Assembly (NCBI GenBank): GCA_030611505.1 | Contig: JAUWPO010000004.1 | Location: 1 to 45,264 of the forward strand | Length of the DNA stretch: 45,264 nucleotides | From: Chloroflexota bacterium | GTDB taxonomy: Bacteria > Chloroflexota > Anaerolineae > Anaerolineales > UBA4823 | Direction: 5' to 3' | Shown here: one piece after another, positions 1 to 45,264 of the stretch | How positions within the stretch are numbered: the stretch's first letter is position 1 | Layout: the number at the start of each line of letters is the position of its first letter | Translations under genes and position numbers: made by a program | Notes under the pieces: model-generated | What the model was told of the DNA's origin: nothing | Database searches by the model: none | What the model saw: only the letters and a program-made list of their open reading frames with translations

Positions 1-141
1 AAAAGCCCGGAATTCGCCAAGTCCATAAAACTGACAATATTTGGTTATCGCCGCAGTCAACGTGGTCTTGCCGTGGTCAATGTGACCGATGGTGCCTACG
101 TTCATATGCGGTTTGGTGCGCTCAAATTTCTGCTTAGCCAT
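1..141 (-). CDS. tuf: Elongation factor Tu, N-terminal part (cut by left edge)
   Basis: The first 47 codons read [19 protein letters not shown] and continue into the P-loop GHIDHGKTT, the invariant EF-Tu N-terminus. EF-Tu is the cytosolic GTPase that carries aminoacyl-tRNA to the ribosome. The ATG at 141 is preceded by a good Shine-Dalgarno (GAGGAGA, about 6 bases upstream). It lies 42 bases after fusA on the same strand, the usual last gene of the str operon. Only the start of the G domain is present, so the rest of the protein cannot be judged. Confidence 0.95.
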
Positions 142-183
142 AATTGCTCTCCTCTACAATCATACAAATATACAATATCAAAT

Positions 184-2259
<2,076 letters not shown>

Positions 2260-2352
2260 CCTTTACCTTGAGACAAATTCTGTATTACCAAAATATGCCT
2301 GATAATCCTTTTTTAAATACTTTTACTGATTGACGCTGTCTTCCAACGTTCC

Positions 2353-2823
2353 TTAAATTCTATAATGCGAGAAAGCGCGATTTGCCTCTGCCATTTTATG
2401 AGATTCGCTTCGCTTGCGAATAGCTGATCCAGTCTCATTGACCGCATCCATTAACTCTGCTGCCAATTTCTCGGAGAAATTCCTCCCAGTTCGAGCATGG
2501 GCTGCCGCCAATATCCAACGTGATGCCAATGCGAAGCGACGTTGAGGAGATACTTCCATGGGCACTTGGTAGGTGGCTCCACCTACGCGTCGTGGTTTTA
2601 CTTCCATCAACGGTGTAACCTTCTTAATTGCCTCCTCAAACACCTCAATTCCACTGCGTTTGGTGCGCTCCTCCATCAATTCAATCGCATCGTAAACCAA
2701 GCGTGTCGCCAAACTTTTTTTGCCATTTTTCATCACATAATTGATAAATGCTTGTACCTGAACGCTGCCATATCGCACGTCAGGAGGAATATCACGCTTT
2801 TCTGGTCTATATCTTCGAGGCAT
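2353..2823 (-). CDS. rpsG: 30S ribosomal protein S7
   Basis: A 156-residue S7 of ordinary length. It shows the family N-terminus MPRRYRPEKRDIPPDVRYGS, the VRPRRVGGATYQVP-like segment (here VKPRRVGGATYQVPMEV) and the C-terminal HKMAEANRAFSHYR. S7 binds the 3' domain of 16S rRNA near the decoding centre. It starts 13 bases after rpsL with a strong Shine-Dalgarno (AGGAGATG). It is surely co-transcribed with rpsL and fusA. Confidence 0.98.
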   Translation of the reverse strand: MPRRYRPEKRDIPPDVRYGSVQVQAFINYVMKNGKKSLATRLVYDAIELMEERTKRSGIEVFEEAIKKVTPLMEVKPRRVGGATYQVPMEVSPQRRFALASRWILAAAHARTGRNFSEKLAAELMDAVNETGSAIRKRSESHKMAEANRAFSHYRI

Positions 2824-2836
2824 ATATCATCTCCTG

Positions 2837-3262
2837 CTACTGAACTGCTTTAGGGCGCTTAGATCCATACTTGGAACGACCCTGCTTGCGGTCACTTACG
2901 CCACCACTATCCAAGGTGCCGCGCACGATATGATAGCGTACACCAGGCAAATCCTTAACACGTCCACCACGAACCAAAACAACCGAGTGCTCCTGGAGAG
3001 TGTGTCCCTCTCCAGGAATATAGGCTGTAACTTCGATTCCGTTAGTTAAACGCACACGTGCAATCTTCCTCAAGGCGGAATTCGGTTTCTTTGGGGTCAT
3101 TGTTCTTACCACCGTACAAACACCTCGTTTCTGAGGAGCACCTTTCGATTGCCTTACCCGCTGCTGCTTCACCGAATTAAGCGTATAAAGCAGAGCTGGA
3201 GCTTTGTTTTTTGTTTTCTTAGACTTGCGTCCTTTGCGAACTAGTTGATTTATTGTTGGCAC
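2837..3262 (-). CDS. rpsL: 30S ribosomal protein S12
   Basis: S12 of the decoding centre. Visible motifs are [11 protein letters not shown], the streptomycin-region loop [15 protein letters not shown] with wild-type lysines, [11 protein letters not shown] and [14 protein letters not shown]. The longest frame begins at an ATG at 3274, but that ATG overlaps a perfect GGAGG (3268-3272). The GGAGG sits five bases before an in-frame GTG at 3262, which gives the normal N-terminus (M)PTINQ. I therefore take GTG 3262 as the start, giving 141 residues. It is the first gene of the str unit and has its own promoter at 3427-3455. Confidence 0.96.
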
Positions 3263-3383
3263 TTCTGCCTCCATAACACTTTTGATAAATAGCTAATCTC
3301 AAATTTTTTAAACATACTCAATAAATGAGACCATCTATTAGGCATGATGGCCTCGCCAAATTAACGAAGATATATAGATGGAC

Positions 3384-3407
3384 AGGGATTAGTCTGTCTA
3401 AATCCCT
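3384..3407. other. Inverted repeat in rpsL leader
   Basis: AGGGATT (3384-3390) and AATCCCT (3401-3407) are perfect complements around a 10-base loop. They lie inside the untranslated leader between the predicted transcription start (about 3420) and the GTG of rpsL. No T-run follows on the minus strand, so it does not look like an intrinsic terminator. It could be a leader structure involved in ribosomal-protein autoregulation, but that is only inference. Confidence 0.4.
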
Positions 3408-3426
3408 TTGTAAGGCACAAACAAAA

Positions 3427-3455
3427 ATTTTACCATGTGCTTAAATTCACGTCAA
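3427..3455 (-). promoter_or_regulatory. Sigma-70 promoter for rpsL-rpsG-fusA-tuf
   Basis: On the minus strand there is TTGACG (3455-3450), a 17-base spacer, and TAAAAT (3432-3427) preceded by TG to give an extended -10. Each hexamer matches consensus at 5 of 6 positions. Transcription would start near 3420, leaving a leader of about 158 bases before rpsL. The promoter sits in the gap just after the rpoB stop codon, so the str genes can be expressed independently of rpoB. Confidence 0.75.
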
Positions 3456-3484
3456 GATATTTACCCAATCTAAAAACAGGACGG

Positions 3485-6400
3485 CTACAATTCATCTCCA
3501 AGTGTTAACAGACCCGTGCCCAATCGTGGCGGTCGGGCTCGCTCCTCATCCTTCCCAAAACGAATGACGTCGCCAGCATCTGTTTCTGCCTCCACTTCTA
3601 AGCCGAGGCTCTGTAATTCCTTAACAAGCACCCGGAATGATGCCGGAATGCTTGGCTCTTCTATCGGTTCACCTTTGACGATTGCTTCATAGGTTTTAAC
3701 CCGCCCCTGAACATCATCCGACTTAATCGTGAGCATTTCCTGCAAAGTGTAAGCCGCACCATATGCTTCTAATGCCCACACCTCCATTTCGCCAAAGCGC
3801 TGTCCGCCAAATTGGGCTTTGCCGCCTAATGGTTGTTGAGAGACCAGGCTGTAAGGACCCGTCGAACGAGCATGAACTTTATCTTCCACCAGGTGATGCA
3901 ATTTCATCATCATCATCACACCCACTGTTACAGGTTGGTCATAAGCCTCCCCGGACTTACCATCACGCAAGATTTGTTTTCCAAGAACAGGTATTGGATT
4001 CCCGGTTTTTAAGGTGACTTTCTCGGCTACTTGCCATAGATTTTCGTCTGCAAGGTCGGATACTTCCTCACCAAGGTCTTCCATCCAAAGGCGTAAACAC
4101 GTAATGACTGCTTGTTTATCTTGCTTTTGCCTTTCTGAATATGGAATTTGTCTATCCCCAAACACAAGCAACTTTTCCGGATCGCAGTAATTATCACGCA
4201 GCCATTCATATAGCACGGAACGTCGGGCATATGTGTAATCGGAGATCAATCGGAATACATCGTAGCCGCGTTCTCCTAACCAAGCCTCTAAGTATAGACT
4301 TCGTGCTTCATCATCACTCTCAATGGTCATGGGATCGAATTCTTCCTGGTTTATTGACTCCCATGCCGTTTCAGTGACTTTTTTCCAGGCTTGATCGATC
4401 AGCCAGGCTCTTGCAAGCTCGGCTTCAATTTCGTCCTCATCCGCCCCATCGAATACAGGGGTTATCGCACGGAACCCTAAACGACTCGCTCCCCAACCCA
4501 GGTGCGTCTCTAATACTTGACCAATATTCATACGTCCAGGAACGCCCAGGGGGTTCAGAATTATATCCACCGGTGTTCCATCTTCAAGAAATGGCATATC
4601 TCCTACCGGTACGACCTTTGAAACAACACCCTTGTTTCCATGTCGTCCAGCCATCTTATCGCCAGCGGTAATTTTTCTGCGTTGGGCTACGGAAATCCGC
4701 ACCATCATATCAACACCTGCTGAAAGATCATCGTGTTCTTCCCGGGTGAACACTTTCACATCGACAACCTTTCCGCGCTCACCATGAGGCATGCGCAGGG
4801 ATGTGTCCTTAACATCCCGTGATTTCTCGCCAAAAATCGCCCGTAACAGACGCTCTTCGGGTGTCAGTTCTTTCTCACCTTTCGGAGATATTTTACCTAC
4901 TAAAATATCATTCGGTCCTACCTCAGCACCAATACGGATTATGCCGCGATCATCAAGGTCCTTGATCGCATCATCACCGACATTGGGAATATCTCGCGTT
5001 ATCTCCTCAGGACCAAGGCGGGTATCGCGTGATTCGAGCTCATGTTTCTCAATGTGTATGGAGGTGAAGACGTCGTCTTGAACTAATTTCTCGGAGATGA
5101 GAATTGCGTCCTCAAAATTGCCGCCTTCCCACGACAAGAAAGCCACAATCACGTTTTGACCCAATGCCAGTTCGCCATTGTCAGTAGAAGAAGAATCGGC
5201 AATTATGTCGTTGTACTTTACCCTCTGACCTCTTTCGACAGCAGGTCGCTGGTCAATGCAAGTGCTCTGGTTTGAGCGATGATATTTGCGCAAGTGATAT
5301 ACTTTATGGTCGCCATCAGCTGACCTGACGACTACACTCTTGCCTGTTACAGATATTACCTCCCCGTCTTCTTCAGCAAGGATAACCTGCCCCGAATCAA
5401 TCGCTGCGTTGTACTCCATACCAGTCGAAACCTGCGGCACATCTGGACGCAGCAAAGGAACAGCTTGAGCCTGCATATTTGAACCCATCAAAGCCCGGTT
5501 GGCATCGTCATGTTCTAAGAAAGGAATTAATGAAGCACTGATGCCCACGATTTGTTGTGGAGCAACATCCATTAAGTCAATATCTACTGGCGTAGAGAAA
5601 GAAAATGAGGAGTGTTGCCTTGTGGATACCCTTGGTCTCACAAACTCATTGTTTTCGTCAAGGGGGGTATTGGCCTGAGCGATTACATACTTGTCTTCAA
5701 TATCAGCTGAAAAATACTCGATATCATCAGATACAAAGGGCACAATTACAACTTCCGGCACACCCGAACTAGCAATCGCTTCAGCGATTTTTGGTGTAAT
5801 TGGTTCCTCTGTGGACCCAATCAATTCTCCGGTCTCGGGATTTATTAAATCCTCCCGTAAAGTGCGTCCTACAAGGCGTGGGTCGTCAGGCTTGAGCGAT
5901 TTAATGACCCACCTGTATGGAGTCTCAATAAACCCGTATGCGTTAACACGAGCATAGGAGGCCAAACGACCGATCAAACCAATGTTTGGTCCTTCCGGAG
6001 TTTCAATAGGACAGATGCGACCGTAGTGAGAGTGGTGAACATCGCGTACATCAAATCCTGCTCTTTCGCGGCGCAAACCCCCAGGACCAAGAGCTGATAG
6101 TGTGCGCTTGTGACGCAGTTCAGCAAGGGGGTTCGTCTGATCCATAAATTGAGACAATTGGCTTGATCCAAAAAACTCTCGCAAGGATGCCACAACAGGA
6201 CGTATGTTAATCAAGGTGACGGGTGATAATTGGTCCTGATCCCGGATCGACATGCGCTCCCTGATGACTCGCTCCATACGCCTCAAACCAATACGTAATT
6301 TATTTTGAATCAGCTCACCTACAGTTTTCGCCCGGCGATTGCCCAGGTGGTCAATATCATCGGGCGCCTGTATGCCGTTGTTAATCAGGATCATTCGACG

Positions 6401-7399
6401 TATCAAGCTAACAATATCCCACTTGGTAATCGTTCGGTGATTAATCGGTACGTGTTCGTTCAACTCCAATTTCTGGTTCAGTTTATACCGCCCTACACGT
6501 TCTAAGTCATAATGGCGCTGGTCGAATAATTGTTCCTCAAGAAAATCACGCGCATTATCCAGAGTCGCCGGATCGCCAGGACGCATCCGTTTGAAAAACT
6601 CGATTAATGCTGCCTCTGCAATTGAGATGCCGTCACGCAGTTCCCATTCAGGTTCTTGGGAAAAAGTAGAAGGGATAAACATCCTGTCTGGGTTATTGTC
6701 GACCTCCCTGAATATTTGCATCAATTCTTCGTCTGTTCCTTCTTTAATCAACGTCTCATCGACAGGCAAGCCATCATTAACAGCAGCCAAGGCACGTAAG
6801 AAGATTGTGACCGGAATAGTCCGCTTGCGATTGAAACGCAAGGTGAGATAATCTGTTTTGCGCGTTTCGAACTCCATCCATGCGCCCCGGTCTGGAATCA
6901 GCTTCGACATTGCTAGCGATCGACCCGTGGCGCGATCTGATTGTGCTTCGAAATAAACCCCCGGGGAGCGTATTAATTGTGAAACAACCACCCTCTCAGT
7001 GCCATTGATCACAAAAGTTCCCTTATCGGTCATCTCCGGAAAATCCCCCAGGAAAATATCCTGTTTGATCGGTTCGGGAACATCAGGACCTATTAACAGA
7101 ACTGATATATATAAGGGAGTTGAATAGGTTAAATCGCGTTCAACGCATTCCTCAACCGTATGTTTTGACTCTCCGAACCAAAACCTTAGATCGAATTGTT
7201 CAGCCTCTTCAGTACGGCTTGGGAAGTACAATTTCATCCCCTTGTTGTAAGATTCGATCGGAGAAATTTCGTGAAATAAATCTGATAACCCTTCCTCCTT
7301 CAGCCTTCGAAAGGAATCCAGTTGTACTTCGATTAATTCTGGAAGAGGAAAATTGACCGCTATACGCGCGTAAGACTTGCTCGGCAAATTGTTTGCCAT
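3485..7399 (-). CDS. rpoB: DNA-directed RNA polymerase subunit beta
   Basis: A 1304-residue RNA polymerase beta subunit. Visible landmarks are the rifampicin-site segment [18 protein letters not shown], the downstream [47 protein letters not shown], and the C-terminal [20 protein letters not shown]. The ATG at 7399 has an AGGAG Shine-Dalgarno. Between the GWGASRLGF region and the PVTVG region there are about 190 residues. That is longer than the corresponding stretch I recall from Thermus (about 95) or E. coli (about 105), so a lineage insertion is likely. The usual 3' neighbour rpoC is absent, and rplL is not upstream. Confidence 0.98.
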
Positions 7400-7471
7400 G
7401 CGACTTCTCCTGATTTCAGCGTAATAAATATGTCCCTTTATTTACGTAATAAATGCGCAAAACGTAGTAAA

Positions 7472-7516
7472 CAAATTGTCCAGGAAAAGGATCCAAGATT
7501 ACATCCTGGCAATTTG
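7472..7516 (-). promoter_or_regulatory. Hairpin in the rpoB 5' leader
   Basis: CAAATTG-t-CCAGG (7472-7484) is complementary to CCTGGCAATTTG (7505-7516): 12 base pairs with a single bulged base and a 20-base loop that contains GGATCC. It lies about 75-115 bases upstream of the rpoB ATG. There is no T-tract on the minus-strand side, so it is not an obvious terminator. A leader structure controlling rpoB is possible. A DNA-level operator for either divergent gene is the alternative. Confidence 0.5.
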
Positions 7517-7683
7517 CTCGATATGTTTTACGCATTATTAATTTGGACACCCCAACGTTTGGACCACTTATGATAAATATTGGAAATTGATGCAATAGAC
7601 AATCCAATATTATACCGATTAGGATGGATAAGGTCAAGCTAAATAGAAGTGATAAAATTAACGTTCTATTAGGAGTCATTTGA

Positions 7684-7689
7684 TAGAAT
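7684..7689 (+). promoter_or_regulatory. -10 element for leaderless era transcript
   Basis: TAGAAT (5 of 6 to TATAAT) ends exactly six bases before the era ATG at 7696. The canonical start point, seven bases past the -10, would therefore be the A of ATG. No Shine-Dalgarno lies close to the ATG; the only AGGAG is over 20 bases away. No good -35 is visible. The same hexamer and spacing recur before the 14226 gene and recN. Confidence 0.5.
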
Positions 7690-7695
7690 ACCAAG

Positions 7696-8610
7696 ATGGA
7701 CACTAACACAATAAACTCAAAAGCTGGTTTCGTAGCTGTTATAGGTCGTCCCAATGTTGGAAAATCGACCTTGATGAATGCCCTTCTTGGACAGAAAATC
7801 GCAGCGGTTTCCTCACGCCCTCAAACAACACGCAAGCGACAGATGGGGATTCTGACAATAAAAAGCAAAGACAAATATTCGCAAGTTATATTCGTTGATA
7901 CACCTGGCATCCATAACCCGCGACATAAGCTCGGTGAACGAATGAATCGGGAAGCTAAGGCCACCCTCGAAGATAGTGACGTAATTCTACTTGTAGTGGA
8001 TGTAAGCCAAGAACCAAACGAGGAAGATCTATTGTTATTTAATCTTCTCGCTGGACTAAATCGTTCTATTCCCGTGGTTTTAGCTTTAAATAAGAGTGAT
8101 CTTGCGAATAACGAGGTTTTTAGTATAAACCGTGAAGCTTACATGAATGGTATCCCAAGAGCCACTGATATATCCGTTTCGGCTACCCGAAGAGTGAATC
8201 TAGATAATCTGCTGGGTGAAATCACTTCACACTTGCCCAAAGGCTTACCTTTCTTTCCGGATGATCAATTAACTGATTTATACGAACGAGAAATTACTGC
8301 GGACCTTATCCGCGAAGCCGCCTTAACTTTATTGCGTGATGAAATTCCGCATGGTATTGCGATTCGCATTGACCAATTCACAGAGCGCGGAGAGGGTGGC
8401 GCTTATATAGAAGCGACCATCTTCGTAGAACGCGAATCTCACAAACCAATCGTGGTTGGTCAAGGTGGCAGCATGATAAAGAAAATCGGAAGCGCTGCCC
8501 GCAAAGAGATCGAAGCGATGAGCGGACGCAAGGTATATTTACGATTAAATGTGAAAGTGCGCAAGAATTGGCGCAATGATGAAAAAATCCTACGCAGGAT
8601 GGGTTTTTAA
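7696..8610 (+). CDS. era: GTPase Era
   Basis: A 304-residue Era of normal length, involved in 16S rRNA 3'-end maturation and 30S assembly. The G domain has GRPNVGKSTLMNALLGQ (about residues 17-33), SSRPQTTRKRQ switch I, DTPGIH, NKSD and an SAT-type G5. The C-terminal KH domain shows VGQGGSMIKKIGSAARKEIE. The ATG at 7696 appears leaderless (see the -10 at 7684). The 3' end overlaps the next gene by 35 bases, implying translational coupling. Confidence 0.97.
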   Translation: MDTNTINSKAGFVAVIGRPNVGKSTLMNALLGQKIAAVSSRPQTTRKRQMGILTIKSKDKYSQVIFVDTPGIHNPRHKLGERMNREAKATLEDSDVILLVVDVSQEPNEEDLLLFNLLAGLNRSIPVVLALNKSDLANNEVFSINREAYMNGIPRATDISVSATRRVNLDNLLGEITSHLPKGLPFFPDDQLTDLYEREITADLIREAALTLLRDEIPHGIAIRIDQFTERGEGGAYIEATIFVERESHKPIVVGQGGSMIKKIGSAARKEIEAMSGRKVYLRLNVKVRKNWRNDEKILRRMGF

Positions 8611-9268
8611 TTTGTTTTATATTATCGCAGTGGTTATCGCAGTTGTTGATTGGATCGCATTAGCGGGTCAAAAAAAGCGTATTGACTATTTCGCCAAACC
8701 CGGCGTTATCATCGCACTGCTGATCTGGTTGGCACTCAATGGAAATTTAAGTGGTCATTTAATATGGTTTTTTATTGGGCTGCTTTTTTCTCTGGCGGGA
8801 GATGTATTTCTCTTACTACCCAAGGAACAATTCAATGCAGGTCTCGTCTCATTCCTGCTGGCACATGTAGCTTATATCATCGGATTCAATGACATATTGC
8901 CCCCAGGCAATCTTGTGAGCATTTCCCTCATTTTAATTATTACGATAACCGCCTGCCAGATATTCCGTTCCATATCAACAGGATTGGAACGATCAAACAA
9001 TTCAAAAATGAAAGTGCCGTTCCTTTTTTACAGCATCACAATCAGCTTGATGGTGCTTTCTGCATGTCTTACCTTAGTAAAAGGAGACTGGATAGCCGGT
9101 CCTGCTCTGCTCGTCAGCGGCGGCGCAGTGCTCTTCTTCCTATCCGATACATTATTAGCCTGGAATAGATTCGTAACCCCCATTCCAAATGCTAAATTAC
9201 AGGTGAGGGTAACCTATCACTCTGGACAGTTCCTGATCGTGCTGGGAGCATTTTTGCGTTTCACATGA
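8576..9268 (+). CDS. YhhN-family (TMEM86-like) integral membrane protein
   Basis: A 230-residue, very hydrophobic protein with about seven to eight predicted membrane helices. It carries the YhhN/TMEM86 family signature: KPGVIIALL near residue 41, then GDVFLLLPKEQFNAGLVSF followed by LLAHVAYIIGF. Animal TMEM86 members hydrolyse lysoplasmalogens, while bacterial YhhN function is not settled. So I assign only the family. The first ATGs (8576/8579) lie inside era and no Shine-Dalgarno is evident, suggesting coupling to era translation. Confidence 0.8.
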   Translation: MMKKSYAGWVFNLFYIIAVVIAVVDWIALAGQKKRIDYFAKPGVIIALLIWLALNGNLSGHLIWFFIGLLFSLAGDVFLLLPKEQFNAGLVSFLLAHVAYIIGFNDILPPGNLVSISLILIITITACQIFRSISTGLERSNNSKMKVPFLFYSITISLMVLSACLTLVKGDWIAGPALLVSGGAVLFFLSDTLLAWNRFVTPIPNAKLQVRVTYHSGQFLIVLGAFLRFT

Positions 9269-9296
9269 ATGTGACAATGCAACATGATTGCTTTGG

Positions 9297-10205
9297 TTAG
9301 TCCATTTCATCGTCAAGCAGTCTGATGCCCGACAATCTTTCCATCACACCAATAACAGCAGAATTGTCGAGTTCCGACATACCCATCTCTAACATAGCAT
9401 TAAATAATTGGGCATCCACTGCCGCCGATGGCAAAGGAATTCCATATTCACGCGCAGTATCAATGACAATCCCTAAATCCTTCGCCTGCATATAAGCTTT
9501 AAACCCCGGCTCACGGTTTCCATGAAATAGACGCGGCGCCTTTATATCAAGCGTCCAGCACTGGGCTGCACCGCCGCGAATAGCTTCCACCACTTTTTGA
9601 GGGTCAGCTCCGGTCTTTTTAGCGAAAACAATCAGTTCACCCATCGCAACCATTTGGGCGGCTACCATAATTTGATTAGCAGCTTTAGCGATTTGTCCTG
9701 CACCAGATTCGCCGACATGCGTAATAGTTTTGCCCATTACACGAAATATTGGCATCACCCTTTCTAGAGCCTCACCGGGACCACCAACCATGATCGTGAG
9801 CGTACCATTTTTAGCCCCGATGTCACCACCGCTGACCGGAGCATCCAATGCAAGCACTCCCACTTCAATGAATTGCTCTGCAAGGTACCGCGCGGTTGCC
9901 GGTTTTATCGTCGAATTATCCACAAAGACCATTCCTGATCGGATGCTTTCGATAATCCCTTTTGGTCCCAAAGCAACACTTTCAACATCTGGTGAATCCG
10001 GCAAGTTCGTAAACACCACATCCACTTGATTCGCTACGTCGGCTGGTGAAAATGCCTCTTGTGCACCTTCGGCAACCAATTCGTTCACAGCCTGCCTGCT
10101 CCGGTTGTGAATTACGAGCGTGAATCCAGCCTTGAGTATATTGCGTGCCATAGCTCTGCCCATCAAACCCAAGCCGATGTAGCCTACTCTGAGATTCTCT
10201 TTCAT
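9297..10205 (-). CDS. NAD(P)-binding beta-hydroxyacid dehydrogenase family protein
   Basis: A 302-residue member of the 3-hydroxyisobutyrate / tartronate-semialdehyde reductase family. An N-terminal Rossmann motif GYIGLGLMGRAMARNILKAG, the substrate loop DAPVSGGDIGAKNGTLTIMVGG, and the segment GAGQIAKAANQIMVA containing the catalytic lysine are all present. Such enzymes reversibly oxidise beta-hydroxyacids with NAD(P). The exact substrate cannot be read from the sequence. The ATG at 10205 has GGAGAG upstream. It follows the 10269 gene on the same strand 63 bases downstream, so the two may be co-transcribed. Confidence 0.9.
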   Translation of the reverse strand: MKENLRVGYIGLGLMGRAMARNILKAGFTLVIHNRSRQAVNELVAEGAQEAFSPADVANQVDVVFTNLPDSPDVESVALGPKGIIESIRSGMVFVDNSTIKPATARYLAEQFIEVGVLALDAPVSGGDIGAKNGTLTIMVGGPGEALERVMPIFRVMGKTITHVGESGAGQIAKAANQIMVAAQMVAMGELIVFAKKTGADPQKVVEAIRGGAAQCWTLDIKAPRLFHGNREPGFKAYMQAKDLGIVIDTAREYGIPLPSAAVDAQLFNAMLEMGMSELDNSAVIGVMERLSGIRLLDDEMD

Positions 10206-10268
10206 CTTTACTCTCCAATTAAGTTTAGTTTGCTAATTGATATCAAATTATTGTTTCACGTCTGATGA

Positions 10269-11291
10269 TCAATCCTTAAATTTCCGATAGAGTTCAACGA
10301 TATTCGGGACCAGGTAATCAGAGAATGAACTCTCGAGATCGTAAATGGGATGCCAACCCCAGTCACGCTGGGCATCATTGTCATTTAACCCGGCTGGCCA
10401 GCTATCCAATATTGTCTGGCGCGATAAATCTGGGTCAAAGGTGATCTGGGTATCAGGAAAATACTTCAAGACCATATTTCGGAATTGGTTGGCTTTTAGA
10501 CTGAAACTGGTAACGTTATATACTCGCCGGCTCAAAGAATCAACCGGCGCATCGGCAAGTTTAATTAACGCTCTGACTGCATCAGACATCACCATGAACG
10601 GGATGATCGTATCTTCCCGTACAAAACACGCATATGGTTCGCCCTTTGCCGCAGCGTGCAGCATCTCAGGACCATAATCGCTGGTGCCACCGCTCGGTAA
10701 TGTAAACGCACTGATCAAACCGGGAAATCGAACTGCCCGAAAATCCAACATAACCGGTCGGTCAACAGCTAATTGTTGATAGTATTGGCTGTAATATATC
10801 CCCAGCATTTCACAATACAATTTGTTGCACCCGTACATCGTGCGCGGATAATTCCATTCCCATTCTCGAACATGCGGGAACTGGGCTTTGATTTCAAGGT
10901 CAGGAACTCCGTATGTGGCGATCGAGCTGGGAAAAATAAATAAGACTGGTTCACCACGCCACTGAGACTGCTCAGAGGCAAGTTTCAACAATCCCAGTGT
11001 GCCCTCCACATTTACCTTATGGGCGGCCTCCGGTGTAAATTCAGCCCGGGTGGATAATAAGGCTGCTAAATGGTAAATAATTCCAATTTCGTATTCACTA
11101 ACCAATCGAGCCAACAGGGAATTCTCCAGCAGATCACCCTGCACGTGCGTTACAAACCTCTCGCTTTCTGGCTCCAAAGGCTTTAAATCTAACGTGATCA
11201 ATCGGTATTCTTCTTGCTTTGAGAGACTCTCAATAAGAGCCATCCCAATCTCACCCGCTGCACCAGTAATCAGTATTCCCTTTTTACGCAT
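10269..11291 (-). CDS. SDR-family NAD-dependent dehydrogenase, L-threonine 3-dehydrogenase-like
   Basis: A 340-residue extended short-chain dehydrogenase/epimerase. It has the nucleotide motif GAAGEIG (residues 10-16), a serine pair in PSSIATYG (about 121-128) and the catalytic YGCNK (Y153, K157). The segment around SGGTSDYGPEMLHAAAKGEP and the following VREDTIIPFMVMSDAVRAL closely resemble SDR-type L-threonine 3-dehydrogenases, which make 2-amino-3-ketobutyrate. An epimerase acting on nucleotide sugars is the alternative. No KBL ligase is nearby. A clear AGGAGCG Shine-Dalgarno precedes the ATG. Confidence 0.8.
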   Translation of the reverse strand: MRKKGILITGAAGEIGMALIESLSKQEEYRLITLDLKPLEPESERFVTHVQGDLLENSLLARLVSEYEIGIIYHLAALLSTRAEFTPEAAHKVNVEGTLGLLKLASEQSQWRGEPVLFIFPSSIATYGVPDLEIKAQFPHVREWEWNYPRTMYGCNKLYCEMLGIYYSQYYQQLAVDRPVMLDFRAVRFPGLISAFTLPSGGTSDYGPEMLHAAAKGEPYACFVREDTIIPFMVMSDAVRALIKLADAPVDSLSRRVYNVTSFSLKANQFRNMVLKYFPDTQITFDPDLSRQTILDSWPAGLNDNDAQRDWGWHPIYDLESSFSDYLVPNIVELYRKFKD

Positions 11292-11544
11292 TCTCGCTCC
11301 TAATCTTCGTGATTGTAGGTCAATTGAATTATCAAAATCAATGTTAGCTAGAAATTTTCGATATGAAAGGTATTCGATAATTTCAACTAATCGAAAACAT
11401 CTCCTCTGTTACGATCCTATTTTACACTAATGAAAATAAACGACACACCCAAGGATCAGCCTCCGATTTTAGATATCAATTTCCGTTCAACATCGTAATC
11501 CATCAACCATTGCAATCCAGCGCTTGCTTCGATCATTTCCATAG

Positions 11545-11550
11545 TAAACT
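11545..11550 (+). promoter_or_regulatory. -10-like element for leaderless lipoprotein transcript
   Basis: TAAACT (4 of 6 to TATAAT) ends six bases before the ATG at 11557, the same spacing as at era, 14226 and recN. No Shine-Dalgarno is present. A poor -35 (TTGCTT, 15-base spacer) lies upstream. This is the weakest of the four exactly spaced cases. Confidence 0.3.
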
Positions 11551-11556
11551 TAAGTC

Positions 11557-12336
11557 ATGAAACTTTATCTCTTGGCGATGATTCCATTTATTATCATTGC
11601 AGGTTCAGCAGCCTGCCTTCCGCTGATAACGCAGCCTCCTTCATCGCAAACCGATACGCCACTTTCACCAACGAATACCTTAACACCAACAATTATTTGG
11701 TTTCCCCCCACACCCACCTATACCCCTTTACCAAAAGTCACCTTGCCCGTTACACCAACCGTCGATGTTCGCCCCCGCTATGGTGATCTAATTTTAACTG
11801 ATGATTTCAACGACCCTGCGATGTGGGAATTGGGCACCTTTCAGGACGGGGTTATTGCATTAGGGAAGGATGAGCTGACCCTGGCAGTAAAAAAAGAGCG
11901 CGGCTACCTTTTCAGCCTTCGCCAGGATACAAGCTTGAGTGATTTTTATGCAGAAATTAAAGCAAGCCCAAGTATTTGCCGCGATGGTGACGAATACGGA
12001 TTTCTACTGCGCGTATCGAGTTCATTGGATTTTTACCGCTTTTCCTTAACCTGCGATGGGCAGACTCGCGTGGACAAGTTCATAAAAGGTAACGCCTCTT
12101 CTCCTCAGCCTCTCACAATGAGCGGTGCAGTTCCTCCCGGCGCTCCAAGTAATTCACAACTGGCAGTATGGGCAGTTGGCAAAGAGATGCGCTTTTTTGC
12201 AAACGGAGAACACTTATTCACCGTTTATGAACCTACCCTACCAAGCGGTGGTATCGGTGTGTTCGCGAGAGCTTCTGGTGAAGATGATGTCACAGTCAGC
12301 TACTCCAATCTCGTCGTTTATGAAGCGACTGAATGA
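11557..12336 (+). CDS. Putative lipoprotein with a concanavalin-like (jelly-roll) domain
   Basis: A 259-residue protein with an N-terminal lipoprotein signal ending SAAC (Cys20). A Pro/Thr-rich linker follows (about residues 25-70, many TPT/PT repeats), typical of a surface-tethered protein. The rest resembles a family-16/LamG-like beta-sandwich, from LILTDDFNDPAMWELG to the GGIGVFARASGEDDVTVSYSN region, but no catalytic residues are recognisable. It probably binds something at the cell surface, with ligand unknown. Its stop overlaps the start of the methyltransferase gene (ATGA). Confidence 0.7.
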   Translation: MKLYLLAMIPFIIIAGSAACLPLITQPPSSQTDTPLSPTNTLTPTIIWFPPTPTYTPLPKVTLPVTPTVDVRPRYGDLILTDDFNDPAMWELGTFQDGVIALGKDELTLAVKKERGYLFSLRQDTSLSDFYAEIKASPSICRDGDEYGFLLRVSSSLDFYRFSLTCDGQTRVDKFIKGNASSPQPLTMSGAVPPGAPSNSQLAVWAVGKEMRFFANGEHLFTVYEPTLPSGGIGVFARASGEDDVTVSYSNLVVYEATE

Positions 12337-13175
12337 AGACTATGACCAAGCGTAAATTTCAAAATCGGCTTAACGACCTTGATTCAAAAACATGGTTGAA
12401 ATTCCAGAAATCGTGGTTTATTCACAATCCACCACCAAGGCGCAAAGACGTTCTCCGCCATCCAGCTAAATTCCCAGAGTCGCTGGCGCAAGAGTTCATC
12501 GAATTTTTTACCAAACGGGGACAAATTGTACTCGATCCTATGGTAGGAACCGGAAGCACCCAAATCGCAGCCCTGAGATCTGGACGTCATAGTTACGGTA
12601 TTGAACTCAATCCAAATTACGCCGAAATCGCCCGTCAGCTTATTGATGAAGAACGGAAAAATCTTTGCGAAACTGTGGAAAGCCTGGCTTCGCTGGTTAT
12701 CACCGGTGATGCAGGTAAATTCTCTGAGCTCGCAGCAAAATTTGAAATTCCTCTTATTGACTACATGATTACTTCGCCGCCTTATTGGAATATGCTGCAT
12801 GCGAAAGGCTCAAAAACACAGGAAAACCGTCGTTCGGCGAACGACCTGGATTTATTTTATTCCGATAACCCCGATGATCTCGGGAACATCGACGATTATG
12901 ATCAATTCTTGGACCAGTTGGTAGATGTTTACGAATCAATAAAACCATTTATACGACCGCGTGCTTATCTAACCATTATCGTAAAGAATGTGAAGAAAGG
13001 CGGTATGGTCTATCCTTTAGCCTGGGATTTGTGTCGCCGGGTGGGAAAGATTTTTCAGCTCAAAGATGAACGCATTTGGTGCCAGGATGATCTCCATCTA
13101 TTCCCATACGGATATGGCAGCGCATGGGTGAGCAACACTTTTCACCATTACTGCCTGCAGTTTAGAAACGAGTAA
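12333..13175 (+). CDS. Orphan DNA methyltransferase (amino-methylating, SPPY type)
   Basis: A 280-residue SAM-dependent DNA methyltransferase. Motif X-like HPAKFPESL (residues 43-51) is followed by motif I DPMVGTGST (68-76), then IELNPNYAEIA, and the catalytic TSPPY (147-151). The SPPY form usually indicates N4-cytosine methylation, though N6-adenine is possible. The order X-I-IV with no obvious long target-recognition domain makes it compact. No restriction endonuclease is adjacent. The start ATG at 12333 overlaps the previous stop by four bases; a second in-frame ATG lies at 12342. Confidence 0.85.
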   Translation: MKTMTKRKFQNRLNDLDSKTWLKFQKSWFIHNPPPRRKDVLRHPAKFPESLAQEFIEFFTKRGQIVLDPMVGTGSTQIAALRSGRHSYGIELNPNYAEIARQLIDEERKNLCETVESLASLVITGDAGKFSELAAKFEIPLIDYMITSPPYWNMLHAKGSKTQENRRSANDLDLFYSDNPDDLGNIDDYDQFLDQLVDVYESIKPFIRPRAYLTIIVKNVKKGGMVYPLAWDLCRRVGKIFQLKDERIWCQDDLHLFPYGYGSAWVSNTFHHYCLQFRNE

Positions 13176-13321
13176 TCGCTATTCACGAAGTTAATCCTTA
13201 CATTACTGTCAGAACCAGAGTACAATTGATATACCATCCTTGTGAGTTCATCAGTTGACTCAAAGGCTGCATTAAGCCAGTTTGCAATATCAACCACATA
13301 GTTACAAAAAAGGAGCCTCCC

Positions 13322-13750
13322 ATGTATCACACTATCATAATCGTCGGTAATCTCGGTCGAGATCCTGAAATGCGCTATACCCCAAATGGTCAAGCTGTTA
13401 CTAATTTAAATATTGCAGTAGACGATAGCTATACAGATAGTCAAGGAGAACGAATCAAGAAAACAATCTGGGTAAGAGTCTCTGTTTGGGGCAAAATGGC
13501 GGAATCCTGCAACGAATACCTTCAAAAAGGGAAAAGGGTTTTGGTCGAGGGTCGTTTGGTTTGCGATCCCAGCACAGGCGGTCCACGTGTCTACCAAAGG
13601 CAGGATGGGACCTCTGGAGCTAGTTTTGAAGTGAGCGCTCGGAATGTTCGCTTTCTGACACCTCGCAGCGAAGCGGATGACACCTACCAAACAGTTGAAT
13701 CAGCCCCTGATACACAAGTTTCCGAAACTGATGAGGAAATCCCCTTCTAA
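13322..13750 (+). CDS. ssb: Single-stranded DNA-binding protein
   Basis: A 142-residue SSB. The OB-fold begins MYHTIIIVGNLGRDPEMRYT, continues through GQAVTNLNIAV and the IWVRVSVWGKMAE strand, and ends with KGKRVLVEGRL. The C-terminus is acidic and finishes DEEIPF, the tip that binds replication and repair proteins. A strong AGGAG lies upstream of the ATG at 13322. A hairpin terminator follows the stop codon. Confidence 0.97.
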   Translation: MYHTIIIVGNLGRDPEMRYTPNGQAVTNLNIAVDDSYTDSQGERIKKTIWVRVSVWGKMAESCNEYLQKGKRVLVEGRLVCDPSTGGPRVYQRQDGTSGASFEVSARNVRFLTPRSEADDTYQTVESAPDTQVSETDEEIPF

Positions 13751-13773
13751 ATCTACTAGTCCATATATCATAA

Positions 13774-13808
13774 GGTGACTACCTTAAAAGCGGTAGTCAT
13801 CTTTGTTT
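13774..13808 (+). terminator. Intrinsic terminator after ssb
   Basis: The arms 13774-13783 and 13792-13801 pair (core TGACTACC / GGTAGTCA, extended by a G-T and a G-C pair) around an eight-base loop. The T-rich tail TTTGTTT follows directly. It lies between the ssb stop and the Shine-Dalgarno of the next gene, so it may end the ssb transcript or attenuate read-through into 13822. Confidence 0.75.
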
Positions 13809-13821
13809 CAGGAGGAAGAGT

Positions 13822-14160
13822 ATGGCAGCCGCACCACCACCTCCAAAAGGTAAAAAACTTCCACCATTGGAAGTACCTTCAGATCTAAAAATTGAGTATG
13901 TCAACCTGGTACGCATCGCTCACTCGCCATCCGAGATGGTTTTTGACTTTGCCAACCTGCTTCCGGGCGGAATCCCGCCACGGGTAAGCTCTCGAATAGT
14001 TATGTCACCGCTCGGAGCCAAGCTTTTTTTCGGTGCTCTCTCCGAAAATATAGCTAAGTACGAGAAAGCTTTCGGTGAAATCAACGTACCGCGCGGCAAT
14101 ACACTCGCCGACCATCTATTTCGTTCTCAATCTCCTCCTGACAAGTCAACTGAAAAGTAA
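13822..14160 (+). CDS. DUF3467 family protein
   Basis: A 112-residue soluble protein with a Pro/Lys-rich N-terminus. The conserved DUF3467 core runs from YVNLVRIAHSPSEMVFDFA to RIVMSPLGAKLFFGAL and the NIAKYEKAFGEI helix. The family has no established function and is common in bacteria and archaea as a short single-domain protein. A strong AGGAGGAAG Shine-Dalgarno precedes the ATG. It sits just after ssb, separated by a terminator hairpin. Confidence 0.8.
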   Translation: MAAAPPPPKGKKLPPLEVPSDLKIEYVNLVRIAHSPSEMVFDFANLLPGGIPPRVSSRIVMSPLGAKLFFGALSENIAKYEKAFGEINVPRGNTLADHLFRSQSPPDKSTEK

Positions 14161-14213
14161 TCGCTCTCCAAGCGAGCGCAAAATATCACATATAGATAAT
14201 CAAATTCAAGGTA

Positions 14214-14219
14214 TAGAAT
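14214..14219 (+). promoter_or_regulatory. -10 element for leaderless 14226 transcript
   Basis: TAGAAT ends six bases before the ATG at 14226, placing the expected transcription start on the A of the start codon. No Shine-Dalgarno is seen. The hexamer is identical to those of era and recN. Confidence 0.5.
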
Positions 14220-14225
14220 ATTCCC

Positions 14226-14852
14226 ATGCATCGCCTAGACGAAATCGCTGAACGTATCCGGCAATCCTTTGACGCCCGCACCGAATCTCGCGAACAGGCG
14301 TTAGCACAAACCCGCACCATCATCCGGTGCTGTTCAAACGCAATCCGCGCCACCCACCGGGACGAGAAGGATCTCGCCCATGAAAACCTGGACAATGCAA
14401 AACAATTAGTGAAACAGTTGAACGAAAACCTGGTCGACTATCCGGATTTGTATTTCGCAGGTTACACCCAAAATGCCCTCAAGGAATATGCGGAAGCCAA
14501 CATAGTTTTCGCTCTCATTGATAACGATGAATTGCCTTACCCCGAAGAGCTCGGATTGGTGTATTCTACCTATTTACAGGGATTAGCGGAGGCGGCTGGC
14601 GAATTGCGTCGTCGCTGTCTGGATAGTCTTCGTCACGGTCACTCTCAAGAAGCTGAACGGTTGTTAAGTCACATGGACGATATCTACGCAATCCTGATAA
14701 CGATGGATTATCCTAATGCCATCACGGGAGGGTTGCGACGCCTGACTGATATTGTTCGCTCAGTGACCGAAAGGACACGCGGAGACCTTACAATCAGCCT
14801 GCGACAGGAACAACTTGAGCAAAGTTTAAAACGTCTAGAAGAACGTTTGTAG
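14226..14852 (+). CDS. Translin-family protein
   Basis: A 208-residue, all-helical protein that matches the archaeal/bacterial translin pattern. Features are a central RTIIRCCSNAIRATHRDE helix, AGYTQNALKEYAEANIVFA, the YLQGLAEAAGELRRRCLD segment characteristic of the fold, and a C-terminal MDYPNAITGGLRRLTDIVR followed by TR. Translins are nucleic-acid-binding oligomers; eukaryotic translin-TRAX (C3PO) acts as an RNase, but bacterial function is unknown. It appears to be a single-gene leaderless unit between a DUF3467 gene and nadK. Family assignment is from recalled motifs. Confidence 0.75.
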   Translation: MHRLDEIAERIRQSFDARTESREQALAQTRTIIRCCSNAIRATHRDEKDLAHENLDNAKQLVKQLNENLVDYPDLYFAGYTQNALKEYAEANIVFALIDNDELPYPEELGLVYSTYLQGLAEAAGELRRRCLDSLRHGHSQEAERLLSHMDDIYAILITMDYPNAITGGLRRLTDIVRSVTERTRGDLTISLRQEQLEQSLKRLEERL

Positions 14853-14878
14853 TACTTCATAGAGATATACGCATAATC

Positions 14879-14930
14879 AATACCTCAGAAGTCAGGACAT
14901 TTCAATTCTGTCTTCGAACCTGGAGGTATT
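14879..14930 (+). other. Long inverted repeat upstream of nadK
   Basis: AATACCTC (14879-14886) pairs with GAGGTATT (14923-14930). Nested inside are CAGG/CCTG and a GACA/TGTC pair, giving a roughly 52-base interrupted hairpin. There is no T-run after it, so it is not a standard intrinsic terminator. It lies between the translin-like stop and the nadK -10 and could be a transcript 3'-end structure or an RNA element. Function unknown. Confidence 0.45.
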
Positions 14931-15044
14931 ACAAACGCAAACATAAGCCTGACAATCCGTGCAGAGTTAGCGCGCACACATAACTCGACCGCTTAGAGCA
15001 GAGTCTGCGTCTTACGTTAAACCTGTGTTCAAAGACTTATGTAA

Positions 15045-15050
15045 TATAAT
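15045..15050 (+). promoter_or_regulatory. -10 element for nadK
   Basis: A perfect TATAAT ends nine bases before the nadK ATG at 15060, so the mRNA would have a leader of at most about three bases. No Shine-Dalgarno and no convincing -35 are visible. Confidence 0.55.
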
Positions 15051-15059
15051 TGGCGTGCC

Positions 15060-15932
15060 ATGTCCAGTACTTCAAATCAATTTCAGCACATCCTCATCGC
15101 CACACATCCTCAAATGCCGGATGCCTCAGATGAAGTGACCCAAATTGTTAAATTTTTTAAAGAACAGGGGAGCTCAGCAACCCAGGGCTTCATATACGAC
15201 GAACCCTTACGCAAACTGGTAACAGATGGAGATATTGACCTATTAATAGCCCTCGGTGGAGATGGTACCATGCTGCGTGCAGGCCACTTATGCGGACCTC
15301 CAGAGGTACCTATCCTCGGCATCAATCTGGGTAAATTCGGTTTTCTCACTGAGGTTAAAAAAGACCAGTGGCACGATGTCTTGCCGCGCCTATTCGAGGG
15401 AGATTATTGGCTGGAACATCGCATGATGCTGCGTGCTGAACAGTGGCGAAATGGAGAGATACTCGGCACATGGGAGGTGCTCAACGAAATCGTAGTCACC
15501 CGTGGTCACGTAATCCGTCCGGTTCACCTGAGTACCCTTGTGGATGGTCTGCCGTTGACGACCTTTGTGGCTGATGGAATGATCGCAGCCACAGCTACTG
15601 GCTCGACCGCCTACGCCCTAGCCGCCGGTGGACCTATCCTACCCCCCGAACTGCGTAACATATTATTGGTAGCCGTTGCACCTCACCTCTCGGTAGACCG
15701 CGCCATCGTTCTTGCAGAAGGATCCACGGTAAGCATTACGGTGCATACCGACCACCAAGCTGTCCTCTCTCCAGATGGTCAGACTCCAATTAAGTTAATG
15801 AACGGAGATCGGATCGACGCATACGCCAGTGAACACAACGTCCAATTCGTCCGTTTTCAAGATCGTGGTTATTTCTACCGCAATATCACTCTTCATATGA
15901 GTCAAAACCCTTCGACAGGAAATCTTCGATGA
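15060..15932 (+). CDS. nadK: NAD kinase
   Basis: A 290-residue ATP-NAD kinase that makes NADP. Conserved elements are GGDGTMLRAG (about residues 65-74), GINLGKFGFLTEV, a central NEIVVTRG segment and the glycine-rich loop ATATGSTAYALAAGGPI. The length is normal. The last four bases overlap the next gene as ATGA, so translation of the two is coupled. The start appears nearly leaderless. Confidence 0.95.
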   Translation: MSSTSNQFQHILIATHPQMPDASDEVTQIVKFFKEQGSSATQGFIYDEPLRKLVTDGDIDLLIALGGDGTMLRAGHLCGPPEVPILGINLGKFGFLTEVKKDQWHDVLPRLFEGDYWLEHRMMLRAEQWRNGEILGTWEVLNEIVVTRGHVIRPVHLSTLVDGLPLTTFVADGMIAATATGSTAYALAAGGPILPPELRNILLVAVAPHLSVDRAIVLAEGSTVSITVHTDHQAVLSPDGQTPIKLMNGDRIDAYASEHNVQFVRFQDRGYFYRNITLHMSQNPSTGNLR

Positions 15933-16474
15933 GCGACACTCCCCCAATCCTGTACTGTGCCAATCACCCCCATGTTGAAACCAGCCTGCGCTGCAACAAC
16001 TGCAACAAACCAATTTGCACTAAATGCGCCATACCCACACCCACTGGTTACCGCTGTCCAGAATGTGTCCATGGTCAGCAGAAGGCATTCGAAACCGCAG
16101 AGTGGTCCGACTACCCACTAACTTTTGTGATCGTTGCGGTAATGTCACTGCTGGGTGCCTGGTTAACCACATTCCTGGGAGCCCTAGTGACGATCTTGGC
16201 TGGCTTTATTGTCATCTTCCTGACCCCGACATACGCTATCGCTATTGCAGAAATTGTGCGTAAGGCTGTTCATCGTAGGCGCTCTAAACGCCTCTTCCAG
16301 GTTGCCGCCATCGCTGCCGTCCTTGGCTGTCTTCCTTTATTATTATTAGCTATTATGAAAACAGTTCTTGGTTATGGGGGTCTTTTCTCTTTGTTCCCAT
16401 TAGCCTGGCAAATAATTTACACCTTCACATTGACTACCACCGTGTATTACCGGCTTAGAGGCATTAGAATTTAA
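15929..16474 (+). CDS. B-box-type zinc-finger membrane protein
   Basis: A 181-residue protein. Residues about 8-45 carry a B-box-like zinc site (CANHPHVETSLRCNNC, then CTKC and CPEC). Three or four hydrophobic helices follow, beginning at YPLTFVIVAVMSLLGAWL and ending near WQIIYTFTLTTTVYY. Similar small zinc-finger plus membrane-helix proteins occur in Chloroflexota and Actinobacteria without known function. It is translationally coupled to nadK and is followed immediately by recN. Whether it acts with nadK cannot be inferred. Confidence 0.7.
   Translation: MSDTPPILYCANHPHVETSLRCNNCNKPICTKCAIPTPTGYRCPECVHGQQKAFETAEWSDYPLTFVIVAVMSLLGAWLTTFLGALVTILAGFIVIFLTPTYAIAIAEIVRKAVHRRRSKRLFQVAAIAAVLGCLPLLLLAIMKTVLGYGGLFSLFPLAWQIIYTFTLTTTVYYRLRGIRI
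16465..16470 (+). promoter_or_regulatory. -10 element for leaderless recN transcript
   Basis: TAGAAT ends six bases before the recN ATG at 16477 and lies within the last codons of the upstream gene. The expected start is the A of ATG. No Shine-Dalgarno is present. Read-through from nadK would also carry recN, so this would be an internal promoter. Confidence 0.45.
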
Positions 16475-16476
16475 CC

Positions 16477-18210
16477 ATGCTTACTGAATTATATATCGAA
16501 GATTTCGCAATTATCGATAGGCTCGATCTATCCTTCGAGCCGGGTTTAATCACCTTCACAGGAGAAACTGGTGCGGGAAAGTCTATCATTATTGACGCCG
16601 TAGAAACACTTTTGGGAGGGCGAGCCGATTCCACAATGGTTCGCACAGGAGCCAACTACGCCTCCCTAGAAGGCGTATTCCTGATACCAGAAAAAACCAG
16701 AGATGCAGTTCACAAAATCCTAAACCAGGAGGATTTACAGGACGATCCTGATTACCTGACCTTAAGCAGGGAAATCCGTCAAACTGGTCGCAACGTGGCA
16801 CGAATAAATGGTCACATCTCAACGGCCGGTTTATTAAGACAGATTGGTGAGTTCTTGATCGATATTCACGGGCAATCCGAGCACCTATCGCTTTTAAGAG
16901 TCAGCCAACATCAAGAGCTGCTGGACCGCTTTGCGTCGTCAGAACCTCAGAATCGCATCCAAGAAAAGTTAACCTCATACCGCAATTCTTTTCGACGCTT
17001 GTACACCGTGCGCAAGGAATTAGATGAAATCCGACAGGCAGAGAGAGATGCAGCCCGTCTCTCAGATATTCTCAATTATCAAATCGAAGAGATAGAAGCT
17101 GCTCAACTAACATTAATTGAGGAAAATGATCTAAAAGAAGAACGCAATAGATTGGCAAATGCTGAGGCTTTGGCATCATTAGCCCAGGAGGTTTTGCTTG
17201 CTTTGGATGAAGGCACACCCGAAGCACCAGCAACCACCGATCTGCTCGGACAGGCTATCGATACCACAATCGAACTGGCTCGGCTTGATCCTTCTCAAAC
17301 GGTGCTCAAGGAACAAACCCAGACGTTATTTGAAAATGCAACCGATCTTTCTTTACAAATTCGTGATTATTTGGGAAGCATTGAATTCAATTCCAAGCGG
17401 CTAAACCAGGTGGAAGAGCGCCTATCTTTAATCGATAATCTAAAACGTAAATATGGGGACAGCATTCAGACTGTTCTTGAATTCGCGAAAAATGCGAAGA
17501 ACCAGCTTAACCAGATCAAGAATGTAGAAGAAAGAATCCAATTGCTGGGAGCCGAGCAGATTGAGCTATTGTTTATAATAGGCAGCGTAGGACAAGAAAT
17601 TTCCCAGATTCGCCACGCTGCAGCACAGAAATTGGAGAAAACATTAGAAACCGAATTAGCCGACCTGCATATGAAAGGAGCGCGCCTTAAAGTTGAGTTT
17701 ACACAAAAAGCGGACCCAAATGGGGTTGATCTTGAGGATGGACTGAGAGTCACTTTCTATGCAAATGGTCTCGAGCAAGTAGAGTTTTTAATCGAAACGA
17801 ATCCCGGGGAAGGATTTAAGCCCCTGGTCAAAATTGCATCCGGTGGGGAGACTTCCCGCTTAATGTTGGCACTGAAATATGTCCTGGCGCAGGCGGATTA
17901 TATACCGACCTTGATTTTCGATGAGATTGACCAGGGGATTGGTGGCCGCGCGGGTGGCATCGTAGGTAAAAAACTATGGGAGTTGAGCCGACAGCATCAA
18001 GTGCTGTGCGTCACTCATCTCCCACAATTAGCTGCCTATAGTGGACAACATTTCCACGTTGAGAAAGACCTTCAAGCAGACCGTACGATCACAAAAGTAA
18101 ATCAAGTGCAAGGGCAGGAGCGCGTCCTTGAATTAGCACATATGCTGGGCTCAGTGAGTGAAGGCACCCTCAAGTCAGCTCAAGAATTGATTCAATCTGT
18201 TGAGAACTAG
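16477..18210 (+). CDS. recN: DNA repair protein RecN
   Basis: A 577-residue SMC-like ATPase for double-strand break repair. It has Walker A GETGAGKS (about residues 29-36), a long central coiled-coil segment (about 150-380) rich in Glu, Leu and Lys, the ABC signature SGGETSRLML, and Walker B TLIFDEIDQGIGG near 485. Length and order are typical. Its stop codon shares a palindromic CTAG with the stop codon of the convergent NUDIX gene. Confidence 0.96.
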   Translation: MLTELYIEDFAIIDRLDLSFEPGLITFTGETGAGKSIIIDAVETLLGGRADSTMVRTGANYASLEGVFLIPEKTRDAVHKILNQEDLQDDPDYLTLSREIRQTGRNVARINGHISTAGLLRQIGEFLIDIHGQSEHLSLLRVSQHQELLDRFASSEPQNRIQEKLTSYRNSFRRLYTVRKELDEIRQAERDAARLSDILNYQIEEIEAAQLTLIEENDLKEERNRLANAEALASLAQEVLLALDEGTPEAPATTDLLGQAIDTTIELARLDPSQTVLKEQTQTLFENATDLSLQIRDYLGSIEFNSKRLNQVEERLSLIDNLKRKYGDSIQTVLEFAKNAKNQLNQIKNVEERIQLLGAEQIELLFIIGSVGQEISQIRHAAAQKLEKTLETELADLHMKGARLKVEFTQKADPNGVDLEDGLRVTFYANGLEQVEFLIETNPGEGFKPLVKIASGGETSRLMLALKYVLAQADYIPTLIFDEIDQGIGGRAGGIVGKKLWELSRQHQVLCVTHLPQLAAYSGQHFHVEKDLQADRTITKVNQVQGQERVLELAHMLGSVSEGTLKSAQELIQSVEN

Positions 18211-18743
18211 ACACCGTTATTCAAATTGTATTCTCCCTGACTCGAAAATTGCATGTCCAATACTTTAAGGGTTGAGGTGAATGCCAACGGGGGTAAATTA
18301 TCGCGCCGAAAATAATCAGCACGATCGACATCATCGCCCGGTCTCAAAGAACCTGATACAACCTCAGCCCGGTAGACGATAATTATGTGAGCTCCAATGG
18401 GATGATCCTGCCCATTCAGCACGTCAATCAGACCTGTAACTCTTACTTTTAAACCAGTCTCCTCTTGGCATTCCCTCTCGCATGCGCGGGCCGGATCTTC
18501 TCCAGCGTCTACATAGCCTGCTGGCAGCGCCCATAACCCACGTTGGGGATCAACAGTCCTGCGGACGAGAAGGACCTTTTTTTTTCGTGTGATCAGGGCT
18601 GCTACAGCCACTTTCGGGTCAGCAAAATATATCCATCCACAATTTGGACAAACGGGTCGTTGGCGACCAGACCGTTCCGCCTGAATTACTGGCGTTCCAC
18701 ATCGCGGGCAGTAGTTAATTACATCAATGATTTTCGCAGCCAT
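18207..18743 (-). CDS. NUDIX hydrolase with N-terminal zinc ribbon
   Basis: A NUDIX box is complete: GYVDAGEDPARACERECQEE followed by TGL, matching G-x5-E-x7-REUxEExGU. An N-terminal zinc ribbon has CPRC and CPNC. Such zinc-ribbon NUDIX proteins act on nucleotide diphosphate compounds (NADH, ADP-ribose), but the substrate here is not readable. I prefer the ATG at 18743, which starts MAAKIIDVINYCPRC. An upstream TTG at 18767 would add eight residues and cannot be excluded. It converges on recN with a four-base overlap. Confidence 0.88.
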   Translation of the reverse strand: MAAKIIDVINYCPRCGTPVIQAERSGRQRPVCPNCGWIYFADPKVAVAALITRKKKVLLVRRTVDPQRGLWALPAGYVDAGEDPARACERECQEETGLKVRVTGLIDVLNGQDHPIGAHIIIVYRAEVVSGSLRPGDDVDRADYFRRDNLPPLAFTSTLKVLDMQFSSQGEYNLNNGV

Positions 18744-18776
18744 TACTGGTTTGTAGAAGTATTGCAATTATCCAAT

Positions 18777-19637
18777 TTATAATCTTTTGCCGATCCGAAG
18801 AATATACAATGCCGCCAAACCTGCGCTAAATGCAATAATAATTAAAATCACTTCCAATATACGCATTGTCGAACGCTGCATCAAAAGGGGCAATTTCTCA
18901 ATAAGCCAGGCTGTCGATGAAATACCTTGATCGATAGACGGTTCAAGCCACCCGGTATCTTCATCATAAAGACCAGGTTCATGCACCGCTTTCCCCCCTG
19001 GGACTGCTTCGAAATCAGGAGAAACCGGTTCAAGAATTGGGGTTTGAATTGCACCCCCGGTCCGGCTTTCGTCTACAGCTTCAATCACCTTTGACACTGC
19101 ATCCACCTCTTCCTCCACCATGCTTTCGAGTTCTTCACCCTCTGCTGCAACAGATGGGACCTGCACTTCTTGAAGGGTTATTTCTGTAGGAGGAATTTCC
19201 TGAAATTCACCTTCCACGGGAGAGAATGATTCAGGAACTGTCTCCTCTACCGCAAGATACTCTTCAACTGGAGCTTGAGCGACAAAATTCTGAGAAGGTC
19301 CTGCTCCCGTGATAAGCATATCACCCACAAATACCAATACAAGCAGAATCGAAGCTAACGCCGATACGGCGCTTAGAACTGGAAAAGCAAACGAAGACCT
19401 GCGTTCTTTTATTCGAATCCCTGCCAGTTGCGGTGAAAGGGTGAAATTGCGTGGAGCACGCAAGCTCGGCTGGCTACGCAAGAAATCTCGAGTGCGGCGT
19501 AGATCTTTAAGAGCAACACGCATTTCTGGTCTTTCAGTTAATAACCTTTCCAAACGAATCCGATCATTTGCGGACAATTGTCCATCCAGGTAAGCCGATA
19601 AGGCCTCCCATTCCTTGGGAGAAATTCTTGTCGTCAT
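18777..19637 (-). CDS. Putative anti-sigma factor, membrane protein
   Basis: A 286-residue protein directly after the ECF sigma gene (two-base gap). The N-terminal cytoplasmic part, WEALSAYLDGQLSANDRIRLE and onward, resembles the anti-sigma helical bundle. It lacks the Cys/His zinc residues of ZAS proteins. One membrane helix lies at about residues 84-106. A long acidic, Pro/Glu-rich extracytoplasmic region (about 115-250) follows, and a second helix lies near the C-terminus (ILEVILIIIAFSAGLAALYI). It probably holds the sigma factor at the membrane; the inducing signal is unknown. Confidence 0.75.
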   Translation of the reverse strand: MTTRISPKEWEALSAYLDGQLSANDRIRLERLLTERPEMRVALKDLRRTRDFLRSQPSLRAPRNFTLSPQLAGIRIKERRSSFAFPVLSAVSALASILLVLVFVGDMLITGAGPSQNFVAQAPVEEYLAVEETVPESFSPVEGEFQEIPPTEITLQEVQVPSVAAEGEELESMVEEEVDAVSKVIEAVDESRTGGAIQTPILEPVSPDFEAVPGGKAVHEPGLYDEDTGWLEPSIDQGISSTAWLIEKLPLLMQRSTMRILEVILIIIAFSAGLAALYILRIGKRL

Positions 19638-19639
19638 TA

Positions 19640-20242
19640 TTAACTCTCTCTCACCAGACGATACGCGGGTGGCAAAAGTTCCCCAAATCCACCCAGGCAG
19701 TCGCGCATTCGAAGGCGCCCTCTTGCCAGACGGCTTTTCACAGTTCCCAATGGCTTCCCAATCGCCTCGCTAGCTTCTCGATAGTCCAAGCCGTGAATAT
19801 CCACCAAAACAACAACTGTCCTGAAATCCATGGGGAGTTTATCCAGACAATGCTGCAGCGCGCGGCTTAGCTCGCTCCGTTCAGTGAACTCTTCGGGTGA
19901 TTCGGCCGGGTCCGCAAGCCATTGAGGAGACTCTATCCTTTCATCTTCCTTGTTCAAAGGTTCCAGAGGTGTAGTGGGACGCCGCTTCTTGCGACGGAGT
20001 TCATCATAACAAACATTCGTAACAATTCGCAACAGCCATGCTTTGAACGAACCCCCGCGGAAAGATTTGAGGTTTTTATAAGCCGAGATAAAAGCATTCT
20101 GGGTTGCATCCTCAGCAGCATCGGATTCCCCCATCAGGCGGTAAGCCTGATGGTAAAGCAAATCCTGGTAAGCCAATACCAGGCGGTTGAAAGAATCCAG
20201 ATCACCCTTACGTGCATCACTGATTAAAGCCAATTCATCCAT
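19640..20242 (-). CDS. ECF-type RNA polymerase sigma factor
   Basis: A 200-residue sigma factor with regions 2 and 4 only. Region 2 includes YRLMGESDAAEDATQNAFIS and FKAWLLRIVTNVCYDELRRKK. Region 4 includes LPMDFRTVVVLVDIHGLDYR followed by the HTH PLGTVKSRLARGRLRMRD. It directs transcription of a specific regulon and forms a pair with the downstream anti-sigma gene. The start ATG at 20242 has no strong Shine-Dalgarno. I could not find a clear promoter or autoregulatory motif. Confidence 0.93.
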   Translation of the reverse strand: MDELALISDARKGDLDSFNRLVLAYQDLLYHQAYRLMGESDAAEDATQNAFISAYKNLKSFRGGSFKAWLLRIVTNVCYDELRRKKRRPTTPLEPLNKEDERIESPQWLADPAESPEEFTERSELSRALQHCLDKLPMDFRTVVVLVDIHGLDYREASEAIGKPLGTVKSRLARGRLRMRDCLGGFGELLPPAYRLVRES

Positions 20243-20380
20243 TTATCATCTCACACGCGCAGCGATAGACGCAAACAGGTAGTGCAAACCAAAAATGGTC
20301 GATCGAATAGACCGTGTGCAAGTGTCCATGCTCACACTATACTATCAAAAAGCCCACAATGGGACAAGGGAAAACACAAG

Positions 20381-20415
20381 TGATTAATTTGTGATAAATT
20401 TGTGTGATAAATTTG
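20381..20415 (+). repeat. Three direct repeats abutting a -35 box
   Basis: TGATTAATTTG (20381-20391), TGATAAATTTG (20392-20402) and TGATAAATTTG (20405-20415) are spaced 11 and 13 bases apart, close to one helical turn. The last repeat ends immediately before the TTGACA. The position, about -70 to -36, fits activator sites or an A/T-rich UP element. Confidence 0.65.
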
Positions 20416-20444
20416 TTGACAACCTATCTTCAAAATGCTACAAT
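20416..20444 (+). promoter_or_regulatory. Near-consensus sigma-70 promoter
   Basis: TTGACA (20416-20421, perfect), a 17-base spacer, and TACAAT (20439-20444, 5 of 6). The expected start is near 20451, which is 332 bases upstream of the malic enzyme ATG. A terminator hairpin follows about 110-140 bases later. It therefore probably drives a short RNA, or a regulated leader of malic enzyme. Confidence 0.8.
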
Positions 20445-20450
20445 CAAACA

Positions 20451-20592
20451 ACTTTCAAAAAACACGGGGTTTTCAACGCGTGAGCTCTTCGATAATGATG
20501 AATATTCAAAAAGTGGAAAAGCATCTGTTTCCACACACAAAAAATCTATTCAATCCGCCCCTGCCGCAGAACACAGTTGTGGCGATTTTTAT
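20451..20592 (+). ncRNA. Candidate small RNA of about 140 nt
   Basis: The span between the strong promoter at 20416 and a hairpin-T-run at 20563-20592 contains no plausible protein. It can fold an internal hairpin, GTGGAAA (20513-20519) with TTTCCAC (20528-20534) and an eight-base loop, and then the terminator hairpin. Read on the minus strand the internal hairpin is followed by TTTTT and could also act as a terminator in that direction. I recognise no known RNA family; the ends do not pair as in 6S RNA. A conditional leader of the malic enzyme gene is the main alternative. Confidence 0.4.
20563..20592 (+). terminator. Intrinsic terminator upstream of malic enzyme
   Basis: GCCGCA (20563-20568) pairs with TGTGGC (20578-20583), including one G-U pair, with a nine-base loop. 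It is followed by GATTTTTATT. The stem is short, so termination may be partial. Confidence 0.5.
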
Positions 20593-20717
20593 TCCTTCTA
20601 ATAACTGTCCACATCGTTTAATCTATTCGCGTTTGGAAACGGACCACAACTATCGGTGTGTCTCGTATTGACCTTCAGATGGTTGACTCGAGTTAGGCGC
20701 TCGGATTGGAGAACTTA

Positions 20718-20744
20718 TTGACATATTAAACCCCCAAACATAAT
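20718..20744 (+). promoter_or_regulatory. Proximal promoter for malic enzyme
   Basis: TTGACA (20718-20723, perfect), a 15-base spacer, and CATAAT (20739-20744, 5 of 6). The start would fall near 20751, giving a leader of about 30 bases that contains CGGAGA before the ATG at 20783. The short spacer lowers confidence. Confidence 0.5.
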
Positions 20745-20782
20745 TTATACCCACCAATGTAATAACAAAACGGAGATAATAA

Positions 20783-22150
20783 ATGACGGCAGAAAAAGAT
20801 AAGCAGCAAGTAGACGTAGATAAACTCCTTGCGAAAGCGAATAAACCTTCCAAGGACGCCATGATCTTGCATCCTCACTATCGCGGCAAGATCGAAACCG
20901 CGCTTAAATGCCCGGTTAGGGATTTCGACGACTTTGCCATCTGGTACACCCCCGGCGTGGCAGCGCCCTGTCGGGCGATCGCGGAAGATCCCGATTTGGT
21001 ATATGAATACACAAATAAATGGAACACCGTGGCGGTCGTCAGCGATGGTACGCGCGTATTAGGTCTGGGAGATATTGGTCCAAAAGCCGGACTACCGGTC
21101 ATGGAAGGGAAAGCCCTTCTATATAAATATTTAGGTGGCATCGACGGCATTCCAATTATGCTGGACACGAAAGATCCAAATAAGATCATCGACACCGTCT
21201 TACTTCTGCAGCCCTCATTCGGCGGCGTCAATTTGGAGGATCTCTCACAACCCAAATGCTTCCGTATCCTCGACACCCTGCGTGAGAAAGCCGAGATACC
21301 TATCTGGCATGACGACCAACAGGGCACGGCAACTGTCACTTTGGCAGGACTGATCAATGCACTCAAGGTGGTCGGCAAAAAGATGAGTGACGTGACCATA
21401 GCATTCATTGGTACTGGGGCGGCTAATGTAGCCTGTTCGCGCCTTATCTTCGGCTGGGGAGCTGATCCCGGACACTGCTTCATGGTGGACAGCAAAGGTA
21501 TCTTAGGTAAACACCGCAAAGATTTAGAAATGCGCAAAGCCGAATATGTCGATAAGTGGCGTCTATGCACGACCACCAACAACGAAGGACGTGAGGGTGG
21601 CATCCCTGAGGCAATGAAGGATGCAGATGTGGTCATCGCCTTATCGCGACCAGGTCCAGATATCTTATTACCAGAATGGATTGAGAAGATGGCCAAAGAC
21701 CCCATAGTTTTTGCATGCGCTAACCCAGTCCCTGAGATTTGGCCTTGGGATGCTAAAAGTGCGGGCGCGGCTGTGGTCGCTACAGGTCGCTCAGATTTCC
21801 CTAACCAAGTAAACAATTCACTCGGATTTCCTGGAATTTTCCGCGGCACTCTCGACGTGCGTGCCCGTACTATCACGGATGAAATGTGCTTCGCAGCCGC
21901 CGAAGCTATGTCGAATCAAATCGGTGATAAGCTCGACGAGGAGCATATATTACCTACCATGGACGATTGGGAAGTATTTCCCCGCGAGGCTGCTGCAGTA
22001 GGGATGAAGGCCCAGGAACAAGGTCTGGCGCGTTTACAAATGAACTATGACGAACTCTTCAATCACGCAGCTAAAATCATCAAGCGCTCACATGAATTGA
22101 CACAAATGATGATGAATATGGGATTCATCGCTGAGGCGCCCGAGGATTAA
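20783..22150 (+). CDS. NAD(P)-dependent malic enzyme
   Basis: A 455-residue malic enzyme that oxidatively decarboxylates malate to pyruvate. The catalytic-tyrosine motif YTPGVAAPCRAIAED, the catalytic-lysine segment DIGPKAGLPVMEGKALLYK, and HDDQQGTATVTLAGL are present. So are the Rossmann loop FIGTGAANVAC and FACANPVPEIWP. It is the short form without a fused phosphotransacetylase domain. It has a GGAGA Shine-Dalgarno. With the following flavoprotein and KorAB it suggests reducing-equivalent and C3/C4 balancing under anaerobic conditions (inference). Confidence 0.93.
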   Translation: MTAEKDKQQVDVDKLLAKANKPSKDAMILHPHYRGKIETALKCPVRDFDDFAIWYTPGVAAPCRAIAEDPDLVYEYTNKWNTVAVVSDGTRVLGLGDIGPKAGLPVMEGKALLYKYLGGIDGIPIMLDTKDPNKIIDTVLLLQPSFGGVNLEDLSQPKCFRILDTLREKAEIPIWHDDQQGTATVTLAGLINALKVVGKKMSDVTIAFIGTGAANVACSRLIFGWGADPGHCFMVDSKGILGKHRKDLEMRKAEYVDKWRLCTTTNNEGREGGIPEAMKDADVVIALSRPGPDILLPEWIEKMAKDPIVFACANPVPEIWPWDAKSAGAAVVATGRSDFPNQVNNSLGFPGIFRGTLDVRARTITDEMCFAAAEAMSNQIGDKLDEEHILPTMDDWEVFPREAAAVGMKAQEQGLARLQMNYDELFNHAAKIIKRSHELTQMMMNMGFIAEAPED

Positions 22151-22238
22151 CACAAACACATTCTAAGGTGTTTATACGATGTGTGATGGAGATCAAACCA
22201 TTTTAAATAGAAGGAAATTACATGATAAGAGGTGAACC

Positions 22239-23144
22239 ATGTACGATTTAATTGTTGTTGGTGGAGGCCCTGCTGGTCTGACTGCTACGATGTACGCCAT
22301 CCGTAAACGGATCAATGTTCTGCTTGTATCCAAAGACCTGGGAGGCAAGACAAACTACAAATTGGGGCTCCCATGGATCAAGGATTATCAGGTCATCCAC
22401 GGTTTAGAGGTTGTCAATAAATTCAGAAGCGAATTGGAGTATCTCGACTTCGCCCGCCATATGGAGCCTGTAGATGAAATCAAGAAGGATGAGGGTGGAT
22501 TTTTAGTCGTGACCAGGGGTGGTGGAGAATTGAAGACCAAAGCCGTCATCATCGCCACTGGTGCAAAGCAACTGCGCCTTAAAGTCCCGGGTGAAAAAGA
22601 ATATATGATGCGCGGGCTTTGTTATTCTGCGCTGAGTTATGCGCCTCTCTTCATCGACCGGACCGTAGTCGTAATCGGTGACGGCGACCTGGCAATGCGT
22701 TCAACAGCAGAATTGGCTACTATCGCTGACCAGGTATACCTGGTCAGCAAATCCAACAGAGAATTGGCCTCGCCATTGGGAAAGAAACTAACAGCGGCTG
22801 ATAATGTCACGGTTCTCGACGGTCATGAGGTTATCGAAGTAAAGGGCGACGATTACGCCAGAAGTGTGATGGTGAAAGGCCCTGACGGAAAAATCTCGGC
22901 AATTGAGGCCGACGGAACGTTTATCGAGATGGCGCTCATTCCCAACTCACAAATGATCGCCGATATGGTTAATCTCGATGACCAGGGAAGAATCGTTGTA
23001 GATTGCGCTAATCACACGAATGTTCCCGGGATTTTTGCTGCCGGTGACATCACATCTGGATTTGCAGAGCAAGTTCTCATTGCCGTAGGGGAAGGAGCAA
23101 AAGCCAGTCTGAGTGCATATGAATACCTGCTGCCAAAATTGTAA
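22239..23144 (+). CDS. Thioredoxin-reductase-like FAD/NAD(P) oxidoreductase lacking CxxC
   Basis: A 301-residue two-dinucleotide-fold flavoprotein. The FAD motif VVGGGPAGLTATMYA is at the N-terminus, an NAD(P) motif VVIGDGDLAMRS is central, and GIFAAGDITSG lies near the C-terminus, as in TrxR. Where TrxR has its redox CxxC this protein reads RGLCYSALSYAPLF, with only one Cys. It therefore should not reduce thioredoxin by the usual route. A ferredoxin-NAD(P) reductase-like role is possible given the neighbouring KorAB, but is inference. It is followed by a strong terminator. Confidence 0.85.
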   Translation: MYDLIVVGGGPAGLTATMYAIRKRINVLLVSKDLGGKTNYKLGLPWIKDYQVIHGLEVVNKFRSELEYLDFARHMEPVDEIKKDEGGFLVVTRGGGELKTKAVIIATGAKQLRLKVPGEKEYMMRGLCYSALSYAPLFIDRTVVVIGDGDLAMRSTAELATIADQVYLVSKSNRELASPLGKKLTAADNVTVLDGHEVIEVKGDDYARSVMVKGPDGKISAIEADGTFIEMALIPNSQMIADMVNLDDQGRIVVDCANHTNVPGIFAAGDITSGFAEQVLIAVGEGAKASLSAYEYLLPKL

Positions 23145-23209
23145 GATGGATTAGGACACGTTTACAGAACTTTGCATTTGACGCTGATCCAAATCAAATG
23201 AATCAGGAG

Positions 23210-23265
23210 AACTGGAGTATTCAGCAGACTCGATAACAGCTGAATACCCCAGTTTCTTCTGTTTT
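23210..23265 (+). terminator. Strong intrinsic terminator after the flavoprotein gene
   Basis: The arms 23210-23225 and 23239-23254 form a 16-base stem with a single mismatch (AACTGG-x-GTATTCAGC with its complement) around a 13-base loop. The tail is TCTTCTGTTTT. It cleanly separates the malic enzyme/flavoprotein unit from the next gene. Confidence 0.85.
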
Positions 23266-23331
23266 GGGCGATCACTGCTCGGGTTGGGTTCGGTCTAATA
23301 AAAGCTGCTGCAATTTGAAGGGCTACAGAAT

Positions 23332-24366
23332 ATGAACGATGTTTTGATGGAACAATTGAATGGGGATCCCCTCCCGTGGTTATTGGAAAATGATCCTCAA
23401 AACCCGGGTGTGCGTTATTTCGCATTACGAGAATTATTGGACACACAACCCGATGATGGTGAGGTACTCGCTGCCCGTGAGAATGTGATGGCGCAAGGTC
23501 CGGTTCCGGTTATTCTGGAAGCACAGGATCCTGACGGGTATTGGGTCGAACCGGGTCCCGGGTATTACCCCAAATACAGGGGCACTGTATGGCAGATCAT
23601 TTCACTGGCACAGCTAGGCGCCGACGGACATGACCTCAGGATAAAAGCCGCTTGCGATTATATCTTGGAGCACGCTCGCTCCAGATACGGCGGAATTAGC
23701 GCCGACGCAAAACCTTCCGGAATGATCCAATGCCTGCAGGGCAACCTTGGAGCAGCTTTGATCGATCTGGGCTGGATGGACGACGAACGACTTATGGAAT
23801 CACTTGATTGGTTGGCGCGCAGCATCACTGGCGAAGGCATTGAACCTGCCGAGAATAAATCAGCCCCAGTACGATACTACCGCAGTGGCATCAGCGGTCC
23901 TGGTTTTACGTGTAGCGCAAACAACCACCTTCCCTGCGCCTGGGGCGCGGTGAAATCGCTGCTCGCCTTGAGTAAAGTGCCTGAGCTAGACCGCACTCCT
24001 CAAATAAAATCAGCGATAGATGAAGGTGTAAGATTTCTTTTCAGCCGCGATCCCGCTATGGCTGATTATCCGATGGGGTACAGCCCAAAACCAAGCCGCA
24101 GTTGGTTCAAATTCGGATTTCATATCGGTTACGTGACGGATGTGTTGCAGAACCTGGAAGCTTTGACCTTATTGGGCTATGGGCAGGACGCACGTCTCCA
24201 ACCCGCACTCGAATTGCTGCTCAGCAAACAAGACAACCTCGGACGTTGGAAGATGGAATACACTTATAATGGAAAGACCTGGGTTGATATAGAGCAGAAA
24301 GGCGTGCCCAGCAAATGGGTTACCCTGCGCGCTCTACGCGTTCTCAAGCGCGCTGCTGGGAGTTGA
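23332..24366 (+). CDS. Alpha/alpha-toroid (prenyltransferase/squalene-cyclase-like repeat) protein
   Basis: A 344-residue soluble protein that looks like a terpenoid-cyclase/prenyltransferase toroid. It has repeated helical pairs with QW-like GxW segments, for example DPDGYWVEPGPGYYPKYRGT (about 65-84) and the C-terminal KQDNLGRWKMEYTYNGK. No DxDD cyclase motif or lipid signal is visible, so catalysis is doubtful. A partial protein at the right edge has a related architecture. The gene follows a terminator. Its stop lies 93 bases before korA. Confidence 0.6.
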   Translation: MNDVLMEQLNGDPLPWLLENDPQNPGVRYFALRELLDTQPDDGEVLAARENVMAQGPVPVILEAQDPDGYWVEPGPGYYPKYRGTVWQIISLAQLGADGHDLRIKAACDYILEHARSRYGGISADAKPSGMIQCLQGNLGAALIDLGWMDDERLMESLDWLARSITGEGIEPAENKSAPVRYYRSGISGPGFTCSANNHLPCAWGAVKSLLALSKVPELDRTPQIKSAIDEGVRFLFSRDPAMADYPMGYSPKPSRSWFKFGFHIGYVTDVLQNLEALTLLGYGQDARLQPALELLLSKQDNLGRWKMEYTYNGKTWVDIEQKGVPSKWVTLRALRVLKRAAGS

Positions 24367-24458
24367 TACTTAACAACATCAAGCTTAAGGATTGCGTTTG
24401 TTTTAAAAAAAAGGCTCTAAAATTATTCGAGGCAAACGGCAGATTAAACAAAAAAACA

Positions 24459-25580
24459 ATGAAAGAATTCATTAGTGGTGCAGAAGTTATCGCACGTGGG
24501 GCAATCCATTCAGGCTGCAACTTCTTCGCCGGTTACCCCATCACACCAGCGACCCCGATTCTGCTTCACATGGTAAATGAAATACCTAAGGTAGGAGGGG
24601 TAGCTATCCAGGCTGAGGATGAGATCGCTTCAATCGGATTTTGCATCGGCGCTGCTATGGCCGGGTCAAGGGTGATGACTGCTACTAGTGGTCCAGGGCT
24701 CAGCCTCTACAGCGAAAATATCGGTCTGGCGATCATGGCGGAAGTGCCTATGGTTATTGTGAATTGCCAGCGAATGGGACCTGCAACAGGCGGTGCGACT
24801 ACCGTCGCCCAGGGAGATATCCAATTCATGCGCTGGGGAACTTCCGGCGGATACCCGCTGATCGTGCTTTCACCGAGCAAGGCATCAGAGTGCTACGGCT
24901 TGACGAAAAGGGCTTTCGACCTTGCCGAACGCTTCAGGGTCCCCGTCTTTCTAGCGACAGATAAGGAGGTTGTGTTAACTCGTACCACGATTGACATCGA
25001 TTCCTACGAACCTTTCCCAGTACGAGAACGAAAAACTTCCCCAGAACATGGTACTTTCACCCCCTACCACTATCAAGAATTATCAGATGTTCCAGCCATG
25101 TCTCCTTTCGGCGGTCCGCACATCGTAAGATTCACGACATCTTCCCACGATGAACAGGGATTTATATCAAAGAAGACCGACGATGTAGGACGTTTAAACG
25201 AACACCTATCTACCAAAATTGAAAATCATCTCGATGAAATCGCCCTGACCAAGGCGGACTTCCAGGACGGAGCCGAAACACTGATCATCAGCTTCGGAAT
25301 AACCTCCTGCTCGGCAGACGAGGCTGTATCCATTGCCCGCCGAAAAGGGATCAAAGTCTCTTCATTGACGATCCATTCTTTATGGCCTGTCCCAGAAAAA
25401 CAGATACGAGATGCAATGGACAGCGTAAAGCGTGTTGTTATCCCCGAACTTAACCTGGGTCAATATCGCCGTGAAATCGAGAGGTTGGCAAACGAAGAGC
25501 AGGACGTGATTGGTGTGCACCGGGTGGATGGAGAATTAATCTCACCTATTGAAATCCTGGATCGTGGAGGCATACTCTAA
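24459..25580 (+). CDS. korA: 2-oxoacid:acceptor oxidoreductase subunit alpha
   Basis: The pyrimidine-binding subunit of a 2-oxoglutarate/2-oxoacid:ferredoxin oxidoreductase. It begins MKEFISGAEVIARGAIHSG with the diagnostic GYPITPATPI at about residues 24-33. QAEDEIASIGFCIGAAMAG, TSGPGLSLYSENIG and the MGPATGGATTVAQGD segment follow. The open frame extends back to 24315 inside the previous gene, but family alignment supports the ATG at 24459, giving 373 residues. It has no fused gamma domain; that appears at the end of the next protein. The gene pair is anaerobic and reversible in CO2-fixing organisms. Confidence 0.9.
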   Translation: MKEFISGAEVIARGAIHSGCNFFAGYPITPATPILLHMVNEIPKVGGVAIQAEDEIASIGFCIGAAMAGSRVMTATSGPGLSLYSENIGLAIMAEVPMVIVNCQRMGPATGGATTVAQGDIQFMRWGTSGGYPLIVLSPSKASECYGLTKRAFDLAERFRVPVFLATDKEVVLTRTTIDIDSYEPFPVRERKTSPEHGTFTPYHYQELSDVPAMSPFGGPHIVRFTTSSHDEQGFISKKTDDVGRLNEHLSTKIENHLDEIALTKADFQDGAETLIISFGITSCSADEAVSIARRKGIKVSSLTIHSLWPVPEKQIRDAMDSVKRVVIPELNLGQYRREIERLANEEQDVIGVHRVDGELISPIEILDRGGIL

Positions 25581-25582
25581 TT

Positions 25583-26899
25583 GTGGTCAAGCTTATCAGT
25601 TATTTAGATGAGGGCATGCTTCCATATCCATTCTGTCCTGGATGTGGTCACAGCCTGATTCTTAACTCTTTGAATAAAGCTTTAATCCAGCTTCAGGTTG
25701 ACCCAGAAGACATCGTAATCGTTTCGGATATCGGGTGCGTAGGACTTTCGGACAAATACTTCATCACAAACACATTTCATGGACTGCACGGCAGGTCTGT
25801 TACGTACGCCACGGGAATCAAGCTCGCCAATCCAGAGCTTAAGGTCATCGTCGTTATGGGTGACGGGGGTTGCGGGATAGGAGGACACCATCTTATTAAC
25901 GCTGCCCGGCGCAACATTGGCGTTACAGTGCTTGTATTTAATAACTTCAACTACGGCATGACCGGGGGAGAGCACTCCGCAACTACACCAACCGGCGCAA
26001 ACACCCCAACTACTCGATACGGCAATCTGGAACGCCCAATGGACATCTGTGGGACGGTCGCAATCAATGGAGCCACATTTGTAGCTCGCACCACTGCATT
26101 TGATAAGAACCTGACAGCCATGATGACAGAAGCAATCCAGCATGACGGTTTCTCCTTAATTGACATTTGGGAACTGTGCACCGCTTATTATGTGCCTAAC
26201 AATCGCATCAGCAAGAGATTATTAGTAGAGACATTATCTACATCTGGATTCTCATCGGGTATCATCCAGAAGGTGACCAGACCTGAATTCAGCCAAGCTT
26301 ATCACGATCAAATGAGGGATCAATTGGGACTTTTGCCCCTCACAGAAAAACCCATTAAACCCAAGTATTCCAATAAAGTCGGGAAGAAAATGAATTGGAT
26401 CGTGGCAGGAGCGGCGGGCAAGAAAATTGGCTCTGCTTCATCAGCATTTTGTCGCGGGGCGGTGCTCTCAGGTTTATGGGCTACTCAGCGAAACGACTAT
26501 ATGATCACGGTAAAATCCGGTTATTCTCTATCGGAAGTGATTATCAGCCCACAAGATATCCAATGCACCACAATACCGAAAGCCGATTTCCTGGTGGTGT
26601 TATTCCCGGAGGGTCTTAAAAAAGTGTTCCCGCACATCCATAAGTTAACAGAGAACGATATTCTTTACATCAATAATAGTCTCTTACCAATTGAAACCCG
26701 CGCAAAGATTATCGGAATGGACTTTCGAAAAACCGGTAAGAAGAAGGAGTTCTGGGCAGTGATGGCGTTAGCTGATATCCTTCGAAACACCAATGTATAC
26801 CCGCTTGAAGCATTTATTGAGGCAGTTACCCAACGTAATGAATTTTCAGATAAAAATTTGGAAGCGATCGAGACCGGCAAAGGACTGCTAAATAAATAG
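25583..26899 (+). CDS. korB: 2-oxoacid:acceptor oxidoreductase beta subunit fused to a gamma-like domain
   Basis: A 438-residue fusion. Residues about 1-255 form the TPP-binding beta subunit, with FCPGCGHSLI (Cys18, Cys21), Cys52 in DIGCVG and Cys199 in WELC, the four cysteines expected for its [4Fe-4S] cluster. The TPP motif GDGGCGIGGHHL ends in NN. From about residue 270 a gamma-like domain follows (WIVAGAAGKKIGSASSAF, then VKSGYSLSEVIIS), but its usual GGQG glycine loop is degenerate. The start is GTG at 25583, two bases after korA. No ferredoxin subunit is nearby. Confidence 0.88.
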   Translation: MVKLISYLDEGMLPYPFCPGCGHSLILNSLNKALIQLQVDPEDIVIVSDIGCVGLSDKYFITNTFHGLHGRSVTYATGIKLANPELKVIVVMGDGGCGIGGHHLINAARRNIGVTVLVFNNFNYGMTGGEHSATTPTGANTPTTRYGNLERPMDICGTVAINGATFVARTTAFDKNLTAMMTEAIQHDGFSLIDIWELCTAYYVPNNRISKRLLVETLSTSGFSSGIIQKVTRPEFSQAYHDQMRDQLGLLPLTEKPIKPKYSNKVGKKMNWIVAGAAGKKIGSASSAFCRGAVLSGLWATQRNDYMITVKSGYSLSEVIISPQDIQCTTIPKADFLVVLFPEGLKKVFPHIHKLTENDILYINNSLLPIETRAKIIGMDFRKTGKKKEFWAVMALADILRNTNVYPLEAFIEAVTQRNEFSDKNLEAIETGKGLLNK

Positions 26900-27028
26900 C
26901 GCAACAGTTACTATTCGAGATGCATCAGCTGGTCTTTTTTTATTGATAACAAGGTTAATAGTAGAATCAAAAAGGGCCACTAGTAAATTTAAATCACCCA
27001 ATAAAGCAAGATTTCAAAGGAGAATGTC

Positions 27029-27514
27029 ATGGAATTCAGCGCTATCTCAATCGAAAAGCCGCTCGAGTTGAATTTTATATTAGGACAAACCCATTTTATT
27101 AAAACAGTCGAAGATGTACACGAAACACTGGTCACTGCAGTCCCGAATATCAAGTTTGGACTGGCATTCTGTGAAGCGTCTGGAAAATGCTTGCTGCGAA
27201 CGAGCGGCACCGATCAAGACTTGATCGAACTGGCGCGAAAAAACGCTCTCGCTATTGGAGCCGGGCACAGCTTTATCCTATTTCTCGGGGAGGGATATTT
27301 CCCAATTAACGTCTTGAATGCTATCAAAATGGTTCCCGAAGTGTGCCATATCTTCTGCGCGACAGCCAACCCTACACAGGTTGTGGTAGTCGAAACCGAT
27401 CAAGGAAGAGGGATCATGGGTGTGGTAGATGGATTTTCTCCCCGAGGTGTTGAGGCTGAAGACGATGTAGTCTGGCGAAAGGACTTCCTGAGGACAATTG
27501 GCTATAAAGCATAA
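27029..27514 (+). CDS. Adenosine-specific kinase family protein
   Basis: A 161-residue protein of the adenosine-specific kinase (DUF355-type) family. It shows the N-terminal KPLELNFILGQTHFIKTVED, FGLAFCEASGKCLLRTSG, and the C-terminal ANPTQVVVVETDQGRGIMG. The family was described from an archaeal adenosine kinase structure and is most frequent in archaea and anaerobic bacteria. It is followed after eight bases by a HypE-like gene, and the two look like an operon. An AAAGGAG Shine-Dalgarno precedes the ATG. Confidence 0.8.
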   Translation: MEFSAISIEKPLELNFILGQTHFIKTVEDVHETLVTAVPNIKFGLAFCEASGKCLLRTSGTDQDLIELARKNALAIGAGHSFILFLGEGYFPINVLNAIKMVPEVCHIFCATANPTQVVVVETDQGRGIMGVVDGFSPRGVEAEDDVVWRKDFLRTIGYKA

Positions 27515-27522
27515 GGGTACGC

Positions 27523-28554
27523 ATGACTCTTCCGGTTGGCAAACTCCCTGCTAAAATTTTAGCTGGGCTCTTGGAACGGATCCCCCTAAACGACCCACGA
27601 GTTTTAGTCGGTCCCGGTATAGGGTTGGATTGTGCCGTGATTGAAATCGGAGAAACCCTCCTGGTCTTCAAATCCGATCCTATCACATTTGCCACAGAAG
27701 AGATTGGTTGGTACGCTGTCCATGTCAACGCCAACGATATTGCTACAACCGGCGCAGTACCGCGCTGGATGTTGACAACCCTGCTGCTCCCCGAAGGGCT
27801 AACCACCCCAGAAGTTGCGGAGCAGATTCACGACCAGATTACGGCATCCTGTGAAGAGATTGGTGTCACGATCATAGGTGGGCACACCGAGATCACGTAT
27901 GGTCTGGACCGCCCCATCCTGGTCGGAACAATGATCGGAGAAGTCAACCGCGACGAATTGGTAACCCCACGCGGTGCTCAACCAGGAGACCGCATCCTGT
28001 TGACAAAGGGCGTCCCTATTGAGGCTACTGCCATTTTGGCACACGAATTCACTCGTGATTTATTATCAGTGCTGGGCAAAACTGAAATAGAGACAGCGAG
28101 AGATTACCTTAAACAACCTGGGATCAGTGTTCTGCGAGATGCAAGGATCGCTTTAAGAACCGGAAAAGTCACCGCCATGCACGATCCAACTGAAGGTGGG
28201 CTGTACGCAGCACTTTGGGAGCTGTCCGAAGCCAGCCAGCAATCATTGTGGATTGACCCTTCCACTGTGCCGGTATCGTCATTATCGGGGCGTATCTGCC
28301 AGGCAATGGGTATCGATCCCTTAGGAGCTATCGCCTCGGGCGCTTTGCTGTTGACCACAATTCCAAAGGATGCCCAAAGGATCAGGAACTCGATATCAGA
28401 TGCCGGCATTCTATGCGCTGAAATAGGTTATGTGATGACGGCAGACGAATTCCATGCAACCCGCCGTCCAGCGGTCTGGTCCCCAACTGCTGGAGGTCTT
28501 CAACCCCTGCCCTATCCGGAGCGTGATGAAATCGCATCTCTTTTCTCTGATTAA
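27523..28554 (+). CDS. HypE/AIR-synthase-related protein
   Basis: A 343-residue protein of the AIR-synthase superfamily (HypE, ThiL, SelD, PurM). It has the ATP-binding LDCAVIEIGETLLVFKSDP stretch, the AVHVNANDIATTGAVPRWML helix and IIGGHTEITYGLDRP, and C-terminal MHDPTEGGLYAALWELSEAS, the DPTEGG loop of HypE-type proteins. The HypE C-terminal cysteine tail is not present, and no hydrogenase genes are in the window, so hydrogenase maturation is doubtful. It probably catalyses an ATP-dependent activation. The tandem adenosine-kinase-like gene suggests a nucleotide-linked role. Confidence 0.8.
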   Translation: MTLPVGKLPAKILAGLLERIPLNDPRVLVGPGIGLDCAVIEIGETLLVFKSDPITFATEEIGWYAVHVNANDIATTGAVPRWMLTTLLLPEGLTTPEVAEQIHDQITASCEEIGVTIIGGHTEITYGLDRPILVGTMIGEVNRDELVTPRGAQPGDRILLTKGVPIEATAILAHEFTRDLLSVLGKTEIETARDYLKQPGISVLRDARIALRTGKVTAMHDPTEGGLYAALWELSEASQQSLWIDPSTVPVSSLSGRICQAMGIDPLGAIASGALLLTTIPKDAQRIRNSISDAGILCAEIGYVMTADEFHATRRPAVWSPTAGGLQPLPYPERDEIASLFSD

Positions 28555-28741
28555 CATAAATTGACCAGATATTTTTTGAAGGCAAGTGGAAAATTTCTAC
28601 TACCCGATTCTGCTATCGTATGGAATAATTCCTCTTATAATCTATGGACAGGTAAATTGAATTAGGATAACATGAGCTTACTAATCGAATAATCGCTGTG
28701 CGATTTTAGAGTGGTTCTATTTATACAAAACTGGGCATATC

Positions 28742-29653
28742 ATGGAAACACAATCAGCCGATGTTCCTCTATTAAGAAGGGCGATCATCGATGATATTTT
28801 TAAAAGTCTTGGACCTTCGGGACAGGGACTACCCCGCAAATTCTTAACGCCTTTCGTCTGGCCGTCTGCACATCAATTCTCAAAACTTGCCGCCAGTTTT
28901 GATCAAATTGTGGAGCGCACAGACAGCATCTGTGAAGCGATGCGCCAGATACTGCCGCGCTTTGTGAATGACGTTAATATCTATGGAGCAGAAAAAATAC
29001 CTCAGGATGGACCTTTGCTGATCATATCCAACCACCCAGGCTCATTTGACGAATTCGTGATTGCATCAAGCCTTCCCCGGGATGATCTCAACATCGTCGC
29101 CGGTGGTTTTCCATTTCTGCGAAAACTACCTAATACCCGCCGGCACTTGATCTTCACGAGCGACGATCTCCACGACAGGGTCTATGTAGTGCGCGATATT
29201 ATCAGAAAATTGGAAAAAGGGATTTCCCTGCTCATCTTCCCCAGCGGCATGGTCGATCCTGATCCTGCCATTCTACCCGGCGCAAAGGCGGCTCTGGAAA
29301 CCTGGTCACGCAGCGTTGAATTGATCCTGCACCGGGTTCCCCAATCACAAGTCGTGGTTACCATGGTCAGCGGTGTACTTTCCCCTTACGTAATGAATCA
29401 CCGATTTGTAAAATTCTTTAAAGATATCCGTAAACAACAAAAGGTAGCGGAAGCAATCCAGCTTATGCAGCAAATGTTTTCCCCCCAAAAATACAACCTG
29501 ATCCCTAAGATTTCTTTCGAAGAGCCATTTACGACCTCAGAACTAAAAAGTGGAATGGACTCGCCGCAAATTATGCAATCTATAATTGAAATAGCCCAAC
29601 GATCTCTTGACAGCCATATGTCTATCACAACACCCTTACATGGAACTCAGTAA
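28742..29653 (+). CDS. PlsC-like acyltransferase family protein
   Basis: A 303-residue protein with the glycerophosphate acyltransferase motif ISNHPGSFDEF (His98, Asp103, HX4D) and a second block LIFPSGMVDPDPAILPGAKA, standing in for FPEGT. About 60 residues at the N-terminus precede the catalytic domain. It likely acylates a phospholipid precursor or another acceptor at the membrane face. A short PPGS-like C-terminal extension follows. It stands alone between HypE-like and class II aldolase genes. The upstream gap of 187 bases shows only a weak TATAAT (28636-28641). Confidence 0.75.
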   Translation: METQSADVPLLRRAIIDDIFKSLGPSGQGLPRKFLTPFVWPSAHQFSKLAASFDQIVERTDSICEAMRQILPRFVNDVNIYGAEKIPQDGPLLIISNHPGSFDEFVIASSLPRDDLNIVAGGFPFLRKLPNTRRHLIFTSDDLHDRVYVVRDIIRKLEKGISLLIFPSGMVDPDPAILPGAKAALETWSRSVELILHRVPQSQVVVTMVSGVLSPYVMNHRFVKFFKDIRKQQKVAEAIQLMQQMFSPQKYNLIPKISFEEPFTTSELKSGMDSPQIMQSIIEIAQRSLDSHMSITTPLHGTQ

Positions 29654-29660
29654 ATCCGAT

Positions 29661-30413
29661 TCACATCTGGCGCTGTCGCAGCTTTTCATCCAGTCGGTCA
29701 GCAAACCGATCGACCTGTTCAGCAGATAGATAACTCGGTCCTCCGAGCGCATACGTTCCGAGGATGATCCTGGCCCATTTTTCCGCCAACAGCGTGATGT
29801 TCAGCGCCTGTTGAGCTGTTTGCCCCAATGCGACCAACCCGTGATTGACCATCAGCAGCATTTTAGGCGCTACACCATATTCATGTTTATATTCTTGCAG
29901 AGAATCCTGAACCGCTTCTGCCAGCGCAAACCCTGGATCGACATAGGGTACAACTGCCGGCGCTGTGCCACAAACCGGGATCGGTTCGGGGAAGATGTGA
30001 CGCTGGAACGGGCTGGCGCCCATCTGGCTGCAAAGGATGGACAAAACTGCACTTGGATGGGTGTGCGCAATAAATGTTGCTTCCGTATCTTGCAAACAGA
30101 TAGCGTGTAAAAACGTCACCACCGAAGGTTGGCGCATATTTTCTCCCACCAGCGAATCCTTCAATCCGTGGAAAATCTGCTCCTCGGATGGATCCTTCAA
30201 AGCCGCTAAATCCATCACAACCTCATACCGCACTCTGGTGAAGCCTGAACGGTCAATCGTCGCCATATTACTGCCCGACGCCTTTACCCAGAAGGTGCCG
30301 TCCCCGCAATCTGCGCTCAAGTTTCCTTCCCCCAGAATCGCTAATTGACGTTCTTCCGTCCCCAATTCGTGAGACAATTGAATTAATTCATCTAAGATCG
30401 CATCTACATCCAT
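29661..30413 (-). CDS. Class II aldolase/adducin family protein
   Basis: A 250-residue zinc enzyme of the FucA/AraD/adducin class. It shows LGEGNLSADCGDGTFWVKAS with a phosphate-binding GN.S pattern, the metal ligands AHTHP (His117, His119) and a later MVNHGLVALG histidine. Such enzymes split or epimerise sugar phosphates with a dihydroxyacetone-phosphate-like fragment. The specific substrate is unknown. It ends the minus-strand unit that starts with the SorC regulator and is preceded by a cupin gene, 13 bases away. Confidence 0.85.
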   Translation of the reverse strand: MDVDAILDELIQLSHELGTEERQLAILGEGNLSADCGDGTFWVKASGSNMATIDRSGFTRVRYEVVMDLAALKDPSEEQIFHGLKDSLVGENMRQPSVVTFLHAICLQDTEATFIAHTHPSAVLSILCSQMGASPFQRHIFPEPIPVCGTAPAVVPYVDPGFALAEAVQDSLQEYKHEYGVAPKMLLMVNHGLVALGQTAQQALNITLLAEKWARIILGTYALGGPSYLSAEQVDRFADRLDEKLRQRQM

Positions 30414-30426
30414 AGCTATCCCTGGT

Positions 30427-30798
30427 TTAGATATTTGCCGTAATCACGCAGATAAAACCCAGCGGCTCATCTGCGATGTTGGTGAATTGGTGCAGGTCAT
30501 TTCCTGCTACAAAAACCGCATCCAGAGGCTCCAACGTCACGAACTCCTCGTTCAATTGGACTTTTGCCTTCCCCTGCAGGATTATCACTCCGTGTTCGTG
30601 CGTGTGTCTTTCCAACCGGCTGTGACCGCCCGGTTCGATCTGAAAATAGCGCATGACGAAGTTCGGTGCTCCATCAGGCTTACCGACAAGAACTCGCTTA
30701 ATCGCTCCATGAACGCCTTCAGCTTCATAAATCTCGGCAGGAACGCCTTCCCAATCGTAATCATTCCCCGATCCAATAAATCGATGTACAGAACCCAT
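30427..30798 (-). CDS. Cupin-domain protein
   Basis: A 123-residue single-domain cupin. The metal-binding first motif is HSRLERHTHEHGVIILQGKA and the second is DAVFVAGNDLHQFTNI. No other domain is visible. It could be a sugar isomerase or a small-molecule sensor, and it sits just before the class II aldolase gene. The GAGGT Shine-Dalgarno precedes the ATG at 30798. Confidence 0.8.
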   Translation of the reverse strand: MGSVHRFIGSGNDYDWEGVPAEIYEAEGVHGAIKRVLVGKPDGAPNFVMRYFQIEPGGHSRLERHTHEHGVIILQGKAKVQLNEEFVTLEPLDAVFVAGNDLHQFTNIADEPLGFICVITANI

Positions 30799-30867
30799 TT
30801 TATTTTTACCTCGCTTCTAAATTTCCATGATACACAACCCAATATATACTAATGAGATTATATGCGA

Positions 30868-31077
30868 TTAGACAATAAATTGGCTGAGATACTCCTTTAC
30901 AACCTCTGTTGAAGGCAGTCCTAATGCCGCCCGAGCGATTTCCCCCCATTTCTTCAGCTCCAGATTGCGAATAACTTGCTTCACCACCGGAATTGAGGTC
31001 GGCGCCATACTGAACTCATCCAGACCCAAACCGAGCAAAAGCGGTGTGGCTAGAGGATCTCCTATTTTGTTCGCCAT
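30868..31077 (-). pseudogene. C-terminal fragment of phosphotransferase enzyme I (ptsI remnant)
   Basis: The 69-residue frame MANKIGDPLATPLLLGLGLD, followed by EFSMAPTSIPVVKQVIRNLE, matches the last part of PTS enzyme I (PtsI). The full-length protein is about 570 residues and has a GExAGD-type start to this region with a catalytic Cys just before it. Here the preceding part is gone and the region opens with MANKIGD instead. It lies 26 bases after the E2 gene. It is most likely a decayed remnant of a PTS gene lost from this locus; a stand-alone small protein cannot be excluded. Confidence 0.65.
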
Positions 31078-31103
31078 TTTTAAAATCTTATACCTTTTAT
31101 TCT

Positions 31104-32465
31104 CTAGTATAGAAGTAAGTCCGGCGTTTCAATTGCCCCAACCAAATCTGCCAGGAATTTGGCTGCTGTAACACCGTCAATCACTCTATGATCTGCTGAC
31201 AGGGTCATAGCCATCATCGGTCGGACAGCGATTTCGTCTTGCTCATTGATCACAACCGGCGTGCGTACCACGTTGCCTACCGCGAGCAGAGCGCTCTCCG
31301 GTGGGTTGATCACGGCTCTGAACTGGTTGATCCCGAACATACCTAAGTTTGAGATGGTAAACGTTGCACCTTTGACTTCGTCCAGAGTTAATGAACTATC
31401 CCTGGCGCGCTGAGTGAGGTCCTTCAGCTCGGCGTTAATTTGACTCACGGTTTTCCGGTCAGCATTACGGATCACAGGCACGATCAGCCCATCCTGTATT
31501 GCTGTAGCAATGCCGATGTTGAAACCATTCCAGAGGTAAATCGTTTCTTCGATTAACGAGGCGTTGATATACGGATGTCTGGTCAACGCCCAGGCTACTA
31601 TGCGAACCAGCAAAGCCGTTATCGAAACCCTCTTTTCATCACGTTGGGTGGCAAGCTCATTCATTCTCGCCCGAACCACCTCAAGCTGAGTCACATCAAC
31701 CCCAACTGTCAGCGCAATATGGGGGGCTTCCTGGAAGCTGGTCTGCATCCTTTCGGCTATCGTGCGGCGTATTCCTACAAGCGGAACCAGTTCCGCAGTT
31801 CGCTCCACCCGGCGAACCTCGGGTGCGGCTGATTCGGCGAATGCTTTTACGTCATCAGCCTGCAGCCGCCCGTATGGGCCGCTTCCATGCACCACTGCAA
31901 GATCCACGCCCAAATCGCCCGCCACCCGGCGAGCCGCCGGAGTAGCTGCGATTTTCACACGTCCAGTAAGGGATGGCGTCACTTCGATATATGCTTCTAT
32001 ATCGTCCTTCGTTACACGTCCGCCCTTAGTAGGAACTTCTGCCAGGTTGATGCCCAGAGACTGAGCCATGCGTGCTGCCACAGGTGACGCTGTCACGGGT
32101 TCTGCGCCCTCCGGTTGGACCTTGGCAGGAATTTCCTCTTCAACGACTTGTGAGGGCGCCTCTTCCGCTGGAACTGCTTCTTTTGTCATCGCAATACTCT
32201 CTGGTGGCAGATCATCCTCCGATTCGCCTCCAGCCAGAATATAAGCAATAACTGTTGTCACTGGCACAATATCCCCAGGTCCGACGCTTACCCTTGCCAG
32301 AGTGCCAGTTGCAGGGGCTGGGACTTCGATGGCGACCTTGTCCGTTTCAACCGTCAGAACGGACTCGTCCAATTCAATGTGATCCCCATCGTTTTTCAGC
32401 CATTCAACAACCGTGGCAGTTTCCTGATCCATATCGAATTTCGGCATGATAAATGGTGTTGGCAT
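31104..32465 (-). CDS. Dihydrolipoamide acyltransferase (E2) of a 2-oxoacid dehydrogenase complex
   Basis: The E2 core of a pyruvate/acetoin/branched-chain dehydrogenase complex, about 453 residues. It has one lipoyl domain with ETDKVAIEV (lipoylated Lys) and a Glu/Pro-rich linker. Then come two peripheral-subunit-binding domains in tandem (ASPVAARMAQSLGINL... and AATPAARRVAGDLGVDL...), and a catalytic domain ending with the HRVIDG motif. An ATG at 32480 exists, but GGAG at 32478-32475 overlaps it and serves the ATG at 32465, giving MPTPFIMPKFDM. No E3 gene is present in the window. Confidence 0.9.
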   Translation of the reverse strand: MPTPFIMPKFDMDQETATVVEWLKNDGDHIELDESVLTVETDKVAIEVPAPATGTLARVSVGPGDIVPVTTVIAYILAGGESEDDLPPESIAMTKEAVPAEEAPSQVVEEEIPAKVQPEGAEPVTASPVAARMAQSLGINLAEVPTKGGRVTKDDIEAYIEVTPSLTGRVKIAATPAARRVAGDLGVDLAVVHGSGPYGRLQADDVKAFAESAAPEVRRVERTAELVPLVGIRRTIAERMQTSFQEAPHIALTVGVDVTQLEVVRARMNELATQRDEKRVSITALLVRIVAWALTRHPYINASLIEETIYLWNGFNIGIATAIQDGLIVPVIRNADRKTVSQINAELKDLTQRARDSSLTLDEVKGATFTISNLGMFGINQFRAVINPPESALLAVGNVVRTPVVINEQDEIAVRPMMAMTLSADHRVIDGVTAAKFLADLVGAIETPDLLLY

Positions 32466-32487
32466 AAATCGCAGCTCCATAAACTTT

Positions 32488-33480
32488 TTAGTATTGGTTT
32501 GAAACGATCCTTCGAATTTCTCTTTCGATATCCTGCTCTTGAGGTACGGCTGCCAGTTCTAGATTGCGGTTATAAGGGATCGGTACATCGGCTCCAGCTA
32601 GGCGGCGCATTGGGGCATCTAAATAATCAAAAGCGTGGCTGCTTGCAACAGAAGCAATGACCTCACCAGCCCAGCCTCCTGTCTGGCAAGCTTCGTGAAC
32701 GACTAAGAGCCTGCCCGTCTTGCGCACAGAATTTGTTATGGTTTCAACATCGAGAGGACGCAGTGTGCGCGGGTCAACAACTTCAGCTTCGATCCCTTCT
32801 TGAGCAAGCTTTTGCGCGGCCGCCATCGTGCGCGGTACCATGATATTACCAGCCACAACTGTGATATCGCTCCCCTCCCTCTTCACATCCGCCACCCCAA
32901 TCGGGATGGTGTATTCGCCTTCGGGAACTTCACCTTTTGTTTTATAGAGCTGCTTGTGCTCGACAAAGCAGACCGGGTTGGGATCGCGGATAGAGCTTGT
33001 GAGCAACCCTTTGGCATCATAGGGTGTGCTGGGATTTACAACCTTGATACCTGGTATGTGTATCAACAGGCTCTCGAGAGATTGCGAGTGCTGTGCAGCG
33101 GCTCCAGTTCCCGAACCTCCTGCCATGCGGATCACCATCGGTACGGTCGCTTTTCCACCAAACATGAAGCGCACTTTTGCTGCTTGATTCACTAACTGCT
33201 CCATTGTCAGTAGGATAAAATCCATGAACATGATCTCGGCGACCGGGCGCATTCCGACTAACGCCGCTCCAGTAGCTGCACCGACGATAGCGGCTTCAGA
33301 GATGGGTGTTTCTTTGACCCGCTGCTCCCCGAATTCATCCAGCAGTCCGAATGTAACTCCAAAAGCGCCGCCGTAGCGCCCTATGTCCTCCCCAAAGAGG
33401 AATACACGCTCATCCCGGATCATTTCTTCCCGTAATGCCGCCCGAAGAGCTTCAGCGTATGTTATCTCAGGCATATACAA
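32488..33480 (-). CDS. 2-oxoacid dehydrogenase E1 component, beta subunit
   Basis: A 330-residue transketolase-family subunit. It starts [20 protein letters not shown], with [14 protein letters not shown] and [20 protein letters not shown], and the C-terminal Rossmann part includes [17 protein letters not shown]. It pairs with the E1-alpha gene, whose end overlaps its start by 14 bases, to form the TPP-dependent decarboxylase. It is equally like PdhB and AcoB; the substrate (pyruvate or acetoin) is not decided by the sequence. Confidence 0.92.
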
Positions 33481-34504
33481 ACTCCGTTAGGGTCTCCACA
33501 TCAGGTTCGGGAGAAGATTCGGCAAATTCCACCGCTTCGCTAACCACTTCCTGAGCATCAAGGGTAATTTTTTCAACGCCCTCTTCGGTCAAGATTCCTG
33601 CTCCTTCTAGGCGCTCCAGGAATCGGTCAATCGGATCAATCTTGCGCCATTCATCAATTTCTTCTTTTGTACGGTACAGATTTCGATCGCTCTTGGAGTG
33701 TCCAAAATAGCGGTACGTCTCGGCCTCGACCAGAACTGGACCTTCGCCGCTGCGTACATGACCAATTGCATCTTGCATGGTTTCATAGACCAGAAGCAGG
33801 TCGTTCCCATCAATGTAATGCCACGCCATTCCATAACCATTGGCGCGTTGGGCTATCGGTAGTTTTGCCGTCGCTCGGTTAACTTGCATCGACATCCCGT
33901 ACTGGTTGTTCTCGCAGACGAACAACACCGGCAATTTCCACAAAGCGGCCATATTCAGCGACTCGTGAAAGATACCCTCATTGGCAGCCCCATCCCCAAA
34001 TACGACCACAACTATTTGCTCCGCCTGCTGCATTTGGAGAGCCAGACCTACTCCAACGGCTAACGATAGTCCCCCGCCAACGATCCCATTTGCACCCAAG
34101 TTGTTGGCCTCAATATCGGCAATATGCATCGACCCGCCACGACCGCGGCAGTACCCGCCCTCTTTACCCAGAAATTCTGCCATCATGCGATTCAAGTCGG
34201 CACCTTTGGCAATAAAGTGACCGTGTCCGCGGTGGTGATTGAGGAAATAATCGTCCGGTCGTAAAGCCGTTCCCAGACCAACCGCTACCGCCTCCTGTCC
34301 CGCGGATAGGTGCATTGTGCCGTGAACTTTGCCCGCTGCGTATAATTGGTCAGCCATGCGTTCAAAGCGCCGAATTTTGCACATCATCGTATACATTTCG
34401 ATCGCTTTTTCGTTGCTCAAACCCAATCGTACTACCCGAGCGTGAAAGTCTTCATTTGAATTGTGTTCATCCTTCTTGATTTCCTGTATCGTTTTATCTG
34501 CCAT
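33467..34504 (-). CDS. 2-oxoacid dehydrogenase E1 component, alpha subunit
   Basis: A 345-residue E1-alpha. The TPP motif is visible as [19 protein letters not shown] ending at CENNQYGMS, with [20 protein letters not shown] near the N-terminus and the phosphorylation-loop-like [15 protein letters not shown]. It heads the E1-alpha, E1-beta, E2 order and follows a SorC-type regulator gene by 38 bases, all on the minus strand. A GAGGT Shine-Dalgarno precedes the ATG. Confidence 0.93.
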
Positions 34505-34542
34505 AAACTTTTACCTCTATCCTTCGTAATTATTTACTATTA

Positions 34543-35508
34543 TTAACTCGTCATTTCAAGTAATTGTTCAGCCGCGTTGTTGTCTGTAATGAGTATATTT
34601 ATATAACCAGCCCGTAAGGCGCCCAAAATCGGTTTTACCTTTCCAATCCCTCCAGCAACCCCCATACGATAAGGTATCGTCCGTAAATACTGCTTTCCAA
34701 TGGTGATAATCCGCTTATGGAATTCCAACTCCGGCGTCTCCCCCTCCAGATCGAAATGCCTACCGCACACATCGCCGACCATCCCCACGGTGCGCAGATC
34801 ATAGAGGTACTTTAGCGGCACATAACCGGCCTTGTAAAAGCTGGAGAATTGAGGCTCCGTGCTGCCCACCCCGACCACAGCGAGGTCGCACTGCCGAGCC
34901 AGGGTAATCGCCTCCCGAACATTATGATTTTCCAGCAAAGCCTCAGCCATCTCCGGATCATCAACAAGAAATGGGGCGTTCAGGAAGTAACCTTCACAGC
35001 CCAGCTTTTGCCCCATCCGTTGCACCAACCCTGGACCATCATAGGCGCGATTTTGAGCCCCCATTGCGCCCACGAGCTGAACAATGCGAAGCGGTATTGG
35101 TTCATCAGGTTCCACTGCATCCACAACAGCGCTTACCGCCGTACCCCAGGATAAACCCAGCACCATATCAGGAGCAAGCATCTCTTTTAACACTGCTGCA
35201 CCGGCACTGCCCAATCGTTGGAGAAGCTGCTGGTTGTCCTCACTGCTGTCAGTCAAAACGTAAGCCCGGTGAAGATTAAATTGACTGATTAAACTTTCTT
35301 CCATGAAACGATCGCTTGTAAGTGGGCGGTTAATGCGAATCTCGACAACGTTCTTTTTCCTGGCTTCAGATAACATGCGCGAAACCATCGACCGGTCAAC
35401 CCCAATTTGGTCCGCAATCTGGGTCTGGTTCAGACCCTGGTTGTAGTACATCTCCCCCACGTCTGCCAGAAGATCAGATCGTTCGCGAGATATTTTTTGT
35501 ACACCCAA
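34543..35508 (-). CDS. SorC/DeoR-family sugar-responsive transcriptional regulator
   Basis: A SorC-type regulator with an N-terminal helix-turn-helix (LNQTQIADQIGVDRSMVSRM) and a C-terminal sugar-phosphate-binding domain (DMVLGLSWGTAVSAVVDAV, and AVVGVGSTEPQFSSFY). I use the TTG at 35508, ten bases after a GGGGAGG Shine-Dalgarno; the frame extends to another TTG at 35538. It lies at the head of the dehydrogenase unit and probably controls it. Two TCACnnATGTG sites overlap its own promoter, consistent with autoregulation. Confidence 0.88.
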   Translation of the reverse strand: MGVQKISRERSDLLADVGEMYYNQGLNQTQIADQIGVDRSMVSRMLSEARKKNVVEIRINRPLTSDRFMEESLISQFNLHRAYVLTDSSEDNQQLLQRLGSAGAAVLKEMLAPDMVLGLSWGTAVSAVVDAVEPDEPIPLRIVQLVGAMGAQNRAYDGPGLVQRMGQKLGCEGYFLNAPFLVDDPEMAEALLENHNVREAITLARQCDLAVVGVGSTEPQFSSFYKAGYVPLKYLYDLRTVGMVGDVCGRHFDLEGETPELEFHKRIITIGKQYLRTIPYRMGVAGGIGKVKPILGALRAGYINILITDNNAAEQLLEMTS

Positions 35509-35547
35509 ATTACATTCGCCTCCCCAATTCAATGCCAAAGCCTTTAA

Positions 35548-35578
35548 TCACAAATGTGTATCATTTATCACGTATGTG
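35548..35578 (-). promoter_or_regulatory. Paired TCACnnATGTG operator sites of the SorC regulator
   Basis: TCACAAATGTG (35548-35558) and TCACGTATGTG (35568-35578) are direct copies 20 bases apart, about two helical turns. Each core is near-palindromic (CACAnnTGTG / CACnnnnGTG). They lie between the regulator's -10 and its start codon, so a bound protein would block transcription. The spacing and position support an autoregulatory operator; the identity of the binding protein is inferred. Confidence 0.6.
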
Positions 35579-35607
35579 AGTTTACCATTATCCATTTCAT
35601 AAGTCAA
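35579..35607 (-). promoter_or_regulatory. Promoter of the SorC regulator gene
   Basis: On the minus strand TTGACT (35607-35602), a 17-base spacer, and TAAACT (35584-35579) precede a predicted start near 35572. Both paired operator sites directly follow. Confidence 0.55.
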
Positions 35608-36084
35608 GCAAATTGAGTTTTTTTGACCAATCAAGAGTAGCAGTTCGTACAGAAGTAGTAAGCAAAATGTGCGCTCCCTTGCCCCCTGCTCCCAAGCTCA
35701 GACGCTCCAATCAAAATTAGTAGATAACACAATAGAGTTTGCGGGCGACAAAAATACCGCTATCACCATCGACCAGAAATAAAGCTTCCCGCAGAAATGG
35801 CTCCGGAACAAAGGGCGGTTCTGTGGGTGAAGCAGAATTATCTCCCTAAAAATCCACAACCTGAATCTCTCCTCCAAATCGAATATCCTGCCTAATTACG
35901 GTTGTGTTACATGGAACATCAATATATATAAAAATTTTTTATACCATATGGATACACATTTTTCGGTTTTTTGGGGCCTGAAAAACCACCGAATATTGAC
36001 TAACTACTAAAGACTATTGGACAGAAATTTTCTCACCACCTGTGTTACGATAAACTTAATTATTAAAAGGAGCTATTGCTATAA

Positions 36085-36741
36085 ATGTCCGTAAAGCTTC
36101 AACTCGCCCTCGACACTCTGGAACGAGAACATGCTATAAAGCTCGCCGAACTTGCTGCACCGTATGTTGATATTTTGGAAGCCGGAACACCCCTCATCAA
36201 GTCCGTTGGTATTCGTATCGTGAGCGATCTAAAAAAGCCCATTCGGCTAAAATCATCCTTGCAGACATGAAATCAAGCGAAGTAGGCGCTTATGAGGCCC
36301 AAATTGCGTTTGATAATGGTGCCGATATCGTTACCACACAGGGGATCACGACATTGGCAACAATACGTGAAGTGCAAAAGGAAGCGCATAAATGAGGCCG
36401 ACGCACTGAGGTCTATATGACTGGTGTAGCTGACCCACTATCCAGAGCGGAGCAAGTGATGCAGGTTGGCGTTAACCTGGTCCTGCATCACCGCAGTATT
36501 GATGAGGAGACCACCCAAGGAGTGGAGTGGAACGAAAAAGCCTGCCAGACTGTTGAGGAACTATGTACAATCGGATTGGATGTCGCCGTAGCAGGTGGCA
36601 TTAATACTGATATCATACCCATGTTGTTGGGATGCCCCGCTGTACGCTGTTGTAGTAGGAAGGGGTATCACGGCTCAAGATGATTCGGCATGTGCTGCTA
36701 GAGCGATCGCTGAAAAAATCCGCCAAACTTGGCCGGATTAA
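36085..36741 (+). pseudogene. Broken hexulose-6-phosphate synthase-like gene
   Basis: Three blocks together match a hexulose-6-phosphate synthase / 3-keto-L-gulonate-6-phosphate decarboxylase barrel of about 210 residues. Frame 1 (36085-36245) gives MSVKLQLALDTLEREHAIKL... and YVDILEAGTPLIKSVG. A shift follows near 36246, giving KIILADMKSSEVGAYEAQIA and, later in the same frame, an internal TGA (near 36393). That frame continues with VYMTGVADPLSRAEQVMQVG and VAVAGGINTDI. A second shift near 36634 gives LYAVVVGRGITAQDDSACAA to a stop at 36741. Two frameshifts plus one nonsense codon mean no intact product. An AAAGGAG Shine-Dalgarno persists. Confidence 0.8.
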
Positions 36742-36842
36742 TGATCTGACCATGTCTAACTATACATTAGAGCATGCTTGCGTGCGAAATTACGACCTGA
36801 TGGATTTCAAGTTGATTATTCGACAAATACAGGGATGATACG

Positions 36843-37190
36843 ATGACCAGAGTTATCAGCGTGCATGAATATATTCTACGAACAGATGTGAAGGAGGTTG
36901 ATTTTGAAAACGCAGTCCAGGAAGCACGTCGACGTGGTCTTCTACAGTTTCCTGGACTAGAAAAATATCATTTCGTTCGAGGTATTCGCGGTGCCCAGAG
37001 CGATTGCTACGGGACAATCTGGATATACGAGAGTAAAGAAGCCTGGGAAATGCTGTGGGGATCTGTTGGTAAGCCTCTTAGCAGAGAAGATTATCCTGAG
37101 AAATGGAAGGTTTGGGAGCAGGAAGTGCTTGCCCCATTTCTTGAAGATGATCCGGATAAAATTCGGTTCACTGCATATGAGGAGTTTTAG
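36843..37190 (+). CDS. Small protein, possible dimeric alpha/beta-barrel (ABM-like)
   Basis: A 115-residue soluble protein, MTRVISVHEYILRTDVKEVD and onward. Its length, the pattern GLEKYHFVRGIRGAQSDCYG followed by TIWIYESKEAWEMLW, and the lack of signal or membrane segment suggest a ferredoxin-like dimeric alpha/beta-barrel, as in antibiotic-biosynthesis monooxygenase-type proteins. This is a structural guess only; I do not recognise the family. It lies 67 bases upstream of the radical SAM gene on the same strand and may be its partner. Confidence 0.6.
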   Translation: MTRVISVHEYILRTDVKEVDFENAVQEARRRGLLQFPGLEKYHFVRGIRGAQSDCYGTIWIYESKEAWEMLWGSVGKPLSREDYPEKWKVWEQEVLAPFLEDDPDKIRFTAYEEF

Positions 37191-37257
37191 ACAATTATTT
37201 GAACGTCAACGCTTCAAAATATACAAATAATATTAGCTTAGCAAAAGGAGGATATCT

Positions 37258-38178
37258 GTGAAACTCACTGGATTACATCTGCTGCTGACGTATCAATGCA
37301 ATTTCGTATGTGATCATTGTTTTGTTTGGGGAAGTCCTTGGCAAAGTGGAACTATGACTTTGAAGGTAATTCGGGATATTCTTCGTCAGGCTGAAGAGCT
37401 GGGCACTGTAGATTGGATTTATTTCGAGGGCGGGGAGCCGTTCCTCTACTACCCGATCATGGTCAAAGGGGTGCGGGAAGCCGTGCAGATGGGATTTCGA
37501 GCAGGCATCGTTTCAAACGCTTACTGGGGAACAAGCGTGGAAGACGCCCTCGAATGGTTGAGTCCTTTTGCCGCCACCCCTGGCGGTAGATCCTTGATTG
37601 AAGATATTTCAATAAGCAGCGATCTTTACCATTACAGCGACCAAACAAGCCAACAAGTAAGAAACGCCTCTCAAGCGGCTGAGCAATTGGGCATCCCGCT
37701 GGGTGTGATCAGCGTTGCCCAACCAGAAACAGCAGGTGCAGAACCAGCTGTCGGCAAGCTGCCAATAGGAGAGTCGAAAATTATGTACCGTGGCAGAGCT
37801 GCAGAAAAACTGGTATCTCAGGCAACTTTAGAACCCTGGAGACAATTCACAGAGTGCCCATATGAAGACCTGCGCGAACCAGGACGAGTGCATGTTGATC
37901 CACTTGGAAATATTCACATATGCCAGGGTATCTCGCTGGGTAATATATTCCAAACATCTCTAATAGAAATTTGTAAAAGCTATGAACCAGATGGACATCC
38001 AATCACCAGACCGTTATTAGAAAATGGCCCGGTGGGGTTGGTACAACGCTATGATCTGCCTCACAAGGAGAACTATGCCGATGCCTGCCATTTATGTGAC
38101 GAAGCGCGCCGGAATCTGCGCGCCCGCTTCCCCGATGTTCTAACACCCGATCAAATATACGGTCTGAATCTCGACTAA
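37258..38178 (+). CDS. Radical SAM protein with C-terminal cysteine-rich region
   Basis: A 306-residue radical SAM enzyme. The cluster motif CNFVCDHC (Cys14, Cys18, Cys21; CX3CX2C) is followed by YFEGGEPFLY, a GGE-type SAM-binding motif, and GIVSNAYWG. In the last third, cysteines in FTECPYEDL, HVDPLGNIHICQG and ACHLCDEARR form a SPASM/twitch-like set, which would hold an auxiliary Fe-S cluster. Such enzymes often modify peptides or carry out biosynthetic steps; no precursor peptide gene is seen nearby. A GTG start has a strong AAAGGAGG Shine-Dalgarno. Confidence 0.85.
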   Translation: MKLTGLHLLLTYQCNFVCDHCFVWGSPWQSGTMTLKVIRDILRQAEELGTVDWIYFEGGEPFLYYPIMVKGVREAVQMGFRAGIVSNAYWGTSVEDALEWLSPFAATPGGRSLIEDISISSDLYHYSDQTSQQVRNASQAAEQLGIPLGVISVAQPETAGAEPAVGKLPIGESKIMYRGRAAEKLVSQATLEPWRQFTECPYEDLREPGRVHVDPLGNIHICQGISLGNIFQTSLIEICKSYEPDGHPITRPLLENGPVGLVQRYDLPHKENYADACHLCDEARRNLRARFPDVLTPDQIYGLNLD

Positions 38179-38259
38179 CGATTATGATCATACACAGCGG
38201 GTTAGAAACGAAACCAGTCAATTCTCTTTTGAAGTGTGTAGTGTTGGGAAAGGGCAAAG

Positions 38260-38973
38260 ATGAACGGCAATTACAGAACAGAATACTACCTTTCACGGAA
38301 ATCTGAACTGCTTGAACGATTTAATAACACCTCCCAGGACTGGAAAAGCATCCTCGCACACCAATACGGGGACGAAAATGCAGATGTAATATTGAACGAT
38401 GCGTGCTTGGCTTACGAAAAACTTCTCCCCATAATACCTTATATCGGTGGTGACGGAAATCATATGATCGAACACCTGATTACCTCAGCCGAATGTCTTG
38501 CGTTTTACAAAGGGATGAAAGCAAACGGAAAATCGGCGGAAGAAGCCGGGAAGATCCTGTACGACGCCATATTACTACGGGGTCAGATTCCCGAACCACC
38601 CATACCACCTTCCCGGATGCTCAGCGAAGAAGAACTCATAGAACGACGAAAGAGAAGAGCGCAAGATTCTCAAGAACGTAAATACAGTGGGGATTGGGTG
38701 TATGAATTTGTCCAAGGAGATGGTGAAGCTTTCGATTACGGCTACGATTTCAGCGAGTGCGGTGCCCAGAAGTTTTACAATTCCCAGGGCGCCGGGGAGT
38801 TTTTGCATTTTTATTGCTTTCTCGATTACCCCATAAGCAGAACCGGTGGATACGGTCTAGAACGGACGGTTACTCTCGCAGAAGGATATTCGAAATGTGA
38901 TCACCGTTTCAAGAAAGGCAGAAAGAGGGAATTGGAATGGCCGCCCCCATTTAGGGAGGGAAAAGATAAATAG
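38260..38973 (+). CDS. L-2-amino-thiazoline-4-carboxylic acid hydrolase-like protein
   Basis: A 237-residue protein matching the ATC hydrolase-like family. The C-terminal half holds the conserved block FDYGYDFSECGAQKFY, then the CFLDYPIS segment, GYGLERTVTLAEGYSKCDHR, and FKKGRKRE. The first half is helical and includes a stretch where a histidine and acidic residues could bind metal. Characterised ATC hydrolase takes part in thiazoline ring opening to cysteine in a few bacteria; family members elsewhere have unknown substrates. An AAAGGG Shine-Dalgarno is upstream. It may work with the preceding radical SAM gene. Confidence 0.75.
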   Translation: MNGNYRTEYYLSRKSELLERFNNTSQDWKSILAHQYGDENADVILNDACLAYEKLLPIIPYIGGDGNHMIEHLITSAECLAFYKGMKANGKSAEEAGKILYDAILLRGQIPEPPIPPSRMLSEEELIERRKRRAQDSQERKYSGDWVYEFVQGDGEAFDYGYDFSECGAQKFYNSQGAGEFLHFYCFLDYPISRTGGYGLERTVTLAEGYSKCDHRFKKGRKRELEWPPPFREGKDK

Positions 38974-39004
38974 GACAAACCATCAAATTTTGCGGTGCAT
39001 GAGT

Positions 39005-39010
39005 TATAAT
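39005..39010 (+). promoter_or_regulatory. -10 element for the HHH membrane protein gene
   Basis: A perfect TATAAT would give a start near 39017 and a 39-base leader containing AGGAG before the ATG at 39056. No convincing -35 is present. Confidence 0.45.
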
Positions 39011-39055
39011 GAACTTGTGATTCTCAATTACTTTCAAATGAGGAGCAGATAAGAA

Positions 39056-39523
39056 ATGATCGCATCATCAAATTTTTTCCTGGAGGCGAACCAGTTGAAA
39101 TTCGCAATAACTGCACAGCAATTCGGAGTCAATGATTGGGTTTGGATAATAGTATTTATCCTGGTATTGGCATTGGTTTGGTGGTTGCTGTCTCGATCCA
39201 CAAGACAATCTGAGGTCGAAGAAGCTGAAATTGAGACCCAGGTAGCTGAGGAGCATACGAAAGAGGTCGCCCACATGGACGATTTAACACGCATCGAGGG
39301 CATTGGACCCAAGATCAATTCCTTGCTTCAAGAGGCTGGGATTTCGAGTTTCGCACAATTGACTGATACCGATGTCAGCAAATTGGACGAGATCCTGAAT
39401 ACAGCTGGGATTACCATTGCAGATCCAAAAACGTGGCCCGAACAAGCTGAATTGGCTGCCGGAAATCAATGGGAGGAACTAGAAAAACTGCAGGACGAAT
39501 TAAGCGGCGGGCGGGAAAAATAG
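39056..39523 (+). CDS. Membrane-anchored helix-hairpin-helix protein
   Basis: A 155-residue protein. One hydrophobic helix lies at about residues 27-46 (DWVWIIVFILVLALVWWLL), then an acidic linker, then a DUF4332/predicted flap-endonuclease-like helix-hairpin-helix segment (LTRIEGIGPKINSLLQEAGI and DTDVSKLDEILNTAGI). The IEGIGPKI turn is typical of non-specific DNA-binding HhH units, though many such membrane proteins have no known role. It stands alone, with a strong terminator after it. AGGAG upstream of the ATG supports the start. Confidence 0.75.
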   Translation: MIASSNFFLEANQLKFAITAQQFGVNDWVWIIVFILVLALVWWLLSRSTRQSEVEEAEIETQVAEEHTKEVAHMDDLTRIEGIGPKINSLLQEAGISSFAQLTDTDVSKLDEILNTAGITIADPKTWPEQAELAAGNQWEELEKLQDELSGGREK

Positions 39524-39574
39524 CGTCGTTTGCTTCGGATTTTAAACTTTCCAATTAAAAACACTTGTTTTTTT

Positions 39575-39606
39575 CCTCCAGCATCTTCACGCTGGAGGTT
39601 TATTTT
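39575..39606 (+). terminator. Intrinsic terminator after the HHH protein gene
   Basis: CCTCCAGC (39575-39582) pairs perfectly with GCTGGAGG (39591-39598) around an eight-base loop, followed by TTTATTTT. A clean rho-independent terminator. Confidence 0.9.
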
Positions 39607-39715
39607 GGGAATTGAGGCAATAATTAATCTCGTCTTTTATATCGCAATTTTATGCTGAAGATCTATATAAATTACTACCAAAATAAATTAGTATGGCAGG
39701 AAATGGATTATTGGA

Positions 39716-39721
39716 TATAAT
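39716..39721 (+). promoter_or_regulatory. -10 element upstream of the APC-USP gene
   Basis: TATAAT (perfect) would give a start near 39728 and an 80-base leader to the ATG at 39807. No good -35 could be seen. Confidence 0.4.
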
Positions 39722-39762
39722 ATGCGCTTGTGTTTTTTGTCACATAACAAATTGGGGCAGGC

Positions 39763-39777
39763 TTGTCAATCTGACAA
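39763..39777 (+). promoter_or_regulatory. Palindrome TTGTCA-n3-TGACAA in the APC-USP leader
   Basis: A perfect inverted repeat TTGTCA-atc-TGACAA lies 30 bases upstream of the ATG at 39807 and downstream of the likely start near 39728. Another TGTCA half-site lies at about 39738-39742. The TGTCA-n-TGACA pattern fits a dimeric repressor site, though the binding protein is unknown. Confidence 0.5.
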
Positions 39778-39806
39778 CTTGTACTCAATATGAAGGATTT
39801 TTATAG

Positions 39807-42245
39807 ATGGCACATGTTTCACATAAGTTATCAAATTCTGTTGAAGGAGCACTGGCTGGCGGAGGTGATCCGGCAACATCGCCCCTGTATGTATTTGGTC
39901 CTTTCCTAAGACTAATCGTTGTTGCAGGGGTTGCAAGCATCACCTTTGGGACTACCATATGGCTGGTAGTGTTTACAGTAGCCATGGTTTCCGCAATGTA
40001 CCGCTTGGTTATGCTGTGGGTAACCGATGGTAGCGGCGGGAGTGGTCTTAGCGAAGAAGAGTTTGGCAGTTGGGCGGTAAAAATAAATGCCGCGATCACA
40101 TTTGTAGAATACACACTGACATTCCTGGTGAGCATGGCTGCTATGGTCACGTTTCTCGCAGACAGGCTGCCAATATTAAACACATCCATCCTTGGAATCC
40201 AATACCGGACAATCATAGCAATCGCGCTGAGCATCCTCACCGGTTGGCTGGTAAACCGCGGACCGAAAACTGCGGCTCGCGCTTTTGGACCGGCTACTGC
40301 TGGTGTTCTACTTCTACTTTGGGCTATGATCTTGGCGACGATTTTTAAATTCGGTTTTCATTTACCAAAGATCAACCTGGGTGCATTTTCTGGCGAATAC
40401 TTACACTTTACTTTTGGCGGCTTCACCCGTATGCTGGCTGTGATGACCGGTATTGAGGTCTTCGCCAATCTAGTTGCCGCTTATGATGGCACTCCCCGCG
40501 AAAAGAGCAACAAAGCTTTTGGCAGCTTACTCCTTATCATGGGTACGACTGCAGTGACCATGCTTATCGTCGGTCCTGCAATTTATGCAATCTCGATCCC
40601 CACCGATCCGCACATATCGGTTTTTACACAGACTATGGACGTTTTGCTCCCCCAGCCGCTGGCATACATGGGTACTTTGATTGGCATCGCAGTTCTGCTG
40701 TCGGCTTCAGCGGCCAGCGCTCAAGGTTTGCAGAACCTCGCTTTAGGATTATCGAACCGCAATTATATTCCGGCTTACCTGGGACAGCGCAATAAGTTTG
40801 ATGTAGCCGATAAACCAGTCTGGCTTGAAGTGGGATTGGTAATATTTATTTTTCTACTCGCCGGAACAAACGAAGTAACTTACCTGGCGCTTTATGCTGC
40901 TGGTGTTTTCGTCCTTTTGAGCATGACTGGTTGGGCGGCCTCGAAACGGCTGATCCGTGAATTGGGTCGTAGCAACTCCTCGTCTCATTTATTAACCCTG
41001 ATTGGTACCATTACCGCAGCAACGATCACTAGCGCTGCAACAGTAGTGATATTCCAGGAACGTTTCTTCGAGGGCGCCTGGACCTATTTCATATTCATCC
41101 CCATCCTTTTCGCGGCATTCACTTACTATCGGAGCAAGCTTGGAGCACCCAGTCCCGTAGCAGAGCAGCTTGGAAGCCTCGAAGAAGCAATGTTGGGTGG
41201 TTTTGGTTTTGGTCAAGCACACGAGGCAGTCGCGATAACCAGCGCCGGCCCCATCGTCGTCCCGTTAATCCCGATAACCCAGGATGCTTCCTACTCAGCC
41301 TCCGCAAACCGCTGGCAAAGTCAGGTCACAGCTCCTAAACATATTCTGGTCCCATTGGATGGTTCAGAATTTGCCGAGCAGGCACTTCCAGCAGCCGAAG
41401 CTCTATGCACTGCCTATGAAGGTCGTCTAACTTTATTAACAGTAAAACAAAAAGAAAGTTTTCTAAAATCGATCCATTTCTCCCTTACATTTAAAGGTAA
41501 GCGGCTGTCAATCAACGGGGAGAGAGAGGCCTACTTACAGAAGATTGAAAATTCTCTCGAAGCAAAAGGGGTAGAGGTAGATCACATCATCCGGACTGGT
41601 AAAGTCGCAGAATCGATTAACGGGTTGGTAAAAGAAATCGGCGTCGATATGGTCGTCATCAGTTCGCATGGAAGGTCGGGGGTGTCCCGCTTGCTTCTGG
41701 GAAGCGTAGCAAACCAGGTTCTCCAGCAGGCAACTTGCCCGATAATGGTCGTCCACCCGATAGAAGGAGTAACCCCAGCCGTACCTAAATTCAAGAAGCT
41801 ACTGGTCACCTTAGATGGCTCAGAATTCGCCGAGCGAGTATTACCTTACGTGAAAGCGTCCGTTATCTTTGAAAGCGTTGTTCTGCTCATCTCGGTTCCC
41901 CAGGTACCAGAGGCAGAAATGTATGGTGCTGTAGTAAATGAGATTCGAGAACTGCGCAAGCATGCAGAAACCGAAGCAAAAGAATACCTTGATGGCGTCT
42001 CAACTAATCTCCAGAAAGCAGGCGTGAACACAACTGTAATTGTCACAGGCTCTCGACCTGCTCAAACAATTATCTCTGTCGCGCAGAAAGAGAAGGTAGA
42101 TGTTATTATGATGGCGACACACGGACGCGGAGGCATGGATAGCCTGATTATCGGCAGCGTTGCCGAACGGATCGTGCAAAACACGTGCTGCCCAGTATTC
42201 CTGGTACCTATTCGTGAACGCCGTCAAGAGATAAAGACCAGCTAG
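39807..42245 (+). CDS. APC-family permease fused to two C-terminal universal stress domains
   Basis: An 812-residue membrane protein. The N-terminal about 440 residues have roughly eleven hydrophobic helices, an amino-acid/cation permease-like arrangement (for example GGDPATSPLYVFGPFLRLIV). Two UspA domains follow: one from about residue 509 (HILVPLDGSEFAEQALPAAE, ending SSHGRSGVSRLLLGS) and one from about 661 (KLLVTLDGSEFAERVLPYVK, ending ATHGRGGMDSLIIGS). These G-x9-GS loops are the ATP-binding type. The cytoplasmic pair probably senses nucleotide state and regulates transport. The substrate is not assignable. Confidence 0.85.
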   Translation: MAHVSHKLSNSVEGALAGGGDPATSPLYVFGPFLRLIVVAGVASITFGTTIWLVVFTVAMVSAMYRLVMLWVTDGSGGSGLSEEEFGSWAVKINAAITFVEYTLTFLVSMAAMVTFLADRLPILNTSILGIQYRTIIAIALSILTGWLVNRGPKTAARAFGPATAGVLLLLWAMILATIFKFGFHLPKINLGAFSGEYLHFTFGGFTRMLAVMTGIEVFANLVAAYDGTPREKSNKAFGSLLLIMGTTAVTMLIVGPAIYAISIPTDPHISVFTQTMDVLLPQPLAYMGTLIGIAVLLSASAASAQGLQNLALGLSNRNYIPAYLGQRNKFDVADKPVWLEVGLVIFIFLLAGTNEVTYLALYAAGVFVLLSMTGWAASKRLIRELGRSNSSSHLLTLIGTITAATITSAATVVIFQERFFEGAWTYFIFIPILFAAFTYYRSKLGAPSPVAEQLGSLEEAMLGGFGFGQAHEAVAITSAGPIVVPLIPITQDASYSASANRWQSQVTAPKHILVPLDGSEFAEQALPAAEALCTAYEGRLTLLTVKQKESFLKSIHFSLTFKGKRLSINGEREAYLQKIENSLEAKGVEVDHIIRTGKVAESINGLVKEIGVDMVVISSHGRSGVSRLLLGSVANQVLQQATCPIMVVHPIEGVTPAVPKFKKLLVTLDGSEFAERVLPYVKASVIFESVVLLISVPQVPEAEMYGAVVNEIRELRKHAETEAKEYLDGVSTNLQKAGVNTTVIVTGSRPAQTIISVAQKEKVDVIMMATHGRGGMDSLIIGSVAERIVQNTCCPVFLVPIRERRQEIKTS

Positions 42246-42449
42246 CCATAGATTAAGAATATCTTCAATCCCTCCCCGCAACTCATTTTTCAACTCTGAA
42301 GAATTAGATTCATGCAGGTCGTATAGAAATGTGCATACGGCTGAGTTGGTCTATAAGAGTATGAAAAAACACAGTCCACTGACCACAAAGATCAATACCC
42401 CCAATCGAGCAGAATTTACGCAATAGAAAATCACGGGATCAAGACTCAA

Positions 42450-42473
42450 TCTAGCATATCCGAATATGCTAGA
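42450..42473 (+). promoter_or_regulatory. Perfect palindrome upstream of the alcohol dehydrogenase promoter
   Basis: TCTAGCATAT (42450-42459) and ATATGCTAGA (42464-42473) are exact complements around CCGA. It ends 22 bases before the -35-like TTGAAG, a position that suits an activator or repressor. The A/T-rich tail after it (ATTCTTTAT) also allows a weak terminator reading. Confidence 0.6.
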
Positions 42474-42495
42474 ATTCTTTATAGGAGCCAGAATG

Positions 42496-42522
42496 TTGAA
42501 GATGATCTTTATTTTGTATACT
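42496..42522 (+). promoter_or_regulatory. Promoter of the zinc alcohol dehydrogenase gene
   Basis: TTGAAG (42496-42501, 4 of 6), a 15-base spacer, and TATACT (42517-42522, 5 of 6). The predicted start near 42529 precedes CAGGAG and the ATG at 42559. Confidence 0.4.
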
Positions 42523-42558
42523 CAATACACAATACGAGATCCACAGGAGTAAACCATA

Positions 42559-43590
42559 ATGAAAGCAATGCTCTTGAATAAAATCTATAATCTAGATGAA
42601 AACATTACCCCCTTAGAGATGACAGATATCCCACAACCGGTTCCAAGTAACGATGAAATCTTGGTAAAAATATCAACCTGCGGTGTCTGCCATACCGAAC
42701 TGGATGAAATCGAGGGTCGCACCCCACCACCCCACTTTCCAGTTATACCCGGTCACCAAGTTGTTGGATATGTAAAAGAGATTGGTGGAAACGTCACTAT
42801 CCATAAAATTGGAGACAGAGTTGGGATTGCGTGGATTTATTCCGCATGTGGGGAATGCAAATTCTGTCTGGCAGGAAATGAGAACCTGTGCTCCCATTTC
42901 AAGGCAACCGGAAGAGATGCCAACGGCGGTTATTGTGAGTATATGACTGTCTCGCAAAGGTTCGCCTATCCCATACCAGATATCTTTTCTGATTCGGAAG
43001 CAGCTCCCTTATTGTGTGCGGGTGCGATTGGCTATCGGTCACTGCGATTAACCGGCATTAAAGACGGAGACAAACTCGGATTAACAGGATTTGGGGGTTC
43101 AAGTCACATCGTCTTGAAGCTAGTGAAACAGCAATATCCCAACTCAAAGGTCTTCGTCTTTTCGAGAACGGAAAGGGAAAGAATATTTGCCAAAGAATTG
43201 GGAGCTGTATGGGCGGGAGACATCGGAGAAGAAGCACCAGAAAAAATGAGGGTCATCATCGACACTACGCCAGTGTGGAAGCCGGTTGTGGAGGCTTTGA
43301 ACAATCTGGAACCGGGCGGAAGATTGGTGATCAACGCCATCCGCAAGGAAGATGTCGACAAGGAATTTCTCCTCAAGTTAGATTACCCAACCCAACTTTG
43401 GATGGAAAAAGAGATCAAAAGTGTAGCTAACGTAACCAGGAATGACGTGATCGAATTTCTAGACCTGGCATCCAAGATTCCGATTAAACCCGAATATGAA
43501 GAGTTCGATTTACAAGATGCCAACCAGGCGCTGCTTGAACTTAAAACCCGCAAGATACGGGGAGCAAAGGTGTTGAATATTGATAAATAG
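42559..43590 (+). CDS. Zinc-dependent alcohol dehydrogenase family protein
   Basis: A 343-residue medium-chain dehydrogenase/reductase. The catalytic zinc segment is CGVCHTELDEIEGR and PVIPGHQVVGYV. The structural zinc set CGECKFCLAGNENLC gives four cysteines. The nucleotide-binding part is GLTGFGGSSHIVLKLV. It is similar to AdhP/YjgB-type dehydrogenases; the alcohol or aldehyde substrate is not shown. An AGGAG lies 13 bases upstream. Beyond the TAG stop the same frame stays open for 29 codons, giving a protein-like tail, probably chance or a remnant. Confidence 0.9.
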   Translation: MKAMLLNKIYNLDENITPLEMTDIPQPVPSNDEILVKISTCGVCHTELDEIEGRTPPPHFPVIPGHQVVGYVKEIGGNVTIHKIGDRVGIAWIYSACGECKFCLAGNENLCSHFKATGRDANGGYCEYMTVSQRFAYPIPDIFSDSEAAPLLCAGAIGYRSLRLTGIKDGDKLGLTGFGGSSHIVLKLVKQQYPNSKVFVFSRTERERIFAKELGAVWAGDIGEEAPEKMRVIIDTTPVWKPVVEALNNLEPGGRLVINAIRKEDVDKEFLLKLDYPTQLWMEKEIKSVANVTRNDVIEFLDLASKIPIKPEYEEFDLQDANQALLELKTRKIRGAKVLNIDK

Positions 43591-43741
43591 TTTCTGATAG
43601 GTCACAAGCTGGTTGCTGAGAAGGCGCGCCTGATCGCCAAAGAACATTCCGAAGCCAAGCTAATGAGATCCGGCTGAATGCCAGATGAATATACAAGAAA
43701 CTAATATGCGAACCCATTTAGTCGATGAAAGAGGAGAAAAG

Positions 43742-44509
43742 ATGCCCATCGAAACTGAAATAATTGAGGTCGACGAAACGAATGTATCCCAACAGGGATT
43801 CTTCTGCTACAAGAGCAAACCAAAAGCAGATGGGTATAGCCGGAAATTGACCTGGCTGAAAAACCGGTTCTCAGAAGGCATGAAAATCAAGATTGTTTAC
43901 GAGAATGGAAGATCTGTGGGATTCATTGAGTACATACCTGGCGAATCTGCCTGGAGAGCCGTGAATGCGGATGATTATTTGGTGATCCACTGTATTTGGG
44001 TTGTCGGAAGGGGGAAGAAAAAGGGATATGGTTCCCGTCTGCTCAATGAGTGCCTCGAAGATGCTCGTAAATCGAATAAACACGGCGTTGCCATGGTGAC
44101 CAGCAGTGGCAACTGGCTTGCGGATAAGAAGCTGCTAGTTAATAACGGCTTCGAAGTCGTGGGTCACGCACCCCCATCTTTTGATTTGCTGGTCAAGAAA
44201 TTTGACGATGCACCGCCGCCCTCATTTCCAGCAAATTGGGAAGAACGGCTGGCCTACTATGGGTCCGGGTTGATAATCGTTCGATCCGACCAATGCCCTT
44301 ATATCGATGATGACGTAATAAGGACTTTGAAGATCGCTGAGTCCATGGGCATCCCAGCGCAGGTTATTGAATTACAAGACAGTAAAGAAGTACAGGATTT
44401 TTCACCATCCGCGTACGGAGTTTACAACATCGTACTAAACGGCAAGCTGCTCAGCTATCACTACGAGATCGAGAAGAAACTTCGAAAACTCATGGAAGAA
44501 CATCAATAG
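43742..44509 (+). CDS. GNAT acetyltransferase with C-terminal YoaP-like domain
   Basis: A GNAT N-acetyltransferase. The acetyl-CoA motif appears as CIWVVGRGKKKGYGSRLLNE with KLLVNNGFEVVGH downstream, and the C-terminal portion (from about residue 165) resembles the YoaP domain (SGLIIVRSDQCPYIDDDVIR and later). An in-frame start at 43685 exists, but GAGGAG (43731-43736) placed five bases before the ATG at 43742 argues for the shorter form of 255 residues. The acetyl acceptor is unknown. Confidence 0.85.
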   Translation: MPIETEIIEVDETNVSQQGFFCYKSKPKADGYSRKLTWLKNRFSEGMKIKIVYENGRSVGFIEYIPGESAWRAVNADDYLVIHCIWVVGRGKKKGYGSRLLNECLEDARKSNKHGVAMVTSSGNWLADKKLLVNNGFEVVGHAPPSFDLLVKKFDDAPPPSFPANWEERLAYYGSGLIIVRSDQCPYIDDDVIRTLKIAESMGIPAQVIELQDSKEVQDFSPSAYGVYNIVLNGKLLSYHYEIEKKLRKLMEEHQ

Positions 44510-44580
44510 CGAATTGAAAGTTACTTAACAACCTCTTATGGTTCTAATAACTTGTAACCAATTACATTTTATAAGATAAG

Positions 44581-44613
44581 CAGTGATCTTTACTGCCCAG
44601 TGATCTTTACTGC
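44581..44613 (+). repeat. Two tandem copies of a 16-base sequence
   Basis: CAGTGATCTTTACTGC occurs at 44581-44596 and 44598-44613 with one base between, followed by a partial third copy (CAGTGCTC). It lies in the gap between the GNAT gene and the last gene. The arms CAGT/ACTG of each copy also form a short inverted repeat. Confidence 0.8.
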
Positions 44614-44724
44614 ACAGTGCTCTCTTTCGTGCCATCAAAGGCAGCAACACATCCATCCCTTCAGGGATTCCTCACAACGTTCGGAATGACATACCCCTAT
44701 TTGTTATTCTAAAAGGAGCTGAAA

Positions 44725-45264
44725 ATGAACGACTTGCTTCATTGGCTGTTGAAATCAGATGAGCCATGGACACGTTACCGAACGATGATTGATTTATTGG
44801 GCATACCCCCGGATGACCCGGACGCAGGAGCCGTTCGCTCTACAATGCTGGCTCACCCCAAAATTAAAGAACTAATAGCAGAAGCATCGACTTGGCCAGG
44901 ATATTCAATCAAGCGCCACAACGATGCCAAACACCCAATTTACAAATTCAGCACCCTGGCCGACTTTGGACTGCGAGCTGGTGACCCAGGAATGTCTGAT
45001 GCAATTGAGTCGCTGCTGGCTCACCAATCGCCTGAGGGCGCATTTCAGATTCAAATTAATATCCCCAAAGCCTTCGGAGGAACAGGCGAGGATGCCTGGT
45101 CTTGGGTTTTATGCGATGCTCCCACATCACTCTATTCTTTGCAAGCGATGGGGCTGGGAAGTGACCCACGCGTCCAAAATGCATTGGAACATCTGGCAAG
45201 CCTGGTTGAAGAGAACGGCTACCGGTGTAAGGCATCACAGGATCTCGGCAAATTCAAAGGACCG
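44725..45264 (+). CDS. Alpha/alpha-toroid-like protein, N-terminal part (cut by right edge)
   Basis: An open frame of 180 codons from ATG 44725 runs off the end. It has a strong AAAGGAG Shine-Dalgarno. The translation starts MNDLLHWLLKSDEPWTRYRT. It contains YSIKRHNDAKHPIYKFSTLA, a QSPEGAF repeat turn and AWSWVLCDAPTSLYSLQAMG, patterns of helical-hairpin toroid proteins. It is related in architecture to the 23332-24366 protein (LPWLLENDPQNPGVRYFALR at its start), which suggests a paralogous pair. Function unknown. Confidence 0.75.
   Translation, partial: MNDLLHWLLKSDEPWTRYRTMIDLLGIPPDDPDAGAVRSTMLAHPKIKELIAEASTWPGYSIKRHNDAKHPIYKFSTLADFGLRAGDPGMSDAIESLLAHQSPEGAFQIQINIPKAFGGTGEDAWSWVLCDAPTSLYSLQAMGLGSDPRVQNALEHLASLVEENGYRCKASQDLGKFKGP

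Follow-up and report, generated by a model that had tools for sequence, protein, structure and literature searches.

Short tandem arrays lie directly upstream of the -35 hexamer at many strong promoters of an Anaerolineales (Chloroflexota) genome, with a different sequence at each locus, and are nearly absent from the corresponding promoters of relatives. One of these arrays, made of three repeats, abuts a strong promoter upstream of a malic enzyme gene within the 45,264-nt stretch of DNA analysed here (the window). The source contig is contig 82 of a 2.3-Mb MAG, 86% complete, whose closest relatives are Anaerolineales.

Results

A triple repeat abuts a strong promoter

Three plus-strand units, AGTGATTAATTTG (20379–20391), TGTGATAAATTTG (20390–20402) and TGTGATAAATTTG (20403–20415), spaced by 11 and 13 nt, form a tandem array at 20379–20415 that runs up to the -35 box of a sigma-A promoter. 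This promoter, TTGACA-17-TACAAT, was found by promoter scan at 20416–20444 on the plus strand with 11/12 matches (TTGACA, 20416–20421; TACAAT, 20439–20444). The initial annotation, which had described three TGATwAATTTG repeats abutting TTGACA with a 17-base spacer and TACAAT, was borne out here. None of 200 Markov copies of the region contained a comparable triple, and the triple repeat is beyond chance. Sites of the form TTGACA-N16-18-TAYAAT number 23 in the genome, compared with 2 for the reversed pattern; because this promoter class is enriched and the triple was absent from the Markov copies, the promoter is probably real, with a predicted transcript start near 20451. The array at this locus is AT-rich, the 45 nt upstream of the -35 having an AT content of 0.78.

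Repeats and promoter sit between an ECF-type sigma factor gene (19640–20242, minus strand; Pfam PF04542 and PF08281) and the divergent malic enzyme gene (20783–22150, plus strand; PF00390 and PF03949), behind which lies a pyridine nucleotide-disulphide (thioredoxin-reductase-like) oxidoreductase gene (22239–23144, plus strand; PF07992). The oxidoreductase gene adjoins malic enzyme in relatives too. By synteny comparison, malic enzyme does not neighbour the ECF sigma gene in relatives. The ECF sigma gene probably has its promoter at about 20340–20367 on the minus strand: a minus-strand TTGTCC adjoining the array is similar to the upstream region of locus L160.

Many strong promoters of the genome have an array that ends at the -35 box

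The pattern was first noticed on inspection of the DNA upstream of the 23 best promoters, many of which had tandem repeats, with a different sequence each time. With a repeat score of 9 or more in the 50 nt before the -35 taken as an array, arrays were present at 9/22 near-consensus promoters, as against 0/44 control windows from the same loci, and their sequence differed at every one of the loci. A wider scan took in 0.95 Mb of the same genome, with 94 intergenic promoters scoring 10/12 or better, from stretches picked partly for strong promoters or pattern matches, a choice that alters the number of promoters but not obviously the fraction with arrays. Across these 94 promoters, array coverage reached 0.13–0.15 in the 30 positions immediately preceding the -35 (-30 to -1) but dropped to 0.02 on the hexamer itself, and none was seen at -130 to -101; throughout the 0.95 Mb it was zero more than 100 nt upstream of the -35. 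At 14/94 promoters an array ended no more than a few bases from the -35, whereas positions drawn at random from intergenic DNA had one in 0.9% of cases (p~2e-13), and the excess of arrays exactly at the -35 was 16-fold. Counted from the side of the arrays, 16 of 73 intergenic arrays abutted a promoter, versus 3 and 2 at shifted positions. The promoters scoring exactly 10/12 matter most, because the idea arose from the first 23 promoters and the 10/12 set, which contains none of these, is independent; arrays were found at 7 of its 61 members. The association between promoters and arrays is statistically strong.

The genes behind array promoters are unrelated (ffh, recA, acpP, rpmF, tRNA-Asn, a cysteine synthase-like gene and GntR, LacI, TetR and ROK genes, with names assigned by reading the proteins). 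Intergenic DNA between convergent genes contains arrays too, at 9.0 per 10 kb, so duplication is not confined to promoters and the excess at the -35 adds to a background. In coding regions they are no more frequent than in relatives.

Among relatives, 1/97 promoters of this class carried an array, compared with the 9/22 in this genome (Fisher p=4.6e-7), and a survey of promoters of four long-contig relatives together with malic-enzyme loci gave 0/51. The architecture seems to be lineage-specific, the relatives compared all lying outside the genus of this genome. Crude phrase searching of the open-access literature found no arrays of this kind described in Chloroflexota or elsewhere. A repeat running into a TTGACA box is rare yet present in other genomes: at L177 (G008:C193), TTGACAAATTTGC occurs twice and is followed by TTGACA, and at L167 (G155:C53) the tandem repeat is TGATTAATTTGTGATTTTCTTGACA.

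Other elements were noticed as well. AGAAC-N4-GTTCT-like boxes, likely the LexA/SOS boxes of this lineage, overlap several strong promoters, including those of recA and small genes: L192 (C47), L193 (C48), L199 and L200 (C105) and recA (L338 15385), of which L192, L199 and recA have tandem arrays as well. Small tandem clusters of CAGTGnTTTTTACTGC, a palindrome-like repeat, are scattered through intergenic DNA and may represent a REP-like family of the genome (window 44581–44623; L351 5976–6249; L354 4588–4653; L371 7463–7504). A short tandem repeat of TTATCGCAGTGG (2.2 copies) lies at window 8622–8647, just 3' of a plus-strand gene ending at 8610.

Array units differ between loci and may serve promoter tuning

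Arrays consist of 2–3 copies, near identical within a locus, of a unit of 10–18 nt (mostly 14–15 nt), and most of them end 3 bases or fewer from the -35. Unit AT content is 0.64, compared with 0.63 for upstream DNA generally. The units of 18 arrays had no common motif, and k-mers were shared between them no more than between shuffled units. Derivation of the -35 itself from the last repeat unit was considered and rejected, as hexamer and spacer retain no unit similarity beyond that of controls.

We tentatively favour, at somewhat short of an even chance, a reading in which the locus is a strong housekeeping-type promoter with a locus-specific array and a leader into malic enzyme, and arrays are kept for promoter tuning. 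Segments of 10–18 nt just upstream of the -35 would have been duplicated in tandem in this lineage and retained, since having a favourable contact segment in more copies would raise or tune output. At this locus the array lies directly before the -35, as arrays do at a large minority of the strong promoters of the genome, and fills about -38 to -75, where RNA polymerase alpha subunits or an activator touch DNA. Transcription would start near 20451 and most likely continue as a long untranslated leader into malic enzyme and on through the oxidoreductase gene. The array, the promoter, the genome-wide association and its near absence from relatives are observed; transcription from this promoter, its reach into malic enzyme and an effect of the arrays on transcription are inferred. 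The position and diversity of the arrays would suit extra contact DNA, multiplied by tandem duplication, for alpha subunits or a non-specific factor. They do not readily fit an ordinary UP element, because the units are not especially AT-rich and their periods of 10–18 nt do not hold one helical phase.

The strongest competitor is that the arrays are functionless, arising in this lineage from a mutation process that acts locally (such as slippage at promoters where polymerase is bound or the strands are open) and duplicates DNA up to the -35. That each locus has its own array sequence, that copies are near identical and that arrays occur away from promoters too would all be expected of such a process, and duplications reaching into the -35 would harm it. 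However, a 16-fold excess exactly at the -35 demands a process specific to promoters, and coding-region arrays are not commoner than in relatives; we consider neutrality rather unlikely, while giving it real weight. A broader proposal is that a promoter-directed process both creates and maintains locus-specific arrays ending exactly at the -35 of strong promoters, tuning or varying the expression of unrelated genes genome-wide; we offer this as a speculation that is rather unlikely to hold.

The repeats do not behave as a shared operator

The initial annotation had called the repeats a triple operator. The three repeats are present, but the operator reading is weakened, since the repeat dimer is unique to the locus in its genome and unrelated promoters carry different arrays. 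Single sites with up to 3 mismatches numbered 80 in the genome versus 53 in the control, which is near background, and the best of them were mostly intragenic. An operator shared across loci was rejected because the dimer is single-copy and matches in other genomes (up to 3 mismatches) are mostly intragenic as well, the exceptions being L167 and L177, which adjoin a promoter.

The array could still be the operator of one specific direct-repeat regulator (OmpR/PhoB-like, or an autorepressor) controlling malic enzyme, the ECF sigma operon or both. In its favour, the locus has direct repeats with spacings of 11 and 13 nt that immediately precede a -35 and are flanked by two divergent promoters, and several array promoters drive regulator genes (GntR, LacI, TetR and ROK), each possibly with an operator of its own. 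Extended to the genome, however, this would need a separate regulator for every promoter, including those of ffh, recA, acpP, rpmF and the tRNA, with periods ranging from 10 to 18 nt, whereas a single regulator would leave a motif common to several promoters and the units of the other arrays have none. We therefore regard a dedicated operator as unlikely.

The promoter probably starts a long malic enzyme leader

From the position of the promoter and the lack of coding signal behind it, the most likely product is a leader of about 330 nt (predicted at 20451–20782, plus strand; a shorter RNA if a hairpin terminates it) for the genes of malic enzyme and the oxidoreductase, the latter also called flavin reductase. 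Such a long leader is a simpler product than a small RNA and could possibly be a conditional one. Elsewhere in this genome, genes that have a ribosome-binding site also lie behind strong promoters at leader lengths reaching about 280 nt; at 331 nt, the predicted leader at this locus would be the longest of the set, which, like the presence of a weak closer promoter, counts against the leader reading. The closer promoter of its own that had been ascribed to malic enzyme does exist as a candidate, TTGACA-17-TAATTT at 20718–20746 on the plus strand (TTGACA, 20718–20723), but it is weak: TAATTT has 3/6 matches and the candidate was absent from the promoter scan.

Attenuation of the 331-nt leader at the hairpin near 20585 is quite improbable. 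A few other Anaerolineales (L065, L088, L102 and L105) do have strong hairpins followed by T-runs in their malic enzyme leaders, but most relatives have no terminator-like hairpin before malic enzyme, in many of them the gene lies directly 3' of another gene, the hairpin at this locus is weak and aptamer families gave no match. The L065 and L105 leaders have in common a strong 33-nt hairpin near the malic enzyme start (AACCGCTCGATCTGC...GCAGATGGAGCGGTT and a variant, then CTATTTTC), ending 29 nt before the start of the match; it is a possible attenuator or translation control site.

A discrete small RNA is not supported

The initial annotation had proposed an undescribed regulated RNA gene with two hairpins and a T-run, and no credible protein. 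Both hairpins exist, but they are not convincing as a terminated RNA, with 7 terminator-like sites in the region compared with 4.8 +/- 2.4 in shuffles. The first, a 7-bp hairpin at 20513–20534, has a T-run to its left and reads better, from its sequence, as a candidate minus-strand terminator. The second is a weak plus-strand terminator-like hairpin (20562–20591; stem-loop 20562–20584, then ATTTTTATTC, with an ATTTTTA tail) of -9.5 kcal/mol, a value matched in 6/200 shuffles but typical of sites found at noise frequency in this genome: hairpins with U-runs of -9 to -12 kcal/mol occur at 0.33/kb in Markov sequence versus 0.43/kb after genes here, whereas sites below -15 kcal/mol are present after genes and never in shuffles.

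The claim that no credible protein follows the promoter was right in effect. The sole frame, of 58 aa (20495–20671, plus strand), spans both hairpins, has no ribosome-binding site and scored lower in codon usage than all 58-codon pieces of real genes; a homologue search found none. It was thus judged non-coding and rejected as a leader peptide.

The 145-nt RNA (20451–20595) folds as shuffles do (z -0.75), and Rfam searches at gathering and relaxed thresholds gave no credible match. Conservation in related genomes, which the initial annotation had named as a check, was not seen: the 540-nt region had no sequence match in 60 related genomes, all outside the genus of this one. A discrete RNA of about 135–140 nt (20451 to about 20590) would have a promoter of its own in TTGACA-17-TACAAT, and a strong one, along with a hairpin followed by a T-run and no coding frame, but with its fold, terminator, Rfam result and conservation as above we judge it very improbable, and a small RNA gene is not supported.

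Discussion

If the arrays act on transcription, this lineage would set promoter strength in a general way by duplicating DNA beside the -35, and the genes affected would be as basic as ffh, recA and acpP. The natural promoters that carry arrays would also form a ready collection for altering the number and sequence of units, and their distance. They call for caution as well: in such a genome, a repeat adjoining a promoter should not be taken as a sign of either a dedicated regulator or a regulated small RNA.

The locus resembles intrinsically terminated bacterial small RNAs in having a promoter, a short non-coding stretch and a hairpin with T-run, but differs from them in a terminator at noise level, the lack of conserved structure and a transcript that is only predicted. 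Operators of OmpR/PhoB-family regulators consist of direct repeats, with one motif at many genes. The direct repeats at this locus, about 11 nt apart and adjoining the -35, are like these, whereas the arrays of this genome have a motif of their own at each gene and a variable period.

UP elements are bound by the C-terminal domain of RNA polymerase alpha, and the arrays occupy the same position, immediately upstream of the -35, with coverage peaking at -30 to -1 before it. An UP element, however, is an AT-tract that follows a consensus, a character which most of the arrays lack: unit AT content is 0.64 and 18 arrays had no common motif.

A precedent for alpha binding over repeats comes from Neisseria meningitidis, where RNA polymerase alpha binds TAAA repeats lying upstream of the nadA promoter (PMC2791445); these are likewise tandem repeats, and they influence transcription. 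The nadA repeats concern one gene and a 4-nt unit in many copies, whose number varies within the species, whereas the arrays described here have units of 10–18 nt in 2–3 copies, occur at many promoters with a unit peculiar to each, and end at the -35.
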